NCBI GenBank assembly: GCA_028287785.1
Contig: JAQBOZ010000030.1
Coordinates: forward strand, 1-64,000
From: Chlorobiota bacterium
GTDB taxonomy: Bacteria; Bacteroidota; Ignavibacteria; OLB7
Direction of reading: 5' to 3'
DNA: 64,000 nt
The notes beneath the pieces are model-generated. The model had not been told where the DNA came from, searched no databases, and saw only the letters and a list, made by a program, of their open reading frames with translations. Shown one piece after another: positions 1-64,000 of this stretch. The position numbers were made by a program, and so were the translations under genes. Each line of letters opens with the position of its first letter. Within the stretch, counting starts at the first letter, position 1.

Positions 1-248
1 TCTCCTTCCAGCCCCATCGGGGCGTACCGGTTGTAGCGATGCCACGTCTTCGATGATCTGAAGCTCCATCGGAGCGTACCATTCGGCACGGATGCGGGGA
101 TGGTACGCTCCGATGGAGCTTGAGCGAGAAGATGGGAGCATCGTTGCTACAACCGGCGCGCTCCCACGGAGCTTGAAGAGTGAAGGAGGGATCGCCGCCC
201 GGTGATTGTTCAGCAGACGGAAGCGTGGATTCAACCTGAGACACTACC
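1..248 (+). repeat. MITE-like element, copy 1 (left end outside window)
   Basis: This is a palindrome-rich intergenic repeat. It contains the mini-palindromes AGCCCCATCGGGGCG and AGCTCCATCGGAGCG, followed by their inverse forms, and it ends in AACCTGAGACACTACC at 233-248. The same architecture recurs at 30377, 37210, 37526 and 48934. The inverse copies let the element fold on itself as one long imperfect hairpin. No convincing protein is encoded. The left terminus lies before base 1. Confidence 0.75.
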
Positions 249-609
249 GAACGGATGGGAACGCGCGTTCCGGCATTGTCTCTAAATGCGCCTGATGGCA
301 TGCGCTGGAAGGGCCTTCGGCAAAGGGTCGGCGGTCTGTTCCGTTCTGAGCTTTGCAGGCTCATCCTTGATGTTCCTCACTCCGTGCGTAACAAAAATCC
401 GCACATGGCATTCAATACTATCGTGTGCATGATGGCATAGGCTTCCCGGAAATCCTCCGGGGAGCGCGATTTCCCCTCGTCAATCAACATCCGCCCCCGG
501 CCGGCCATCCCCATGTGCCGGAGCCTGTCCCGCTCCCCGCCTCACTGGCCGGTGGCGCGTGGATTCCGGGGCGGTCCCGTCTCACCCAAGTGAAACAGAG
601 GTTACGACA
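249..609. other. Intergenic region, no gene recognised
   Basis: About 360 bases lie between the repeat and the arylsulfotransferase-like gene. Short frames here have no signal peptide, conserved motif or ribosome binding site that supports them. The stretch around 375-435 is locally richer in A and T and could hold the promoter of the downstream gene, but no promoter motif could be assigned. Confidence 0.5.
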
Positions 610-3600
610 ATGTCTTCCGGTACAACCTGCCGTCGCATGTTCGCGTGCATCGGCATTGCCATGCTCGCATTCATAACCGGGCTTGGCGCCCGGCCCGTCC
701 ATTCCCCCGTTCAGTTCCAGTTTCCGTTGCAGGGCTCACGATGGGTGTTGCCCGGAGCGGACATCATCATCCGTCCCGGCTCCCCGCTCGATCCCTCCAT
801 CTCCTCATCGCTGCTGAACGTGCGCGGGAGCATCAGCGGCGGGCATGCGGGAAGGATCATCATCTCCGCCGACAGGACCACGCTCACCTTCAGGCCGGAG
901 AAGAGCTTTGTCCCGAATGAACGGGTGACCGTATCGGTGGGGCGCGGCCTGCGCGATGATGCCGGTGCCGCCATCGCTCCATTCACCTTCAGCTTCGGCA
1001 CCAGCCTGACGAGGACGCCTCCCACGGTCGACCGCGCCGCGCTGGATGAGCTGAACCCCGGCGTCGCCGCATCACCGATGGCGATCTCCGCCGCGTCCGG
1101 CATCGGTGGCGGGGATACGCCGCCGGCAGACGCCAGCTATTTCCCATCGAGCTTTCCGAAGATCACGATCACCAATGCCGTCGACCCGAGCCCCGGCGTC
1201 ATCTTCCTGAGCAACATCGTGTTCAACGCGGCGATACCGACCACCCAGTATCTGATGACGCTGGACAACGCCGGCGTGCCGACGTTCGCGGCGCGGGCCG
1301 GCGGGCAGTCGTACGATTTCAAACGGCAGACGAACGGCACCATGACATTCGCCAGCGGCAACGTTGCCAAGTTCTACGCGCTCGACAGCAGCTTTGCCGT
1401 GGTGGACAGCTTTGCCTGCGGCGGCGGTTACACGCTCGATATCCACGATCTCCAGATCCTTCCGAACGGGCACGCGCTTGTGCTGGGGATCGATCCGCAG
1501 GTGATGGACATGAGCCAGATCGTCCAGGGGGGAAGCTCCACCGCGGTTGTGGTCGGGCTGGTGATTCAGGAGCTGGACTCGTTGAAGAACGTCGTCTTTC
1601 AGTGGCGGAGCTTCGATCATTTCCAGGTCACCGACGCCACGCACGAGGACCTCACCGCGCCGACGATCGATTACGTTCACGTCAACGCCATCCAGCTCGA
1701 TAACGACGGGAATATCCTTCTCTCATCCAGGCACATGGATGAGGTGACGAAGATCAATCGCGCCACGGGGGATATCATCTGGCGGCTGGGGGGGAAGAAC
1801 AATCAGTTCACCTTCACCAACGACACGCTCGGCTTCTCCCATCAGCACGCGGTGCGGAGGATCGCCAACGGGCATATCACCCTGTTCGACAACGGCAATT
1901 TCCATATCCCGCAGTTCTCGCGCGCCGTTGAGTATAGTCTTGATGAGAACGCCAAAACCGCCACGCAGGTCTGGCAGTACCGGCATGTGCCCGATATCTT
2001 CGGCTTCGCGATGGGGTATGTGCAGCGCCTGGACAACGGCAATACCATCGTCTCGTGGGGAGCCGCCGACACCGCCGTGACCGAGGTACGTCCCGATGGA
2101 ACCGTCGTCTTCGAGATGACCCTTCCGCACGGCGTCTACAGCTACCGCGCCTACCGTTTCGATGGGCCGTCATCGCTCGCGACCGCGCTGGTGGCGCCGG
2201 CGGACAGCTCATCGGGCCTGTCGGCCGATCCCATCCTCCGATGGAATGCCGTGCCGGGCGCCGCGGCGTATCGTCTCCAGGTTGCCAAGGACAGCAGCTT
2301 CACGCGCCTCGTGCTGGACGACTCCAGCATCACGACGGCATCCATGCGCGTTTCCGGCCTTCTGCTTGGCGCGTTCTATCACTGGCGCGTGATGCCGCTC
2401 TATCCGGCGGAGGCCGGCCGGTGGTCCGATTCCTGGAGCTTCTGGACGGCGCCGAGAACAGTTGCGCTTATCTTTCCGGAGGATGGCGCCCGCCATGTCC
2501 CGCTGGCGACGGAGCTTCAATGGGTTGTGATTCCGGGGAGTCTGACCTATCGCGTTCAGGTGGCTGCCGATCCGGCATTCACGCTCCCCATTGTCAATCA
2601 GCTTGTCACGGAGCCGCGGGCACGGCCGGGGATATTCGACAGCACGACGACGTACTACTGGCGGGTCCGGTGGGAGCATGATACGGCCGTGGGAGAATGG
2701 TCGGCGGCATGGAGCTTCTCCACCGTGCATCCCTACATCCGGCAGCGCCTGCAATCGCCGCTGAACGGCGCGGCCGATCTTCCCCTGGCAACCACGCTCA
2801 AGTGGCTTCCGTTCGATGACGCGATACGCTATCGCCTTCAGGTTGCTACCGACTCCGCGTTCACTTCTCCGCTGCTCGACGATCCTGCAATCACCGCGCT
2901 CTCCCGGCGGGTCGATGGGCTGGATACCAACACCGATTACTACTGGCGCGTGCAGCCAACCACCGATTCGTTGACCGATCTCTGGTCGCCGGCATGGTCC
3001 TTCCGCACCGGCCGTCTTCCTGATAGCCTTCCGGCTCCGGCAATCCCGGTCTATCCGCCCGATCAGGCGCTGGTAACGTCCGACAGCCTCCGCTTCGTCT
3101 GGGAGTCCAGCCGGCCGTATGTCTCCGATTATCGATTCGAGCTGGCGGGCGATTCCGCCTTCCTCAGCCCACTGATCGACTCGGTGCTGGCCGATACCAC
3201 GGTCATGGTCTCGACATCGCTGCTCGGGAATGCGACATACTGGTGGAGGGTAAGCGCCATCAACGCGCTGGGAGAGGGTGGCTTCAGCCAGGAACGGAAG
3301 CTGACCGCCGATATCCCGATCGCGTTCGTGGATGATGGTGCGATGGCCGCGCGCGGGATGTGGCTTCGCACGGATGCCGCCGATCTCCGGGGCGCGTCGC
3401 TGACGGTCCGATACTCGGTGCCGGCGGACGGCCACGCGCGGCTTGTCGTCGCCGATGAACGGGGCGCCACCGTGGCAACGCTTCTGGATGCGGCAGTGGC
3501 GCGCGGAGAGGGGAGCGTCCGGTTCGATGGACGAGGCATTCCCTCCGGGAGATATTTCATCAGGCTTTCCACCGTGGATGGGGCGATCGTGCGGAAGATC

Positions 3601-3615
3601 GTGGTGGAGCGATAG
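610..3615 (+). CDS. Secreted arylsulfotransferase-like protein with Fn3/Ig-like repeats and T9SS sorting domain
   Basis: This 1001-residue protein has an N-terminal hydrophobic signal segment (about residues 10-32) and an Ig-like domain of the SbsA type. An arylsulfotransferase (ASST)-like beta-propeller follows at about 200-520. Its histidine-containing motifs are IHDLQILPNGH (H279), HVNAIQLD (H357) and FSHQHAV (H411, H413). Three or four Fn3-like repeats with the recurring phrase YYWRV come next. The last 75 residues resemble a T9SS type A sorting domain ending in SGRYFIRLS and IVRKIVVER. The ATG at 610 places the signal sequence at the N-terminus; an in-frame GTG upstream at 559 is less likely. 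ASST enzymes move sulfate between phenolic compounds. That activity is inferred from family resemblance, and catalytic competence is not proven. Confidence 0.8.
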   Translation: MSSGTTCRRMFACIGIAMLAFITGLGARPVHSPVQFQFPLQGSRWVLPGADIIIRPGSPLDPSISSSLLNVRGSISGGHAGRIIISADRTTLTFRPEKSFVPNERVTVSVGRGLRDDAGAAIAPFTFSFGTSLTRTPPTVDRAALDELNPGVAASPMAISAASGIGGGDTPPADASYFPSSFPKITITNAVDPSPGVIFLSNIVFNAAIPTTQYLMTLDNAGVPTFAARAGGQSYDFKRQTNGTMTFASGNVAKFYALDSSFAVVDSFACGGGYTLDIHDLQILPNGHALVLGIDPQVMDMSQIVQGGSSTAVVVGLVIQELDSLKNVVFQWRSFDHFQVTDATHEDLTAPTIDYVHVNAIQLDNDGNILLSSRHMDEVTKINRATGDIIWRLGGKNNQFTFTNDTLGFSHQHAVRRIANGHITLFDNGNFHIPQFSRAVEYSLDENAKTATQVWQYRHVPDIFGFAMGYVQRLDNGNTIVSWGAADTAVTEVRPDGTVVFEMTLPHGVYSYRAYRFDGPSSLATALVAPADSSSGLSADPILRWNAVPGAAAYRLQVAKDSSFTRLVLDDSSITTASMRVSGLLLGAFYHWRVMPLYPAEAGRWSDSWSFWTAPRTVALIFPEDGARHVPLATELQWVVIPGSLTYRVQVAADPAFTLPIVNQLVTEPRARPGIFDSTTTYYWRVRWEHDTAVGEWSAAWSFSTVHPYIRQRLQSPLNGAADLPLATTLKWLPFDDAIRYRLQVATDSAFTSPLLDDPAITALSRRVDGLDTNTDYYWRVQPTTDSLTDLWSPAWSFRTGRLPDSLPAPAIPVYPPDQALVTSDSLRFVWESSRPYVSDYRFELAGDSAFLSPLIDSVLADTTVMVSTSLLGNATYWWRVSAINALGEGGFSQERKLTADIPIAFVDDGAMAARGMWLRTDAADLRGASLTVRYSVPADGHARLVVADERGATVATLLDAAVARGEGSVRFDGRGIPSGRYFIRLSTVDGAIVRKIVVER

Positions 3616-3662
3616 GCCGCGTGCGGCGGGAAGAACTGTCGATTGGATGATGACGATCCGTT

Positions 3663-3706
3663 GCGTGGCCGCCGGCTCTCCCCCGGAGGGATGTCGGCGG
3701 CCGCGC
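3663..3706. terminator. Bidirectional hairpin terminator
   Basis: Near-perfect inverted arms (GCGTGGCCGCCGGC and GTCGGCGGCCGCGC, 12 of 14 paired) lie between two convergent genes. The hairpin can therefore terminate transcription from both sides. There is no long T-run. Confidence 0.55.
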
Positions 3707-3716
3707 GATCATATCG

Positions 3717-4790
3717 TCAGATCGGCTTCAACGTGCCAAGCAGGCCATGCTCCTCGCCATCCGGCCCGGCCGTGAAGTAGAGCGTGGTCGATGTGGCGGT
3801 CGGCCCGAACGTCAGCCCCCAGAGCCCGTCGATCACGATCGATGCGTTGGCGGAATCGTGAAGGAACCCGATGAAGCTCCCGTCGGTCGGGTTATACGCG
3901 CCGATCATCCCATCGCCGAAATTGCCGATCAGGATATCACCCGCCAGGGTTCCGAATCCGGTCGGCGCCTTGACGACGGCCCACGGGGAGTTGAGCTTGC
4001 CGTTGGAGGCGAAGCGTCTGGAGAGCGTCCCGTCGGGGTTGAAGATGTCCACATAGCCGTTGCCGACCCCCTTCTCATCATCCTCATTATCGGGAGCCTT
4101 CTGCTTCGCGAAGGTCACGTAGAGCTTGCCATCGATGGTCTGGATGCCGAACGGGGCATATCCGGCCGGGACGCCGGGATCGGTGAACGACTTCACGTAC
4201 TGGTAGTTCCTGTCGAAGACATCCACCGAGTTCTTCTTGAAGTTGGTGGCGTAGAGGAAGTTCGCGCCGTTGTTCGCCGCCATCGCAATTCCCTTGTAGA
4301 CCGCGCCGCTGTCGGATCTGTTCGCCACGATCCTGGCATCGGTGGTCACCGTGGTCCATGCCGAGATGGTGCCATCCTCGCCGGCGTAGATAAAGAGGCC
4401 GGCGCCCGCGCCGGGGATCACGAAATCGCTCGTCGGGTTGTAGATCATCCCGGTTGGCGCCCCGCCGGCCGCGCTATCCTTGCCGGGAACCTTCACCACG
4501 AGCGTAAGCCTGGAGCCATCGGCGTTGTAGAGGGTGGAGGTTCCGGAGTGGTTGTTCGCCACCCAGAGAATGCCGGTGGGGCCGAACGCGATTCCCCAGG
4601 GATTGACCAGGGCAGCATCGATGGCCGCCGCTCCCATCCCCGCGGAATCGGCAATGAGCCTGGTTTCAGCGTACGATGATGTTGTTATCGGGGTTGGATT
4701 GGTGGTCGTGTCGGAGCATGCCGACAGCAGAAGCGGGAGGGCCATCGCGATTGTAAGTAGCCCGTACCGCCATGGAGAAAATCGATTCAT
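3717..4790 (-). CDS. TIGR03118-family lipoprotein, NHL-like beta-propeller
   Basis: This 357-residue exported protein has a hydrophobic signal ending in LLLSAC, a typical lipobox, so it is probably a lipid-anchored envelope protein. The rest is rich in short blades such as NPWGIAFGPTGILWVANN and NSPWAVVKAP. That pattern is characteristic of the uncharacterised TIGR03118 family and related to NHL/six-blade propellers. The start at 4790 is set by an ideal ribosome binding site (AGGAGGCG six bases upstream), and an upstream in-frame alternative is rejected. It is transcribed alone, convergent with the arylsulfotransferase-like gene. Function is unknown; ligand binding or a scaffolding role is a guess. 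Confidence 0.85.
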   Translation of the reverse strand: MNRFSPWRYGLLTIAMALPLLLSACSDTTTNPTPITTSSYAETRLIADSAGMGAAAIDAALVNPWGIAFGPTGILWVANNHSGTSTLYNADGSRLTLVVKVPGKDSAAGGAPTGMIYNPTSDFVIPGAGAGLFIYAGEDGTISAWTTVTTDARIVANRSDSGAVYKGIAMAANNGANFLYATNFKKNSVDVFDRNYQYVKSFTDPGVPAGYAPFGIQTIDGKLYVTFAKQKAPDNEDDEKGVGNGYVDIFNPDGTLSRRFASNGKLNSPWAVVKAPTGFGTLAGDILIGNFGDGMIGAYNPTDGSFIGFLHDSANASIVIDGLWGLTFGPTATSTTLYFTAGPDGEEHGLLGTLKPI

Positions 4791-4914
4791 AACGCCTCCT
4801 TGTTGCTCTCCTCTTCCTCCCGGCGTTCGCCGGAAGAGAAGGGAGAAGAAGCGTGTCATCACAGCAAGTTTCACGCCATGCGACCACATCATTCCTGCTA
4901 CATTCGGTGCCTGA

Positions 4915-5274
4915 TCAAACGCTCTTGAGGAGCGCGGTGACAAGCCCCGATGTGTTCTGGGTCATGGGCCAGAGCAGGTCCATCTGCTCGCGACTCAGCA
5001 GATCCAGCCGGTGGGCCAGCATCAGGTGCGTTTCCAGACGGAGCATGGCGCTCCGCGCGTTGTTGAGATGCGCGCGGATCTCCTTGGTGCTGTAGCGGAC
5101 CACCCATCCCTCGGCGATGCTCGCCGGTATGGAAATCACATCCTTCTCGATCTCCCTGAACAGCACATCGGCCCCGTCCGGTCGCGCTGTTGTCTGCCGT
5201 AGCACGGTTTCCGCCAGGGTCATCCCCTCCTGCCACGCCTTTACCTCGTCGTACGATGCGGTCTGCTCCATCAT
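4915..5274 (-). CDS. Four-helix-bundle protein (23S rRNA intervening-sequence family)
   Basis: This 119-residue protein matches the small all-alpha TIGR02436/S23 family. It shows the opening KAWQEGMTLAETVL, the conserved centre SIPASIAEGW and the helix AHLNNARSAMLRLETHL. In bacteria this family is found both inside rRNA intervening sequences and as free-standing genes of unknown role. Here it is free-standing, with no rRNA nearby. It lies upstream of and in the same direction as the TIGR03118 gene, with 124 bases between them. Two ATG codons open the gene and the ribosome binding site is weak. Confidence 0.85.
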   Translation of the reverse strand: MMEQTASYDEVKAWQEGMTLAETVLRQTTARPDGADVLFREIEKDVISIPASIAEGWVVRYSTKEIRAHLNNARSAMLRLETHLMLAHRLDLLSREQMDLLWPMTQNTSGLVTALLKSV

Positions 5275-5617
5275 GTCCGGAATAAAATGTTGATCGCCCC
5301 TTCAGCGCGGCAATCTAGCCAAAACATCGGGGATGTGGTCTGCCGGCCGGTTGCCGATGGTCACCCGGTTCCGGCACCGTGCCAATCCATTGGCGGGGCG
5401 CCCGGTTCCGGCATCGGGTCGATGATCGGAATGTGGCATTTGGTACTGACAACCGGTTACGGACAACCAATTGCGTACTTTGTGATTCTCACGTAGGTTT
5501 GCGCCTCGTTTGCGGGGGATGGGCTCCGCTCGCGATCTCTCTCCCGGCCGAACCGGAATGCGGGGTTCTCCCGCGTGACTCAACACTGTTTTTCGTTCGA
5601 TTACGACGCATCGACCA
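5275..5617. other. Divergent intergenic region upstream of plsX
   Basis: These 343 bases separate the four-helix-bundle gene (minus) from plsX (plus) and should hold promoters for both, including the fatty-acid cluster. An A/T-richer patch with GCGTACTTTGTG near 5474-5486 loosely resembles a Bacteroidota -7 element (TAnnTTTG), but it is one base short. There is no rpmF or DUF177 gene before plsX here, unlike in many bacteria. Confidence 0.4.
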
Positions 5618-6640
5618 ATGGATCACCCGCGAGTACGGATCGTTCTCGACGCTATGGGGACCGACAACGCGCCGGCAGAGGATGTGCGGGGCGCGGTGGA
5701 GGCGCTGAGCGATGGTCGGCGTGGCGCGGGGCAGTTCGAGCTGATCCTGATCGGCGACCAGGCCGCGATCGAGCGTGAGCTGGCGAAGCATCAGGGGGTA
5801 GACCGTTCCAGGATCTCCGTGGTGCACGCCTCCGATGTTATCGCGATGGATGACGAGCCCGCGCAGGCCGTCCGCTCGAAGCGCGAAAGCTCCCTTGTCC
5901 GGGGCGTGATGCTCCACAAGGATGGCGCCGCCGATGCGTTCGTTTCAGCGGGAAACACGGGCGCGGTGATGGCCGCTTCCACCTTTATCCTCGGCCGTCT
6001 GCCGGGGATCTCCCGTCCCACGATCGCCTCGCAGTTCCCCGCCGCCAACGGCTTCACCATCGTCGCCGACGTGGGGGCGAACGTCGATACGAAGCCGAAA
6101 AATCTTTACGAGTTCGCCGTGATGACGAGCGTCTATGCCGAGGAGATCTTCGGCTACCGGAACCCGACGGTCGGCCTGCTGAATGTTGGGGAGGAGGAAG
6201 GAAAAGGTGAGGAACGGGCAGTGCAGGCCTACGAGCTGCTGAAGGGGAGCCGGCTCAACTTCGTGGGGAATGTGGAGGGTCGCGACATCCTGAAAGGGAC
6301 GGTGCGCGTGGTGATCTGCGACGGGTTTACCGGGAACATCATCCTCAAATTCGCCGAGAGCGTGCCGGGGCTGCTTCGAAGCAAGCTGGGGGGATACGCG
6401 GAGACGGGGCTGCTGGCAAAGCTCCGGCTGGGCCTGGCGAAGGGGGCGCTGAAAAGCGTCTTTCGCGAGATGGATTATCAGGAATATGGGGGCGTTCCGC
6501 TCCTCGGCGTCAACGGCGTTTCGATTATCGGTCATGGCGGCTCCAGCGCAAAGGCCGTGAAGAACATGATCTTCAAGGCCGAGGAGATGGTGCGGAAAGA
6601 GGTGAACAGCCGTATCGGCGAGGCTCTCTCCGGCGCGTGA
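5618..6640 (+). CDS. plsX: Phosphate acyltransferase PlsX
   Basis: PlsX converts acyl-ACP and phosphate into acyl-phosphate, the acyl donor for PlsY in phospholipid synthesis, at the membrane surface. The 340-residue length is normal for the family. Visible motifs are LDAMGTDNAP (10-19, with T15 in place of the more usual G), SAGNTGAVMA (110-119), a central VADVGANVD segment and the C-terminal GVNGVSIIGHGGSS. It is the first gene of a co-directional lipid cluster, followed 90 bases later by fabH, an arrangement widely conserved in bacteria. Confidence 0.97.
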   Translation: MDHPRVRIVLDAMGTDNAPAEDVRGAVEALSDGRRGAGQFELILIGDQAAIERELAKHQGVDRSRISVVHASDVIAMDDEPAQAVRSKRESSLVRGVMLHKDGAADAFVSAGNTGAVMAASTFILGRLPGISRPTIASQFPAANGFTIVADVGANVDTKPKNLYEFAVMTSVYAEEIFGYRNPTVGLLNVGEEEGKGEERAVQAYELLKGSRLNFVGNVEGRDILKGTVRVVICDGFTGNIILKFAESVPGLLRSKLGGYAETGLLAKLRLGLAKGALKSVFREMDYQEYGGVPLLGVNGVSIIGHGGSSAKAVKNMIFKAEEMVRKEVNSRIGEALSGA

Positions 6641-6730
6641 CGGTGCCGGCGCGGCCCGCGATGGAAGGGTATGCGATCGTACGCGGCGATCGACGTTGCT
6701 ACGAACCTTGGACTACTTCGGACAGGCATT

Positions 6731-7729
6731 ATGATGAAATCGCTTAAGCGAGCGGCGATCACATCGGTCGGGCATTATCTCCCGCCGGATATCTACGACA
6801 ACAAGTTTTTCGAGAGCTATCTCGATACCAGCGATCAGTGGATTCGCGAGCGGACCGGCATTCAGGAGCGTCGCGTGCTGAAGCAGGGGGGAACCAGCGA
6901 CATGGCAGTTCCCGCCATCGAGATGTGCCTGAACCGGCGCGGGATCACCGCCGAGGAGATCGAGTGCATCGTGGTGGCGACGGTGACGCCGGACATGCTC
7001 TTCCCATCCACCTCCAGCCTGATTCAGGGGAAGATCGGCGCAAAGAACGCGTGGGGATTCGATCTCGAGGCCGCCTGCTCCTCCTTTCTCTATGCGCTGA
7101 ACGTGGCAACCCGGCTGATCGAAAGCGGCGCGCACACCAAGGTGCTGGTGGTGGGCGCGGACAAGATGACGGCCATCACCGATTATCAGGATCGCAACAC
7201 CTGCGTTCTGTTCGGCGACGGCGCCGGCGCGGTGCTGCTTGAGCCGATCGAGGACGAGTCGCTCGGGCTGATCGATTTCGATCTGAAGACCGACAGCACC
7301 TGCGGGAAATTTCTCTACATGCCGGCCGGCGGCAGCCTTCTTCCCCCATCCATCGAGACTGTGACCAATCGCCAGCACTACGTGATCCAGGATGGCAAGA
7401 CGGTCTTCAAGTCCGCCGTTCCCGGAATGGCGGACGCGGCCGAGAGCATGATGCGCCGGAACAACCTTTCGCCGGACGACATCCGCTGGCTTGTCCCGCA
7501 TCAGGCCAATCTCAGGATCATCTCCGCCACTGCCGAGCGGATGGGGCTTCCGATGGAGAAGGTGATGGTGAACATCCACAAGTATGGCAACACCACATCC
7601 GCGACCCTTCCGATCTGCCTGAGCGAGTGGTGGGAGCAGGGGCTGCTGGACAAGGGTGATGGCGTGGTGCTGGTGACATTCGGCGCGGGCTATACCTACG
7701 GCGGTGGATATATAAAGTGGGCGTATTGA
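6731..7729 (+). CDS. fabH: Beta-ketoacyl-ACP synthase III
   Basis: KAS III condenses acetyl-CoA with malonyl-ACP to start fatty-acid elongation. The catalytic triad is visible: C116 in EAACSSFLYA, H257 in VPHQANLRI, and an Asn in HKYGNTTSA. The ATG at 6731 gives 332 residues, the family norm. An upstream in-frame start at 6671 would add 20 atypical residues, and a second ATG at 6734 is equally possible. It sits between plsX and fabD in the lipid cluster. The gene is intact and ordinary. Confidence 0.97.
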   Translation: MMKSLKRAAITSVGHYLPPDIYDNKFFESYLDTSDQWIRERTGIQERRVLKQGGTSDMAVPAIEMCLNRRGITAEEIECIVVATVTPDMLFPSTSSLIQGKIGAKNAWGFDLEAACSSFLYALNVATRLIESGAHTKVLVVGADKMTAITDYQDRNTCVLFGDGAGAVLLEPIEDESLGLIDFDLKTDSTCGKFLYMPAGGSLLPPSIETVTNRQHYVIQDGKTVFKSAVPGMADAAESMMRRNNLSPDDIRWLVPHQANLRIISATAERMGLPMEKVMVNIHKYGNTTSATLPICLSEWWEQGLLDKGDGVVLVTFGAGYTYGGGYIKWAY

Positions 7730-7813
7730 TGAGGCATTCAACGGCGCCGGTCGCGATTCCCTTCCGCCGGGGACCATCTACTGCTGACAGCTATTGATTA
7801 CGAGCCAACCCTC

Positions 7814-8731
7814 ATGAGAGCATTTCTTTTTCCCGGACAGGGATCGCAGTTCGCGGGGATGGGGCGCGATGCCTTCACCAGAAGCGGGATCATCCGCGAT
7901 ATCTTCAATCGCGCCAACGACGTGCTGGAGCGCGATCTCACCGGCGTGATGTTCGAGGGGCCGGAGGAGGAGCTTCGGCAGACCCGCAACGCGCAGCCGG
8001 CGATCTTCCTTCACAGCTACGCGCTCTACCAGCTTCTGCGGAGCCCGCATCCCGCCATGGCGGCCGGGCATTCCCTGGGGGAGTACACGGCGCTGACCGT
8101 TGCCAACGCCCTGACGTTCGATGACGCGCTTCGCCTGGTGCAGCTCCGCGCCCACGCCATGCAGGAGGCCGGGACCACCGCCGCCGGGACGATGGCGGCG
8201 ATCATCGGCATGGAGGATGAGGCCATCGACACGATCTGCCGCGCGGTTCGCGAGGAGATCGGCGTGGTGCAGCCCGCCAACTTCAACTCCCCCGGTCAGG
8301 TGGTGGTGAGCGGAACGCCGGAGGCGGTGGCCGAGGTGATGACGCGCGCAAAGGCCGGCGGCGCAAGGATGGCGAAGCAGCTCAATGTCTCCGGCGCCTT
8401 TCATTCGCCGCTGATGGAGCCCGCCCGCGTGCAGCTTGCCGAGGCGCTGGAGCGCGCCCCGATGCGTGACGCGGAGTTTGCGGTGTACGCCAACGTGACC
8501 GGCATGCCGCTTACGCATGCTGAGGAAATCAGGGCCTCGCTGCTGCAACAGCTTACCGCGCCGGTGCTCTGGACCGGAACCATTCAACGGATGGCCGCCG
8601 ACGGCGCCACGGAGTTTATCGAGGTGGGGCCGGGCAACGTGCTTCAGGGGCTGGCGAAGCGGATTGCGGGGGAGACGGCGCAGCACGGCGTTGCCGATAT
8701 CGCCGGGGTGGAGGCGTTCAACGCCCGGTGA
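7814..8731 (+). CDS. fabD: Malonyl-CoA:ACP transacylase
   Basis: FabD loads malonyl groups onto acyl carrier protein. The 305-residue protein has the opening FPGQGSQFAGMG, the nucleophile S87 in GHSLGEY, R112 in LVQLRAHAM and the catalytic H197 in GAFHSPLM. Length and motifs are complete. It lies 84 bases after fabH and 75 bases before fabG on the same strand, so it is probably part of one transcription unit. Confidence 0.97.
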   Translation: MRAFLFPGQGSQFAGMGRDAFTRSGIIRDIFNRANDVLERDLTGVMFEGPEEELRQTRNAQPAIFLHSYALYQLLRSPHPAMAAGHSLGEYTALTVANALTFDDALRLVQLRAHAMQEAGTTAAGTMAAIIGMEDEAIDTICRAVREEIGVVQPANFNSPGQVVVSGTPEAVAEVMTRAKAGGARMAKQLNVSGAFHSPLMEPARVQLAEALERAPMRDAEFAVYANVTGMPLTHAEEIRASLLQQLTAPVLWTGTIQRMAADGATEFIEVGPGNVLQGLAKRIAGETAQHGVADIAGVEAFNAR

Positions 8732-8806
8732 TGGCCGCGTTGAGCGTGCTCCCGTGCCTCTGAATTAATTCAACAGCCTGCTACGAATCAAGAGGGCAGA
8801 ATCGAT

Positions 8807-9592
8807 ATGAGCGAAGTTTCAACAGAGTCCGCCGGGCAGCCGGTCGCGGAGGGAAGGCTTGCCGGCCGGGTGGCGATCGTCACGGGCGGGGCCCGCGGGA
8901 TCGGGAAGGCCATCGTGGAGCGTCTCGTGGCCGACGGGGCGCGGGTGGCGTTTACCTGCAACTCCTCTCCCGAGGCGGCCGAGGTGCTTGCCGGGGAGCT
9001 GGGGGCGGACCGCGCAATGGCCGTTCAATGCAACGTGACGAGCGCCGAGCAGATCAATTCGTTGGTCGAAAAGGTTCTCACGGCGTGGGGGAAAATCCAT
9101 ATATTGGTCAACAATGCCGGAATTACGAAGGATACGCTGGTGATGCGAATGAGCCAGCAGGACTTCGAGGACGTGCTGTCGACCAACCTCACAGGCGCGT
9201 TTCTTATGACAAAGGCGGTGCTTCGGCCCATGATGTCGGAGCGGTGGGGGCGGATCATCAACATCTCCTCGGTGGTCGGCCTGGTGGGCAATCCGGGTCA
9301 GGCCAACTATGTGGCATCCAAGGCCGGGCTGATCGGCATGACGAAATCGATCGCGCTGGAGGTGGCTTCGCGCAACATCCTCGTCAACTGCATCGCGCCG
9401 GGCTTCATTCAGAGCGATATGACATCGAAGCTGAACGAGCAGCAGCAGTCGCAGCTTACCTCCCTGATTCCGCTGAAGCGGATAGGGCAGGGGGCCGATG
9501 TGGCGGCGATGGTCTCGTTCCTCGGAAGCGGTGATGCGGCGTATATCACCGGCCAGACGTTTGCGGTGGATGGTGGAATGACGATGCTGTAA
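8807..9592 (+). CDS. fabG: 3-oxoacyl-ACP reductase
   Basis: This is an NADPH-dependent short-chain dehydrogenase that reduces beta-ketoacyl-ACP. It has 261 residues. The cofactor loop TGGARGIG is at 26-33 and NNAGI at 102-106. The catalytic S155, Y168 and K172 show the usual 13 and 4 residue spacing, and the C-terminus is [13 protein letters not shown]. The N-terminus is about 16 residues longer than typical FabG. The start at 8807 is supported by AGAGGG upstream, but a later start cannot be excluded. It lies between fabD and acpP. Confidence 0.96.
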
Positions 9593-9708
9593 GCCGTGGA
9601 TCGGATGGGATCGGATCGATCCCGCCGGGCGCCGGCTTCTTCTTTTCGTACAGGGTACTTCTTTCTAATCTTCAATACACTTTCAGAACTCTTTCACGGA
9701 GATACACA

Positions 9709-9960
9709 ATGGCAGCAGACGTCGAGTCAAGGGTCAAGGAAATCATTATCAACAAACTCGGTGTCGAGGAGTCGCAGATTACTCCTTCGGCTTCGTTCAT
9801 CAACGATCTGGGTGCGGATTCGCTCGATACCGTCGAGCTGATCATGGAGTTCGAGAAGTCGTTCAACGTCACGATCGACGATGCCGACGCCGAGAAGATC
9901 CAGACCGTCGGGGACGCCGTCAGCTACCTGCAGACGAAAACCGGTTCCGAGAGCGCGTAA
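9709..9960 (+). CDS. acpP: Acyl carrier protein
   Basis: This 83-residue acidic protein carries growing acyl chains on a 4'-phosphopantetheine arm attached to S38 in [12 protein letters not shown]. The ribosome binding site ACGGAGA lies nine bases before the ATG. The 116-base gap after fabG contains a GC-rich hairpin followed by CTTCTTCTTTT and then A/T-rich DNA. The gene may therefore have its own promoter for high expression. A terminator-like hairpin follows it, before fabF. Confidence 0.97.
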
Positions 9961-9997
9961 CGGACACGGCTTTCATACCGTAGTTTCCGAGAGAATC

Positions 9998-10033
9998 GCC
10001 CGGTCTTCCCCTTGTCGGGGCGCGAGGCCGGGC
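9998..10033 (+). terminator. Hairpin terminator after acpP
   Basis: A GC-rich stem (GCCCGG ... CCGGGC, with an inner CCCC/GGGG pairing) is followed by ATTCTTTC. It lies 38 bases after the acpP stop and would separate acpP transcription from fabF, wholly or partly. Confidence 0.6.
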
Positions 10034-10124
10034 ATTCTTTCACTCGATCGTTCTATCGCGATCCTATCAATTTTTGCATCCGCTGCCAGCCATCAGGGCA
10101 GCGTTCTATCTTCCAGCAAGCCTC

Positions 10125-11384
10125 ATGGTGAAATACTCCGATCGCAGAGTGGTTGTTACCGGCATGGGAGCCGTAACGCCCATTGGAAATACCTGCTCCG
10201 AGTACTGGGATGCTCTTCTCGCGGGGAAAAGCGGAGCCGATTATATTACTCGCTTCGACGCAAGCGATTACGACACGAAGTTCGCCTGCGAGGTCAAGAA
10301 TTTCGATCCGGTCGCGCTTCTGAAGGACCGCAAGCTGGTCAACCGCACGGACCTCTATTCGCAGTTCGCGCTGGTGGCCTCCGATGAGGCGATCGCCGAC
10401 GCGGGCATTCAGGTGGAGGCGGTGGACCGCGAGCGCGTCGGGGTGATCTTCAGCTCCGGCATCGGCGGGATGTGGACCTATCACCGGCAGCAGGAAACGC
10501 TGTTCGAGACGGGTGGGCCGCACAGGATCAGCCCGTTCTTCATCCCGATGCTGATCTCGAATATCGCCGCCGGGCTGATCTCGATCCGCTACGGGCTGAA
10601 GGGGCCGAACTACGCCACGACATCCGCATGCGCCACAAGCTCCAACTCGATCGCCGACGCGTTTATCCTGATCCAGCGCGGCAATGCCGATGTCATGGTT
10701 GCCGGTGGCTCGGAGGCGGTGGTCACGCCGATGTCGATCGGCGGCTTCAACGCAATGAGGGCGCTCTCCACCCGCAATGATTCTCCGCAGACCGCAAGCT
10801 GCCCGTTCGACCTTAACCGGGATGGGTTTGTGATGGGAGAAGGGGCCGGCGCGCTTGTGCTGGAAACCCTGGAGCACGCGCGGCAGCGGGGCGCCACCAT
10901 CTATGGCGAGATCGTCGGCGTGGGGATGACCGCCGATGCCTATCATATGACCGCGCCGGCGCCGGGTGGCGAGGGCGCCGTCCGCTCGATGCGTATCGCC
11001 ATCGCCGATGCCGGCCTTACCACCGATGACATCGATTACATCAACGTTCACGGCACCTCCACGCCGCTCGGCGATATCGCGGAGGTGGAGGCCATCAAGA
11101 CGCTCTTCGGGCCGCATGCCTACAAGCTCCTGATCAGCGCCACCAAGTCGATGACCGGCCACCTGCTTGGCGCCGCCGGTGCTGTGGAGGCGATTGCCAC
11201 GCTGATGACGCTGCGAACCGGCCTGGTCCATCCGACCATCAACAATGTGACGCCCGATCCCGCCGTGGATATCGATTTCGTTCCGAACGTCGCGCGCCAG
11301 GCCGATGTGCGCGTGGCCCTCTCCAACACATTCGGCTTCGGCGGGCACAACGTCTCGATCTGCTTCCGGAAATTCGAGGAGTAA
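10125..11384 (+). CDS. fabF: Beta-ketoacyl-ACP synthase II
   Basis: KAS II elongates acyl-ACP with malonyl-ACP. The 419-residue protein has the opening [13 protein letters not shown]. Its catalytic residues are C169 in [11 protein letters not shown]309 in [11 protein letters not shown] and H346 in [11 protein letters not shown]. The start at 10125 matches the family N-terminus; a longer in-frame extension from 10074 is rejected. It is preceded by the acpP terminator and followed, after 308 bases, by rnc, the classical acpP-fabF-rnc order. Confidence 0.97.
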
Positions 11385-11692
11385 TCGGTGATCGCGGCCG
11401 CCGCGACACTATATCATCAGCTCCTTCGTTGCTGCGATTCGAGGTCATGCTCGACAACGCTTCCCCCCTCCGGAAGAGCCGGCCGGCCATGACGAGCCTG
11501 CTGGTTCTCCCATCCCCGCTTCCACGCCATCTCCGGCTCCCCCCCTGCCGTGGGCCGCGTGATTTGTCAATGACGTAGCAGCGGTGGTGACCGAACTCGT
11601 CCCGCCCGGACATCTCCGTTCGGGGACCATCCAGACCGGGCGGCGGATGCGCGCCGGTGGGGCCGAATCATCCTTCTCATTCCTCGCGTGCA
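11385..11692. other. Intergenic region between fabF and rnc
   Basis: No coding sequence or recognisable RNA is seen in these 308 bases. The short frames are unsupported. A promoter for rnc may lie here, but no motif stands out. Confidence 0.45.
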
Positions 11693-12523
11693 ATGATCCG
11701 CCAGCTTGTCAACAAACTCTTCGGTCGCTCAACCAGCGGCATCCCGACGACCGAAGCCGTCTTTGCCCCCTACGCCGACAAGAAACCATTCGTCAGCCAC
11801 GACCTATTGACCCCCAGATCTCTCAGGATGCTCGAGGACTCCATCGGGTATCACATCAGCAACCCGGCGTATTTCGAGCAGGCACTGGTGCACAGGAGCT
11901 ATCTCCAGGTGGCCGAGAAGGAGGCAGTGGTCAGCAACGAGCGGCTGGAATTTCTCGGGGACTCGATCCTCAACATGCTGATCGGGGAGTTTCTCTTCCA
12001 TCGTTATGTCGATATCCAGGAAGGAGAGCTGACCAAGCTGCGAAGCAGGCTGGTCAACCGTAAGGCGCTTACCATCTGCGCCCGCGCCATCCGCCTGGAG
12101 GAGGTGATCCTCCTGAACTCCTCCGCCGAGCAGTCGCTGGTGCAGGGGAACGATTCCCTTCTCGCCGATGCGTTCGAGGCGATCATCGCCGCCATCTATC
12201 TGGACAGCGACTACAGGCTGGGGGCCGTCAAGGAGTTTCTGGCGCGGACCCTTCTGACGCCGGAGACGTGCGAGAAGATCCTCTTCATCGATGAGAACTT
12301 CAAGAGCATCCTGCTGGAGTATATGCAGGCGCAGGGGCTTGGCGCTCCACGGTACGTGGTGGTGAAGGAGGAGGGGCCGGACCACGAGCGGATTTTCACG
12401 GTGCAGGTGTTCGTGGGGCCTGATGTGAAAGGCGAGGGGCGCGGCCGGAGCAAGAAGGAGGCGGAGCAGCAGGCGGCGGCCGAGGCGATCGAGAAGCTGA
12501 ATGTGGAGATACCGGCGACGTAG
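11693..12523 (+). CDS. rnc: Ribonuclease III
   Basis: This enzyme cleaves double-stranded RNA in rRNA processing and mRNA turnover. The 276-residue protein has the family signature NERLEFLGDS, the second acidic motif LLADAFEAIIAAIYLD, and a C-terminal double-stranded RNA-binding domain with GEGRGRSKKEAEQQAA. An N-terminal extension of about 45 residues precedes the catalytic domain, a feature common in this phylum. The ATG at 11693 is preferred; an upstream alternative at 11657 is possible. A REP-like double hairpin begins four bases after the stop codon. Confidence 0.96.
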   Translation: MIRQLVNKLFGRSTSGIPTTEAVFAPYADKKPFVSHDLLTPRSLRMLEDSIGYHISNPAYFEQALVHRSYLQVAEKEAVVSNERLEFLGDSILNMLIGEFLFHRYVDIQEGELTKLRSRLVNRKALTICARAIRLEEVILLNSSAEQSLVQGNDSLLADAFEAIIAAIYLDSDYRLGAVKEFLARTLLTPETCEKILFIDENFKSILLEYMQAQGLGAPRYVVVKEEGPDHERIFTVQVFVGPDVKGEGRGRSKKEAEQQAAAEAIEKLNVEIPAT

Positions 12524-12526
12524 CAG

Positions 12527-12586
12527 GTGTGCGCGGGGCAGCGCCCCGCGCACCAGAGATTGCGCCCCTCCGGGGCTTGGGAAGGT
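12527..12586 (+). repeat. REP-like double-hairpin element, copy 1
   Basis: GTGCGCGGGGC and GCCCCGCGCAC form one hairpin, and GCCCCTCCGGGGC forms a second, followed by TTGGGAAGG. The same order occurs at 54212 and, inverted, at 32965. The element starts four bases after the rnc stop codon, so it is transcribed as the 3' end of that message. Confidence 0.75.
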
Positions 12587-12716
12587 TCTTCTGCAACACA
12601 GTGGATGAGGTTGTTCAAGGGTCCATCCCATCCCAGGCTTGCTTCTGAACCGCTTCATCGCTATCATGCCGCCCCCCAAATTCGTTGATAGAGGTTCGTG
12701 CCACTGATGCCGCGCG

Positions 12717-13559
12717 ATGAGAATACTTCTTTGGTCGCTGGCGGTGCTCTGCTGCGTGCAGGCGGCGTCGGCCCAGGTACATAACGTGAATGGAATTCCG
12801 GTCGACACGTTACGCGTCGATCGTCCCCCCCTTGACCCCCCCGAATCCCGCGCAAGCTCACCGCTCGATCCCGCGTCGCTTATCCCCGATCCTCTCCGCA
12901 GCCGGCTTTTCTTCATGTCCAGCGGCCAGTTGATGGAGCCGGAACAGTTCTCGCTGGAGACATTCGACCTGTTCGGATTGCGGGGAACCTATGCGTTCAA
13001 CGATTTCATGCAGGTCGGCTTTACCGCCATCCTGCCGCCGTTTCAGGGGTTTCCGTTCCACGCATCGGGGAGCGCCAAGATCAGGCTTCTCGGGCCAACG
13101 GGGGGCCTTGCGGGGCTGGCGCTCGGCGCCGATTTCGGCTACTTCTTTGTGCGCGGCACGCCGTCGTTTCGAGGGACGTTGCAGGATATGAGCCTTTCCG
13201 CGACGTTCGGGCGTGAGGCGGCCTCCGGGTTTGTGACGGCGGTCTATCTGCCGAACGGCATACCGGATTCCGCCACCTTCGGCGTGAAATATCTGTTGCA
13301 GGTAGGCGCCAGCCTGCCGATCGGCATGACCGGAAAGGATCGTGGGCTGAAGTTCATCACGGAGGGATGGCTGGGGGGAACCAGCATCTTCGACGCTCAT
13401 CCCACGCTGGCGGCGGTCGGGCTCAGAAGCTACGGGCCGGCCTTCGTCGCGGAGCTGGGGGCGGTCTTCGGTCCTCCATGCTTTGACAATTGTCCCGATG
13501 CGGGGGAGGGGGTGGTGCTGTATCTGCTTCCGTATGCCAGCGCTACGGTTTTCTTTTGA
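12717..13559 (+). CDS. Putative outer-membrane beta-barrel protein
   Basis: This 280-residue protein has a clear signal peptide (LLWSLAVLCCVQAASA, cut before Q20) and then a proline-rich segment. The rest has alternating hydrophobic strands with many Gly and aromatic residues, and the final residue is Phe, as in many outer-membrane barrels. I do not recognise the family. It lies alone downstream of rnc and convergent with the phosphonate-type transporter genes. Confidence 0.75.
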   Translation: MRILLWSLAVLCCVQAASAQVHNVNGIPVDTLRVDRPPLDPPESRASSPLDPASLIPDPLRSRLFFMSSGQLMEPEQFSLETFDLFGLRGTYAFNDFMQVGFTAILPPFQGFPFHASGSAKIRLLGPTGGLAGLALGADFGYFFVRGTPSFRGTLQDMSLSATFGREAASGFVTAVYLPNGIPDSATFGVKYLLQVGASLPIGMTGKDRGLKFITEGWLGGTSIFDAHPTLAAVGLRSYGPAFVAELGAVFGPPCFDNCPDAGEGVVLYLLPYASATVFF

Positions 13560-13602
13560 TTGTTGATTATCGATATCGTTGTCGATCATTGTTGTCGTCG
13601 TC

Positions 13603-13631
13603 GTCGGGGGCGGTTTTAAACCGCCCCCGAC
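13603..13631. terminator. Bidirectional terminator, perfect inverted repeat
   Basis: Two 14-base arms, GTCGGGGGCGGTTT and AAACCGCCCCCGAC, are separated by one base between two convergent genes. On either strand the stem base is flanked by short T or A tracts. A second partial copy of the right arm (CGCCCCCGACAA) follows. Confidence 0.7.
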
Positions 13632-13666
13632 AATCGCCCCCGACAACCGTTTCTAACGATTTCCAT

Positions 13667-14434
13667 CTACACCATCCGGCTTCTCAGCGTCCCCGAAATG
13701 AAATCGATTGCCATTACCAGCGCCACGATCACCAGCAGGATCATCGAGACGTTCTGATACTGGAACTGCCTGATGTTGTCCACCAGGAGAAAACCGATCC
13801 CCCCCGCGCCGACGATGCCGAGGACCACCGCGGAGCGGATATTGAGCTCCAGCCGGTAGAGAAAAAAGGAGACGATATGGGGGAGCACCTGCGGCACAAC
13901 GCCCCAGCGGATCACCTGCGACCGCGTCGCCCCGGTCGATTCGATAGCTTCGATGGGGCCGCGATCGATCGATTCGATCGCCTCGGCGAAGAGCTTCCCG
14001 AGCGAGCCGATGGTGTGGATCGCGATCGCCAGCGTTCCGGCGAGCGGGCCAAGCCCCACGGCCGCCACCAGCACCAGCGCCACAATCATCACATCCACCG
14101 AACGGTCGGCGTTGAAGAAGAATCGGGAGAGAGCCCCCACGGGGATCGATGGCGCGATATTCCGCGCGGCGAGAAAGGAGATCGGCAGGGCGATGATCGC
14201 GGCGATCAGCGTGCCGAGCCATGCGATCTGGATGGTGACGAGCGTCTGCGCCGCCACCTGATCCAGAATCGTCCAGTTGAGAGGCCAGAGCCCCGCCAGG
14301 AACTGCCGGAAGAAGGGCTTGCGGAAAAACCCGTCGATGATCGCGGCCGGATCGAACCCGGTGGCCTGAAGCGACCAGACGGTGAAGCCGATCACGACGG
14401 CCGCCAGGAGTATGTTGAAGGTACGTTTCGGCAT
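13667..14434 (-). CDS. phnE: Phosphonate-type ABC transporter permease
   Basis: This 255-residue inner-membrane permease has several hydrophobic helices and the cytoplasmic coupling motif EAIESTGATRSQVIRWGVVPQVLPH, whose EA...G...P pattern is typical of PhnE/PtxC permeases. It should form the channel for uptake of phosphonate, phosphite or a similar oxyanion. It follows the fused binding-protein/ATPase gene by 73 bases on the same strand, and the two genes together can make a whole transporter. No C-P lyase or phosphonatase gene is present in the window, so the substrate is open. Confidence 0.9.
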   Translation of the reverse strand: MPKRTFNILLAAVVIGFTVWSLQATGFDPAAIIDGFFRKPFFRQFLAGLWPLNWTILDQVAAQTLVTIQIAWLGTLIAAIIALPISFLAARNIAPSIPVGALSRFFFNADRSVDVMIVALVLVAAVGLGPLAGTLAIAIHTIGSLGKLFAEAIESIDRGPIEAIESTGATRSQVIRWGVVPQVLPHIVSFFLYRLELNIRSAVVLGIVGAGGIGFLLVDNIRQFQYQNVSMILLVIVALVMAIDFISGTLRSRMV

Positions 14435-14507
14435 GTCGCTGCTGTGCTATGGTTGCAGAGATTACGATGGTACGTCACGCGCGGACCCCGAGCTTCGTGG
14501 CACGCCG

Positions 14508-16379
14508 CTACATCTCCTCAAGCTCCGCGCTCTCCGTCCGATAGATCTCCTCGACGATCTCCGGCGTCAGCATCCCCGGCGCGCCGTCGAAGGCGATCTC
14601 CCCCTTTCGGAACGCCACAATCCTGTCGGCATATTCGGTGGCGAGCTGAAGGACGTGGAGGCTGACGATCACGGTGATTCCCTCCTCACGGTTGAACCGG
14701 CGGAGCAGCCCCAGCACGATCTCCGCCAGCTTGGGATCGAGCGATGCCATCGGCTCATCGGCAAGGATCACCTTGGGACGCTGCGCCATCGCGCGGGCGA
14801 TCGCCACGCGCTGCTGCTGGCCGCCGGAGAGCCTGTCGGCGCGGGTGTTCATCTTTTCGGCAAGCCCGACCTCGCGGATATATCGCATCGCTATCTCCCG
14901 GTCCTCCCGCGGAAACCGGCCCAGCATCGAGGGGAGCCAGGAGACGTGGCTGAGGCGGCCGAGCAGGACGTTCCGGAGGACGGTGACGGTGCGGACCAGG
15001 TTGAACTGCTGGAAGATGAAGCCGATCTCCCGCCGGAGCCGCGTCAGCGCAGGGCCGGAGATGTGCGTGATGTCCGCGCCGTCGAAGAGCATGACGCCGG
15101 CCGATGGCTCGTTCATCCGGTTGAGCGCCCTGAGAAATGTCGATTTCCCCGCCCCCGACAACCCGATCACCGCCAGGAACTCCCCCGGCGCGATATCGAT
15201 GTTCACATCGCGGATCGGGGTGAACGGCCGGCCGCGATCGTCGAGGAAGGTGACGGCGAGCCCGCGGATCGAGAACCGCCAGCGCCTGTCCGGCGCGCCG
15301 TTGCCTGCTGCCGGCGATGCCTGGACGGCCGGTCGGCGTCGCGCCCGCAACGTCTGCACCAGCAGCAGGAGTATCCCGGCCGCCGCGGCAACCCCCAGCA
15401 CGATCATCGAAATCCGCCCGTTGCTCTTCCGCTCGGCGATCCGCGCCACATCCACCGCCGATGTTCCCGTATCAGCCCCCACATGGCCGGTGATATCGAG
15501 CTTCAGCAGCCTTGCCGCGTTGCGGACCGGCTCGTAGTCGGCGCTGGTGGCGGGGATCATCGCGTCAACGTGGTACATCGCCTGCATCAGCTTCTTCCCG
15601 GCGGAATCGGCGGTCAGCCCCTGAACGGTCGCGGTCAGGCGGGTGACGATATCGCGATGGTGATCGAGCATGAACTGCGAGGTGGCGAGGTTATCGCCGG
15701 GGATCGGGCCGGAGAAGAAGATGGGGCGGATTTTCGTTCTGTACGCGCCGTTGCCGAGCTGTGTCCATGAGCCATCGATCCCGTTCGTGTCGTTTGCGAA
15801 TGTCGCCCCGGCGGCGATGGTCCCGTTGATCACCGAGAGGATCACCGCGTCGTGTCCGCCGGCGAAGGTCTGGCGACCGAAGAAATGCTCGGGATCGATG
15901 CCGGCCTCCATCAGCGCGGCTTTCGGAAAGAGGTGGCCGGAGGCGGAGGTGGGATCGACCCAGGCGATATCACGCCCGCGGAGATCGGCGAGCGATCGGT
16001 AGGCGCTGTCCGCGTTGACGACGATGCAGCCATAGTAGTAGGGCTTTCCCTTCCGCTCCGCCTTCAGGAGCACGCGGGCATCGGCGATCCGTTCGGCGAA
16101 GACGTAGCTGACCGGCGCGAAGAAGGCGAAATCGACCTTCCGGCTCCTGAGCGCCTCCACCAGGCTGCTGTAATCCTGCGCCACGAAGATCTTCACCGGC
16201 ATCCCCATCCCCTTCCGGATCATCTCCGCGAGGATATCGGCGTTCCGGGCCACGTTCTCCGTCCGCTCGGAGGGGTTCAGCCCGATGACGATCTGGCGCT
16301 TTACCTCAGGCTCCGGGGCGCAGCCCGCGCCGGCGAGCATCGCGGCAAGGATGAAAAGGAGGATTGATCGGTGTCGCAT
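14508..16379 (-). CDS. Fused phosphonate-type binding lipoprotein and ABC ATPase (PhnD-PhnC)
   Basis: This single 623-residue protein joins two normally separate transporter subunits. Residues 1-20 are a lipoprotein signal with C20 in LAGAGC. Residues 25-305 are a PhnD-like periplasmic substrate-binding domain, with VDFAFFAPVSYV and WVDPTSASGHLFP. Residues 323-343 form a transmembrane helix followed by RARRR, which predicts a cytoplasmic C-terminus. Residues 367-612 are a complete PhnC ATPase: Walker A GLSGAGKST (406-414), Q457, signature LSGGQQQ (517-523), Walker B VILADE (537-542) and H575. The reading frame is uninterrupted across the junction. The permease gene phnE follows. The import role is inferred from the families; the substrate could be phosphonate, phosphite or phosphate. 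Confidence 0.93.
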   Translation of the reverse strand: MRHRSILLFILAAMLAGAGCAPEPEVKRQIVIGLNPSERTENVARNADILAEMIRKGMGMPVKIFVAQDYSSLVEALRSRKVDFAFFAPVSYVFAERIADARVLLKAERKGKPYYYGCIVVNADSAYRSLADLRGRDIAWVDPTSASGHLFPKAALMEAGIDPEHFFGRQTFAGGHDAVILSVINGTIAAGATFANDTNGIDGSWTQLGNGAYRTKIRPIFFSGPIPGDNLATSQFMLDHHRDIVTRLTATVQGLTADSAGKKLMQAMYHVDAMIPATSADYEPVRNAARLLKLDITGHVGADTGTSAVDVARIAERKSNGRISMIVLGVAAAAGILLLLVQTLRARRRPAVQASPAAGNGAPDRRWRFSIRGLAVTFLDDRGRPFTPIRDVNIDIAPGEFLAVIGLSGAGKSTFLRALNRMNEPSAGVMLFDGADITHISGPALTRLRREIGFIFQQFNLVRTVTVLRNVLLGRLSHVSWLPSMLGRFPREDREIAMRYIREVGLAEKMNTRADRLSGGQQQRVAIARAMAQRPKVILADEPMASLDPKLAEIVLGLLRRFNREEGITVIVSLHVLQLATEYADRIVAFRKGEIAFDGAPGMLTPEIVEEIYRTESAELEEM

Positions 16380-16437
16380 GGGGCACCTGTCGTGGAATGC
16401 GTGACGTGGAAGGGTTGCCGGGGGAAGGAAAGGGGGC

Positions 16438-16602
16438 TCAGGTTTCGATCTTCACGGTGAACTCCCGCCCGCAGTGGGTGCATCGATAGACGATGGTGAT
16501 CCAGTTCACCGAACTATATGCCTCAAGCTCGACGAGTTCGCCCTTGCAGTCCTTCCAGATGCAGTGGGAAAGCTCCACATCGTATTCGCCAATATCAGCC
16601 AT
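16438..16602 (-). CDS. Small Cys-rich (zinc-ribbon-like) protein, 54 residues
   Basis: The frame encodes 54 residues with cysteines arranged as HCIWKDC and, 23 residues later, CTHCGREF. This resembles a small zinc ribbon. It is framed by an ATG at 16602 and a TGA at 16440-16438, and lies between the PhnD-PhnC fusion gene (58 bases downstream) and the PD40/OmpA gene upstream. All three are on the minus strand. The ribosome binding site is poor. The paired CxxC-like motifs make chance unlikely, but no family is recognised. Confidence 0.6.
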   Translation of the reverse strand: MADIGEYDVELSHCIWKDCKGELVELEAYSSVNWITIVYRCTHCGREFTVKIET

Positions 16603-16668
16603 GATCCATGCCTGTTGGTTGCTGGAATCGGAGGAGATAATCGAACTGCCGCGTGGCTCTCCGGGGGC

Positions 16669-18243
16669 TCATTTGGGAGCGATCACCCGCATCTCCACGC
16701 GACGGTTCATCGCGCGACCTTCCTCAGTGTCGTTGTTCGATGTCGGCTGTGCGGAGCCGTAGCCGGCCACCGTGATCCGGTCGGCCTTGATCCGGTTTCC
16801 CACAAGATAAGATTTCACCGATTGCGCGCGCTGCTTCGAGAGCATAATCGCGGCCTGCGCGTCGCCGGTGTTATCGGTGTGGCCGGCGATCTCCACGGAG
16901 ATATCCGGGTTGGCGTTCATAAAGCGGACCGCGCGGTCGAGATCGTTCGTGGACTCCTTCTGGAGATTGCTCTCGTTCGATTTGAAGAAGACCAGCAGGC
17001 GGATGACGCCGTTGATCGGCTGGAGGGTGAAATCGACCGTCCTGGCGGAGTCCCGCTCAAGATCGCGAGCGACGATGATCTGGCGCGAGTTGAAGAGATA
17101 GCCCGATGCCTCCGCCGTGATTGCGTAGTTGACGCCACGCGGCAGCACCAGCGTGTACCTCCCGGTCTCCGGGTCGGTCGCGAAGCTCCCGAGCGCCACC
17201 TCGGATGTAAGGTCGGTGACCTCGACGGTGGCGACCATCGGCTTGCCGTCGCGACCGAGAACGCTTCCGCGAACCACCATCAGCGGATCGACGGTGGTTG
17301 GAACCGGGGAGACGGTGTAGAGATCGTACCCTCCCTTCCCTCCTTTTCTGTTCGAGGAGAGAAACGCCCTTCTGCCATCGGTGGAGAGGGAGAAGCAGAT
17401 CTCGTCGGAGGAGGAGTTGATGGGGGTGCCGAGATGAGTCACCGCGGTAACGCCTGAGGTGGTGGCCGCGCTGAAGACATCGAAGCCGCCGATTCCGGGG
17501 TGTCCGTTGGAGCTGAAGAAGAGCGTCTGCCCATCGGGCGCGAGCCAGGGGGAGACCTCATCGAACGGTGTGTTGATCACCTCGCCGGCATTGATCGGGC
17601 TGTCCCAGGTTCCATCGCGCTTGCGGCGGCAGGCCCAGATATCCCGGTTGCCGAAGCCTCCGGGTCGGTTGCTCGAGAAATAGAGGACGCTTCCATCGGC
17701 GGAGATGCACGGCTCGGAATCCCAGTAGCTGCCGTTGACCTGGAGGCCCAGATTGGTGGGGATGGACCAGGGGATGACCTCGGGAGGGATTGCGCCGCGC
17801 GGGCCGATATCGGCGCGATAGAGATCGCAATCGCCGAAGCCGTACTCGTGTCCGGCAAAATAGATCGATTCGCCGCCGGGGGTGATCGCCGCCGTTCCGT
17901 TGCTGTGGGCGTTGTTCAGCTCCACCGCCAGCGTCGGCGTTCCCCACGTCGCGCCCGCCATCCGCGACTGAAAGAGGCTGTGCGGCCCGATCGTCCCGTT
18001 GCGCGACGAGGAGAAAAAGATGATGGTGGTATCGAGCGGCATCGTCGCGCCGAAGTCATCCTGCGGGGAGTTCAGCGCGTCGATCGGCGTGATCGTGGCG
18101 GCCGTCTTTTTGATCTCATCCCCCACCAGAATTGGCGAGGAGACGCTGGCCGTCGTGCTTCCGCATCCGGCCAGCAGCGTCAGGAGCCCGCCGCCGCAGA
18201 GGATCATCGCCAGTCTCAGTCCGATATCGTTGGGGTTCTTCAT
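16669..18243 (-). CDS. PD40/OmpA-family lipoprotein (PorE-like)
   Basis: This 524-residue lipoprotein (C27 in TLLAGC) has WD40-like PD40 blades, with recurring phrases such as LYFSSNRPGGFGNRDIW and LFFSSNGHPGIGGFDVF. A short carboxypeptidase-regulatory-like domain follows, then a C-terminal OmpA peptidoglycan-binding domain with EIAGHTDNTGD and GRAMNRRVEMRV. The order PD40, regulatory domain, OmpA is that of T9SS PorE-type proteins, though these lack nothing but the TPR part. Its start overlaps the stop of the upstream barrel gene by four bases (ATGA), showing translational coupling. It probably links an outer-membrane barrel to the cell wall. Confidence 0.9.
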   Translation of the reverse strand: MKNPNDIGLRLAMILCGGGLLTLLAGCGSTTASVSSPILVGDEIKKTAATITPIDALNSPQDDFGATMPLDTTIIFFSSSRNGTIGPHSLFQSRMAGATWGTPTLAVELNNAHSNGTAAITPGGESIYFAGHEYGFGDCDLYRADIGPRGAIPPEVIPWSIPTNLGLQVNGSYWDSEPCISADGSVLYFSSNRPGGFGNRDIWACRRKRDGTWDSPINAGEVINTPFDEVSPWLAPDGQTLFFSSNGHPGIGGFDVFSAATTSGVTAVTHLGTPINSSSDEICFSLSTDGRRAFLSSNRKGGKGGYDLYTVSPVPTTVDPLMVVRGSVLGRDGKPMVATVEVTDLTSEVALGSFATDPETGRYTLVLPRGVNYAITAEASGYLFNSRQIIVARDLERDSARTVDFTLQPINGVIRLLVFFKSNESNLQKESTNDLDRAVRFMNANPDISVEIAGHTDNTGDAQAAIMLSKQRAQSVKSYLVGNRIKADRITVAGYGSAQPTSNNDTEEGRAMNRRVEMRVIAPK

Positions 18244-19172
18244 CGGAGATCGTACCGGATAATGGCGCTGATGCCGTACACTCCGATATCGGAATTCGGC
18301 GACTTGTTGATCCTGTTGAAACCGTAGTCCAGCGTCAGCTCGGGGGAGAACTGAAAATGGTCGTTGAGCTGATAGACGATTCCCCCGCCAAGCCTGATCG
18401 AGTAGTGCAGCCCCGATGGGCTCGGCACGTCGCCGGATTCCTCGATGGCCCGTTTCAGCGGCGTTCCGGACCCGGGATAGAAGCAGTCCTGGCCGCCGAG
18501 CCTCCGCGTGCGGGTGAGCGAGGTGGAGAGGGGATGCTCGCCGGTGAGCCCCGCGGTGATATACCAGGAGGAGAATGTGAGCTTGGCGGATGCCGCGATC
18601 TTCAGATAGTTGATGTTCGCGCGCCAGTCGTGGATCGATGTTCCGAGCGATTGGGTGCCATCGCTATGGACGCATGGTTCCTGCACGGAGCCCCCGCCGC
18701 CGAAGCTGATATGATCGTACTGGGCGGTGAAGAGGAGGGAGAGCGCCTGGTTGAGCGGGTACTCGAAATCCCCCCCGAACTGGTATCCGAACCCGGCCGC
18801 GCTGGTATAGATATCGGTTTCGCCGCTGACATCCCCCACATCGAGCGGGACATTGTTCAGATAGCGGTCGTTGGTATAGCTGGTCCGGTTGATGCCGGCG
18901 CGAATCCCGATCTTGAGGTTCGGCCTATTGCGGCGGTTGTTCGGCGTAAGAACATCGCCGGTCTTTGGACGGAACGATGAGCCGGAAGTGGTATCGCCCG
19001 ACTTCGGTGCTCCGCCGGGAGAGGGCCGCGTTGCCGATCCGGGCGTTGCAATGGAGGAATAATATGCCGGCTGGGCCGAAAGCATGGCGGCCCCCAGCGG
19101 GAGCCATAGCGCCATCATCGTGGCGATACCTCGCAATCGAACCAATTGTATACTCTTTACACAGCCGATCAT
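18240..19172 (-). CDS. Outer-membrane beta-barrel protein coupled to PD40/OmpA lipoprotein
   Basis: This 310-residue protein has a signal sequence (ALWLPLGAAMLSA) and a low-complexity linker rich in Gly, Ser and Pro. Its barrel region carries strands such as LKIGIRAGINRTSY, FGYQFGGDFEYPL and LRLGGGIVYQLNDHFQF, resembling PorT/OMP_b-brl_2-type barrels. The start at 19172 is supported by GGAG upstream; longer in-frame starts exist. The stop overlaps the next start by ATGA. The pairing of a barrel with a PD40/OmpA lipoprotein recalls PorP-PorE-like pairs, but membership in T9SS is inference. Confidence 0.8.
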   Translation of the reverse strand: MIGCVKSIQLVRLRGIATMMALWLPLGAAMLSAQPAYYSSIATPGSATRPSPGGAPKSGDTTSGSSFRPKTGDVLTPNNRRNRPNLKIGIRAGINRTSYTNDRYLNNVPLDVGDVSGETDIYTSAAGFGYQFGGDFEYPLNQALSLLFTAQYDHISFGGGGSVQEPCVHSDGTQSLGTSIHDWRANINYLKIAASAKLTFSSWYITAGLTGEHPLSTSLTRTRRLGGQDCFYPGSGTPLKRAIEESGDVPSPSGLHYSIRLGGGIVYQLNDHFQFSPELTLDYGFNRINKSPNSDIGVYGISAIIRYDLR

Positions 19173-19483
19173 ACACGCTCCAGGCTTATGCCTCTGTCGC
19201 TTGGTTGCCAAACAGCCCTGCCCCCGAGGATTCCCACGGTCGGCAGGGTTGGCGGGTATTATGCCTCATACATGATGCCAAACAATGGTAACCGGGGGGA
19301 TGAAGTGAAACTAACAAAGAAGGAGGGACCGAACCGTAAGTTTCTATCCCTGTGATGGACTGTTTGAGGCGAATGGTTTCAAACGCCTGCTGAGAAGAAT
19401 GGGGGAATGACGGGTTATTGGAGTCGGCGGGAACAGCGGCATATGGACGATATCATCCACTGTCGATGCGATGGGAGAACATC
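19173..19483. other. Divergent intergenic region
   Basis: These 311 bases lie between the barrel gene (minus) and the FG-GAP gene (plus) and should hold both promoters. A seven-base inverted repeat CCCTGCC/GGCAGGG spans 19216-19248. No small gene or RNA is recognisable. Confidence 0.4.
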
Positions 19484-20401
19484 ATGGAAATGCAACAGTC
19501 TCTGGTTCGATGGGCATTGCTTTGTCTTGCGGCGATCATTCCAGGAGCGGGCGTTGCGCGTGGGCAGGGGACGATCACGGCGAACCCGGGGGCGGAGGTG
19601 TTTCACGGGCCCTGGAGGGATGACGGCTATTCCGATCCCAGGGCAATGCCGGCGGAGTACCGTTTCCTGGGTGCGCCGGGCTCGCTCGGGGATATCAATA
19701 ACGACGGGCTCGATGATTTCGGCATCCACGTGTTCCCGGATGGGGCGTGGGAACTCCATCTGGGGGACACCACGAACCATTTTCATGGGCTCAGGATTGC
19801 CTGCGGGTTTCCCGGTTACGGGAATGGTCCAATCGCTCCGGATCATCCGGTGGTCGGTGATTTCTGGGGGACGGGACGGCGGGCGGTGGCATTCGGCGGC
19901 TACCAGGGACAAGATCCATTGTCCAGGTATCAGCTTGCTATCTATCGGACCGATTCAGGCGCTCTGGCTCCATGCCCCACTCTGCTGCTCGATCCGGTCA
20001 GGACAATGACCCCATCGACCGACCTGACATTGACAACAATCGTGACCGGGGACCTTGACGGCAATGGGGCGGATGAGCTTGTGGTCGTCAGCTCATCGGT
20101 CAGACGCAACGGCATCGATGACGGGCCGGAGATCTGGATCTATCGTGGCGGGCCGGATTTCCAGGTGGATCGCCCCTCCCTCATTATCCGCACACCCTGC
20201 ACCGCCGCGGGCATGGCGGATCTTGATGGCGATCACCGCCTCTGCGATATGAGCGGGAAGATGATGGCGGCCGGCCGGGTGGAATCGTGGCGAGGCGAGG
20301 CGCTCTGGAACTGCGCGGGAACGCCCGCGGGCGTCTATCTGCTGAGCATCTTCGATCGCGACGGCGCGCTTATCGCGACGCGACGGATCGTCAGAGAGTA
20401 G
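19484..20401 (+). CDS. Secreted FG-GAP repeat protein with shortened T9SS sorting domain
   Basis: This 305-residue protein has a signal peptide (LLCLAAIIPGAGVARG) and calcium-binding-loop FG-GAP repeats: DINNDGLDDF (70-79), DLDGNGADEL (189-198) and an abrupt third, DLDGDH (245-250). The third loop runs directly into RLCDMSGKMMAAG and a C-terminus of the T9SS type A kind (AGVYLLSIFDRDG, RRIVRE). The sorting domain therefore lacks its first strands, as if an in-frame deletion had joined the two. The start is supported by GGGAGA before the ATG at 19484. It is probably exported to the cell surface; its function is unknown. Confidence 0.75.
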   Translation: MEMQQSLVRWALLCLAAIIPGAGVARGQGTITANPGAEVFHGPWRDDGYSDPRAMPAEYRFLGAPGSLGDINNDGLDDFGIHVFPDGAWELHLGDTTNHFHGLRIACGFPGYGNGPIAPDHPVVGDFWGTGRRAVAFGGYQGQDPLSRYQLAIYRTDSGALAPCPTLLLDPVRTMTPSTDLTLTTIVTGDLDGNGADELVVVSSSVRRNGIDDGPEIWIYRGGPDFQVDRPSLIIRTPCTAAGMADLDGDHRLCDMSGKMMAAGRVESWRGEALWNCAGTPAGVYLLSIFDRDGALIATRRIVRE

Positions 20402-20407
20402 CGGGCA

Positions 20408-20884
20408 TCACGTCGCGTGATAATCCCCGGACTTCCCGCCATGTTTCTCCAGCAGCCGGACCCGTTCGATCACGATCCCCTTGTCGATCCCCTTGCACAT
20501 GTCGTAGATGGTGAGCGCCGCCACCGATGCCGCCGTCAGCGCCTCCATCTCCACGCCGGTCCGTCCCGTCACCTTCACCGTCGCCTCGATCGTGACGGTG
20601 GAGGCGGTATCGTCCATGGAGAAGCCGATCGTCACGCCGGTGATCGGCAGGGGATGGCAGAGGGGGATCAGATCGCTCGTCCGTTTGGCGGCCATGATGC
20701 CGGCCACGCGCGCCACCCCCAGGGCATCCCCCTTCTTCAGCGTCCCGGCCGCCAGCGCGGCGTATGCCTCCGGTGCCAGCCTGACGACGGCCTCCGCGGT
20801 GGCGACCCGCTCGGTGATCTCCTTGCCGCCCACATCCACCATGCGGGCGTTGCCGTGTTCGTCGAGATGGGTAAGATCGGGCAT
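20408..20884 (-). CDS. moaC: Cyclic pyranopterin monophosphate synthase MoaC
   Basis: With MoaA, MoaC makes cyclic pyranopterin monophosphate, the first step of molybdenum cofactor synthesis. The 158-residue protein is complete: LCHP (75-78), [11 protein letters not shown] (107-117), DMCK (128-131) and the C-terminal K-GG-SG pattern (147-153). It is convergent with the FG-GAP gene, with only six bases between stops, and lies 84 bases downstream of the transketolase pair on the same strand. No other moa or moe gene is in the window. Confidence 0.96.
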
Positions 20885-20914
20885 TGTGCCTGCGATTGAA
20901 TGCTTGAAACAACG

Positions 20915-20934
20915 AGGGGGCGCAATGGCCCCCT
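20915..20934 (-). terminator. Small hairpin between transketolase and moaC
   Basis: AGGGGGC and GCCCCCT pair around a six-base loop. On the minus strand the stem is followed by CGTTGTTTC. It may be a weak terminator or an attenuator between the transketolase pair and moaC. Confidence 0.4.
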
Positions 20935-20968
20935 GTCGAAGTCGTTCTCGAAATCATTCGGTCGAACG

Positions 20969-22060
20969 TTACGCCACAGCTTCCTCGGACTTCCGGTCCG
21001 CCTCGATCAGCGCGTCGATCGGGAAGATCGTTCCCGGCTTCGGATAGCCCTTCGGATGTTCTCCCTCCATGCCTACCTCGGTCATTGCCTGAAGCCCGTT
21101 CCACTCGCCGGAGCGGCGCTTCAGCACCTTCTTCACCGAGTTGTAGACATCCTTCGCGGTCAGGCCGAACGCCTCCATCAGCTCTCCCGGCGAGCCGGAG
21201 CCGCCGAACGTATCGGCGACGCCGACGAACTCCATCGGCACCGGCGTGTTCTTCACCACCACCTGCGCCACGGCGGAGCCCATGCCCCCCATGATCTGAT
21301 GTTCCTCCGCGGTGACGATGGCGCCGCACTCCGCGGCAGCCTTCGCGATCGTCTCGGTATCGATCGGCTTGATCGTATGGAGGTTGATCACGCGCGCCTG
21401 AATCCCCTCTTTGGCAAGCTCCTCGGCGGCCACCAGCGACTCCCAGACCATCCAGCCCGTGGCGATGATCGCGACATCATTCCCATCGCGGAACGTCTCG
21501 GCCTTGCCGATCGTGAACGGCGTATCCTCGCGCGTGAACGACGGAACCGCCTCGCGGCCGAAGCGGATGTAGGCGGGGCCGTGCATCCGGCCGATGGCGA
21601 TGGTCGCCTTTTTCGCCTCCAGATAATCGCATGGCACCACCAGTGTCATGTTCGGAAGCGCGCGGAGGAAGGCCATATCCTCCAGGATCTGGTGGGTGGC
21701 GCCGTCCGGGCCCACGGAGATGCCGGAATGCCCGCCGCCGATCTTCACGTTTGCCTCGTTGTAGCAGACGGAGATGCGAAGCTGGTCCGCGTTGCGAAGC
21801 GCGCAGAAGGCGCCGTAGCTGGCGAAGAAGGGGACCTTCCCGCTGAGCGCGAGCCCCGCCGCGACGGTGGTCGCGTTCTGCTCCGCGATCCCCATCGAGA
21901 AGAAGCGATCGGGGAAGCGATCTCTGAAGTAGTTGGTGAGCACCGACCCGGTGATATCACCCCCCAGCACGACGATCCGTTCGTCGGCCTCTCCAAGCTC
22001 GACGAGTCCCTCGCCGAAGCCGAAGCGGGTTGCCTTGGAGCCGTATTTCTCGAAGTTCAT
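20969..22060 (-). CDS. Transketolase, C-terminal subunit
   Basis: This 363-residue protein carries the pyrimidine-binding and C-terminal domains of transketolase. The catalytic Glu is E60 in SMGIAEQN. Further motifs are FFASYGAF and the substrate-site segment GGHSGISVGPDGATHQ. It pairs with the separately encoded N-terminal half 83 bases upstream to make a full thiamine-diphosphate enzyme of the non-oxidative pentose phosphate pathway. Split transketolases are known in many bacteria and archaea. The C-terminal half is about 40 residues longer than common archaeal versions. Confidence 0.93.
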   Translation of the reverse strand: MNFEKYGSKATRFGFGEGLVELGEADERIVVLGGDITGSVLTNYFRDRFPDRFFSMGIAEQNATTVAAGLALSGKVPFFASYGAFCALRNADQLRISVCYNEANVKIGGGHSGISVGPDGATHQILEDMAFLRALPNMTLVVPCDYLEAKKATIAIGRMHGPAYIRFGREAVPSFTREDTPFTIGKAETFRDGNDVAIIATGWMVWESLVAAEELAKEGIQARVINLHTIKPIDTETIAKAAAECGAIVTAEEHQIMGGMGSAVAQVVVKNTPVPMEFVGVADTFGGSGSPGELMEAFGLTAKDVYNSVKKVLKRRSGEWNGLQAMTEVGMEGEHPKGYPKPGTIFPIDALIEADRKSEEAVA

Positions 22061-22143
22061 GTGTATAGCCAGTTCAGCTTATGTGAAGTCGGTCGGGGGC
22101 CGACGGAGCGTTCGATGTTCGGATGGTCCGCGCCTGCTGTTGA

Positions 22144-22995
22144 TCAGTTGCTGTTCGGCAGCAGCTCGTCCAGCGCCTGCTTTGCCTGATCGGCCGATGG
22201 GGGTTTGCCGTGCCACTCGTACTTGTCCTGCATGAAGGAGACGCCGGCGCCCATGTAGGTTCTGGCGATGATGCAGGTCGGCCTTCCCCTGGTATCCTTC
22301 GCCTCGTCGAACGCGGCAAGGAGCGCGGCGTGATCGTGTCCGTTCACCTCGATCACATGGAAGTTGAACGATTCGAACTTCTCCTTGATCGGATAGACGT
22401 TCATCACGTCGGGGACGCGGCCGTCGATCTGGCAGTCGTTGTTATCGACGATCATGCAGAAGTTGTCCAGCTTGTAGTGCGCGGCGGACATCACGGCCTC
22501 CCAGATCGAGCCCTCCTGCAGCTCGCCATCGCCGGTGAGGCTGTAGACGCGGGCGTCGTTCCTGTCGACGAGTTTATCGGCCATCGCCATCCCCACGGCA
22601 ATCGAAAGCCCCTGGCCGAGCGATCCGCTGCTGGTCTCGATTCCCGGCAGGTGCATGTCGCGTCCCGGATGTCCCTGAAGCCTGCTGCCGAACTTCCTGA
22701 GCGTAAGCAGCTCGGACTTCGGGAAGAAGCCGGCGTTGGCGAGCGTGGCGTAGAGGACGGGGCACATGTGCCCGGCCGAGAGGACGAAGCGATCGCGCCC
22801 CGGCAGATCCGGGTTTTTGGGATCGTACTTCATGACGCCTCCCAGATAGAGCACGGCGAAGATATCGCTGGAGCCGAGCGGGCCGCCGGAATGGCCGCTT
22901 CCCGCCTCGACAAGCGAGCGGATGATGCTGCGGCGGATCTCCGTGGCGATCCCGGCCAGCTTCTCGGGAGATTGACGTTCGTTGGTAAACGGCAT
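22144..22995 (-). CDS. Transketolase, N-terminal subunit
   Basis: This 283-residue diphosphate-binding half of transketolase has GSGHSGGPLG (32-41), FVLSAGH (70-76) and the thiamine-diphosphate/Mg motif GDGELQEG (155-162) with N185 or N186 downstream in VDNND. It is the first gene of a minus-strand unit with the C-terminal half and perhaps moaC. It diverges from the TPR gene across 259 bases. No clear Shine-Dalgarno site is seen. Confidence 0.94.
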   Translation of the reverse strand: MPFTNERQSPEKLAGIATEIRRSIIRSLVEAGSGHSGGPLGSSDIFAVLYLGGVMKYDPKNPDLPGRDRFVLSAGHMCPVLYATLANAGFFPKSELLTLRKFGSRLQGHPGRDMHLPGIETSSGSLGQGLSIAVGMAMADKLVDRNDARVYSLTGDGELQEGSIWEAVMSAAHYKLDNFCMIVDNNDCQIDGRVPDVMNVYPIKEKFESFNFHVIEVNGHDHAALLAAFDEAKDTRGRPTCIIARTYMGAGVSFMQDKYEWHGKPPSADQAKQALDELLPNSN

Positions 22996-23254
22996 GGGAC
23001 GGAAGGAATGAATCTTGATCGTAGAAATTGAACCACGAAACTACGAAACCTCGGGCGATTGGCGAGTTACTAGTGGTTAATTGCGAGCGCATGGCCCCGG
23101 TGGCACGCGGATCTGACGGGGGCGTCTTGTGCGTAGCAGACGTTTTGAGTAGGTTTACCCTTCTCTGTATCAAACCACGCCCTGACGGGTATTGTATCTT
23201 GGCTCGAGTTCAAACTATATCAATCGATAGATCATCCAATCAACCGAACATTCT

Positions 23255-24742
23255 ATGAGAACAACTCTTGTTGCTCTGTCGGCCGCCACGCTCTTTCTGG
23301 CATTGAGCGGGTTCGATTGCGCCTCGACGGAGATGACGACTGCGAAGCTCGCTATACGCAACAGGGATTTCCAGAAGGCTGCCGATAACCTCAAGAAGGA
23401 AGTTGCCGCCCATCCTCAGAACGGCGAGGCATGGCTGATGCTGGGGGATATCTACAACGGACAGGGAAAGTTCGTTGATATGTCCAACGCCTACGAGAAG
23501 GCCCTGGTCGCCACCCAGCCGGCGATGACGAAGGAGGAGCGGGAGAAGATCACGATCGACCGCTTCAATGCGTGGCTTACCAAGTACAACGAGGCGCAGA
23601 CCGACTACTCCGCGCACAGGCTGGAACTTGCGTCCGCCAATATCGATACCGCCGCCATGCTCCGCCCGAACTACTCGGAGAATCTCTTTCTCCGCGGGCT
23701 GATCTACCGGGAAGTGCCGAACAAGGAGAAGGAGACGGCCGCCTACAACCAGTATATAAGCCTGGTGCAGCCGGAGGTGGATGAGGGGATGAAGGCGGGA
23801 CTGGCGCTCGGCATGACCACCGCGCAGGTGGAGGCCAGGCTCGGCAAGCCCACCAAATCGCAGGTGAGCGATACTGCCGGCGGGTTTCTCTACTATGCGC
23901 CGAAAAATGTCTCGGTGTTCTTTACTCCCGGCATGCGCGGAGGGGCGCCCGAGGTGGAGGGATGGACCTTCTTCAAGACGCCGCCGAGCGATATCGAGCA
24001 GCAGTTGAGCCATCCCCTCAGGAGCGCTCCCTACTACTCGCTCGCCGTCGATGCGTACCAGGAGGGGGAGAAGAACACCCAGCGGTACGATGACGCGCTG
24101 AAGTACTTCAGGCTGGTGGAGAAGCTGGATACCAAGCAGGAGGCCGTTGGCCCGATTATCGCCGATATCTACACCAGAACCAAGCGGACCGGGGAGGCGA
24201 AGGTCTCGTACGAGGACGCAATCCGCCAGAGCCCATCGGACCCGAGCCTGTATATCAACTACGGAACGTTCCTGGTATCGCAGAAGGATTACGACGGCGC
24301 GGTCCAGAATTTTGAAAAGGCTCTGACGATCTCCAAGGGGAAGGATAAGGACAAGGAGGAGACGGCCCTCTTCGATCTGGGCGCGGTCTACAAGAACTGG
24401 GGCGCCGATCTCCAGAATGCCGCCGGCGATAAGGCCACGAACGCGCAGACCGCCGCGTTCAGTGAGAAGCTGAAGAAGTCGCTGAGTTATTTCGAGGAGA
24501 TCAGGAAGATCAAGAAGACTCCGGATTTCGCGCTGGAAAGTGAAATCGCGAACCTCTATGAGGTGCTTCACAACGACGCGGGGTTGAACCAGAGCGTGAA
24601 GATTCTGGAATCCCTCCAGAGCACGGAGGGGGGGAATGCGGCATATTGGGACACCATGGAGCTTGCCTATGCATACCTGGGCAAGAATGATAAGGCCGCA
24701 GCCGCTCACAAGCGCGCGGAGGATCTGCAGAAGGGGAAATAG
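23255..24742 (+). CDS. Exported TPR-repeat protein
   Basis: This 495-residue protein has a signal-like start (LVALSAATLFLALSGFDCAS). The Cys could suggest a lipoprotein, but Asp directly before it is not a canonical lipobox. The rest is helical with TPR repeats, for example QKAADNLKKEVAAHPQNGEAW, DPSLYINYGTFLVSQKDYDGAVQNFEKAL and a final AYAYLGKNDKAAAAHKRAEDL. An inserted non-TPR segment near 200-260 includes an OmlA/SmpA-like phrase, GMTTAQVEARLGKPT. It is likely a periplasmic assembly scaffold. A terminator follows. Confidence 0.8.
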   Translation: MRTTLVALSAATLFLALSGFDCASTEMTTAKLAIRNRDFQKAADNLKKEVAAHPQNGEAWLMLGDIYNGQGKFVDMSNAYEKALVATQPAMTKEEREKITIDRFNAWLTKYNEAQTDYSAHRLELASANIDTAAMLRPNYSENLFLRGLIYREVPNKEKETAAYNQYISLVQPEVDEGMKAGLALGMTTAQVEARLGKPTKSQVSDTAGGFLYYAPKNVSVFFTPGMRGGAPEVEGWTFFKTPPSDIEQQLSHPLRSAPYYSLAVDAYQEGEKNTQRYDDALKYFRLVEKLDTKQEAVGPIIADIYTRTKRTGEAKVSYEDAIRQSPSDPSLYINYGTFLVSQKDYDGAVQNFEKALTISKGKDKDKEETALFDLGAVYKNWGADLQNAAGDKATNAQTAAFSEKLKKSLSYFEEIRKIKKTPDFALESEIANLYEVLHNDAGLNQSVKILESLQSTEGGNAAYWDTMELAYAYLGKNDKAAAAHKRAEDLQKGK

Positions 24743-24788
24743 GCACTCCCCCCTCGCTCGCGCGCTCCACGGAAGCAGGATGTACACG

Positions 24789-24818
24789 GGGCGGGAGGCC
24801 GGCATGGCCTTCCCGCCC
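24789..24818 (+). terminator. Rho-independent terminator after the TPR gene
   Basis: GGGCGGGAGGCC pairs with GGCCTTCCCGCCC (one bulged base) around a short loop, followed immediately by TTTT. It lies 46 bases after the TPR gene stop. Confidence 0.75.
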
Positions 24819-24899
24819 TTTTCGGCAGACAATCACGGATGGGCCGGGATGTGCCCGTCCATTCAATTCATCAACGCAGCAATTGCCGGCATACGCGCC

Positions 24900-25232
24900 A
24901 TGAGCAACAATAACAATAACGAAGATCCCCAGCAGGGACAGCAGATCAACATCGAGCTCGGTGAAAAGGAAGCGGAGGGGATCTACTCCAATCTCGCCAT
25001 CATCAGTCATTCGCCGGCGGAGTTCGTTATCGACTTCACCCGCATCCTCCCCGGCGTTCCACGCGCCCGCGTTCACGCGCGCATCGTGATGACGCCGCAG
25101 CATGCCCGCCTTCTCCTGAGCGCGCTTGAGGATAATATCAGCAAGTACGAGCGGCAGTATGGGGAGATCCCGATGAACGGCAGCGGCCAGTTCGGCTTCC
25201 AGACGCCGGAGTCCGGGGAGAAATTCCACTAG
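24900..25232 (+). CDS. DUF3467-family protein
   Basis: This 110-residue cytoplasmic protein begins with an Asn/Gln-rich tail and then matches the DUF3467 family: YSNLAIISHSPAEFVIDF, RARVHARIVMTPQHA and a C-terminal helix LLSALEDNISKYE. The start at 24900 gives the family-typical length. An open extension upstream crosses the preceding terminator and is rejected. Its role is unknown in all bacteria I know of. Confidence 0.9.
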   Translation: MSNNNNNEDPQQGQQINIELGEKEAEGIYSNLAIISHSPAEFVIDFTRILPGVPRARVHARIVMTPQHARLLLSALEDNISKYERQYGEIPMNGSGQFGFQTPESGEKFH

Positions 25233-25264
25233 GATTCCGGTTCGCCGTTTGTGGTGACTCAATT

Positions 25265-25297
25265 CGTCCTCCTCTTCCGGGTTCGGGGGAGGAGGCG
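25265..25297 (+). terminator. Hairpin after the DUF3467 gene
   Basis: CGTCCTCCTC pairs with GAGGAGGCG around a GC-rich loop, 32 bases after the DUF3467 stop, followed by TTCGTT. It is a plausible terminator before the GH57 gene. Confidence 0.5.
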
Positions 25298-25417
25298 TTC
25301 GTTACGGCGGATCGATCATCCGGCCATCGGACCCGCCCCGCGACAACGGCCACGCGGTCCGTCCGGCCCACAGAAGCGGCATCCGCCGCCACCCGATCAT
25401 CGAACTACACAGGCATC

Positions 25418-27166
25418 ATGGACGGCTCCCTCGTACTGATTCTTCATACGCATCTCCCCTATGTGCTCCGTCACGGCAAGTGGCCCCACGGCTCCGACTG
25501 GCTCTGCGAGGCGGCGGCCGAGTGCTACATACCGATATTGAACGAGTGCAACGCGCTGATGCGCGATGGCATCACCCCCAACATCACCCTCTCGATCTCC
25601 CCGGTGGTCCTGGAACAGCTTGCCGACGCGGAGTTCCCGGCCATCTTCAACGCCTATCTCGATGAGAAGATCGAGGCGGCCGTGAGCGATCGCGCATACT
25701 TCGCCGACCGGCCGGCGGAGGCCGGGTTCCTTCCCCTCGCCTCCTACTGGCGCGACTGGTATGCCGACCGGAGCGATGATTTCAACGTCCGCTACGGACG
25801 GAACCTTGTGGCCGCCATTGCCGATCTGGCGGAGCGCGGAGCGATTGCCCTTCAGACCTGCGGCGCCACCCACGGATACTTTCCTCTCCTCGGAAGAGAT
25901 GAGAGCATCAGCGCGCAGCTCGGCCTGGCCGTGGCAACCCATCGCGCCCATTTCGGGGACGCGCCGCGCGGGGTATGGATGCCGGAGTGCGCCTATCGAC
26001 CCTGCTATTTCTGGACTCCCCCGGTTCCCACGCCGTATGCTCCGGCCATGGTTCGGAAAGGGGTGGAGCAGTTGATCGCGGAGCACGGGCTGGAGTATAC
26101 CGTGGTGGACAGCCACCTGACGCGGGGCGGCAGGCCGCTGGGAATCTACGCCAGCCGTTTCGACGCGATGCGCGGAATGGAGGGGCGCGGAGAGCGCTTC
26201 CTGCCGCTCGATAATACCCGCTCCATCCACGATCTCTATCGCGTCTGTTCCACCGGCGACCCGGATTCCGGCATGACCGCCATCTTCACCCGCGATGCCG
26301 GGACCACCCTCCAGGTCTGGAGCGGCATCTACGGCTATCCCGGCGATCCGGAGTATCTGGAGTTTCACAAGAAGCATCACAACAGCGGCCATCGCTACTG
26401 GCGCGTGACCGATTCGCAGATCGATCTGGCGCTCAAGACGGAGTATCGCCCCGAGCTGGTCGACGCCAGGATTCGGACGCAGGCGGCGCATTTCGTGAAG
26501 ACGGTGGAGGAGGAGATGCTCCGCTTCCGCGCTGAGACGGGGAGGGCCGGCACGCTCGCCGCGCCGTTCGATACCGAGCTGTTCGGGCACTGGTGGTTCG
26601 AGGGGCCGCGCTTTCTTGGAGAGGTGATCCGCCTTGTCGCGGCCAGCCGCACCATCCGCATGCGAACGGCGCCGGATGAACTGGATGACAAGGACCCCGG
26701 CATCGTCATTCAGATCCCCGAGGGCTCCTGGGGGGAGGGGGGAGCGCACGATGTGTGGCTCAATCCCTCCACCGAATGGACATGGCCGATGATCTACGAA
26801 GTGGAGGCGCGCTTTCACGATCTGATCGCCGGCAGGGGGAGCGATCCGCTGGAAAATCGTATCCTGAGACAGATGGCCCGGGAACATCTTCTGCTTCAGG
26901 CCTCGGACTGGCAGTTCCTGATCACTACGGGATCGGCTTCGGACTATGCCACGAAGCGTTTCCGGGAGCATTACGACAACGCCATGCTCCTGGCCGGCTG
27001 GGCCGATTCCCTCAGGCGCGACATGCCCCTCAGCCTGGAACAGACCAACGCCCTGGCGGAGATGGAATCGATCAACAGGCTCTTTCCCGATCTGCGGCTC
27101 GATCACTGGATCACCCCGGAATCGCTCGTATCGCCTGCTCGCCCCGCTTCCCGGCGATCGGAATGA
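25418..27166 (+). CDS. GH57 1,4-alpha-glucan branching enzyme
   Basis: This 582-residue glycoside hydrolase family 57 enzyme resembles the branching enzymes that create alpha-1,6 links in glycogen. The N-terminal motif HTHLPYVLRHG (10-20) is characteristic. The catalytic nucleophile is probably E190 in VWMPECAYRP and the acid/base D385 in FDTELFGHWWFEG. A C-terminal helical domain (DUF1957 type) follows, with W and ASDWQFL motifs. It works in the cytoplasm. No glgA or glgC is in the window. It is followed by a frameshifted small gene and topA. Confidence 0.92.
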   Translation: MDGSLVLILHTHLPYVLRHGKWPHGSDWLCEAAAECYIPILNECNALMRDGITPNITLSISPVVLEQLADAEFPAIFNAYLDEKIEAAVSDRAYFADRPAEAGFLPLASYWRDWYADRSDDFNVRYGRNLVAAIADLAERGAIALQTCGATHGYFPLLGRDESISAQLGLAVATHRAHFGDAPRGVWMPECAYRPCYFWTPPVPTPYAPAMVRKGVEQLIAEHGLEYTVVDSHLTRGGRPLGIYASRFDAMRGMEGRGERFLPLDNTRSIHDLYRVCSTGDPDSGMTAIFTRDAGTTLQVWSGIYGYPGDPEYLEFHKKHHNSGHRYWRVTDSQIDLALKTEYRPELVDARIRTQAAHFVKTVEEEMLRFRAETGRAGTLAAPFDTELFGHWWFEGPRFLGEVIRLVAASRTIRMRTAPDELDDKDPGIVIQIPEGSWGEGGAHDVWLNPSTEWTWPMIYEVEARFHDLIAGRGSDPLENRILRQMAREHLLLQASDWQFLITTGSASDYATKRFREHYDNAMLLAGWADSLRRDMPLSLEQTNALAEMESINRLFPDLRLDHWITPESLVSPARPASRRSE

Positions 27167-27232
27167 TGTTCCGCCGCGCCGGTCCTGCGGCAACCTCCGG
27201 CGCCCTGGGGGCATACAACGTGTTCCATAATC

Positions 27233-27677
27233 ATGAACATGAGAGAACAGCTCGGGTATCGCTATCCCCTCGTCATTACCGGAGAGTCAGGTGTCAGGAA
27301 GCTCAACCTGTTGATGGAGAAAGGATGGTATCTTGAGGGCCTTAATCCCGGCCTGGGGGCCTCACCTGTATTCTTCGTTCCGTTGCGCGCGGTGCTGCCG
27401 CTGCTCAACCCGGAGGAAGTTCCCGTCCCGGATGACGCGGATGCCCGGAAGCGCCGGCGGCCGCTGATGCTGCTGCTGACGTACGGAAAACGGCAGCTCC
27501 AGCGCGGTGATCGTCCGTCGCGATGCCGGTGGATACTGGGATTTCGCGACGCTGGACAGGTTGCTCGAGGAGGAGGGGGATGGGTGGTATGCGGCGTATT
27601 CGGTGCCGCTCAGTGAGACGGGAAGGCTGACCATCCTGGAACAGGGGAACGGCGGCCTCAGAATACTCAGAGGATAA
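27233..27677 (+). pseudogene. Conserved hypothetical gene with apparent frameshift
   Basis: Two overlapping frames read as one protein. The first runs from ATG 27233 (GYRYPLVITGESGVRKLNLL) through RRRPLMLLLTYG near 27487. Coding character then moves to the +1 frame, which continues as ENGSSSAVIVRRDAGGYW and ends PLSETGRLTILEQ...ILRG at the TAA 27675-27677. In the original frame the tail becomes Arg/Gly-rich nonsense. A stop at 27477 in the second frame limits the shift to about 27480-27490, around GGAAAAC. The cause may be a real single-base loss, a sequencing error or, less likely, programmed frameshifting. The family is not recognised. Confidence 0.6.
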
Positions 27678-27702
27678 TTTTTATCGTTTTATAGATATCG
27701 AG

Positions 27703-30291
27703 ATGGGTAAAAAACTAGTCATCGTGGAGTCGCCCACAAAGGCGAGGACGATCAAATCCTTCCTGCCGAAGGACTACCAGGTGGAAGCCTCCATGGGGAG
27801 CGTGCGCGATCTCCCGGCAAAGGCGGTCGATGTGCCGGCCTCCATCAAGAAGGAGAAATGGGGGCGGCTTGGCGTGGATGTCGAGAAGGGATTTCAGCCC
27901 TTCTATGTGATTCCATCCGCCAAGAGCAAGGTGGTGAAGCTGCTGAAGGATGCGATCAAGGATGCCGACGAGGTGGTGATCGCGACCGACGAGGACCGCG
28001 AGGGGGAGTCGATAGGATGGCACCTGCTGGAGATCCTCCGGCCGAAGGTGCCGGTCAGCCGCATGGTGTTCCACGAGATCACCCAGGAGGCGATCCGCGA
28101 GGCGTTGAACAATCCCCGGCAGATCGACACCCGTCTGGTGCGCGCCCAGGAGACGCGGCGCATTCTGGACAGGCTCTATGGTTATACACTTTCCCCTCTC
28201 CTCTGGAAGAAGATCGCCCGTGGCCTCTCCGCCGGGCGCGTCCAGTCGGTGGCGGTCCGCGTGCTGGTGATCCGCGAGCGTGAGCGCCGCGCCTTCCACA
28301 GCGGATTGTACTGGGATCTGAAGGCGCAGCTTGCGCCGCAGGATCGCGGGACGATGGAGTTCGAGGCGACGATGATCGCGGTGCGCGGAAAGCGCCTGGC
28401 CGGCGGCCGCGATTTCGATCCGTCCACCGGAAGAATAGCGCAGGGAAAGGATGTCCTTCTGCTCGATGAAAAGGAGGCCCGCGAGCTTCAGGCAACCCTG
28501 AAGAGCGCCCAGTGGAAGGTCTCCGAGGTGGAGGAGCGTGAGGAGGTCCGCCGCCCCTATCCGCCGTTCACCACATCGACGATGCAGCAGGAGGCGAACC
28601 GGAAGCTGGGGCTGAGCGCCCAGCAGACGATGCGCGTGGCGCAGAAGCTCTACGAGCAGGGGTTGATCACCTACATGCGTACCGATTCGGTCAACCTCTC
28701 GGAGCAGGCCATCACCGCCGCCCGCGACGCCGTCTCATCCAAGTACGGAAACGAATATCTCAGCCCCGTTCCCCGGAAGTTCACGACAAAATCGAAGGGA
28801 GCACAGGAGGCGCACGAGGCCATCCGCCCCGCCGGAACAAAGATGCCGACATCCTCGGAGCTTCGTCTGGAGGGCATGGATGCCGCGCTCTACGATCTTA
28901 TCTGGAAGCGGACGATGGCGACGCAGATGGCCGATGCCCGTCTCCGCCTTGTCTCCGCAACGATCACCGCGGGGGATGCCACCTTCCGCGCCAACGGCCG
29001 CCGTGTGGAGTTCGCAGGGTTCTTCCGCGCCTACGTGGAGGGCTCCGACGATCCCGAAGCAGCCATCGAGGATCGCGACGCGCCGCTGCCGCAGCTTCGC
29101 AACGGCGAGGCGCTCGACTGTCGCGACGTGCAGCCGATCAGCCACGAGACCAAGCCCCCGGCCCGCTACAGCGAGGCCGCGCTTGTCCAGGCACTGGAGC
29201 GCGAGGGAATCGGCCGGCCGAGCACCTACGCCACGATCATCAACACGATTCAGGATCGCGGCTACGTGCGGAAGCAGGGGCAGCAGCTTATCCCCACATT
29301 CACGGCGATGGCGGTGACGGCGCTCCTCGAGAATTACTTCCCCCAGCTTGTCGACCTGAACTTCACGGCGCAGATGGAGCAGACGCTTGACGATATCGCC
29401 GCCGGCGACGCGCAGTGGCTCCCCTACCTCACGGAGTTCTACAGCGGCGATGAGGGGCTGGAGAATCAGGTGAAGCAGCGGGAGGAGAATATCGATCCCC
29501 GTGAGGCGTGTACCATCCGCTTCGAGGGGCTGGATGCCGATGTCCGCGTGGGACGCTTCGGCGCGTATCTGGAGCGCGAGGCGGACGGCGAGACGGTGAA
29601 GGCGACGCTGCCGGAGAGCGTTGCGCCGGCCGATCTGACGAACGACGAGGTGGACCGCGTGATCAAGCAGAAGCTTGGCGGCGCGGAGGCGCTCGGGCTT
29701 CACCCGGAGACCGGCGAGCCGATCTACCTGCGCGTTGGCCCGTACGGCCCGTATGTGCAGCTTGGCGAGGAGGCGGAGGGGAAGAAGGTGGTCCGCACGT
29801 CGCTGCCGAAAGGGGTGACGCCGGAGAACCTGACGCTGGATCAGGCGATCGGCCTGGTGGGGCTTCCGCGGACGGTCGGGGTGCACCCGGAGACGGGGAA
29901 GGATATCAAGACGGCCATCGGGCGGTTCGGCCCGTACGTGATGCACAACGGCGAGTTCGCATCGCTCAAGGCCACCGACGATGTGCTGACCGTAATGCTG
30001 CCGCGCGCGCTGGAGCTTTTCGAGCTGAAGAAGCTCGGCAGCGGCAAGCGCGGTCTGGTGCGCGTGATAGGCCCGCATCCCGCCGACGCGGAGCCGATCG
30101 AGGCCTACGTTGGCCGCTACGGCCCATACGTGAAGCATGGTGATCTGAACGCCCCGGTGCCGAAGTCGATGGAAGTGGACGCCATCTCGATCGACGACGC
30201 GGTGAAGCTGCTTGCCGAGCGCGCCGCCAACCCGCCGGAGAAGAAGACCAAGCCCAAGGCAAAACCGAAGGCGAAGGCCAAGGCGAAATAG
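27703..30291 (+). CDS. topA: DNA topoisomerase I
   Basis: This type IA topoisomerase relaxes negative supercoils. It has 862 residues. The TOPRIM domain has E9 (VIVESPTKA) and D96/D98/E100 (ATDEDREGES), and the active-site Y324 lies in LITYMRTDS. After the core, the usual C-terminal zinc fingers are absent. Instead there are several topoisomerase C-terminal repeats, for example LHPETGEPIYLRVGPYGPYV. The protein ends in a Lys/Ala/Pro tail of about 20 residues, as seen in some other phyla, likely for DNA or polymerase contact. A hairpin terminator follows. Confidence 0.97.
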   Translation: MGKKLVIVESPTKARTIKSFLPKDYQVEASMGSVRDLPAKAVDVPASIKKEKWGRLGVDVEKGFQPFYVIPSAKSKVVKLLKDAIKDADEVVIATDEDREGESIGWHLLEILRPKVPVSRMVFHEITQEAIREALNNPRQIDTRLVRAQETRRILDRLYGYTLSPLLWKKIARGLSAGRVQSVAVRVLVIRERERRAFHSGLYWDLKAQLAPQDRGTMEFEATMIAVRGKRLAGGRDFDPSTGRIAQGKDVLLLDEKEARELQATLKSAQWKVSEVEEREEVRRPYPPFTTSTMQQEANRKLGLSAQQTMRVAQKLYEQGLITYMRTDSVNLSEQAITAARDAVSSKYGNEYLSPVPRKFTTKSKGAQEAHEAIRPAGTKMPTSSELRLEGMDAALYDLIWKRTMATQMADARLRLVSATITAGDATFRANGRRVEFAGFFRAYVEGSDDPEAAIEDRDAPLPQLRNGEALDCRDVQPISHETKPPARYSEAALVQALEREGIGRPSTYATIINTIQDRGYVRKQGQQLIPTFTAMAVTALLENYFPQLVDLNFTAQMEQTLDDIAAGDAQWLPYLTEFYSGDEGLENQVKQREENIDPREACTIRFEGLDADVRVGRFGAYLEREADGETVKATLPESVAPADLTNDEVDRVIKQKLGGAEALGLHPETGEPIYLRVGPYGPYVQLGEEAEGKKVVRTSLPKGVTPENLTLDQAIGLVGLPRTVGVHPETGKDIKTAIGRFGPYVMHNGEFASLKATDDVLTVMLPRALELFELKKLGSGKRGLVRVIGPHPADAEPIEAYVGRYGPYVKHGDLNAPVPKSMEVDAISIDDAVKLLAERAANPPEKKTKPKAKPKAKAKAK

Positions 30292-30312
30292 CCCGCCGGT
30301 GATGATTTCCGA

Positions 30313-30346
30313 AAGCCCTCCGTTCCCATCCGGGAGCGGGGGGCTT
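30313..30346 (+). terminator. Terminator after topA
   Basis: AAGCCCTCCG and CGGGGGGCTT pair (one wobble), with inner TCCC/GGGA pairing, 21 bases after the topA stop. The T-run is short (TTGTTC). Confidence 0.6.
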
Positions 30347-30376
30347 GTTCATTCCGGAGAGAACTTCTCTTCGAGG

Positions 30377-30667
30377 TAGTGGCTCAGGTTGAGATGCTGT
30401 GGATGATGCTCAGAGTCATATCCGGCATCCGGCTTCCCAGCCCCACCGGGGCCAGCATCACCACGCCTCCCATGATCCCAGGCTCCATCGGAGCGTATCA
30501 TCCTCACATGCCGGCAGAATGGTACGCTCCTCTGGAGCTTGCGTGAGAAACGGAGGCATCGTTGCTACAACCGGCACGCTCCTGACGGAGCTTGAAGAGT
30601 GATCAGAGGATCGTCGATGGATCATTGCGCTGTCAACCGGAGGGCTGGATGTAACCTGAGTCACTAC
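30377..30667 (+). repeat. MITE-like element, copy 2
   Basis: The left end is GGTAGTGGCTCAGGTTGAG and the right end is AACCTGAGTCACTAC, imperfect inverted termini. Inside are the same ordered mini-palindromes as the other copies, with GCATCGTTGCTACAACCGG on the right. It has the same orientation as copies 1 and 5. It lies between the topA terminator and the envelope cluster. Confidence 0.8.
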
Positions 30668-31099
30668 GCTCCTCGACTCCTCGTTGCCCGATCCCCGCCA
30701 TTTCCGGATATTGCGCCGCTTTCGCGAAGCGTCCCGCGTTGATGCATCCCGTATCGGCGAAGGGCCGCGTGGCGATGTCACTGCCTCCCGAGGTCAAGCA
30801 CTGTCCGATTTCATCCCCTTCGGATGTCGTATCCACGTACCATCGCCGGCGAGTATTTCCGCCGCCTGATGTACGGGGAACGACAGGCGGCAGGCATTAA
30901 ACCGTTATCTCTCTCATGGCTCTCACGGCGTCGTCACCCCTCCCCCACGCACCTTGCCGCTGAACGGCGTATCTCTCCGGGGCTTTCCCGGACAGAGTCG
31001 TGATAAAGCAATCAGCGTATGCGCCGAACCGGCGCGTACCCGGCGTCCGAACCGTATCGTTCCAGTCATCTCTCCACCGGGAGTGTTGCAAGTACCTGT
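30668..31099. other. Intergenic region upstream of the envelope cluster
   Basis: No convincing gene or RNA is seen in these 432 bases. Base composition is mixed and the short frames lack conserved features. The promoter for the following four genes probably lies in the right-hand part. Confidence 0.45.
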
Positions 31100-31648
31100 A
31101 TGAAATCATACTCTCTACTGGCCGCCCTGATGCTCATCGGCGCATCCGCCGGCCTTCGCGCGCAGACCACGTTTGTCGGCTTCGGGCCAACCTATTCGCT
31201 GCCACGGCCATCGTTCGATTCCACCAACAAGGCATCGTTCGGCGGGTCGGTGGTCTATGCATCGCGGAAATACTGCCAGCTCTGGACGGGGCTTCGGCTG
31301 AGCTATACATCGTTCCAGCGGAAGACCGATACCACGCGGAGCTACTACACCAATGCCGTCACGCTTTCGCCCGAGGCGCGCTACTTCTTCGCGCAGCCGC
31401 TCGATTTCCCCCTCTACGTTCACGCGATGCTGAACCTGAGCGGCATCGGCGGCACCGATTCCGCCACGCGCGCGGGGCTGGGGCTGGGGCTCGGCGTGGG
31501 ATATCTTCTCTTTTACAACTCCAACTGCTGCGGCTGGTTTCTCGATCTCCACGCACAGTACCAGTTGCCGAACCTGATCCTGCGCGACAGCTCCCGGCCG
31601 TCGCTGCCGTCGATCCTGATCGGCCTGAGCTTCAATCTAGGACTCTGA
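31100..31648 (+). CDS. Putative outer-membrane beta-barrel protein
   Basis: This 182-residue protein has a signal peptide (LLAALMLIGASAGLRA, cut before Q22) and amphipathic strands rich in Gly, Tyr and Phe, ending ILIGLSFNLGL. It looks like a small eight-stranded-type barrel. The start at 31100 places the signal sequence at the N-terminus. It is the first gene of a four-gene plus-strand cluster, and the next gene starts one base after its stop. The family is not recognised. Confidence 0.7.
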   Translation: MKSYSLLAALMLIGASAGLRAQTTFVGFGPTYSLPRPSFDSTNKASFGGSVVYASRKYCQLWTGLRLSYTSFQRKTDTTRSYYTNAVTLSPEARYFFAQPLDFPLYVHAMLNLSGIGGTDSATRAGLGLGLGVGYLLFYNSNCCGWFLDLHAQYQLPNLILRDSSRPSLPSILIGLSFNLGL

Positions 31649-31649
31649 C

Positions 31650-32813
31650 ATGAAGACGCTCTCTATCACGCCGCAATCGATATGCAGGTCGTTCCTCCCG
31701 ATTCTTCTGCTTGCCGGGTGCGCCCTGATCGTCGCCGCCTGCTCCACGGCAAAGCGATACGATGACGCCGTCCGCATCACGCCGGCGAAGGAGGGACGCT
31801 ACAACAGGGCCCCGAACACGACAACCCTCCGCGACGGACGGACATTGCGCGGGATGGTGAAGGAGATCCGCATCACCAACCATCGCGACAAGGAGGGGAA
31901 GATCGATACAACGGGACGGCTCGATACCACCTTCGTCTTCGTGGCGACCGGCGCCGAGGACAGGAAGCAGAACTACGAGATGATCCCGTATGCCGATATC
32001 GAGCCGGTCGACAGCGCGTTCGATATGGTGGAGTTCTGGAACCCGGTCATCGGTTCCCCCGATATCCGAAAGGTGCCGGTGAAGACGTATATCGTCCCGG
32101 CCGGCGGTGGGACCGGCGACGGCAAGCAGCCGGATTGCGGATGCCAGCCTCTCTCGGTGGAGTTCGAGCTGCCCGAGATCACCTGCCCGGATCGGCGGTA
32201 TCAATTCTATTTCGCGGAGCTGCGCGCGGTCTACGGCGCCTACAGGGATAAGCAGAGCCAGGAGATCATCATCGGCAAGGATGCGATCTTCGGAGAGGCG
32301 GCGCTCGGGCTTCGCTTCGGCGCGGCCGATGAATGGGGGATCGGCGTGGCGTATACATCGGGACTTCCGGCGTTCAACTCGACCGATGGCACGCTCCACC
32401 AGCATCCGGCGGTGCTGCTGCACGCGCGGTATCAGACCCCCGGCCCGGTCACGAACGTCCTCGGCTTCTGCATGAAGCCCTTCATCTACGGGGATATCGG
32501 CGGCTCGGTGGATGACGTGACCATCAACCTCTTCAAGTTCAATTTCTCCTCGAAGACGACGTGCGAGAAGTGCGGCGAATCGATCACGCAGCTTGCGGCA
32601 AGCGGCCAGCTCGGCGATGTCGATCTCTCCGTGCCGATCACCTACGGCCTCGGCATCGGCGTCGATTTTCCGATCGCCAGCTTTATGGATCTCTCCGCCG
32701 ACGCCGGCTGGCGCTCCGCATCGTTCGGGGAAACGGCGAATCTGGGAGGGATCATCCTTCCGTCGCAACGGCGGCTGAACGCGTTCTATTTCCGTCTTGG
32801 GCTGACATTCTAA
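31650..32813 (+). CDS. Putative lipoprotein with C-terminal beta-barrel-like region
   Basis: This 387-residue protein has a lipobox (C31 in LIVAAC). Residues 40-150 look like an extracellular or periplasmic domain with the phrase GRTLRGMVKEIRI. A Cys-containing stretch (DCGCQPL) follows, then a strand-rich region ending in FYFRLGLTF with a terminal Phe. A CxxC pair (CEKCGES) lies near residue 308. The combination of lipobox and barrel-like C-terminus is unusual; the lipobox could instead be part of an ordinary signal. It is tightly linked to the gene before it. Confidence 0.7.
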   Translation: MKTLSITPQSICRSFLPILLLAGCALIVAACSTAKRYDDAVRITPAKEGRYNRAPNTTTLRDGRTLRGMVKEIRITNHRDKEGKIDTTGRLDTTFVFVATGAEDRKQNYEMIPYADIEPVDSAFDMVEFWNPVIGSPDIRKVPVKTYIVPAGGGTGDGKQPDCGCQPLSVEFELPEITCPDRRYQFYFAELRAVYGAYRDKQSQEIIIGKDAIFGEAALGLRFGAADEWGIGVAYTSGLPAFNSTDGTLHQHPAVLLHARYQTPGPVTNVLGFCMKPFIYGDIGGSVDDVTINLFKFNFSSKTTCEKCGESITQLAASGQLGDVDLSVPITYGLGIGVDFPIASFMDLSADAGWRSASFGETANLGGIILPSQRRLNAFYFRLGLTF

Positions 32814-32892
32814 CCGACTGTTCAAGGACGTCATCTGCGGCGTTGTCCTTCACCGTTCGCTCACTGCGGCGTCCAGACGGATGCCGCATTCG

Positions 32893-32936
32893 CTCAGGTT
32901 CGGCCGCCTTGCATCTGATCGTCCTTGAACAGTCTG
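32893..32936 (+). repeat. 44-bp direct repeat, left copy
   Basis: This is a 44-base sequence beginning CTCAGGTTCGGCCGCC and ending CGTCCTTGAACAGTCTG. It recurs at 33021-33064 with one mismatch. The end is also inverted relative to GACTGTTCAAGGACG at 32817-32831, directly after the preceding gene, so the RNA can fold as a hairpin. Confidence 0.75.
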
Positions 32937-32964
32937 CGTCTTCGAACTACGCTGAACAACGTTT

Positions 32965-33021
32965 CTCCCAAGCCCCGGAGGGGCACAATAGCTGGTGCGC
33001 GGGGCATCGCCCCGCGCACAC
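32965..33021 (-). repeat. REP-like double-hairpin element, copy 2 (inverted)
   Basis: This is the reverse orientation of the element found after rnc. AGCCCCGGAGGGGC comes first and GTGCGCGGGGC ATC GCCCCGCGCAC second. It lies between the two copies of the 44-bp direct repeat, about 150 bases after the preceding stop codon. Confidence 0.75.
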
Positions 33022-33064
33022 TCAGGTTCGGCCGCCTTGCAGCTGATCGTCCTTGAACAGTCTG
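33021..33064 (+). repeat. 44-bp direct repeat, right copy
   Basis: This matches 32893-32936 at 43 of 44 positions (CAG in place of CAT in the middle). The two copies bracket the REP-like element. Confidence 0.75.
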
Positions 33065-33142
33065 AACGCGGATGTAATTCAACAGTCTGCCGGGATCGTT
33101 TACCATACTCTGGAAGGGTTTCTTCAAAGCATCAGCACGATT

Positions 33143-34036
33143 ATGAGACATCACATCCATAGAGCATCGCTCGTCGCGATCGCCATCCTGCTTGCCTCCT
33201 GCGGCTGCCCCGATATCACAACCGGGCCGGTGGACGATCTGAAAGTCCACTCCGATGATATCTACGAGTTCGTCCCGGATTATCTGGTGGCGCCGACCGA
33301 CAGCACGGCCGGCATCAAGGATGATCGCTGGTCGATCACCACATTCCAGTTCCCGTCAGCCGTCAACAGCGGCGGCGAATCGGTCACCGATACCCGCGTC
33401 AGCGATGCGCGCGATCTGGAGATCCGTCCCGGCACCCCGTTCGACGACCTGACCGCAAAGCCGTCCGTCACCTATACCGCGCGGCTGTTCACCCGCAAGC
33501 CCCCCAACGGAACCCTCTCCGGCGATGTGATGGTGGTGAGCGTCGATCCCCCCAACTCCGCGCGACTCCGGCTGTTCAACAACGCGCAGCTCTGGAGGAC
33601 CAGGCAGCCCGGCATGAGCGTGCAGGACTTCGTGGATTATATCGACGTGAACGCCCCGCGCCCAAGCCGGAAGCCCAACGGCGATTTCATCCCGCTCTCC
33701 GATACCATCGTGCCGAGCGGCGGCGTTATCAAGTATTTCGACGCCAACGATGTGCAGGTGGGAATCGAGGGGGACAACGGCGCCGCCGACAAGGCGTTCA
33801 AGGCCGATTCCCGGAATCTCGATCAGCTCCTCAGGAACAGAACGCAGGCGCTGGAGCATGATATCATCGTGAAGCCGGGGGAGGTCTACTACTATGTGGC
33901 CCGCAACGGCGTTCCCTTCGCGGTCTACATCTGGGATATCAGCGATCGGCCGACGGGGCAGCATGGCGCCCGGCAGAATTATGTCGCCATCAGGTTTGCC
34001 GCGCTTCGCGGACCCGAGGCGTGCGACGCGCAGTGA
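33143..34036 (+). CDS. Hypothetical lipoprotein
   Basis: This 297-residue protein has a lipobox in LLASCG and no family that I recognise. It is rich in Asp, Pro and Thr with probable beta structure, and ends in YVAIRFAALRG. The ATG at 33143 puts the signal peptide first; the upstream extension from 33053 runs through the direct repeat and is rejected. It lies 38 bases before the PD40 lipoprotein gene on the same strand and is probably part of the same envelope assembly. Confidence 0.75.
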   Translation: MRHHIHRASLVAIAILLASCGCPDITTGPVDDLKVHSDDIYEFVPDYLVAPTDSTAGIKDDRWSITTFQFPSAVNSGGESVTDTRVSDARDLEIRPGTPFDDLTAKPSVTYTARLFTRKPPNGTLSGDVMVVSVDPPNSARLRLFNNAQLWRTRQPGMSVQDFVDYIDVNAPRPSRKPNGDFIPLSDTIVPSGGVIKYFDANDVQVGIEGDNGAADKAFKADSRNLDQLLRNRTQALEHDIIVKPGEVYYYVARNGVPFAVYIWDISDRPTGQHGARQNYVAIRFAALRGPEACDAQ

Positions 34037-34074
34037 CCGCTCGACGAACTATCAATCCGACCCGTGCATCCATC

Positions 34075-36762
34075 ATGATTTCGAACAGACTCCATTTACC
34101 CGGAGCGGCGGTTGCGCTCTGCGCGCTGCTGATCCTCGGCGTCGGTCTGGCCGGTTGCGGTTCCGCCCGGCCGCTGCGCCCGTACGGCAACCTGGGGGAT
34201 ACCATCAACTCCGCGGCGAACGATTTCGCGCTCGCCATCCGTCCCGACCGGCACTCCGTCTATTTCACTTCCGACCGTTCCGGCAACGAGGATATCTGGG
34301 GGGCGAAGGTGGATGATCCGGCCGCGTTCCATCCGGCCTGGGACACGTCGCAACTGGATCTGAAGGCGCTGCGGCGCCTGTCGCAGCCGACCACGAACGA
34401 CGGCGCGATGGTCTTTATCGATGAGACGCACGGCTTCTTCGCCTCCGGCCACGCCCCCGATACGCTCTTCGCGAAGGACGAGGGGCTGTTTGGCGGCATC
34501 ATCGGCGGCACCGATATCTTCGAGTTCTCCACGGCCAGCGGAATCCCCGTGGTGAGAAATCTCGGGCCGGCCATCAACTCCGGCCGCTGGGATTCCCACC
34601 CGACGGTGGCCTCGACCCGCGGCGGTGATTCGCTCCTGCTGATCTTTGCGTCCGATCGCCCCGATCACGGCGGCGGCTTCAGCTCCCCCTACGCCCGCCA
34701 GCTCGACGCCGAGGGGAACGTTGTGGACAGCGTCCACGGCAACGCCGATATCTACTACGCGTTCAGGATCGGCGGGACGTGGGGGCCGGTGCGGAACTTC
34801 GCGGACCTCCCCGGCGGGCTCGATATCAACACTCGAAAGAACGAGTATTCCCCCTTTCTCTACTGCATCGGGCAGAAGCCGCTTCTTCTGTTTTCCAGCA
34901 ACCGGAACGGCTCCTACGATATCTTCCAGACCGGCCTGAGCATCGATTTCGCCCACGCGTCGATCGGGATCGCCGGCGTCTCGCGGCTTCCGTTCGGCGC
35001 CGACTCCATCAACACCGATGCCGACGAGCGGTTCCCCTTTATCGCCGACGGGGCCGATGGGGGAGCGCGCTATCTCTACTTCTCCTCCAACCGGGATCAG
35101 CACGGACGGGCGTTCGGCGATCGGGAGATCAGGGGAGTCGGGGGCTTCGATATCTACAGGATGCCCTTCTCGTGCGATTGCCATCCGCCGAAGATCCGCT
35201 ACGAGGTGACAGTCCTGAACGCCGACAACCCCGGCGAGCCGGTGCAGGCGCCCCTTGTGCGGCTTCACCGGCTGCGCGGCGATGAAAAGGTGAGAGAGGA
35301 GCCATCGGTCAGGGGCGATATGGAGTCGCGCGGCAACCCCGCCGTCTTTACGCTGGATTACGGGACCGATTACGGCGTCTTCGGCGGGTCATCGTGGGAC
35401 TCCATCGATTGCGCCGGCGGGCGCGGGATGGTGGAGTACTACATCTATGGCCGCGAGCGGGCGATAACCCCGGTGGTGGCGGTGACGATGGTCCCCACCC
35501 CGCGCGATTCACTCTTCGGCGTGCGGCATATCGTCTCCATCGATACCGTCGTTGTTGACACCGTATCTCTTGCCGATGCATCGACCATCGCGGCGACCGC
35601 CACATCGACCATCGAGCGGATTGCCAGGGATGGCGAGTATCTGCTTGTGACGCGGCATGTACGGGAGAGGCAGGAGAGGGTCACCGGCGGAACGATGCGG
35701 ACGGTAACGGTGAACATCCCCCGCTACGACACCCTTGCCCGGTTCGACACGGTCTACCTGAGAACCGGCGACACATTCCATCTGGCCCCCTCGGCGCGGG
35801 TGCGGCGGTATGGGGCATCGGCGGTGCCGGTATCGCAGGCGGACGTGGTCATCCGCGATACCGTCATGGTGCGGCCGAAGTTCTACACGCCGCCGCTCTG
35901 CGAGTGGCTCTATACGCGCGATGTTCCGTTCGAACGCAACGTCCCCTATTTCCAGACCGGGTTCTGGGAGGTGAACACCAGCGCCGGGCTGGAGCGCGAC
36001 CGGCGAAGGCTGGGGTCGGCGGAGCTGGCGGACGCCAACTTCATCGAGCTGCATCCCGATAACAACTACTTCGGCACGGTGACGGGGGAGAAGCGGGAGC
36101 GGCGCGTGAGGGAGTACACGGCATTCGCGCAGAAGGTGGACCGGAATCTGGGGCAGATGGCGAGCGAGCTGACGGGGCAGATCATCCCCGAATATCTCGA
36201 GTTCGAGGCGCGGTCCAAGGGAAGCAACCCGAAGCTGGTGATACAGATCCTCGCCTTCTCCGATTTCCGTCCGGTGCAGCGCGGCTACTATGCCGGCAGC
36301 GAGCCGGTGCGGTATGTCGGCGGGCGGTACGATGCGGCGAACGGCGCGCTGACGGCATACGATGTCAGTGTCCCCGCCGGCGCGTCGCTCGTGGGCCAGG
36401 ATAACGATACGCTCTCCAAGCTGCGCGCCTATTTCGGCTACCGCGAGCTGCTGAAGCATCTGGAGCGCGACCCGGTCTTCTCGCGGATGATCGCCGACGG
36501 CACGGTCCTCCTTCCGTTTCCGAATATCAACGCCGCGGAGTACATGCGCCGGATGAGCAGGGCGAAGATCATTGTGACGATGGAGGGGAGGTTTGTTGAT
36601 GGGCGGGTGCAGCCGACAACGGCCGGGTATACCGACAGGAAGGGGGATTACTACGATCTGGATGATGTGCGGCGGATCGACGTGCAGGTCAACAGGCTGG
36701 AGTACGACGGCGTATCGCTCAGGAAATCCCCCTGCTGCTCGGAACCGCCGCCGAAAAAGTAG
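34075..36762 (+). CDS. Large PD40-propeller lipoprotein with divergent C-terminal domain
   Basis: This 895-residue protein has a lipobox (VGLAGCGS). PD40 blades resemble the PorE-type propeller: LAIRPDRHSVYFTSDRSG, LLLFSSNRNGSYDIF and YLYFSSNRDQHGRAFG. A central region of repeated Thr/Val-rich strands follows. The C-terminal 230 residues include an OmpA-like pattern without a clear TDxxG motif (VIQILAFSDFRP, AKIIVTMEGRFVDGRV). It is about 370 residues longer than the PD40/OmpA protein at 16669. It closes the four-gene cluster and is followed by a terminator. Confidence 0.85.
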   Translation: MISNRLHLPGAAVALCALLILGVGLAGCGSARPLRPYGNLGDTINSAANDFALAIRPDRHSVYFTSDRSGNEDIWGAKVDDPAAFHPAWDTSQLDLKALRRLSQPTTNDGAMVFIDETHGFFASGHAPDTLFAKDEGLFGGIIGGTDIFEFSTASGIPVVRNLGPAINSGRWDSHPTVASTRGGDSLLLIFASDRPDHGGGFSSPYARQLDAEGNVVDSVHGNADIYYAFRIGGTWGPVRNFADLPGGLDINTRKNEYSPFLYCIGQKPLLLFSSNRNGSYDIFQTGLSIDFAHASIGIAGVSRLPFGADSINTDADERFPFIADGADGGARYLYFSSNRDQHGRAFGDREIRGVGGFDIYRMPFSCDCHPPKIRYEVTVLNADNPGEPVQAPLVRLHRLRGDEKVREEPSVRGDMESRGNPAVFTLDYGTDYGVFGGSSWDSIDCAGGRGMVEYYIYGRERAITPVVAVTMVPTPRDSLFGVRHIVSIDTVVVDTVSLADASTIAATATSTIERIARDGEYLLVTRHVRERQERVTGGTMRTVTVNIPRYDTLARFDTVYLRTGDTFHLAPSARVRRYGASAVPVSQADVVIRDTVMVRPKFYTPPLCEWLYTRDVPFERNVPYFQTGFWEVNTSAGLERDRRRLGSAELADANFIELHPDNNYFGTVTGEKRERRVREYTAFAQKVDRNLGQMASELTGQIIPEYLEFEARSKGSNPKLVIQILAFSDFRPVQRGYYAGSEPVRYVGGRYDAANGALTAYDVSVPAGASLVGQDNDTLSKLRAYFGYRELLKHLERDPVFSRMIADGTVLLPFPNINAAEYMRRMSRAKIIVTMEGRFVDGRVQPTTAGYTDRKGDYYDLDDVRRIDVQVNRLEYDGVSLRKSPCCSEPPPKK

Positions 36763-36794
36763 AAGCATGAAGATAAAGCCTTGCATGGACGATT

Positions 36795-36821
36795 GCGGGG
36801 GCGGACTGACCCGTCCCCCGC
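36795..36821. terminator. Bidirectional hairpin terminator
   Basis: GCGGGGGCGG pairs with CCGTCCCCCGC (one bulge) between the convergent PD40 gene and the small membrane protein gene. Confidence 0.6.
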
Positions 36822-36860
36822 CGTATCGTCAATACAATCGAGACCGATCGGAGAAGATGA

Positions 36861-37076
36861 CTAGTTTGGAAACACCAGCCTGATCACCATCAGCACGACG
36901 ACGCATGTCATGACAAAGCCGAGCGCAAATCCGACGGCCGCGCCATCGCGCCTTCCGAGCAGATACCAGCGTGGGAACGAGGAGAAATAGGAGCCGCGAC
37001 CGCGATAGTGCATGGCGGTCGCCATTGAATGGTGATTCCTGTAGGAACTCGCCTTCAGAAGCTGAAGAAATGCCAT
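36861..37076 (-). CDS. Small membrane protein, 71 residues
   Basis: The frame encodes a basic, aromatic N-terminal half (HYRGRGSYFSSFPRWYLLGRR) followed by one strong transmembrane helix (AAVGFALGFVMTCVVVLMVIRLVF) that ends the protein. The start at 37076 is chosen because GGAGGT lies six bases upstream, one of the best ribosome binding sites in the window. An in-frame start 39 bases earlier is rejected. The positive stretch before the helix predicts a cytoplasmic N-terminus. No family is recognised. Confidence 0.65.
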   Translation of the reverse strand: MAFLQLLKASSYRNHHSMATAMHYRGRGSYFSSFPRWYLLGRRDGAAVGFALGFVMTCVVVLMVIRLVFPN

Positions 37077-37209
37077 TGTTGGACCTCCGGCATATGTGTG
37101 GATTCGGGTCGCCACGACTTTCGGGTTCTGGATTCCCTGAGAATGGCGGACACGAGGACTCTGGACGGGGCTAATATATATCGCGGGAAGGAAAAAGCAA
37201 AACGGTGGC

Positions 37210-37517
37210 GTGGTGACTCAGGTTAAATCCAGTCTTCCATCCGCTGAACAATCATCGATCGGCGATCCCTTCTTCTCTCTTCAAGCTCCGTAGGAGCGCG
37301 CCGGTTGTAGCAACGATGCTCCCATCTCCCGCTCAAGCTCCATCGGAGCGAACCATCACCGCATCCGTGCCAAATGGTACGCTCCGATGGAGCTTGAGAT
37401 CACGGAAGGCGTGGCGATGCTACAACCGGTACGCCCCGATGGGGCTGGAAGGAGAGATGCCGAATGCCCTCCATGCGTCCAAACAGCATGAACCGTATCC
37501 CAACCTGAGTTACTGCC
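37210..37517 (-). repeat. MITE-like element, copy 3 (tandem, inverted orientation)
   Basis: The left end is GTGGTGACTCAGGTTAAAT and the right end is AACCTGAGTTACTGCC, inverted termini of the same family. Internal palindromes include AGCTCCGTAGGAGCG and GGTACGCTCCGATGGAGC, and the distal ACGCCCCGATGGGGCTGG lies at the right. Its orientation is opposite to copies 1, 2 and 5. It is separated from copy 4 by eight bases. Confidence 0.8.
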
Positions 37518-37525
37518 AGCGGTGG

Positions 37526-37835
37526 CGTAGTGACGCAGGTTAAATCCACCTCTCCGGTTGATAGCGTGATGATCCAGCGACGATCCTCTGATCACTCTTC
37601 AAGCTCTGTCAGGAGCGCGCCGGTTGTAGCAACGATACCTCTGTTTCTTACTTAAGCTCCAGAGGAGCGTACCATTCTGCCGGCATGTGAGGATGGTGCG
37701 CTCCTCTGGAGCCTGGAATCATGGGGGCGTGGCGATGCTACAACCGGTACGCCCCGATGGGGCTGGGAAGCCAGATGCCGGATGCCGAATATGACTCCGA
37801 GCATCATCCACAGCATCTTAACCTGAGTTACTACC
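37526..37835 (-). repeat. MITE-like element, copy 4 (tandem, inverted orientation)
   Basis: The left end is CGTAGTGACGCAGGTTAAAT and the right end is TTAACCTGAGTTACTACC. It is more similar to copy 2 (ATTCTGCCGGCATGTGAGG and the surrounding arms) than to its tandem neighbour, so the tandem pair probably arose by two insertions rather than by local duplication. Confidence 0.8.
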
Positions 37836-37928
37836 AGCGGCCGCTGGAAATTCATTTTGCGTGATGATCTTTTGTTCCGCGAGCGGTTCCATGTATCCCG
37901 ATGCGTGCCGGCGCGGGAGAAACTGAAT

Positions 37929-38849
37929 CTATTTTTCCCCCGGACCGGCCGTTACCAGCTCGCGCTGAACGCCGGCATAGAGCGCCGGAGCCAGGCCCGG
38001 GGCCCCCTCCGACTGTTCCTCCACGGTCCTGAGCAGCGGGCGAACCGCCAGGCCGCCACGGGTCATCTCCACGATCACCATCACCCCCATTCCCAGCAGC
38101 GAAGCCATCAATGCGACCGGCGCCACGGCCATCTCGGTCAGCCACGCGGGGCGCTCGTGTCCGGTGATCACCGCCGCCACCTCGCTGGTATTGGAGCGCG
38201 TCCTTACCGATCGAATGTCGAACCCGAACCGCTCGGCGTATCCCTTGATCACGTCCAGGCTGAGGAGGTATTCCGATGTCATGGCGTACCGCGCCAGCCA
38301 GTTGCCCCGCCGCATCCGCGCCGGGAGCGATCCGAAGTTGAGCGCCCCCACCAGGAGCGTTCCGCCGGGAGCCAGCCAGTGCCGGGCGCGATCGAAGAGA
38401 AGGGATGGCGATGTGAACGACTCCAGCCCGCGGGCGCAGAGGATAAGATCGAACTGATCGGGAAGGAAGGAATGCGTTTCAAATTTCGCCTGGAAGGTGG
38501 GAATCCCCGGCACCTCGCCGCTTCCCGGCTCCGAGAGGACCATCATGCTTACCCCCAGATCGCGCGCGGTCGCGGCCACGGCGGCCGAGGGAACGCCGAC
38601 CAGCAGGACCGACAGCATCCGGTTCTCCGCAAGCCTTTTCAGGAGATCGATCATCAGGGCATCCGGCATGCCGGCGCGACCCCGCGGATCATCACGGAGG
38701 GCATGCTCGCCCCGTGCGACGCTTACCAGGCCGCAATCGAGACAGCGGCGTGCGACCACGTCCGCGGAAAGCTTCACGGACTGATGCCGGAAGCTTCCGC
38801 AGAGATCACACGGGGGTATCCACGTGTCGGATTTCGGATCGAATGCCAT
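37929..38849 (-). CDS. Methyltransferase-like protein with zinc ribbon and C-terminal membrane helix
   Basis: This 306-residue protein begins with a zinc-ribbon-like pair (CDLCG near 14 and CLDCGL near 36). The following domain keeps late class I methyltransferase features, such as FDLILCARGLESF and HWLAPGGTLLVGAL. The SAM-binding motif I position reads VLLVGVPSAAV rather than the usual DxGxGxG, so cofactor binding is doubtful. A hydrophobic helix (ALMASLLGMGVMVIVEM) lies near the C-terminus. The ATG at 38849 is preferred; a TTG at 38903 would add 18 residues. It follows the alpha-2-macroglobulin genes' opposite end and has no obvious partner. Confidence 0.65.
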   Translation of the reverse strand: MAFDPKSDTWIPPCDLCGSFRHQSVKLSADVVARRCLDCGLVSVARGEHALRDDPRGRAGMPDALMIDLLKRLAENRMLSVLLVGVPSAAVAATARDLGVSMMVLSEPGSGEVPGIPTFQAKFETHSFLPDQFDLILCARGLESFTSPSLLFDRARHWLAPGGTLLVGALNFGSLPARMRRGNWLARYAMTSEYLLSLDVIKGYAERFGFDIRSVRTRSNTSEVAAVITGHERPAWLTEMAVAPVALMASLLGMGVMVIVEMTRGGLAVRPLLRTVEEQSEGAPGLAPALYAGVQRELVTAGPGEK

Positions 38850-38935
38850 TATTCCATTGCTTTGATCATCGGCGAGGAGTACGCCACACCAGCTCTCCTC
38901 CAACGATGAAAACTACAATCCCCACACCAAAAACG

Positions 38936-41900
38936 CTACTCCGTAATGTTCAGGGATACCGCGCCGCTGTTCCCCCGCACTTCGGGGAAATACATCAGCG
39001 TGGCAACCGAGGGCATCACCGAATAGGTTCCGGGGATCTGCGCCCGCATGATATAGCTGAACTCGTACGGCCGCGCTCCCACCTCGCGGGCGAAGAAGGA
39101 GACCTTCTCATCGCGCACATCGCGGTCGGCGTACCACCAGTTCCAACTGTCATCGCCCTCCAGCGCGCGCTTGTCGTCGCCGTATTCCGCCTCGCCGGCG
39201 ATATGATATCCCTCGGTGTTGGTCACCACCTCGCATCCGGCCGGCAGCGGGTCCTCCAGCATGAAATACTCGTAGCGGCTGTCGGGGATCACCTTCACCT
39301 TCACGAATATCTCATCGCCGGTGCGGACGGTGCCGGTCATCGGGGTCTTGGTATAGACGTAGATATCGCCCCGTTTCTGCTTCCTGAGCGTGTAATACTC
39401 GCGCACCACCTTGAAGCCGGAGGTGGCCGGACGGAGCGCGGCGCCCGTTGCATAGTACACCACGCGGGCCGATGTGTAGAGCCGTCCCGTCCCGTTCTTT
39501 TCAACCGTGACGCTGTTGCTGCCGTTGCGGAGCGCGGCGTTCAGGCGCACCCGCTGTTCCGGCTGGAAGACATCGGCGCGGGTCATCTGCCGGGAGAAGA
39601 CCTGCTGGCCGTTCACCTTGACGATGACGCTGTAGTCCGGGTTCACCTCGCCGGAGTTCTTGAGCTGATCGACCAGCGCGTAGATCACCGTGGCGGTCTG
39701 CCGCGTGTTGTGCCAGGAATCCCCCTGCTTCTGCGAGAGGAGCCAGCGGACTCCCTTGCGGGTAAGATCGGACTCCCCGCGCGTCTCCAGCAGCGCCTTT
39801 ACGGCAAATGCCGTCATCTCCACCGGATCGCTCTGCCAGTCCCAGCGTCGCGCCTTCGGCTGCCAGTAGGCATAGGTCTCGGCAACCACCGCGCTTTTCT
39901 CCAGCACGCCGGCGATGGCCGATGCCTCGGTCGTCATCCCCTGATAGCTGGCGGCAAGGGTCAGGAGGGCACGGCAGTAATTGTTGATCGTGTCGCGCCG
40001 CGCCATCTCCCTGATCCTGTCGGTCAGGTAGCGCTGGGGTTTCCCCTGGTTCACAAGGGAGAGGACATAGAGGGAGTACGCCTGCGTCGTTGCCTCGATC
40101 GGGCGGATGACGGTGGCCGGAACCGCCTGCGGCCAGGGGGCGGGGACCTCCATCTTTCCATCGACCACGATTTTCTGGAGCGCGGTCAGGCCCTTGGTAT
40201 ACCGGTCGTCCAGCACGTCGTATCCCTCGCGCCGCGCTATCGTCATGCCGTAGATGACATAGGCCGTCATGTATGGATCGGTCTTGTCGTTGACCCACCA
40301 TCCCCATCCGCCATCATCATGCTGCATGCCGTAGAGGCGGCTCAGGCTCTTGGCCGCGATCTTCGGGATCGCCGCGCGCTTCTTGGTATCGAACGGCAGA
40401 TCCAGCTTGCGGAGCACATCCGCCACCACGATCGACGGAAGGAACCGGCTCATGGTCTGCTCGACGCAGCCGTACGGGTAGCCGATAAGGCTGTCGAGCG
40501 AGCCGAGGATGGAGCCCGCCAGCGACGGGGAGAGCGTTACATACAGCTCGCCGGTGGAGGGATCGGAGCCATCGGGGAGCTGAAGGTTGATGGTCCTGTT
40601 CCCGGTAGGCTCGCTCACCTCCGCCATGGCGCCGGTCGCCAGCCGCATTCCGCGCGCCAGCACCGGAACGGTAAGCTCCATCGCGTCCGATTCCTCGTTG
40701 GTCAGCGCCTTTACCGTCAGCGACGACGTGCCGCTTTTCGGGGCCGTCACCTTCCAGTCGATCCGTTTCTCGCCGTTGGCCGGGATGGTGATGGTCCGCT
40801 CGCGATCGGCCACCGAGACGTTCTCGCCGGAGAATTCCACCTTCGTGATCTTCTCGCTCTTCAGGTAGTTGTGGATCGTCGTCGCGATCAGAAGCTCATC
40901 GCCCTGAATCATGAAACGCGGCGTCTCCATCCTGACCAGCAGATCCTTCCGGGCGATCACCCTCGCGGTTGCCTCGCCGACGGCGGTGTTGGCGGTAACG
41001 CCGCGCGCGGTGATCCGCCACGTGGTGAGATTGTCCGGGAAATCCAGCGCCAGCTTGGCGCGCCCATCCGCACCGGTCCGCACCGATGGCGCCCAGAGCA
41101 TCATATCCTTGAAGTTCTTCCGCACCACCGGCTGGAGGAACATGTTTCCCTTCACATCGCCGAACGCCAGCGATCGTCCGCCGTTCTTGCCGCTCATCGC
41201 AAGCCGCGCGTTTGCGTCCGATCGCCTGCCGGCCGCGCCGTAGAGGGCGTCGGTGGCATCCTTGTCCAGCTCCGATGTCTCGCCGTAGAAGCTGAAGTTG
41301 AGCGACGATGTCGTGGAGACCTCGTTCCAGCGGGTGCCGTAGAAATAGTGCTGGATGTTCGGCGTGGCGTCCGGGCGGATGGCGTAGACAGCTTCATCCA
41401 CGACGCCGAGTGCGATATCCACGTTCTCCACGGGCGTTCCCCCCTCATCGAGCGCGCGGACCATCACCGTCCCCTTGTCGCCGGGGCGATAGGTGTCCTT
41501 GTCGGTCGTCACCTCGATATGGAGGAGCTTTCCTTCAGGGACCACGGAGATCCGCTGGCTTTCGCTGTACAGCTCGTTGTTGACGATGGCGGCCGCGCTC
41601 AGGTAGACCGACGGCGCGTAGCGCGCCTCGATCGGGACATGGACGATGGCGGAGGTCGAGGTAAGCCGCTCGATCTGATGCGAGTAGATGGTCGATCCCT
41701 CCACGGTGATCAGCGCGTCCAGCCCGGCGGCCGGCATCACGATCATCGCGTTCATCGTCTCGCCCGGCTTGTAGGCGGGCTTGTCCGGGATGATCTGCAC
41801 GTTGCTCGATCCCTCGCGATACCAGTCGGTGTAGTTCGCGTCGGCCACGTAGATGTAGTTCGATTCGGTGATCTCCGTGCCGCGTCTGTCGCGCGCGGAG

Positions 41901-43894
41901 ATCTGCACCTCGAAGTAGCCCGCGCGTTGCGCGGTGTAGTAGAGCGTCCCCTTTCCCGATGCGTCGGTGGCGCCGTTGCCGGTCCAGATCGTCTCGGTCC
42001 GCCGTTCATAATCGAACTGGTGATCCTCGGTCGGCGTCTTGGCGGCGACCTTCTCCCACCAGGTCCTGCGGACGTTGACATTGAAGGGGGTTGCCACCGG
42101 CTTGTCGCCATCGAACGTGGCGATTTCGACATCGAGGCGCGCCTTGTCCGACGGCTTGTAGACGTACTTGTCGGTGCTGGTGGAGACGTAGAATTCGCCG
42201 CGCGTCACCTCCACGGATTTCGCGCCGGAGATGGAGCGGCGGCTGTTGTCGACCACGTTGGCCTGCACGCGATAGACGTAATCCTCGCTCGCCGTGTCGG
42301 CGGTGCGATAGGTGATTGCCAGCGTACCGTCGCTGTTGAGCCTGGCCGTATCGGATTCCACCATCTCCATCCGGTAGACCGAGAAATCATCGTTATCCGA
42401 CTCGTAGAGGTAGGCCCAGTCGGAGCCCCGCCACCAGGGGCGCCAGTAGCGCGCGCGATAGATGAAGTACTCCACCTCCGCGTTTGCCACGGGGGAGCCG
42501 AAGAAATAGTCAGCCTTCACGGTGGCGTTGATCACATCGCCCCGCGTGTAATTCTGCTTGTCGGTGGTCACCACCACCTTGTATTCCGGCTTCTTGTACT
42601 CCTCGACCTCGAAGTTGAACCACTCCTCGCTGGAGGGAACATTTTTCCGGGTCACCTTGATGGAGTAGCTGCCGAGCGGCGGCTCCTCCCCGAGGGTGAG
42701 CTGGCCGTTGAAGGTCCCCATGTCGGAGAGGCGGAATGTGTCGCGGCGGACCATATCGCCACGGGAGTCCTGGACTTCCGCGATCAGCGTATCGGTGCCG
42801 GTGGTGTTGGAGTAGGTGCCGTCCTGGGCCACGTTGCGGAAGATGCCGCGGTAGTAGACGGTCTGCGCCGGACGGTAGACGGGGCGGTCGGTATGGAGGA
42901 AGACCCGCATGTTCCCCTCCGATCCGAAGCTGTAGAAGTAGGGGTCGGAGATCACGAAGTTCCCATCCTTCTCACCGGTGACAAGCACCTGGCGCTCGCG
43001 GTAATCCCATCGCCATTCCTCTTCCTCGTCGGCCTCGCTGTTCTCCCCATCGGTCCCGGCCTTGTGGACGCGTTCCGGCGGGGCGGGGATCTCCGACATG
43101 AGGATGCCATCGCTGCCCGTGGATTTCTCGGTGATTCTGTTGCCGGCGCGGGAGACGACCAGCGGGACATCGGCCACTTTTTCACCGGTCTTGGTGTTGA
43201 CCACGTAGGAGAGAAGCTCGGAGTTGGACTGCTTGATCACCATTCCCAGCTCCGAGATCACCAGCACGGTGATCGAGCGCCGTCCGCGGGCGCGGGCCTC
43301 CACCAGATAGACGCCCTTCTCCTTCACCGGAACCGGGATGGAGACGTAGCTCCAGGCATCCTCCTTCTTCGGCTGGAACTGATATTCCCATGAGCTGATG
43401 ATCGGATAATGTTCGGCCCCCTTTGGGATATCATCCACCACCAGGCCGTTGGTCGGTTTCGGGCCCGGCCCCTTCTTCTCATCCTTTGCCGCCTTTGTGC
43501 CGTTCAGATCCGCCACATCGCGGATGGCGCGGCGCGATTCCGCCGGCATCACGTCGCGGGCGGCGTAACGGGCATCGCGCGTCACCTTCTCGTAGCCCAT
43601 CCTGATCATATCGAACGTGTTCGGCTGGGCAAGGGAGCGGAGCGTTGGGGAATGGGGATCGGCCTGGGCCTGGAAGAACTCCACGGGGTCGTTGATCTTG
43701 AACGCGCGGAGGTAGATCGTCCCCTTGCCGACGGCGTTGCCGTTGAACTCGATGGCGGTTTCCGGATCGCCCGGCGTGTAGATCTTGTTGGATGAGATGC
43801 TGAAGTAGAACGAGCTGTCATCCCCCGCGAACGCGAACGCGCAGAGAGTGGAGATGACGATCAGAATCCTCGTTGTAAACGACCGGAAGTTCAT
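38936..43894 (-). CDS. Alpha-2-macroglobulin family protein, paralogue 1
   Basis: This 1652-residue secreted protein has a signal peptide (ILIVISTLCAFAFAG), a string of MG domains (for example VFLHTDRPVYRPAQTVYYRG), a central bait-like/variable region and a CUB-thioester region. The thioester motif is CVEQ with C1143, in GYPYGCVEQTMSRFLP, and GGWGWW typical of the thioester domain follows. The MG10-like end carries ADVFQPEQ and LPAGCEVV. Bacterial members trap attacking proteases by covalent linkage. There is no lipobox Cys after the signal, unlike E. coli ECAM. A GAGGAT ribosome binding site precedes the ATG. It lies 194 bases downstream of its paralogue. Confidence 0.93.
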   Translation of the reverse strand: MNFRSFTTRILIVISTLCAFAFAGDDSSFYFSISSNKIYTPGDPETAIEFNGNAVGKGTIYLRAFKINDPVEFFQAQADPHSPTLRSLAQPNTFDMIRMGYEKVTRDARYAARDVMPAESRRAIRDVADLNGTKAAKDEKKGPGPKPTNGLVVDDIPKGAEHYPIISSWEYQFQPKKEDAWSYVSIPVPVKEKGVYLVEARARGRRSITVLVISELGMVIKQSNSELLSYVVNTKTGEKVADVPLVVSRAGNRITEKSTGSDGILMSEIPAPPERVHKAGTDGENSEADEEEEWRWDYRERQVLVTGEKDGNFVISDPYFYSFGSEGNMRVFLHTDRPVYRPAQTVYYRGIFRNVAQDGTYSNTTGTDTLIAEVQDSRGDMVRRDTFRLSDMGTFNGQLTLGEEPPLGSYSIKVTRKNVPSSEEWFNFEVEEYKKPEYKVVVTTDKQNYTRGDVINATVKADYFFGSPVANAEVEYFIYRARYWRPWWRGSDWAYLYESDNDDFSVYRMEMVESDTARLNSDGTLAITYRTADTASEDYVYRVQANVVDNSRRSISGAKSVEVTRGEFYVSTSTDKYVYKPSDKARLDVEIATFDGDKPVATPFNVNVRRTWWEKVAAKTPTEDHQFDYERRTETIWTGNGATDASGKGTLYYTAQRAGYFEVQISARDRRGTEITESNYIYVADANYTDWYREGSSNVQIIPDKPAYKPGETMNAMIVMPAAGLDALITVEGSTIYSHQIERLTSTSAIVHVPIEARYAPSVYLSAAAIVNNELYSESQRISVVPEGKLLHIEVTTDKDTYRPGDKGTVMVRALDEGGTPVENVDIALGVVDEAVYAIRPDATPNIQHYFYGTRWNEVSTTSSLNFSFYGETSELDKDATDALYGAAGRRSDANARLAMSGKNGGRSLAFGDVKGNMFLQPVVRKNFKDMMLWAPSVRTGADGRAKLALDFPDNLTTWRITARGVTANTAVGEATARVIARKDLLVRMETPRFMIQGDELLIATTIHNYLKSEKITKVEFSGENVSVADRERTITIPANGEKRIDWKVTAPKSGTSSLTVKALTNEESDAMELTVPVLARGMRLATGAMAEVSEPTGNRTINLQLPDGSDPSTGELYVTLSPSLAGSILGSLDSLIGYPYGCVEQTMSRFLPSIVVADVLRKLDLPFDTKKRAAIPKIAAKSLSRLYGMQHDDGGWGWWVNDKTDPYMTAYVIYGMTIARREGYDVLDDRYTKGLTALQKIVVDGKMEVPAPWPQAVPATVIRPIEATTQAYSLYVLSLVNQGKPQRYLTDRIREMARRDTINNYCRALLTLAASYQGMTTEASAIAGVLEKSAVVAETYAYWQPKARRWDWQSDPVEMTAFAVKALLETRGESDLTRKGVRWLLSQKQGDSWHNTRQTATVIYALVDQLKNSGEVNPDYSVIVKVNGQQVFSRQMTRADVFQPEQRVRLNAALRNGSNSVTVEKNGTGRLYTSARVVYYATGAALRPATSGFKVVREYYTLRKQKRGDIYVYTKTPMTGTVRTGDEIFVKVKVIPDSRYEYFMLEDPLPAGCEVVTNTEGYHIAGEAEYGDDKRALEGDDSWNWWYADRDVRDEKVSFFAREVGARPYEFSYIMRAQIPGTYSVMPSVATLMYFPEVRGNSGAVSLNITE

Positions 43895-44030
43895 GAAGAT
43901 ATCCTCGAAAAGCTGGAGTTGGCCCCGTAAAACCGGCCGTGAACTTACGGCAATTGACGTTCCCGATGAATAAGGGAATGCCAGGTGATGAAGTTAGATG
44001 ATCGAGGGGTGAGCCGGAGGGGGATACGGA

Positions 44031-44063
44031 GGCGGCCGCGGGGATGATCTCCCCGCGGCCGCC
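44031..44063 (-). terminator. Strong hairpin between the two alpha-2-macroglobulin genes
   Basis: Perfect 13-base arms, GGCGGCCGCGGGG and CCCCGCGGCCGCC, with a seven-base loop, start 26 bases after the stop of the upstream (minus-strand) paralogue. Without a T-run it may terminate only partly, or protect the 3' end. Confidence 0.65.
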
Positions 44064-44088
44064 CGTTTCCGATTCGTTATCGCCATGC

Positions 44089-47000
44089 TCAGTCGCGGAT
44101 CGTCATCGCGATGGCGTCGCTGTTGCCGCGGACATCCGGGTAGTACATCAGCATGCCGACCGATGGCATGATGGAGTAGTTGCCGGGGATCTGCGCCCGC
44201 ATCACATAGCTGAACTCGTAGGTCTGCGCCGCGAGGGAAGGGGCGAAGAACGCCACCTTCTCATCGCGCACGTCGCGATCGGCATACCACCAGCGCCAGA
44301 TGTACGGCATGTATCCCCGCTTGCCGCCGCCGTTGTAGCCACCGTACATCCCCTCGTCGATGATCGTGTAGCCGTCGGTGTTGGTCACCACCTCGCAGCC
44401 GGCGGGGAGCGGGTCCTCCAGCATGAAGTACTCGGACGCGGCATCGGGCGTGATCTTCACCTTCACGAAGATCTCATCGCCGCTCCTGACGCTGCCGGTA
44501 TACGGCTGCTTGGTGTAGACATACGCGCCGTTCCGCTGCTCGCGACGGAGCGTGTAATACTGCCGCTCCACCTTGAACCCCGCCGATGCCGATTTGATCG
44601 ACGCGCCGGTGACGTAGTAGTTCATCCTTGCCGACGCGTAGAGCTTGCCGCTTCCCGATTTCTCGATCGTGATATCGTTCGCGCCGCCGCGAAGCCCCTC
44701 CGGCCCAACGGTGATCTGCTGTTCCGGCGCGAAGATGTCCGCGCTGGTAATCCGCTTGCTGAAGACCTGACGGCCGTTCACCCGGACGGTGAGGGTATAG
44801 TCGGGGTCCAGCTCGTGCGAGTTGCGGACGTAGTCGATCAGTGAGTAGATCACCATCGCGGTCTGCCGGGTGTTCTCCCAGGCGGTTCCCTTCTTCTGCG
44901 AGAGGAGGAAATGAATTCCCTTCCGCACAAGATCGTCCTCGCCCCGGATTTCCAGCAGCGCCTTTACGGCGAACGCCGATGTCTCCACCTCGTCATCCTG
45001 CCAGTTGTAGTGCCAGCTCTTGCCGCTCCAGCGGGCTATCGACTCGCTCACCTTGGCGCTGGCGCGGAGGCGGTCCGCAAGCTGACCGGCCAGCCCGCTC
45101 TGGTTCTGATAGTGGGCCGCAAGCGCCAGCAGCGCCTGACCGTAGTTGTTGATATCGCTCAGCTTCGCCAGCTCGGCGATCCGGTCGGTATAGAGCCTGT
45201 CCGGGCTGCCGTTGCTGATAAAGCTCGCCACGTAGAGCATGTACGCCTCGGTGGTCGGCTCCAGCTTCTTATCGCTGGAACCGAGCCCGCCGCCGCTTCT
45301 GCGCGACTCGATCAGCCTGCGGAGCGCCGTCAGGCCGTTGTTGTAGCGATCGCCGGGGATATCGTATCCGCTCCCTTTCGCCACCGTCAGGCCGTACATC
45401 ACATAGGCTGTCATAAACGGGTTGGTCTCGTCGTTCTCCCACCAGCCCCATCCTCCATCCTCGTGCTGAAGCTCGCCAAGCCTTCCCAGCCCCTTCGCCA
45501 CCATCTTCGGGATCTCCAGCCGCTTCTCCTCGCTGAACGGCACCTTGATCTTCCCGAGCGCGTCCGCCACCACCACGGTGGGGAGGAAGCGGCTCATGGT
45601 CTGCTCGACGCAGCCGTACGGGTAGCCGATCAGCTCATCCAGCGCGCCGAGGATGGAGCTGGCGGCCGATGGCGCAAGCGCCAGCGTAAGCCCAGCGCTC
45701 TCGATGGCGCTGTTCGAGGGGATGGTCAGCGTCATGGTTCCGGCGGTCGTTCTGTCATCAAGATCCGCGATCGCGCTGGCGCCGGAGCGGACTCCCTGCG
45801 GGAGAATCGGCACCGAAAGCTCCATCGCGTCCGACTCCTCGTTGGTCAGGGCTTTCACCGTGAGCTTCGCCGTGCCGATCTTCGGGGCGCTGATCTTCCA
45901 GTCGATCCGCTTTTCGCCGTCGGCCGGGATGGTGACGGTCTTCTCGCGCTCCGCCAGGGTTACTCCCTCGGCCGCAAACTCCACGCGCACCTTCTTCTCG
46001 CTGCCGAGGTAGTTATGGATCGTGGTCGCGATCACCAGGGCATCTCCCTGCGTGATAAACCTGGGCGTCTCCATCCGCACCAGCAGATTTTTCCGGGCGA
46101 TGACGCTGGCCTTTGCCTGTCCCACTGCCGTGGCGCGCGTGACGCCGCGGGCGGTGATCCTCCAGGTTGTCAGGTTGTCCGGGAAGGTCACATCGATATG
46201 CGCCGTGCCGCTGCGATCGGTCCTGACCGATGGCGTCCAGTACATCAGGTCGCGGAAGTCCGTGCGGATCACCGGCTGCACCAGCACATCTCCCGGCGGC
46301 GGCGTTGGTGAGAATGCCATCTTCGGGGCGGCCATCGACTGCGCCGCATCCATTCCCACCGCGCCACCACGCGCCTCATCCTTGGCAAGGGAGCGGCGCG
46401 CGCTGGTGTAGAAGTTGAAGTTGAGCGAGGTGCTGGTTCCCACCTCATTGTTCCGCGATCCGTAGAAGAATTTCTGGATGTCCGGCGTCGCGTCGGGATG
46501 GATGGCGTAGACCGCCTCATCGACCATCGAGAGGGCGATATCCGCGTTCGCCACCGGCTCGCCGTTATCGTCCAGCGCCCGTATCGTCACGCTCCCCTTT
46601 TCTCCGGGTTTGTAGACATCGCGATCGGTCTTCACCTCCAGCTTCAGGATCTTCCCCTGGGGCACCACGGTGATCCGTTTGGTGACGGTGTGGAAGTTCT
46701 CGTTCACGATCGACGAGGCGGTCAGATAGACCGTCGGCGCAAATCGTGCCTCGATCGGCATCCTGATGATCGCCGATGTGGAGGAGAGGCGCTGCACCTG
46801 GTAGTTGTAGAGGGCTATCCCCTCGGTGGTGATCAGCGCGTCCACGTTTGCCACCGGCATGATCACCAGCGCGCTCATCGTCTCGCCCGGCTTGTAGATC
46901 TCCTTGTCGGGGATGATCTGCACATCGTTGTTGCTCTCGCCGTACCAGTAGGAGTACGAGCCATCGGCCACGTAGACCGATGTCGATGTGGAGATCGCCG

Positions 47001-48777
47001 TGCCGCGGGAGTCGCGCGCGGTGACGGTCGCGGTGTAGTAGCCGGCCTGCTTCAGGCTGAATGCGACCGTGCCGACGCCGTTCTTATCGGTGGAGCCGGA
47101 GCCGGTCCATGCCGTCTCATTGTGATTGCGGGAGTTCCGCTCCCACCAGTAGCGCTCCACGCTCACATCGAACCGCGCGGAAACCGGCCTGTCGCCGTCG
47201 AACGCGAGCGTCGTCACATCCAGCCGCACGTCATCCCCCGGCTTGTAGACATACTTGCCGGTGCGCGCGGTCACGTAGAATTCTCCCCGCGTCACCTTCA
47301 CCGCGGTCATCCCGCCGATCGACCGGCGGCTGGCGTCCACCACATTCGCCTGAACGCGATAGACATAATCCTGATCATCGTTCTTGTCCTTCGCCTTTTC
47401 CGTCCGGTAGGTGACGGTAAAGGTGCCGTCGGCATTCAGCTTTCCATCGCCGTTGGCGACCTGCTCCATGCCGTAGTTGGCGATCCGCAGCTCATCCTCC
47501 ATTCCCTCGTAGAGGTAGGCCCAGTCGGAGCCGGCCCACCACGGCCGCCAGTAGCGGGCGCGGAGGATTGTGTAGTGGACATCTCCCTCGGAGACCGGCG
47601 AGCCGAAATAGTAGTCGGCCTTGATCTTCGCGGTGATCTCATCGCCCAGGGTGTACTGCTGGCGATCGGTGGTGACCGTCACTTCGTACTCCGGCTTCTT
47701 GTACTCCTCCACGGTGAAGGTGAAGGGATGCTCCGATGTGCCCCGCGTGACGTTGATGGTATAATCGCCCAGCGGCGGCTCATCCCCCAGCGTCAGCTCG
47801 CCGTTGAATGTCCCCATGTCGGAGAGCGGGAGATGATCCTTCCTGATGGATGCCCCCCTGGCGTCGGTCACATTGATCTCCACCGAATCGTTCGTCACCG
47901 TCTCGAACGTCCCGTCATCGGTCACGCGCCTGACGATGCCGCGGTAGTAGACCTTCTGCGCCGGACGATAGACCGGTCGGTCGGTGTGGAGATAGATCTG
48001 GGTGTTCTCCCCGTTGCCGTAGGCGCCGTAATAGTAGGAGTCGGAGATCACGAAGTTCCCATCCTTTGCCCCAAGCGCCACAAGCTGGTTGCCGTATCCC
48101 CACGATTCATCATCCGGGGCGTCCGCATGGGCCATCAGCCCCGCAATTGCTGCCTTTGCAACGCCGTCGCTTCCGGTTTTTGACGCCGTGGAGTTCTTCG
48201 TTCCGCGGGCGAATGTGACCGGCATGTCCGCAACGCGCTCGCCGTTCTTCCGGTTCACCACGAACGCAAGGGCCTCCCCCCTGGTCTGCTTGACGATCAT
48301 CCCAAGCTCGGTGATCACCACCGGCGCGGTGGCCGTCCGCCCGTCGATGGTGGCGGCGATCAGGTAGACCCCTTTCTCCTTGACCGGAACGGGAATCGAC
48401 TGATACTGCCAGTAGCGATCGCGGCCGGTCAGCTTCAGATCCCACGATGTGATTTTGGTGAACTTCTTCGCATCCCTTGTATCAAGCGCGTATGCCTTGC
48501 CGCTGTTCTCGTCATCGCCGGAGGTGCCGGGGGAATGGGGATTTTTCTGGGAGAGGAAGAACGCGACCGGATCGATGATGCGGTAGGCGGTAAGGTCCAC
48601 GCGCGTTCCGTAATCGACCTGGCCGCTGAACTCCACGGCGATATTGTTCTCGCCGGGGGAGTAGATGCGGTTCGATGAAAGATAGAAGTCCACTGGTTTG
48701 CGGTCCCCCTCGAATGCCAGCGCTCCGAGGGCGGAAAGCAGGATGAGGATTTTTATGGAGATCGATTTGAAGTACAT
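44089..48777 (-). CDS. Alpha-2-macroglobulin family protein, paralogue 2
   Basis: This 1562-residue secreted protein is clearly homologous along its length to the neighbouring paralogue. Both share the DRPVYRPAQ segment and the EEYKKPEYEV linker. It has the thioester CVEQ (C1056) in GYPYGCVEQTMSRFLP, the GGWGWW motif and the EPTTEAYMLYVASF helices. The signal peptide is ILILLSALGALAFEG. The start at 48777 is chosen because it places the signal first; longer in-frame starts run into intergenic DNA. It lacks the roughly 80-residue extra segment near the N-terminus of paralogue 1. No PBP1C (pbpC) gene, the usual E. coli partner, is nearby. Confidence 0.93.
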   Translation of the reverse strand: MYFKSISIKILILLSALGALAFEGDRKPVDFYLSSNRIYSPGENNIAVEFSGQVDYGTRVDLTAYRIIDPVAFFLSQKNPHSPGTSGDDENSGKAYALDTRDAKKFTKITSWDLKLTGRDRYWQYQSIPVPVKEKGVYLIAATIDGRTATAPVVITELGMIVKQTRGEALAFVVNRKNGERVADMPVTFARGTKNSTASKTGSDGVAKAAIAGLMAHADAPDDESWGYGNQLVALGAKDGNFVISDSYYYGAYGNGENTQIYLHTDRPVYRPAQKVYYRGIVRRVTDDGTFETVTNDSVEINVTDARGASIRKDHLPLSDMGTFNGELTLGDEPPLGDYTINVTRGTSEHPFTFTVEEYKKPEYEVTVTTDRQQYTLGDEITAKIKADYYFGSPVSEGDVHYTILRARYWRPWWAGSDWAYLYEGMEDELRIANYGMEQVANGDGKLNADGTFTVTYRTEKAKDKNDDQDYVYRVQANVVDASRRSIGGMTAVKVTRGEFYVTARTGKYVYKPGDDVRLDVTTLAFDGDRPVSARFDVSVERYWWERNSRNHNETAWTGSGSTDKNGVGTVAFSLKQAGYYTATVTARDSRGTAISTSTSVYVADGSYSYWYGESNNDVQIIPDKEIYKPGETMSALVIMPVANVDALITTEGIALYNYQVQRLSSTSAIIRMPIEARFAPTVYLTASSIVNENFHTVTKRITVVPQGKILKLEVKTDRDVYKPGEKGSVTIRALDDNGEPVANADIALSMVDEAVYAIHPDATPDIQKFFYGSRNNEVGTSTSLNFNFYTSARRSLAKDEARGGAVGMDAAQSMAAPKMAFSPTPPPGDVLVQPVIRTDFRDLMYWTPSVRTDRSGTAHIDVTFPDNLTTWRITARGVTRATAVGQAKASVIARKNLLVRMETPRFITQGDALVIATTIHNYLGSEKKVRVEFAAEGVTLAEREKTVTIPADGEKRIDWKISAPKIGTAKLTVKALTNEESDAMELSVPILPQGVRSGASAIADLDDRTTAGTMTLTIPSNSAIESAGLTLALAPSAASSILGALDELIGYPYGCVEQTMSRFLPTVVVADALGKIKVPFSEEKRLEIPKMVAKGLGRLGELQHEDGGWGWWENDETNPFMTAYVMYGLTVAKGSGYDIPGDRYNNGLTALRRLIESRRSGGGLGSSDKKLEPTTEAYMLYVASFISNGSPDRLYTDRIAELAKLSDINNYGQALLALAAHYQNQSGLAGQLADRLRASAKVSESIARWSGKSWHYNWQDDEVETSAFAVKALLEIRGEDDLVRKGIHFLLSQKKGTAWENTRQTAMVIYSLIDYVRNSHELDPDYTLTVRVNGRQVFSKRITSADIFAPEQQITVGPEGLRGGANDITIEKSGSGKLYASARMNYYVTGASIKSASAGFKVERQYYTLRREQRNGAYVYTKQPYTGSVRSGDEIFVKVKITPDAASEYFMLEDPLPAGCEVVTNTDGYTIIDEGMYGGYNGGGKRGYMPYIWRWWYADRDVRDEKVAFFAPSLAAQTYEFSYVMRAQIPGNYSIMPSVGMLMYYPDVRGNSDAIAMTIRD

Positions 48778-48933
48778 GACGTTTTCGGTTATCGAGCAAT
48801 GACTATCGCGGTATGCGATCGGATCAACGTACGGCACTCCGACCGCTTCCCCAACATGACGTTGCATCGCGGGGGCGTAACAGTTACAGGATGTTGATAT
48901 CGATGGCGGGAACATGGGGCGGCGATGGGATAT

Positions 48934-49239
48934 CGGTAGTGACTCAATTTGAGATGCTGTAGATGATGCCCGGAGTCATATACGGCATCCGTCTTCCCAG
49001 CCCCATCGGGGCGTACCGGTTGCAGCATCACCACGCATCCCATGATTCCAGGCTCCATCGGAGCGTACCATCCTCGCATGCCGGCGGAATGGTACGCTCC
49101 GATGGAGCTTGAGCGGGCAACGGAGGTATCGTTGCTGCAACCGGCGCGCTCCTGACGGAGCTTGAAGAGCGATCAGAGGATCGTCGATGGATCATTGCGC
49201 TGTCAACTGGAGATCTGGATTTAAACTGAGTCACTACCG
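48934..49239 (+). repeat. MITE-like element, copy 5 (best termini)
   Basis: The ends are CGGTAGTGACTCAATTTGAG and TTAAACTGAGTCACTACCG, the most complete terminal inverted repeats of the family. Internally, AGCCCCATCGGGGCG and AGGCTCCATCGGAGCG are followed by GGTACGCTCCGATGGAGC and GCGCTCCTGACGGAGC, so the whole element is a nested palindrome. No clear target-site duplication flanks it. It lies between the alpha-2-macroglobulin promoter region and the cupin gene. Confidence 0.85.
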
Positions 49240-49372
49240 GGATCTTCCCCGATTTGTCCCGGCGCGCGCGATTCTCTACATTCAGCCGCTTGGAACATAT
49301 CAACTCTCGTCATGGAGTGGGCCGCTGACCTGTCGAAGGTGGCCCTTCCAGGGCATATTGTTACGCACTCGT

Positions 49373-49720
49373 ATGATCATCAACGATTATCACACATTCC
49401 TCGACGCGGCGGGCGCCGCCGGGGGGGAAAAGCTGGTCAAGATCAACCAGTTCGAGTCGGACCGGATGTTCGTCGATTACTATTTTCTCCGCCCCGGAGA
49501 GGAGCAGAAGCCGCATGCCCATGCCGACAGCGACAAGATCTACTTTGTCCTGGAGGGAAACGGGACGTTTCTCATCGGCGACGGGGAGCATCTCCTCGCG
49601 GCCGGCGAGGGAGCCGTGGCCGCCGCGGGAAAGCCGCACGGCGTCAGGAACCATACCGACAGGATGCTGGTTCTGCTGGTGGCGATGGCCCCGCATCCCC
49701 GCATGAAGCCGAAGCCCTGA
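49373..49720 (+). CDS. Cupin-domain protein
   Basis: This 115-residue single-domain cupin shows the two conserved motifs as KPHAHADSDKIYFVLEGNG and AAGKPHGVRNH, with His and Glu residues positioned to bind a metal. The start at 49373 gives a compact domain; the upstream extension runs through the repeat and is rejected. Cupins of this size are often metal-dependent enzymes or sugar-binding regulators. Nothing here fixes the substrate. It lies 80 bases before bcp. Confidence 0.88.
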   Translation: MIINDYHTFLDAAGAAGGEKLVKINQFESDRMFVDYYFLRPGEEQKPHAHADSDKIYFVLEGNGTFLIGDGEHLLAAGEGAVAAAGKPHGVRNHTDRMLVLLVAMAPHPRMKPKP

Positions 49721-49800
49721 AGGCGTTCCGATAGAGGAACGGCATGGCCTTCAGGCCGGGGATGTTCAATCCAATTCAAACTTCAATACAACCGAACAAC

Positions 49801-50253
49801 ATGCTTCAACAAGGTGATAAGGCCCCGAACTTCACCGCCGTGACCACGGCCGGTGATACCATCTCCCTCAGCGATTATCTCGGTCGCAACAATGTGGTGC
49901 TCTACTTCTATCCGGAGGACGATACCCCCGGCTGCACCGTCGAGGCGTGCGAGTTCCGGGACGCCAAGCACGACTACGACGCGGCCGATGCCGTCATCCT
50001 CGGCGTCAGCACGGATGACCGGGACGCGCACCAGGCGTTTACGGCCAAGTACTCGCTGAACTTCCCGCTGCTGGTGGATGCCGACAGGACGATCTGCGAT
50101 CTGTACGGCGTCCCCGTCCGCGGTCGCCATCCGGCGCGCGTCACGTTCCTGATCGATACCGACGGCGTCATCAGAAAGGTCTGGGAGCAGGTCGATGTCC
50201 GCAGCCACGCCGTCGATGTGATCTCCGAGATCAAGGCGATGGCGAACTCGTAG
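49801..50253 (+). CDS. bcp: Thioredoxin-dependent peroxiredoxin (Bcp/PrxQ)
   Basis: This 150-residue atypical two-Cys peroxiredoxin reduces hydroperoxides in the cytoplasm. The peroxidatic C45 and resolving C50 are spaced as in PrxQ (TPGCTVEACEFRD), after YFYPEDD. The ATG at 49801 matches the family start. A strong hairpin follows the stop. Confidence 0.96.
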   Translation: MLQQGDKAPNFTAVTTAGDTISLSDYLGRNNVVLYFYPEDDTPGCTVEACEFRDAKHDYDAADAVILGVSTDDRDAHQAFTAKYSLNFPLLVDADRTICDLYGVPVRGRHPARVTFLIDTDGVIRKVWEQVDVRSHAVDVISEIKAMANS

Positions 50254-50262
50254 CGATTTTCC

Positions 50263-50298
50263 GGCGCCGTGTCCCTCTTCGGCGGGGGACACGGCGCC
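50263..50298 (+). terminator. Rho-independent-type terminator after bcp
   Basis: Perfect 13-base arms, GGCGCCGTGTCCC and GGGACACGGCGCC, begin ten bases after the bcp stop and are followed by TTCGTTCTC. Confidence 0.75.
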
Positions 50299-50371
50299 TT
50301 CGTTCTCATCGTGCCGTCCGCGGCGCCCCTTCCAGGGCATGACAGTACCGGCTCTCAAATCCCCGCTCATC

Positions 50372-52165
50372 ATGAAACGAAACCTCCTTCTCTCCATCGC
50401 CATCATCCTTGGCGGCATCCCGTCGCTTCGGGCGCAGACCGCCTCCGGTGGCGTCTTCAACGTGGACAGCCTGCGCGCCGCGGTGCGCTATCTGGCAAGC
50501 GATGCCCTGACGGGTCGCCGCACCGGGACGCCGGGGAATGAGGAGGCGGCGCGATATCTCGCCGGGAAGTTCAGCGCGGCCGGGCTGACGGCGGTTCCGG
50601 GAGTTTCCGGCGGGGGATATCTCCATCGCTTCAGCTATCTGGCCGGCGTCACGATCGGCTCCCGCAACGCGCTGGAGGTGAAGGGGCCGAGTGGGAAGAT
50701 GGTTTCCGCGAAACAGGGATCGGATTTCTCTCCCGCTGGCTTCTCGGGCTCCGGGAGCGCCGATGGCCCGGTGGCGTTCGCCGGCTACGGCATCACCGCG
50801 AAGGAGTTGAGCTACGACGATTATGCGGGCATCGATGCGAAGGGAAAGATCGTGGTGATCATGCGCCGCTCCCCCGATGGTGATAACCCGCATGGAAGTT
50901 TTGCCCGCTACGAGGGGCTGACCGCGAAGGTGAGCAACGCGCGCGAGCATGGCGCTGCCGCCATCATCTTCATCAACCAGCCCGATGATTCCTCGGCCCT
51001 TCCGTCGGCCCGCTTCGATCGCAATTTCACCCACGCCGATATCCCGGCGGTCATCGCCCGCGCCTCCCTCTTCGATGGTCTTCGCAATGCCGGAGGGGAG
51101 GGCCCCGCCGCGTTGCAGGCGCGGATCGATCGCGACAGGAAGCCAGCGTCGTTCGTCTCACAGGGCTTCACGGCGCGCCTCCGGGCCGATGTCTCCCTGC
51201 AGCGTCGGGATGTCCCCAACGTCATCGGGATGCTGCCGGGGCACGATCCGATGCTCAGGGATCAGATCATCGTGATCGGCGGGCACTTCGATCATCTGGG
51301 CTGGGGAGGGGAGGGCTCGCTGTACGGTGGAAAGGAGCCGAGCATCCATCACGGCGCCGATGACAATGCGTCCGGTGCCGCCGGCGTTGTCGCGCTGGCC
51401 GACCGGTTCGCGCGGATGGGGGATAACCGGCGGACGCTGATCTTCGTGGCGTTCAACGGCGAGGAGGAGGGGCTGCTTGGCTCCGCCGCGCTGATGGAGA
51501 AGCCGCCGTTCGATGCCGCCAGGGTTGTGGCGATGGTCAACATGGATATGATCGGCCGGCTCGATACCAGCCTGATCGTGCAGGGGACCGGGACATCGCC
51601 GCTCTGGAAGGAGCTTCTGCAGAACACGAACGCCGGGCGCTTCCCGCTCAAGATGGTGGAGGATGGATTTGGCCCCAGCGATCACTCCAGCTTCTACAGC
51701 AAGGGGATTCCGGTGCTCTTCTTCTTCACCGGCCTCCACTCCGACTACCACAGGCCCAGCGATACGTGGGAGAAGATCAACTACCCCGGCGAGATGCGGG
51801 TGCTCGATTACGTGGCCGATGTGGTCCGCGCGATCGATCGGCATCGCGAGCCGCCGGTCTTCACCAAGACGCAGAACTCCGCCGAGCGCGGAAACATGGG
51901 CTTCAAGGTCTACGTCGGGACGATTCCCGATTACGCATTCGACGGCAAGGGGCTGCGGCTGACCGGCGTTGCCGAGGGGGGACCGGCGCAGAAGGGGGGA
52001 CTGAAGGGGGGCGATATCATCATCGGGATGGGGGGGAAGCAGGTCAACAACATCTACGATTATACCTACGCGCTCGGCGAGTTCAAGCCGAAGCAGATCG
52101 TGGAGGTGGAATATCTCCGTGACGGGGCCAGGATGACCACGAAGGTGGAACTTGGGAGCCGCTGA
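50372..52165 (+). CDS. Secreted M28-family zinc peptidase with PA and PDZ domains
   Basis: This 597-residue exported aminopeptidase-like protein has the signal LLLSIAIILGGIPSLRA. A PA-domain insert (GAAAIIFINQPDD region) precedes the peptidase core. The metal ligands are visible: H305 in GGHFDHLGW, D331 in ADDNASG, E364-E366 in FNGEEEGLLGS, the Asp of VNMDMIGRL, and the final His in SDYHRPSDTWE. A C-terminal PDZ domain (about 510-590) contains GGPAQKGGLKGGDII. It likely digests peptides in the periplasm or outside the cell. It follows the bcp terminator and precedes two lipoprotein genes. Confidence 0.93.
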   Translation: MKRNLLLSIAIILGGIPSLRAQTASGGVFNVDSLRAAVRYLASDALTGRRTGTPGNEEAARYLAGKFSAAGLTAVPGVSGGGYLHRFSYLAGVTIGSRNALEVKGPSGKMVSAKQGSDFSPAGFSGSGSADGPVAFAGYGITAKELSYDDYAGIDAKGKIVVIMRRSPDGDNPHGSFARYEGLTAKVSNAREHGAAAIIFINQPDDSSALPSARFDRNFTHADIPAVIARASLFDGLRNAGGEGPAALQARIDRDRKPASFVSQGFTARLRADVSLQRRDVPNVIGMLPGHDPMLRDQIIVIGGHFDHLGWGGEGSLYGGKEPSIHHGADDNASGAAGVVALADRFARMGDNRRTLIFVAFNGEEEGLLGSAALMEKPPFDAARVVAMVNMDMIGRLDTSLIVQGTGTSPLWKELLQNTNAGRFPLKMVEDGFGPSDHSSFYSKGIPVLFFFTGLHSDYHRPSDTWEKINYPGEMRVLDYVADVVRAIDRHREPPVFTKTQNSAERGNMGFKVYVGTIPDYAFDGKGLRLTGVAEGGPAQKGGLKGGDIIIGMGGKQVNNIYDYTYALGEFKPKQIVEVEYLRDGARMTTKVELGSR

Positions 52166-52221
52166 ACGTTCCGGCAACCGGGGCACGCGCGCGACAACCG
52201 CAACAAGCCGAGGATAGAACA

Positions 52222-53175
52222 ATGGCACGACACAACTTCGCGATGGCGTCTCTTCTCTGGGCGCTTCTCCTGACATCGGTCGGCTGCTCCAACGCCGGAA
52301 GCCAGAGCAATGGCACCGTCCCGCAGCGGCCGAATGCGCCTGACGCGCGCTTTGCCGCCTACTGGAATCAGGGGAAGGGGGAGATCACCCGGTATGCTCT
52401 GGAGCAGGCGCGGTACGGCGAGATCAGGAGCGGCGATGCCGTCCTGATTTTCGTCACCGAGGACTTCCGCGGCGACAAGCAGGTGAAGCTGGAATCCGAC
52501 CCGGCCGGCAAGGATGTCATCCCCGTTCTGAAGCTCAACCTGACCAAGAAATTCACGACCGGAATCTACCCCTATTCGATGATGACATCGGTCTTCACCC
52601 CCGTCGCGCTTGCGCCGGACACCCGCGCCATCAAGATCACCACGTCATCGCAGGAATGGTGCGGCCATACGTGGACGCAGTTCAATCTGCGGGGCGGGAA
52701 GTACGATGTGCAGGAGCATTCCTATTTCGAGAACGAGGCGGATCTGGCCTTCCCGATGGATGCCGCGATGCCGGAGGATGAGGTCTGGGCGCGGATCAGA
52801 ATCGCCCCCGGCACCCTTCCCATCGGCGATATCTCCGTCATTCCGGGGACGATGACCGCGCGTCTGCGCCATATCCAGCCGGCCGTGGAGCCGGCCACGG
52901 CGGTGATGACCGTGCTTCCCGCCGATTCCACCGGCGCAAAACTGGCCCGCTACAGCCTGACGTACGCGAACTCCGGCCGCTCCCTCGCCATCGATTTCGA
53001 GACGGAGTTTCCGCACAGGATCATGGGGTGGAGCGAAACCTACAAGGATGGATTCGGCCCGAAAGCGGTGATGCTCACCACGCGCGCGGTCCGCACCAAC
53101 TCGCTGATGATCGACTACTGGACGAAAAATTCCACCGCCGATGACAGCCTGCGGATGGAGCTGGGGCTGCGATAA
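52222..53175 (+). CDS. Conserved hypothetical lipoprotein
   Basis: This 317-residue protein has a lipobox ending at C22 (LLTSVGC) followed by a low-complexity linker. The mature domain begins AYWNQGKGEITRYALEQARYGE, a pattern I recall from Bacteroidota lipoproteins sometimes mislabelled as Maf-like septum inhibitors. There are no Maf motifs. It is strand-rich, with DAVLIFVTEDFRGDKQVKL and ATAVMTVLPADSTG. It lies 56 bases after the M28 peptidase gene and is probably in the same unit. Function is unknown. Confidence 0.8.
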   Translation: MARHNFAMASLLWALLLTSVGCSNAGSQSNGTVPQRPNAPDARFAAYWNQGKGEITRYALEQARYGEIRSGDAVLIFVTEDFRGDKQVKLESDPAGKDVIPVLKLNLTKKFTTGIYPYSMMTSVFTPVALAPDTRAIKITTSSQEWCGHTWTQFNLRGGKYDVQEHSYFENEADLAFPMDAAMPEDEVWARIRIAPGTLPIGDISVIPGTMTARLRHIQPAVEPATAVMTVLPADSTGAKLARYSLTYANSGRSLAIDFETEFPHRIMGWSETYKDGFGPKAVMLTTRAVRTNSLMIDYWTKNSTADDSLRMELGLR

Positions 53176-53271
53176 GGCATCGGCAACCGCTCCGGGACGG
53201 GCGGGCGGTTCCTGGATCGAAAATTGTTATCTCCATCTCTCGGCGTTCATTTATCAGTTATCGGGGATCCG

Positions 53272-54210
53272 ATGCGCGACAGCGTGCAACTACTCTCGAT
53301 CGTCGCCGTGGCGATCATTTCAATCGTGCTCTGTGCCGGCTGTGGCGAGCCGGGGCCGACCATCGGTCTGGGGCTTCATCTCGAAAAGGGGAAGCGCTAC
53401 GGCGTTTCTACCGTCACCGATCAGTCGATCATGGGGGAGATGAAGATGCGGCAGTCGGTGGGCCTCTGGACGAACTATGCCGTGGAGGATGTGGACGCGG
53501 CCGGCAACGCGACGGTCCGCGTTACCTACGATTCCGCCGCCTTCTCCCAGACCACCGACAGCACGGTCAGCTACCACTCCGGCGATACGACATCCGAGAT
53601 CCCACCGGCCGCGGCCGCCTACATCTCGATCGTCGGGCATGGGTTCGGCGTGAAGATCGCTCCCGGCGGGCGGGTGATGGAGGTGATCGGCGGGGACGCG
53701 CTGCGGCAGGCGATCATCGACAGAATGAGCGGGTCGAACAAGTTTCTCTCCGGCGTGATCGATCAGAATCTCCGGACGATGTTCAGCGACAGCGCCTTGA
53801 AGCTGTCGATCGGGCAGATGCTGGCGTTCTATCCGCCGAAGCCGGTCGCCGTCGGCGATTCATGGACGAGCAAGGGGGATATCGGCGGCGGCTTTCCGAT
53901 GACGCTGGAGAACGAGTACACGCTGAAGAGCCGCGGCAACGGGGTGGCGGTCGTCGAGCTGAAGTCGAAGATCGAGCCCACGGCAACCCCGGCCGCAGCC
54001 GATGTTTCGCCGATCAGCTACGATATCACGGGCGCGCAGAAGGGGACGATGGAGATCGACGAGCGAAGCGGCTGGATGATGAAGAGCGAACAGACGGAGG
54101 AGTTCTCCGGGATGATCAGGCAACGGGCCGATTCCGGCTCCGCCACGGGGGGGGAGATGCCGGTATCGGTGCGCGGGACGACGGTGACAAAGTCATGGGA
54201 GATGAACTGA
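53272..54210 (+). CDS. Hypothetical lipoprotein, DUF6263-like
   Basis: This 312-residue protein has a hydrophobic signal and lipobox (IVLCAGCGEP). Its mature part follows the pattern of DUF6263-type lipoproteins, with LEKGKRYGVSTVTDQSIMGE near the start, FYPPKPVAVGDSW and EIDERSGWMMKSEQTEEF near the end. The family assignment is from memory and tentative. The ATG at 53272 gives a proper signal sequence; an in-frame start at 53224 is less likely. A REP-like element begins directly after its stop. Confidence 0.75.
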   Translation: MRDSVQLLSIVAVAIISIVLCAGCGEPGPTIGLGLHLEKGKRYGVSTVTDQSIMGEMKMRQSVGLWTNYAVEDVDAAGNATVRVTYDSAAFSQTTDSTVSYHSGDTTSEIPPAAAAYISIVGHGFGVKIAPGGRVMEVIGGDALRQAIIDRMSGSNKFLSGVIDQNLRTMFSDSALKLSIGQMLAFYPPKPVAVGDSWTSKGDIGGGFPMTLENEYTLKSRGNGVAVVELKSKIEPTATPAAADVSPISYDITGAQKGTMEIDERSGWMMKSEQTEEFSGMIRQRADSGSATGGEMPVSVRGTTVTKSWEMN

Positions 54211-54211
54211 A

Positions 54212-54267
54212 CGCGCGGGGCGATGCCCCGCGCACCAGGAATTGCGCCCCTCCGGGGCTTGGGAGGA
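54212..54267 (+). repeat. REP-like double-hairpin element, copy 3
   Basis: CGCGCGGGGC GAT GCCCCGCGCAC and then GCGCCCCTCCGGGGC-TTGGGAGG follow the stop codon of the preceding lipoprotein gene by one base. It matches copies 1 and 2 in order and spacing. It lies between convergent genes and could serve as a terminator for both. Confidence 0.75.
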
Positions 54268-54275
54268 TTTTTCCG

Positions 54276-54419
54276 TCAACGTAGCGGATGACGCCCCTGG
54301 ATGGTCTGATCGCTGTCGGGGGGCTTTGGGGGCTGCTGCGATATCCGCAGAAGGAGTATCCCTCCGACCAGAAGAATCGCCGTCCAGAGTATCGAAAGCG
54401 TTGCTACCCCCTCCATCAT
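54276..54419 (-). CDS. Small single-pass membrane protein, 47 residues
   Basis: ATGATG at 54419 overlaps the stop of the upstream gene (ATGA) and opens a 47-residue frame. Most of its first half is one hydrophobic helix (VATLSILWTAILLVGGILLL), followed by a short Pro-rich cytoplasmic or periplasmic tail ending in HPLR. The overlap geometry matches the coupling between the two upstream genes, suggesting a third member of the operon. No homologue is recognised and the tail nears a repeat, so it needs experimental support. Confidence 0.5.
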   Translation of the reverse strand: MMEGVATLSILWTAILLVGGILLLRISQQPPKPPDSDQTIQGRHPLR

Positions 54420-55972
54420 TCCCCCTCGCCTGCTTCCTCCATGCGCCGCCGCAGCTCCACCGTATCGCGCGACAGATTGAGCCTCCGCGCCTCCGCGATC
54501 GTCGTCTTTCCGGATAGATTCCCCTCATCAGTATGGGGGGGGCTCGGGGGGGTACGCATCGCCTCGATCCTGCGCCGTATTTCAGCCGCCTGAAGCGGGA
54601 CGGGGTTGCTCTGCCGGGGCTCGCTCGCTATCGGCTCGGGGGCTGGTTCCGCTTCCGGCGCTGTTTCGGCGATCGGTGCTGTTTCAGCCTTCGGGGCGGT
54701 TTCGGCGATCGGCGCTGTTTCCGCCTTTGGTGCCGTTTCAGCGGTTGGCGGGTTTGCCGGCTCGAACGCCGTCGGCGGGCTCGGGACGGTTTCCGGCGCG
54801 GATGGGATTTCTACCTTCGGTGCTGTTTCCGTTGCCGGTTCCAGCGGCGGCGGTTCGGAGGCTGCCCTGGCCGCCTTTCTGGCCTTGTGCGCCGCGTAGA
54901 TATCGGGGGGCGGAGCCGCGCGTAGTACCACCTCGGGCTTCGCGATCGGCGCGGAGGGAGCTGCCGGCTTTGTCTCGGCGGGTTTGCCGGCGGCCGGCTT
55001 CGATTCGGGAAATGTTATCCGCTCGCCCGCCTGCGTCATCTTCGCGTTTTCCTTGCCGCGCCGGGCAAGCCATATGACAAGGAACACCAGGCCCAGGAGC
55101 AGAAGCGTTCCCACGGCGATATAGATCCAGCGAGTGTCGTTCATCATCGTACGGCCATATTCCGGGGGATCAAAGTACACCCTTGTCGAGTCCCTTCCGC
55201 GTTCGCGAACGCCGGGTCCGCTCTCCGGCGCCGGGCCGTTCATCGCCTCCGGTCCCGGCCCGCCGTTTGCCCCCGACGCCGCCCAGTCGGGATTGCGGTT
55301 TGCCATCTCATGGTCGAATCTGCTCCGGCTCTCGGTGGCCCCGGTCGCATCACCGTTATGCTGCTGCACGGCCGCCTTGGCGGCGTAATCATCGGCGTCC
55401 TGGGGCTGCGAGAGATACTGCTCCGCGCGTTTCAGATCGCCGTGGCGGGCATAGTAGACCCCGAGCACCGACGATGCGCGGGAATCGCCGGTGGCGTGCG
55501 CCACCTGGAGAAGATCCAGCCCTTCCTTGTCGATATTCTGCTCGAACGCCAGCAGCCCCTTGTAGTACTGTTCCTGCGCGTAATCCAGGCCGTTCCAGTC
55601 GAACGTATGGATCACCAGCGTCTTCGAATAGGGTCGCCAGAGCGTAACGTATCCGAATCGTGACGGCGATTGTATCGTCAGGCGAATCTCCTTTCCCTGC
55701 GCCTGGGCCATCACCGCGTTCAACCCGCCGGAGCGCAGGCTGATCTCCCCGGTTGTATTGGCGGGAAGGGCAATGCCTGGGATATGAACAACGAGCTGCA
55801 CGCTGTCGCTCTGCGCCAGATCGATGGTGTAGCCGGTGCTGTCGGAAAAGCGGATGAAGAGATCACCCTTCCTCCAGCCCGCGTCCAGCACCTCGGTGGC
55901 GCGCGCGGCGCCGGTTGCCAGAAGAAGGCCGGTGAGGAAGAGGAGCAGGCGAGGGAGGCGTACGCTAGACAT
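54416..55972 (-). CDS. Membrane protein with periplasmic AMIN-like/TPR-like region and cytoplasmic proline-rich tail
   Basis: This 518-residue protein has a signal peptide (LLFLTGLLLATGAARA). An N-terminal strand-rich domain (27-125) resembles AMIN domains, with LFIRFSDSTGYTIDL and KEIRLTIQ. A helical TPR/Sel1-like stretch (130-215) and a linker follow, then one transmembrane helix (282-303) and a long cytoplasmic tail. The tail holds repeats of the type AETAPKAETAPI (about 430-460). The layout recalls FimV/HubP polar hub proteins, without LysM. Its start lies inside the end of the FlhF-like gene (eight-base overlap), so the two are translationally coupled. That it anchors the GTPase is inference. 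Confidence 0.75.
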   Translation of the reverse strand: MSSVRLPRLLLFLTGLLLATGAARATEVLDAGWRKGDLFIRFSDSTGYTIDLAQSDSVQLVVHIPGIALPANTTGEISLRSGGLNAVMAQAQGKEIRLTIQSPSRFGYVTLWRPYSKTLVIHTFDWNGLDYAQEQYYKGLLAFEQNIDKEGLDLLQVAHATGDSRASSVLGVYYARHGDLKRAEQYLSQPQDADDYAAKAAVQQHNGDATGATESRSRFDHEMANRNPDWAASGANGGPGPEAMNGPAPESGPGVRERGRDSTRVYFDPPEYGRTMMNDTRWIYIAVGTLLLLGLVFLVIWLARRGKENAKMTQAGERITFPESKPAAGKPAETKPAAPSAPIAKPEVVLRAAPPPDIYAAHKARKAARAASEPPPLEPATETAPKVEIPSAPETVPSPPTAFEPANPPTAETAPKAETAPIAETAPKAETAPIAETAPEAEPAPEPIASEPRQSNPVPLQAAEIRRRIEAMRTPPSPPHTDEGNLSGKTTIAEARRLNLSRDTVELRRRMEEAGEGE

Positions 55973-56933
55973 GCTGCGTCTCCATATCATGATCGGGAAG
56001 GGGAACGCCATCGACCGCCCATTCTCCGAGAGGAGTATCCGCGGCCGAGAGGAGATCATCGGGGATGGCGGTGCCGGGGGAGATATAGCCGAGGGGAAGC
56101 CCCATCCAGTGGGCGGAGGAGATCATCGCGCCAAGCGACGGGGCCTCATCGAGCTTTGTGAAGGTGACGCAGCTCAGGCGTTCCCCGAGGAAGAGGGCGG
56201 CGGTTTCCTGAAGCGCGCGCTGGCTCATGGTGGCCGAAAGCACCAGGTGCATCTCATCGGGATTGGCGGCGGCGAGAAATCCGCTCAGCTCCTCGCGTGC
56301 CGCGCGATCGGAGCGGCCGGCGGTATCCAGGATCACCAGATCGGCGTTGGAGTCCTCGATCAGCCTTCGCACCTCATCCGCCTCGAACGCGATGCCGAAC
56401 GGCACGCTGAGGATATCGGCGATGGTCTGCACCCCTTCCACCGAGCCTATCTTGTAGGTATCGCTTGAGATGATCTTGACCTTCAGCCCGAACTCCAGCA
56501 CGCTCCGCACGGCCAGCTTGTACATCAGCGTGGTCTTGCCGGCGCCGGATGATCCCACCAGCGCAATCACAAACGGTCGCCCGCCATCGCCTCTCCGCTT
56601 CACATTCGCCAGCCCGTCACCGAAACGGTCAAGCGCGGAATCGATTTCCCCGGCCGCCGCCGCGTGCAGTTCCGCGTCCTCCGCCTGATGGGCGCCAAGG
56701 CGTTGAAACACCGCGCGGGTGATATTGGCGGCGTAGCGCCGTTCGAAATCGTTGGCGACAAGGTGGGAGAAGAGCCGGCGATAGGGCCCCGGAAGGGATG
56801 TCACCTGCTCGGAGCGCATCCAGTCGTGCAGATCCCCTATCAGCTCCTCGATGTGGGCCAGACGCGCCTCCAGCGCCGCCGAGAGGAGGTTGTTCTCGTC
56901 GCGCTCTTCCGTTTCGCTATCGAATCCTTTCAT
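55965..56933 (-). CDS. FlhF-like SRP-family GTPase
   Basis: This 322-residue cytoplasmic GTPase has a charged helical N-terminal region (1-110) and a complete SRP/FlhF-type G domain: GSSGAGKT (127-134), DTYKIGSVEGVQTIADIL (158-175), DTAGRS (203-208) and TKLDEA (259-264). The C-terminal segment LGYISPGTAIPDDL fits FlhF better than Ffh or FtsY. There is no M domain or NG-type N-terminal bundle of Ffh. FlhF normally positions polar flagella. No flagellar, FlhG or chemotaxis gene is in the window, and the following coupled gene encodes a membrane hub-like protein. Its target here is unknown. Confidence 0.85.
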   Translation of the reverse strand: MKGFDSETEERDENNLLSAALEARLAHIEELIGDLHDWMRSEQVTSLPGPYRRLFSHLVANDFERRYAANITRAVFQRLGAHQAEDAELHAAAAGEIDSALDRFGDGLANVKRRGDGGRPFVIALVGSSGAGKTTLMYKLAVRSVLEFGLKVKIISSDTYKIGSVEGVQTIADILSVPFGIAFEADEVRRLIEDSNADLVILDTAGRSDRAAREELSGFLAAANPDEMHLVLSATMSQRALQETAALFLGERLSCVTFTKLDEAPSLGAMISSAHWMGLPLGYISPGTAIPDDLLSAADTPLGEWAVDGVPLPDHDMETQHV

Positions 56934-57215
56934 GCTTTCCGGTCAGATTGGTTGGGCGATGAAGCTACTGCTTTTCATGCGAATTTCGCCCAGATTTTTT
57001 GCGGAATCCCCGTGTGGGGCGGCGGTTATCGAGGCGGGGAAAACCTCCGGGCCGATGCACCACGGTCATGCCCCGGGCGATATACCGATTCGGGTCGGCG
57101 GTCCCTCCGTCGGCGGGTGAGCGGATGAATACCCCCCAGCCGTAACAATGTGAATTCCGGCGTGAAACTTGTTTGTCAGAGTTGTTAAGTTCGCTGCCGT
57201 GCCATCCGGTCATAA

Positions 57216-57264
57216 ACCCTGATTGTTACACCCATCGAGACGTGATGGGTGTAACAATCAGGGT
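57216..57264. promoter_or_regulatory. Perfect 21-bp inverted repeat (7-base spacer)
   Basis: Two exact 21-base arms, starting ACCCTGATTGTTACACCC and ending in its complement, flank GAGACGT. The repeat lies in the 378-base divergent region between the FlhF-like gene (minus, starts 56933) and the small gene at 57312 (plus). It is about 280 bases from one start and 48 from the other, so it cannot be a normal terminator for either gene. It may be an operator for a dimeric regulator or a hairpin in the 5' leader of the small gene. Confidence 0.7.
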
Positions 57265-57311
57265 GATCGCATGTTATAGGCTTTCCTTCCCGCAGTTCAC
57301 GGGAGGGAATC

Positions 57312-57587
57312 GTGGACAGATTCTCCCTCAATTATTCGTTCAGGGGTCCCATGGATAATTTCGAATTGAAGGTCTGTTGTGAGTCGGGTGAAAACATGTC
57401 GTTCGGCTTCGACACATCGGATGATCTCATCGCCTGGATGGCCGGCCCCGACGTTGTCGACGAGGTCGATTACGTGACCATCGAGGCTATTGCGGAGGAT
57501 GGGCGACGGGTGGAGATCAAGATCAAGAGGGCGACCGGTGAAGTAACCGCGCATGTCTTCGATGTCCCAACGTCGCTGGCCGCGTAG
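57312..57587 (+). CDS. Hypothetical small acidic protein, 91 residues
   Basis: This 91-residue, acidic, probably cytoplasmic protein contains MSFGFDTSDDLIAWM, EVDYVTIEAIAEDG and RRVEIKIKRATGEV. It has a GTG start at 57312 with GGGAGGG five bases upstream. An ATG at 57351 (FELKVCCESGE...) is the alternative, with a weaker site. It lies just downstream of the perfect inverted repeat and 188 bases before the ECF sigma gene. No family is recognised. Confidence 0.6.
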   Translation: MDRFSLNYSFRGPMDNFELKVCCESGENMSFGFDTSDDLIAWMAGPDVVDEVDYVTIEAIAEDGRRVEIKIKRATGEVTAHVFDVPTSLAA

Positions 57588-57775
57588 AGGGTTCGGAGCG
57601 ATTTCCAGGTCAGGGACCGGTTTGTAATGACGGCGTCCGCTGCATCAAACGATTGATGTCATCGGGCGCCGTTGTCGTATGGACGCGGTTGCCGGGGGAG
57701 GAGGGAGGGGACCCGTACATTTCGTAGCTTCGAGATCGTGAAACTTTTCAATCACCAGAGTGTTCCTGCCAGCAA

Positions 57776-58333
57776 ATGCGTCAGAGCCCAACCAACCCGC
57801 AGCTAAGCGACGAACAATTGATGGGGCAGTTCAAAGGGGGGGAGGAACGCGCCTTCGTTGAGCTCTACACCAGATACAATCGGCGTGTCTATGCCTACTG
57901 TATCAGGATGTTGAACTCGAAGGAGAGGGCGGAAGATCTCTTCCAGGAAGTCTTCATCCGTGTATCGCGCAAACGCCATCGATTCGAGGCCGGAAGTTTT
58001 TCGGCGTGGCTGTTTGCGATAGCCCGGAACCTCTGCCTGAACGCGCTCCGCGACAACGTATCGCACGTGGATCTGGATGAGGTCCAGGATACGCTCCAGA
58101 CCCCGGCGGACGAAGCGGAGTACGATTCAAGCCTGGAGATACTCCGGCGCGCCATTGAACAGTTGCCTCCCGATCTGCGCGAGCCGCTGGTGCTCAGAGT
58201 CTACAACGGTTTGAGCTACCAGGAGATCGCCGATATGACGCAGACAAAACTGGCGACCGTGAAGGTCCGAATCTTCCGGGCCAAACAGAGATTGCATGAA
58301 ACATTGTCCCCCTATTTCCTTGATAAAGTATGA
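57776..58333 (+). CDS. ECF-type RNA polymerase sigma factor
   Basis: This 185-residue two-domain sigma factor has region 2 at about 27-93 (FVELYTRYNRRVYAYC, DLFQEVFIR) and region 4 at about 122-174 (EQLPPDLREPLVLRVYNGLSYQEIA, with the helix-turn-helix LATVKVRIFRAKQRL). It lacks the extra C-terminal domains of SigJ-like types. It overlaps the next gene by ATGA, so the two are co-translated. The preceding 50 bases contain TGAAACTTTTC and a downstream GTGTTCC, possible ECF-dependent autoregulation, but this is not proven. Confidence 0.95.
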   Translation: MRQSPTNPQLSDEQLMGQFKGGEERAFVELYTRYNRRVYAYCIRMLNSKERAEDLFQEVFIRVSRKRHRFEAGSFSAWLFAIARNLCLNALRDNVSHVDLDEVQDTLQTPADEAEYDSSLEILRRAIEQLPPDLREPLVLRVYNGLSYQEIADMTQTKLATVKVRIFRAKQRLHETLSPYFLDKV

Positions 58334-58947
58334 CTACCGAAGAACTGATTCTTGGGCATTTCGATAAGGCGTTGACGCCTGATGAAGAGTCGCGGCTGCA
58401 GAAGACATTGAGCGGTTCCCCGGAGGCGCGCGCGCTGTACGATCAGCACGCGGCGCTCCAGCAGTTGCTGGCCTCCGATGTCGCGGGGCTGGCTCCCTCG
58501 GCCGGGCTGGACAAGCTGGCGATCGCCGGAGCGCTGGGGGCGGTCCCCGAGGCGATCGGTGGCGGCGCGGCCGGCTGGCTTGGCGGAAAAATGGTGGCCG
58601 GCATTGCCGCGGTTCTCGTCGGCGGCGCGTCGATCGCCATGCTGGTCAACTCCGGCTCGAATCAGAATCAGATTCCCCCTGTGAACGTTCCGGCAAGCCA
58701 GCAGGCTCCGGTCGTGCGTGTCGCCCCGGCCGTGCCGACGCCCGAGTCGCCGAAGACCGAGGCCGCCCCGGAGACCGTGAAGCCCGTCGCCGACGTTGCT
58801 CCCGCCACAAGCAGGGTCGTGAAGCCGGTGCGGAAACAGGCGATTGCCGCGGTCGGTCGTAAGGCCGGTACACGGCTGAGCATTGATTCCAAGGGAACGG
58901 ATATCAAGGACAGCGGAATCAAGGTGCATGGGGCGAACTCGAAATAG
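58330..58947 (+). CDS. Putative anti-sigma factor, membrane-anchored
   Basis: This 205-residue protein is translationally coupled to the sigma gene. The N-terminal segment (ELILGHFDKALTPDEESRLQK, SPEARALYDQHAAL) has the helical form of anti-sigma domains but lacks the zinc-binding His/Cys residues of the ZAS family. A transmembrane helix (VAGIAAVLVGGASIAMLV) lies near 95-115, followed by a Pro/Ala/Val-rich periplasmic tail. It should hold the sigma factor at the membrane until a signal arrives. The role is inferred from position and shape. Confidence 0.75.
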   Translation: MTTEELILGHFDKALTPDEESRLQKTLSGSPEARALYDQHAALQQLLASDVAGLAPSAGLDKLAIAGALGAVPEAIGGGAAGWLGGKMVAGIAAVLVGGASIAMLVNSGSNQNQIPPVNVPASQQAPVVRVAPAVPTPESPKTEAAPETVKPVADVAPATSRVVKPVRKQAIAAVGRKAGTRLSIDSKGTDIKDSGIKVHGANSK

Positions 58948-58994
58948 TCCCTGAAACTCCGCCGCGTATCGAGTGGGTTCAGGTTGTATCTTAT

Positions 58995-61055
58995 GTGGAA
59001 TTCTTTTTCCGGCCTGATACACAAGAACGCTCCTTGCATCGGAACCCCCCATATCGCGCGTTGATCGTAGCACAGGCCATGCTTCTCAGCATGGCCTGTG
59101 CGGCTTTCGGCCAGAACGACAGCGCCTCCGCGAAGTCGGCACCCCTGTGGTATGTCGGCGGGTTCGGCGGGTTTCTTACCACCATCGAGCGGGTCGATCT
59201 GACGGTCCCCGGCTTCGATGAGTGCGGCACGTTCCGGAAGAACGGCGCGGCGATCGGCGCGGGAGGAACCGTGCTCGTTGAATTTCCCATCACCCGCTGG
59301 CTCTCATTTCAGGCACGTCCCGGCTTCGTCTCCACGGCCGGAAGGTTTCGCGAGGCGATCCGTGGCGATCATCCCGTGGCGCTCCTCAACGGGGAGATCG
59401 TCCCGGCGGAGATCGATCAGCAGCTCGATTTCACCACCGTGAGCCTGGGCCTCTCGGCGCTGCTCCGCTGGGCGGTGACGGGTGGGCTGAGAGCGCAGGG
59501 GGGAATAGCGCTGGAGCATCAGATCCGCGCCACGCAGGAACATAAGGAGATAGCGATCTCACCGGCCGATCTCCTCTTCGGCAATAACTCGCGGGAGCTG
59601 GGTCTGACGAGCGGGACGATCTTCAAGGCCCCGCCGCTGCTGCTGGGGCTGGAGGCAGGGCTGGCGTACGATCTCCCCATCTCCGCTCACTCGACGCTCT
59701 CGCCGGAGATCTCGGCGATCTATCCTCTCACAAGCCGCGCAACCAACGGCGACTGGCGTACCATCACCTTCCGGGTGGGGGCGGCGCTCCGGTTCGGCAT
59801 CGGCAGGCCGGAGGTTCCGGTGCGCCACGATACGGTCGATACGGCGCGGGTCCCGCAGGCTTCGCCGCCACCGCTGCTTGCCACGTCGATCACCACCGAT
59901 CCGGCATCCGTTACCGTCAGGATCGATGAGTACGATTCCACCGAGGTGCTTCCCCTTCTCAATCAGGTGTTCTTTGCCGAGGGTTCCGCCGCGCTTCGCG
60001 ATGAATACCGGCAGCTTACGCCGCTGGCCGCCAACACCTTTACCCGCGCGCTCCTCCTGGGCTCCGCGCTCGACGTGTACTACAACTTCATCAACCTGAT
60101 CGGGCTTCGGATGCGGGAGACGCCGGGGGCGACGCTGACGATCAACGGATACCGGAACAGCCGCGAGTCCGATCCGGGGCTGGCCCTGCGGCGCGCGGAG
60201 AGGGTGAAGAGCTATTTCACCGACGTCTGGAACATCCCGTCGCGAAGGATTGTCGTTGCCGGCGGAGGGCTTCCGCCAAACCCCGCCAAGGAGTTGAGTC
60301 GCGAGGGGCTGGAGGAGAACGCGCGCGTGGAGATCCTCTCGTCCGATCCGAACATCCTTGGCCCGCATCGCAGGCGGCATGTGCAGCGCATCGCCACGCC
60401 GCCGGCCATCAGCTTCTTTCCCCATACCGTGGCGGAGGCGGGAGTCGCCCGGTGGAACCTTCAGATCTACAACGAGGACAGGGGGATGTGGCGCACATTC
60501 GGCGGCATCGGGTCGCATCCCGATTCGATCTTCTGGAACTGGCGAAGCGATGCCGGCGATCTTCCCGATCTGCCGATGCGCCTCCGCTACAAGCTGTCGG
60601 TGACCGACAACACCGGCCACGATACCGCAACCGACGCGCGACCGATCGACGTGACCTATCAGGCGGCCCACACGTCGCTGGAACATCGGGAGCGCGATAC
60701 GATCATCGAGAGCTTCTCGATTCTCCTCTTCAACTTCGACAGCCCCAGGGTAAGCCCCAGCGATCAGGAGCTGCTCCGGGCGATTGCCGCCGGCGTCAGG
60801 CATGGTGCCAATGTCCGGTTCGTCGGGTATACCGATTCGCTGGGGGGCGTGGAGCATAATCGCGCGCTTGCCACGCAGAGGGCGCGCGAGGCCGCCCGCA
60901 TCTTTCAGAAGCTGGTGCCGAGGGATGTCTCCATCGTCGTTGACGAGCATGGTGGCGAGCGGGAGCGCTTCCCCTATGCCACGCCCGAGGGACGCTCGCA
61001 CTGCCGCACGGTGATTATCGAAGTCCGTACCCCGGACGATGGCAAAGGATCGTAA
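58995..61055 (+). CDS. Outer-membrane barrel protein with two OmpA-like domains
   Basis: This 686-residue protein has a signal-like helix (ALIVAQAMLLSMACAAFG), a Gly-rich barrel region of about 220 residues and two OmpA-type domains. The first has FFAEGSAAL, LALRRAERVKSYF and ENARVEI. The second has ILLFNFDSPRVS, VRFVGYTDSLGG and HNRALATQRAREAARIF. Tandem OmpA domains suggest firm cell-wall anchoring. The start is uncertain: GTG at 58995 gives a long basic lead-in, and ATG at 59079 gives a very short signal. A perfect hairpin overlaps the second start. The gene follows the sigma/anti-sigma pair and may be its target. Confidence 0.85.
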   Translation: MEFFFRPDTQERSLHRNPPYRALIVAQAMLLSMACAAFGQNDSASAKSAPLWYVGGFGGFLTTIERVDLTVPGFDECGTFRKNGAAIGAGGTVLVEFPITRWLSFQARPGFVSTAGRFREAIRGDHPVALLNGEIVPAEIDQQLDFTTVSLGLSALLRWAVTGGLRAQGGIALEHQIRATQEHKEIAISPADLLFGNNSRELGLTSGTIFKAPPLLLGLEAGLAYDLPISAHSTLSPEISAIYPLTSRATNGDWRTITFRVGAALRFGIGRPEVPVRHDTVDTARVPQASPPPLLATSITTDPASVTVRIDEYDSTEVLPLLNQVFFAEGSAALRDEYRQLTPLAANTFTRALLLGSALDVYYNFINLIGLRMRETPGATLTINGYRNSRESDPGLALRRAERVKSYFTDVWNIPSRRIVVAGGGLPPNPAKELSREGLEENARVEILSSDPNILGPHRRRHVQRIATPPAISFFPHTVAEAGVARWNLQIYNEDRGMWRTFGGIGSHPDSIFWNWRSDAGDLPDLPMRLRYKLSVTDNTGHDTATDARPIDVTYQAAHTSLEHRERDTIIESFSILLFNFDSPRVSPSDQELLRAIAAGVRHGANVRFVGYTDSLGGVEHNRALATQRAREAARIFQKLVPRDVSIVVDEHGGERERFPYATPEGRSHCRTVIIEVRTPDDGKGS
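59070..59101 (+). promoter_or_regulatory. Perfect hairpin over the possible start/signal sequence of the OmpA gene
   Basis: Two exact 14-base arms, GCACAGGCCATGCT and AGCATGGCCTGTGC, enclose TCTC. Each arm holds an ATG. The stem is strong enough to mask the ATG at 59079. If translation starts at the GTG 58995 instead, the hairpin lies in the signal-peptide codons. Confidence 0.6.
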
Positions 61056-61095
61056 CTTCTCCGATGGCATCGGCCCGGCTCTCTCCTCTCCCTTC

Positions 61096-64000
61096 ATGAA
61101 TTCCGGCGAAGAACATACCATCCCGCGCGCGGGCATATCATGGCCGGATTTCGGCGGCCACGCCTTGTCGCGCCCGTTGCTCTACCTCGCGATCCTGCCG
61201 TTGCTGATGATGATGGTGCCGGTCCGGGGTCTCGGCGCTCCGGGGATGAATGCCGGCATCGGCGCGTTCGTGGAGAACAGGGGGCAGTGGGGGCGGGAGG
61301 CGCGCTTCATGTTCGAGCTTGGCGGGATGCGGACCTGGTTCACGGGACGGGATCTTCTCTTCGTGCTGGATGGCGGTTCCGGGAACGGTCACGTGCTTCG
61401 CCAGCGGTTCCTGGGAAGCGGTGATGATGGGCTCACTGCGCCGGAGCCTCTGGATTCGCGATGGAACTTTATCGGGCCCGGCGGGACGATCGCCGGCGTC
61501 GCGGGATATGGCGAGCTTCGTCGCGACGCCATCTATCCCGGCATCGGCGCGCGGTATTATCGGCGCGGAGAAGCATTGAAGTACGATCTGATCGTGGCGC
61601 CCGGCGCCGATCCGCGGGCCATCCGCTTCGAGTACGACGGCGCGGACCGGACGATGATCGGCGACGACGGCGCGCTGCATCTGGGCACATCGGTCGGCGA
61701 ACTGCTGGAGGCCGCCCCCTACTGCTATCAGGATATCGGCGGAACGCGGAGGGGGGTTCCCTGCCGCTTTGTCCGCGACCGGCGGGGGATCGGGTTCAGG
61801 GTTGGCCGGTACGATCGATCGCGGCCGCTGGTGATCGATCCATCGCTGGTCTACAGCAGCTATTTCGGTGGCCGGCTGGCCGATGCCGGGCGTGGGATCA
61901 CGCTCGATACATCCGGGAATATCATCATGACCGGAACCACCATCTCACCGGACATCCCCACCACCGTTGGCGCCTACGGGCGGTCGCTCAACCCGAGCGG
62001 CGCGCTGGATATCTTCGTGGCAAAGCTCGACCCCACCGGAAGCCGGTTGATCTACGCCACCTATATCGGCGGCAGCGGCGATGACGAGCCGGCATCGGTC
62101 AGGATGCTCCCCAGCGGCCGGGTGGTGGTTGCGGGCTCCACGGCATCGCCCGATTTCCCGGTCACGCGGAATCAGAGGGCATATCACGGGAAGGGGGATG
62201 GGTTCGTGCTGATCCTCGATGACTTCGGCGCCGCGCTGGCCCTCTCCACCTGCGTTGGTGGCGGCGACGATGATCATATCGAGGGCCTTGCGATCGGCAG
62301 CGGCGGAGATATCTACGTTGCCGGGCGGACGCGCTCCGCCGATTTTCCGACATCGGCCAACTATCCCACAACGAAGGCATCCTACAACACAACGCTGAGA
62401 GGGGAGGAGGATGCCTTTATCACGCGGCTGACGCAGGCCGGCGTCTTCTACTACAGCACATATCTGGGGGGCGATTCCAACGATATCGCCACGGCGATTG
62501 CCGTCGAGCCGGGAGGAGCCGCATGGGTGACGGGATGGACCTACTCCGATAATTTTCCGACGGCCGGCCTCCCCTTCAGCAGCGTTCTCAGGGGAAAGCG
62601 CGACTGTTTCGTGACCCGTTTGCGATTCGACGGCACGACGCCCGAGTACAGCACGCTGATCGGCGGCGACGGCGATGACCTGGCCCGTTCGATAGCGCTC
62701 GATGCCGGCGGAAGCGCGTATATCACCGGCTCGACATCATCATCGGATTATCCCTTCACGATCGCCAACCCCGTCCCCTCCGCATCGTGGTTCGTCACGA
62801 AATTCCTCTTCGTCAGCGGCCCCAGAACCACGACCCGTGACTACAGCAGGCGAATCGGGGTGCAGGACAACGGCAGCGGCTGGACGATCCAGGCCGGCGC
62901 GAACAACGAGGTGTTCCTTGCCGGCTCCACCGATGCCGCCGATTTTCCCCTGACCGCCGATGCCTATACCCGATCGCCCCGCGGAGGGTTCGATATCGCG
63001 TTCGTGCGGCTGGGGGCGGCCGGTAATCTGCTCCACGCAAGCGTTGTCGGTGGCGCCGGAAACGATATCCCCTGGCATGAGAGCTACCTGACGCGGCTTG
63101 GCGATCTGATCGTCACCGGCGTTACCGGCTCGACGAACTTTCCGCTCGCCAGGGGAGCATACGACAGCGTGTTGAACGATTCCGGGCGCGCCACCGCGAC
63201 CGATGCGTTTATCATGAGCTTCAGCTTTCTCCGCCGGCCGGTGATCTACTCTCCGGTGAGGCATCTGGATACACTGGGGTGCAGCGATGAGCGGATCATC
63301 ACCTTCCATGTCTACAACACCGGCGATTCCGATCTGAACATCACCCGGAATATCTTCGGCACTCCCTCCCCGTTCGAGGTGATGGAGCCGGACCCGAACA
63401 ACCCGGATTCCAACTACATCCAGCCGCCCGGCGGGATTCCGTACTTCAGAATCAAGCCGGGGGATTCGCTCCGCTACGTTGTGAGGTTCGCCCCGAAATC
63501 CGCGCGCGACTCGGCCGATACGCTTCAGATCTACGGCAACGATTCATCGGCGGGACATCTTCCGTTGAGGATTGCGTTCAATGTGTCGCGCGCCGCGCCG
63601 GCGATCTCCGCCGTGCCGGTGAGCTTCACCTTCAAACCGCTCCTCTTCTGCCAGGGCTTCCGTCACGACAGCTCGCTGGCGATTGTCAACAGCGGCACCG
63701 GGAGCGTGACGGTGACGGGCGCGCGGCTGATCGGCGGGAACGGGACCTTCAACGCCGATACCTCGCTGTTTCCGCGAAGGATAGCCAGGCCCGGATTCTT
63801 CCTGTTGCCGCTGCATTTCCATCCGTCGAGCGCGGGGCTGTTCAGGGATACGCTGCTCGTGACGATCGCCGAGTGTCCCGATCCGCTCCGCGTGCCGGTG
63901 GAGGCCCGAGCCGACTCCATCCTGCTGGCCTATGCCGATACGCTGCTCCGCATTCCCGCCCTGGCGCCGTGCGATGATTCGGTGGAGGTGAGCGAGACGA
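61096..64000 (+). CDS. SBBP-repeat surface protein with HYDIN-like domain (3' end outside window)
   Basis: At least 968 residues of an exported protein are seen. The signal helix is LYLAILPLLMMMVPV, the mature start is AFVENRGQWG, typical of the SBBP (beta-propeller) family, and repeated blades read LIYATYIGGSGDDE, FYYSTYLGGDSND and EYSTLIGGDGDD, with ITLDTSGNIIMTG-type phrases. From about 63250 the protein changes to HYDIN/choice-of-anchor-D-like strands (IITFHVYNTGDSDLNI, SLAIVNSGTGSVTVTG). The stop is beyond base 64000. The start at 61096 is chosen for the signal sequence. Many such proteins end in a T9SS domain; that is not visible here. Confidence 0.88.
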   Translation, partial: MNSGEEHTIPRAGISWPDFGGHALSRPLLYLAILPLLMMMVPVRGLGAPGMNAGIGAFVENRGQWGREARFMFELGGMRTWFTGRDLLFVLDGGSGNGHVLRQRFLGSGDDGLTAPEPLDSRWNFIGPGGTIAGVAGYGELRRDAIYPGIGARYYRRGEALKYDLIVAPGADPRAIRFEYDGADRTMIGDDGALHLGTSVGELLEAAPYCYQDIGGTRRGVPCRFVRDRRGIGFRVGRYDRSRPLVIDPSLVYSSYFGGRLADAGRGITLDTSGNIIMTGTTISPDIPTTVGAYGRSLNPSGALDIFVAKLDPTGSRLIYATYIGGSGDDEPASVRMLPSGRVVVAGSTASPDFPVTRNQRAYHGKGDGFVLILDDFGAALALSTCVGGGDDDHIEGLAIGSGGDIYVAGRTRSADFPTSANYPTTKASYNTTLRGEEDAFITRLTQAGVFYYSTYLGGDSNDIATAIAVEPGGAAWVTGWTYSDNFPTAGLPFSSVLRGKRDCFVTRLRFDGTTPEYSTLIGGDGDDLARSIALDAGGSAYITGSTSSSDYPFTIANPVPSASWFVTKFLFVSGPRTTTRDYSRRIGVQDNGSGWTIQAGANNEVFLAGSTDAADFPLTADAYTRSPRGGFDIAFVRLGAAGNLLHASVVGGAGNDIPWHESYLTRLGDLIVTGVTGSTNFPLARGAYDSVLNDSGRATATDAFIMSFSFLRRPVIYSPVRHLDTLGCSDERIITFHVYNTGDSDLNITRNIFGTPSPFEVMEPDPNNPDSNYIQPPGGIPYFRIKPGDSLRYVVRFAPKSARDSADTLQIYGNDSSAGHLPLRIAFNVSRAAPAISAVPVSFTFKPLLFCQGFRHDSSLAIVNSGTGSVTVTGARLIGGNGTFNADTSLFPRRIARPGFFLLPLHFHPSSAGLFRDTLLVTIAECPDPLRVPVEARADSILLAYADTLLRIPALAPCDDSVEVSET

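Follow-up and report, generated by a model that had tools for sequence, protein, structure and literature searches.

ABC importers are usually drawn as three separable parts. At the locus considered here, which lies in a 64,000-nucleotide stretch of a Chlorobiota genome (contig JAQBOZ010000030.1, positions 1 to 64,000; hereafter the window), two of these parts – a PhnD-type substrate-binding protein and a PhnC-type ATPase – appear to share one gene. The questions raised are whether this gene is genuine, how it came about, and what a single chain with a binding domain at one end and an ATPase at the other would do.

One reading frame, two domains

The gene (Table 1) is a single open frame of 623 codons, running from ATG to TAG, whose product has a computed mass of 68.1 kDa; across the PhnD/PhnC junction the G+C content by codon position is steady and coding-like throughout. 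The N-terminal half matches the Pfam family Phosphonate-bd (residues 32-282; E 1.4e-52, 179 bits against a cut-off of 27) and TIGR01098 (4e-59, 200.2 bits against 112.05), and scores 171 against the narrower PhnD equivalog TIGR03431, below its cut-off of 261. Residues 388-614 match the PhnC model TIGR02315 (9.1e-88, 293.8 bits against a curated cut-off of 266.1), and the phnE product matches TIGR01097 (2e-87, 292.8 bits against 216.7). Open frame and profile matches together bear out the original prediction of one unbroken frame encoding PhnD, a helix and PhnC. The complete ATPase that it described is likewise present, with Walker A (K412), Q-loop (Q457), signature (LSGGQ, 517-521), Walker B (D541-E542), D-loop (D548) and H-switch (H575), these motifs being invariant or nearly so across an alignment of 38 sequences. 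The chain holds a single strong hydrophobic peak, with a mean hydropathy of 2.77 over 19 residues, and RARRR follows it. Judged by its domains the fusion is a member of the PhnCDE importer family, while its layout differs.

Table 1. Coordinates of the fusion gene, its parts, its neighbour and the reverse fusions (positions of the window unless a locus is named).
Feature	Position	Strand	Basis
phnDC fusion gene	14508..16379	-	open frame, domain matches, fused in 4 genomes
Signal sequence, about residues 1-20, loose lipobox LAGAGC with C20	16320..16379	-	hydropathy, alignment, sequence reading
PhnD-type substrate-binding domain, residues 28-298	15486..16298	-	Pfam/NCBIfam, PtxB/PhnD structures, model pLDDT mostly >90
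Outer linker, residues 299-322, partly unordered in model	15414..15485	-	alignment, hydropathy, model
Transmembrane helix, residues 323-341, inside model helix 308-348	15357..15413	-	hydropathy, model
Basic cluster RARRR and flexible inner linker, residues 342-365	15285..15356	-	pLDDT <50 at 349-364
PhnC-type ATPase domain, residues 366-623, catalytic motifs complete	14511..15284	-	TIGR02315, invariant motifs, MetN/ArtP/FtsE fold matches
phnE permease, 255 aa, 73 bp downstream of fusion gene	13667..14434	-	TIGR01097
PhnC-TM-PhnD fusions beside phnE	L106:2128-4077, L108:2022-3962, L134:722-2710, L135:773-2713, L137:558-2591		5 loci, checked by translation

A structure model was computed from the 38-sequence alignment, in which the rows for separate genes were neighbouring phnD and phnC read across the stop and served only as alignment; a model from the four known fusions alone (pLDDT 36.5) was discarded. 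In the retained model (mean pLDDT 86.7) confidence is high for both the binding domain and the ATPase, a single helix spans residues 308-348, and residues 300-307 and 349-364 are unordered; given a pTM of 0.51, the relative placement and orientation of the two domains are not predicted by it. Solved structures match the halves separately – PtxB the first, MetN, ArtP, FtsE and other ATPases the second – and none of the matches listed covers both.

Just upstream of the fusion gene lies a small cysteine-rich open reading frame (CxxxxC...CxxC; about 16441-16605 of the window, reverse strand), the product of which is probably a small zinc-binding protein.

Inheritance and single origin of the fusion

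A search of 60 relatives recovered the full-length fusion, with the same order of binding domain, helix and ATPase, in three further genomes: G001, from the window's own genus, and G003 and G004, from a sister genus. Together with the window's genome (G000) the carriers, uncultured bacteria of Bacteroidota/Chlorobiota type, thus span four genomes, two genera and one family, and their fusion proteins are about 65% identical. Both domains are conserved among the four, and the linkers vary in length and sequence (24-33 residues for the outer linker) while always staying in frame. The position and hydrophobicity of the helix are kept in all four, its sequence is not. As to the positive-inside flank that the original prediction gave this helix, a basic cluster does follow the helix in every fusion, on the predicted cytoplasmic side, but the segment preceding the helix is also basic in three of four relatives, so that the charge difference across the helix is modest.

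In trees of each half the four fusions form a single clade, with 100% support for both the PhnD and the PhnC half, which points to one old fusion event; in relatives from other families phnD, phnC and phnE are separate. An error of assembly or sequencing might be suspected given that all genomes compared are drafts. However, the same fusion in three other genomes speaks against both chance and misassembly: these are separately submitted drafts (a Chlorobiota, an Armatimonadetes and a Bacteroidetes bacterium by their submitters' names), and the linkers differ in length yet are all in frame. A stop codon at the junction in relatives, proposed at the outset as the mark of such an error, was seen in no full-length gene of the family, all of these being fused. 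We thus regard an artefact as extremely improbable; the fusion is real, inherited and the product of one old event.

One member of the family, G002, from a sister genus, retains just a broken remnant of the PhnD half, of about 97 codons and with an in-frame TGA (contig C116, 17241-17516; L075/L029). Such a fragment is what one would expect were the gene decaying and without function, but none of the four full-length copies has lost its catalytic or pocket residues, and drift is confined to the linkers and the sequence of the helix. Decay is therefore a highly improbable account of the full-length genes.

Fusions in other lineages

Beyond the family we surveyed samples of genomes, ranked by how similar they were overall to the query, and the counts from these surveys are lower bounds; a fusion was counted only where a full-length match ran without a stop or the frame had been checked by translation. 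Many long apparent frames were set aside on these grounds, most being pairs of genes that share a frame but are separated by a stop. No PhnD-PhnC fusion was found outside the family in a sample of 296 genomes from the window's phylum, nor in Bacillota (398 genomes, 13 long frames checked); in Pseudomonadota (the phylum of Sulfuricella; 398 genomes) none of the 20 frames checked was a fusion in the PhnD-PhnC order, and viral contigs yielded no relatives.

The Pseudomonadota survey did reveal the opposite arrangement, an unbroken PhnC-TM-PhnD frame, in two genomes, as well as a PhnD-PhnE frame in one. Full-length PhnC-PhnD fusions without a stop occur in at least 12 of 200 genomes of one Pseudomonadota order. 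Five such loci adjoin phnE (Table 1), the hydrophobic segment between PhnC and PhnD having been measured in L106 and L108. The two reverse fusions placed in the trees cluster with PhnC and PhnD of E. coli, well away from the window's fusion, and hence have a separate origin.

Gene order offers a simple account of both forms. phnD lies ahead of phnC in the window's class and in Bacillota, and the two often share a frame interrupted by one stop; in unfused relatives from the Pseudomonadota order phnC comes first. In each lineage the order within the fusion is the local order of the genes, and the joining of neighbours would explain both. For the window's fusion the most likely origin is that adjacent phnD and phnC were joined with the gain of a spacer helix. 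The form with PhnC first could have reused the signal sequence of PhnD as its membrane helix, while that with PhnD first would have needed a new one.

At L109:3116-5056 the frame shared by PhnD and PhnE spans 647 codons, with a separate phnC just upstream. In Bacillota two copies of PhnE are fused in one frame of about 520 residues (L126:3024-4580, L127:3184-4779, L128:3246-4841, L129:3166-4713, L130:827-2404 and L131:1090-2667).

The ligand pocket

The head-group residues of Te_PtxB – Y55, S130, S132 and H160 (PMC5700983) – correspond to Y70, S145, S147 and H176 of the fusion, and on this evidence the pocket should bind a phosphorus oxyanion head. The position of Te_PtxB T131 is taken by alanine in the window's fusion (A146) and in G001, and by threonine in G003 and G004. 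Phosphite, put forward as one possible ligand, is unlikely to be the specific substrate, as the fusions lack the tyrosine cap that is diagnostic for it: Y208 of Te_PtxB, which closes over the ligand and is described as strictly conserved among phosphite binders (PMC5700983), is replaced in each of the four by D229 (in IPGDN). The pair Glu177/Asp205, which in E. coli PhnD serves the amine of 2-aminoethylphosphonate (PMC12718374), is present in part, Asp205 corresponding to the same D229 and Glu177 not being conserved; the pocket residues thus lend no support to specificity for 2-aminoethylphosphonate.

The genomes themselves add to this picture. In the four fusion genomes PhnJ was not found at its curated cut-off, and no match to PhnX or PhnW reached theirs; PstB lies above its cut-off in all four. 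At curated cut-offs phosphonate use thus lacks a known catabolic partner gene, and catabolic genes give no pointer to the substrate. From the pocket we infer a substrate that is a small phosphorus oxyanion or a derivative of one.

Anchoring in the membrane

That the binding domain belongs to a lipoprotein was part of the original prediction, and the window's gene has a sequence that fits a lipobox loosely. This feature is not conserved: threonine precedes the cysteine in G001, and the cysteine is gone from G003 and G004. In other families of the class, separate PhnD proteins have a hydrophobic anchor at the N terminus and lack a lipobox; the closest separate relatives have the look of typical lipoproteins. 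The internal helix may have taken over the anchoring role that the lipid plays in free PhnD, and such a replacement fits the absence of the cysteine from G003 and G004.

At L086:3306-5801, L087:4946-7566 and L088:4376-6892 the genes for these closest separate PhnD proteins lie directly beside a long gene, which carries a chemoreceptor (MCP) signalling domain in both loci scanned (L086 and L088); neither phnC nor phnE occurs in the stretches examined around the three. The two genes possibly form a binding-protein chemosensor pair.

The permease partner

Each of the four fusion genomes contains exactly one full-length or strong PhnE match. The gene adjoins the fusion in G000, as predicted, and in G001, but in G003 and G004 it is found on another contig (L089:4237-5244 and L090:3975-4826), beside a queC-like gene, its product being 70-71% identical to the PhnE of the window. 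The two-protein importer first proposed – one chain of binding domain, helix and ATPase together with a PhnE partner – is what these gene contents imply.

A different role can be imagined, in which the fusion is a transmembrane sensor that passes the signal of an outside ligand through the helix to the ATPase inside. The company kept by its closest separate PhnD relatives (36-39% identity), whose genes neighbour one of chemoreceptor type but neither phnC nor phnE, is in keeping with this. Against it, the ATPase half scores above the cut-off for a PhnC importer subunit and has every motif, and each fusion genome has a phnE, which in two of the four adjoins the fusion. A sensor is therefore very unlikely.

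Discussion

Our data make it likely, and we hold this with good confidence, that the fusion supplies both binding protein and ATPase to an ABC importer of the phosphonate family encoded by two genes. Its working can be pictured as follows. The signal sequence would export the N-terminal binding domain and the internal helix would stop transfer, so that the ATPase stays in the cytoplasm. One transporter would then consist of two fusion subunits with two copies of PhnE, and would consequently bear two tethered binding domains. The linkers that flank the helix are flexible and seemingly long enough to let the domains dock on PhnE much as they do in the system of separate subunits, and alternating access would be driven by ATP in the normal manner. 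Because of the tether each ATPase would come with one binding protein, a fixed ratio of 1:1.

The fusion might instead be a mere precursor, cut in a linker after translation to give ordinary PhnD and PhnC; the linkers, unordered and variable, would tolerate cleavage. Yet the helix keeps a constant place in all four genomes, where separate subunits would have no need of it, and no protease site was identified. We consider such processing quite unlikely and retain the intact subunit as the preferred reading. A bolder proposal, that the ATPase-linked binding domain is a recurrent and undescribed importer layout, with at least two origins in opposite orders, and that the helix also relays the state of binding to the ATPase, is in our view unlikely.

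The significance of the arrangement lies in what it says of importers in general. A chain that joins binding domain and ATPase across the membrane indicates that the two ends of an importer can be tied to one another. It would also provide a naturally occurring importer of two proteins, with binding domains whose number and position are set, and so a means to ask if a binding protein has to dissociate in every transport cycle. Finally, two lineages with opposite orders that match their gene orders offer a test of how adjacent genes come to encode a fused membrane protein.

How does the fusion compare with known systems? Fusions of ATPase to permease are described in the literature; of a binding domain fused to an ATPase we found no description, although our coverage of the literature was partial and this is weak evidence. 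Among fused systems the nearest in kind are OpuA, GlnPQ, OpuF and EgtUBC, in which the binding domain is fused to the permease (PMC11065425, PMC8025302, PMC9732360). They share with the fusion a covalently tethered binding domain and an expected two copies per transporter; in them, however, the binding domain is carried by the permease, whereas here an additional helix links it to the ATPase and PhnE is encoded by a separate gene. In TAXI-GltS fusions a binding protein is also joined to a transporter component, but the transporter is a secondary one and has no ATPase (PMC12344293). The PhnC-TM-PhnD proteins of Pseudomonadota likewise combine binding domain and ATPase in a single polypeptide, separated by a hydrophobic segment (L106, L108) and with phnE adjoining, and differ in their opposite domain order and separate origin. 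The closest parallel in composition is PhnCDE/PtxABC (TC 3.A.1.9), with which the window's system has in common all three protein families, the head-group residues of the pocket, the ATPase motifs and the PhnE partner: where PhnD and PhnC are separate proteins in those importers, here they are a single membrane-crossing chain.
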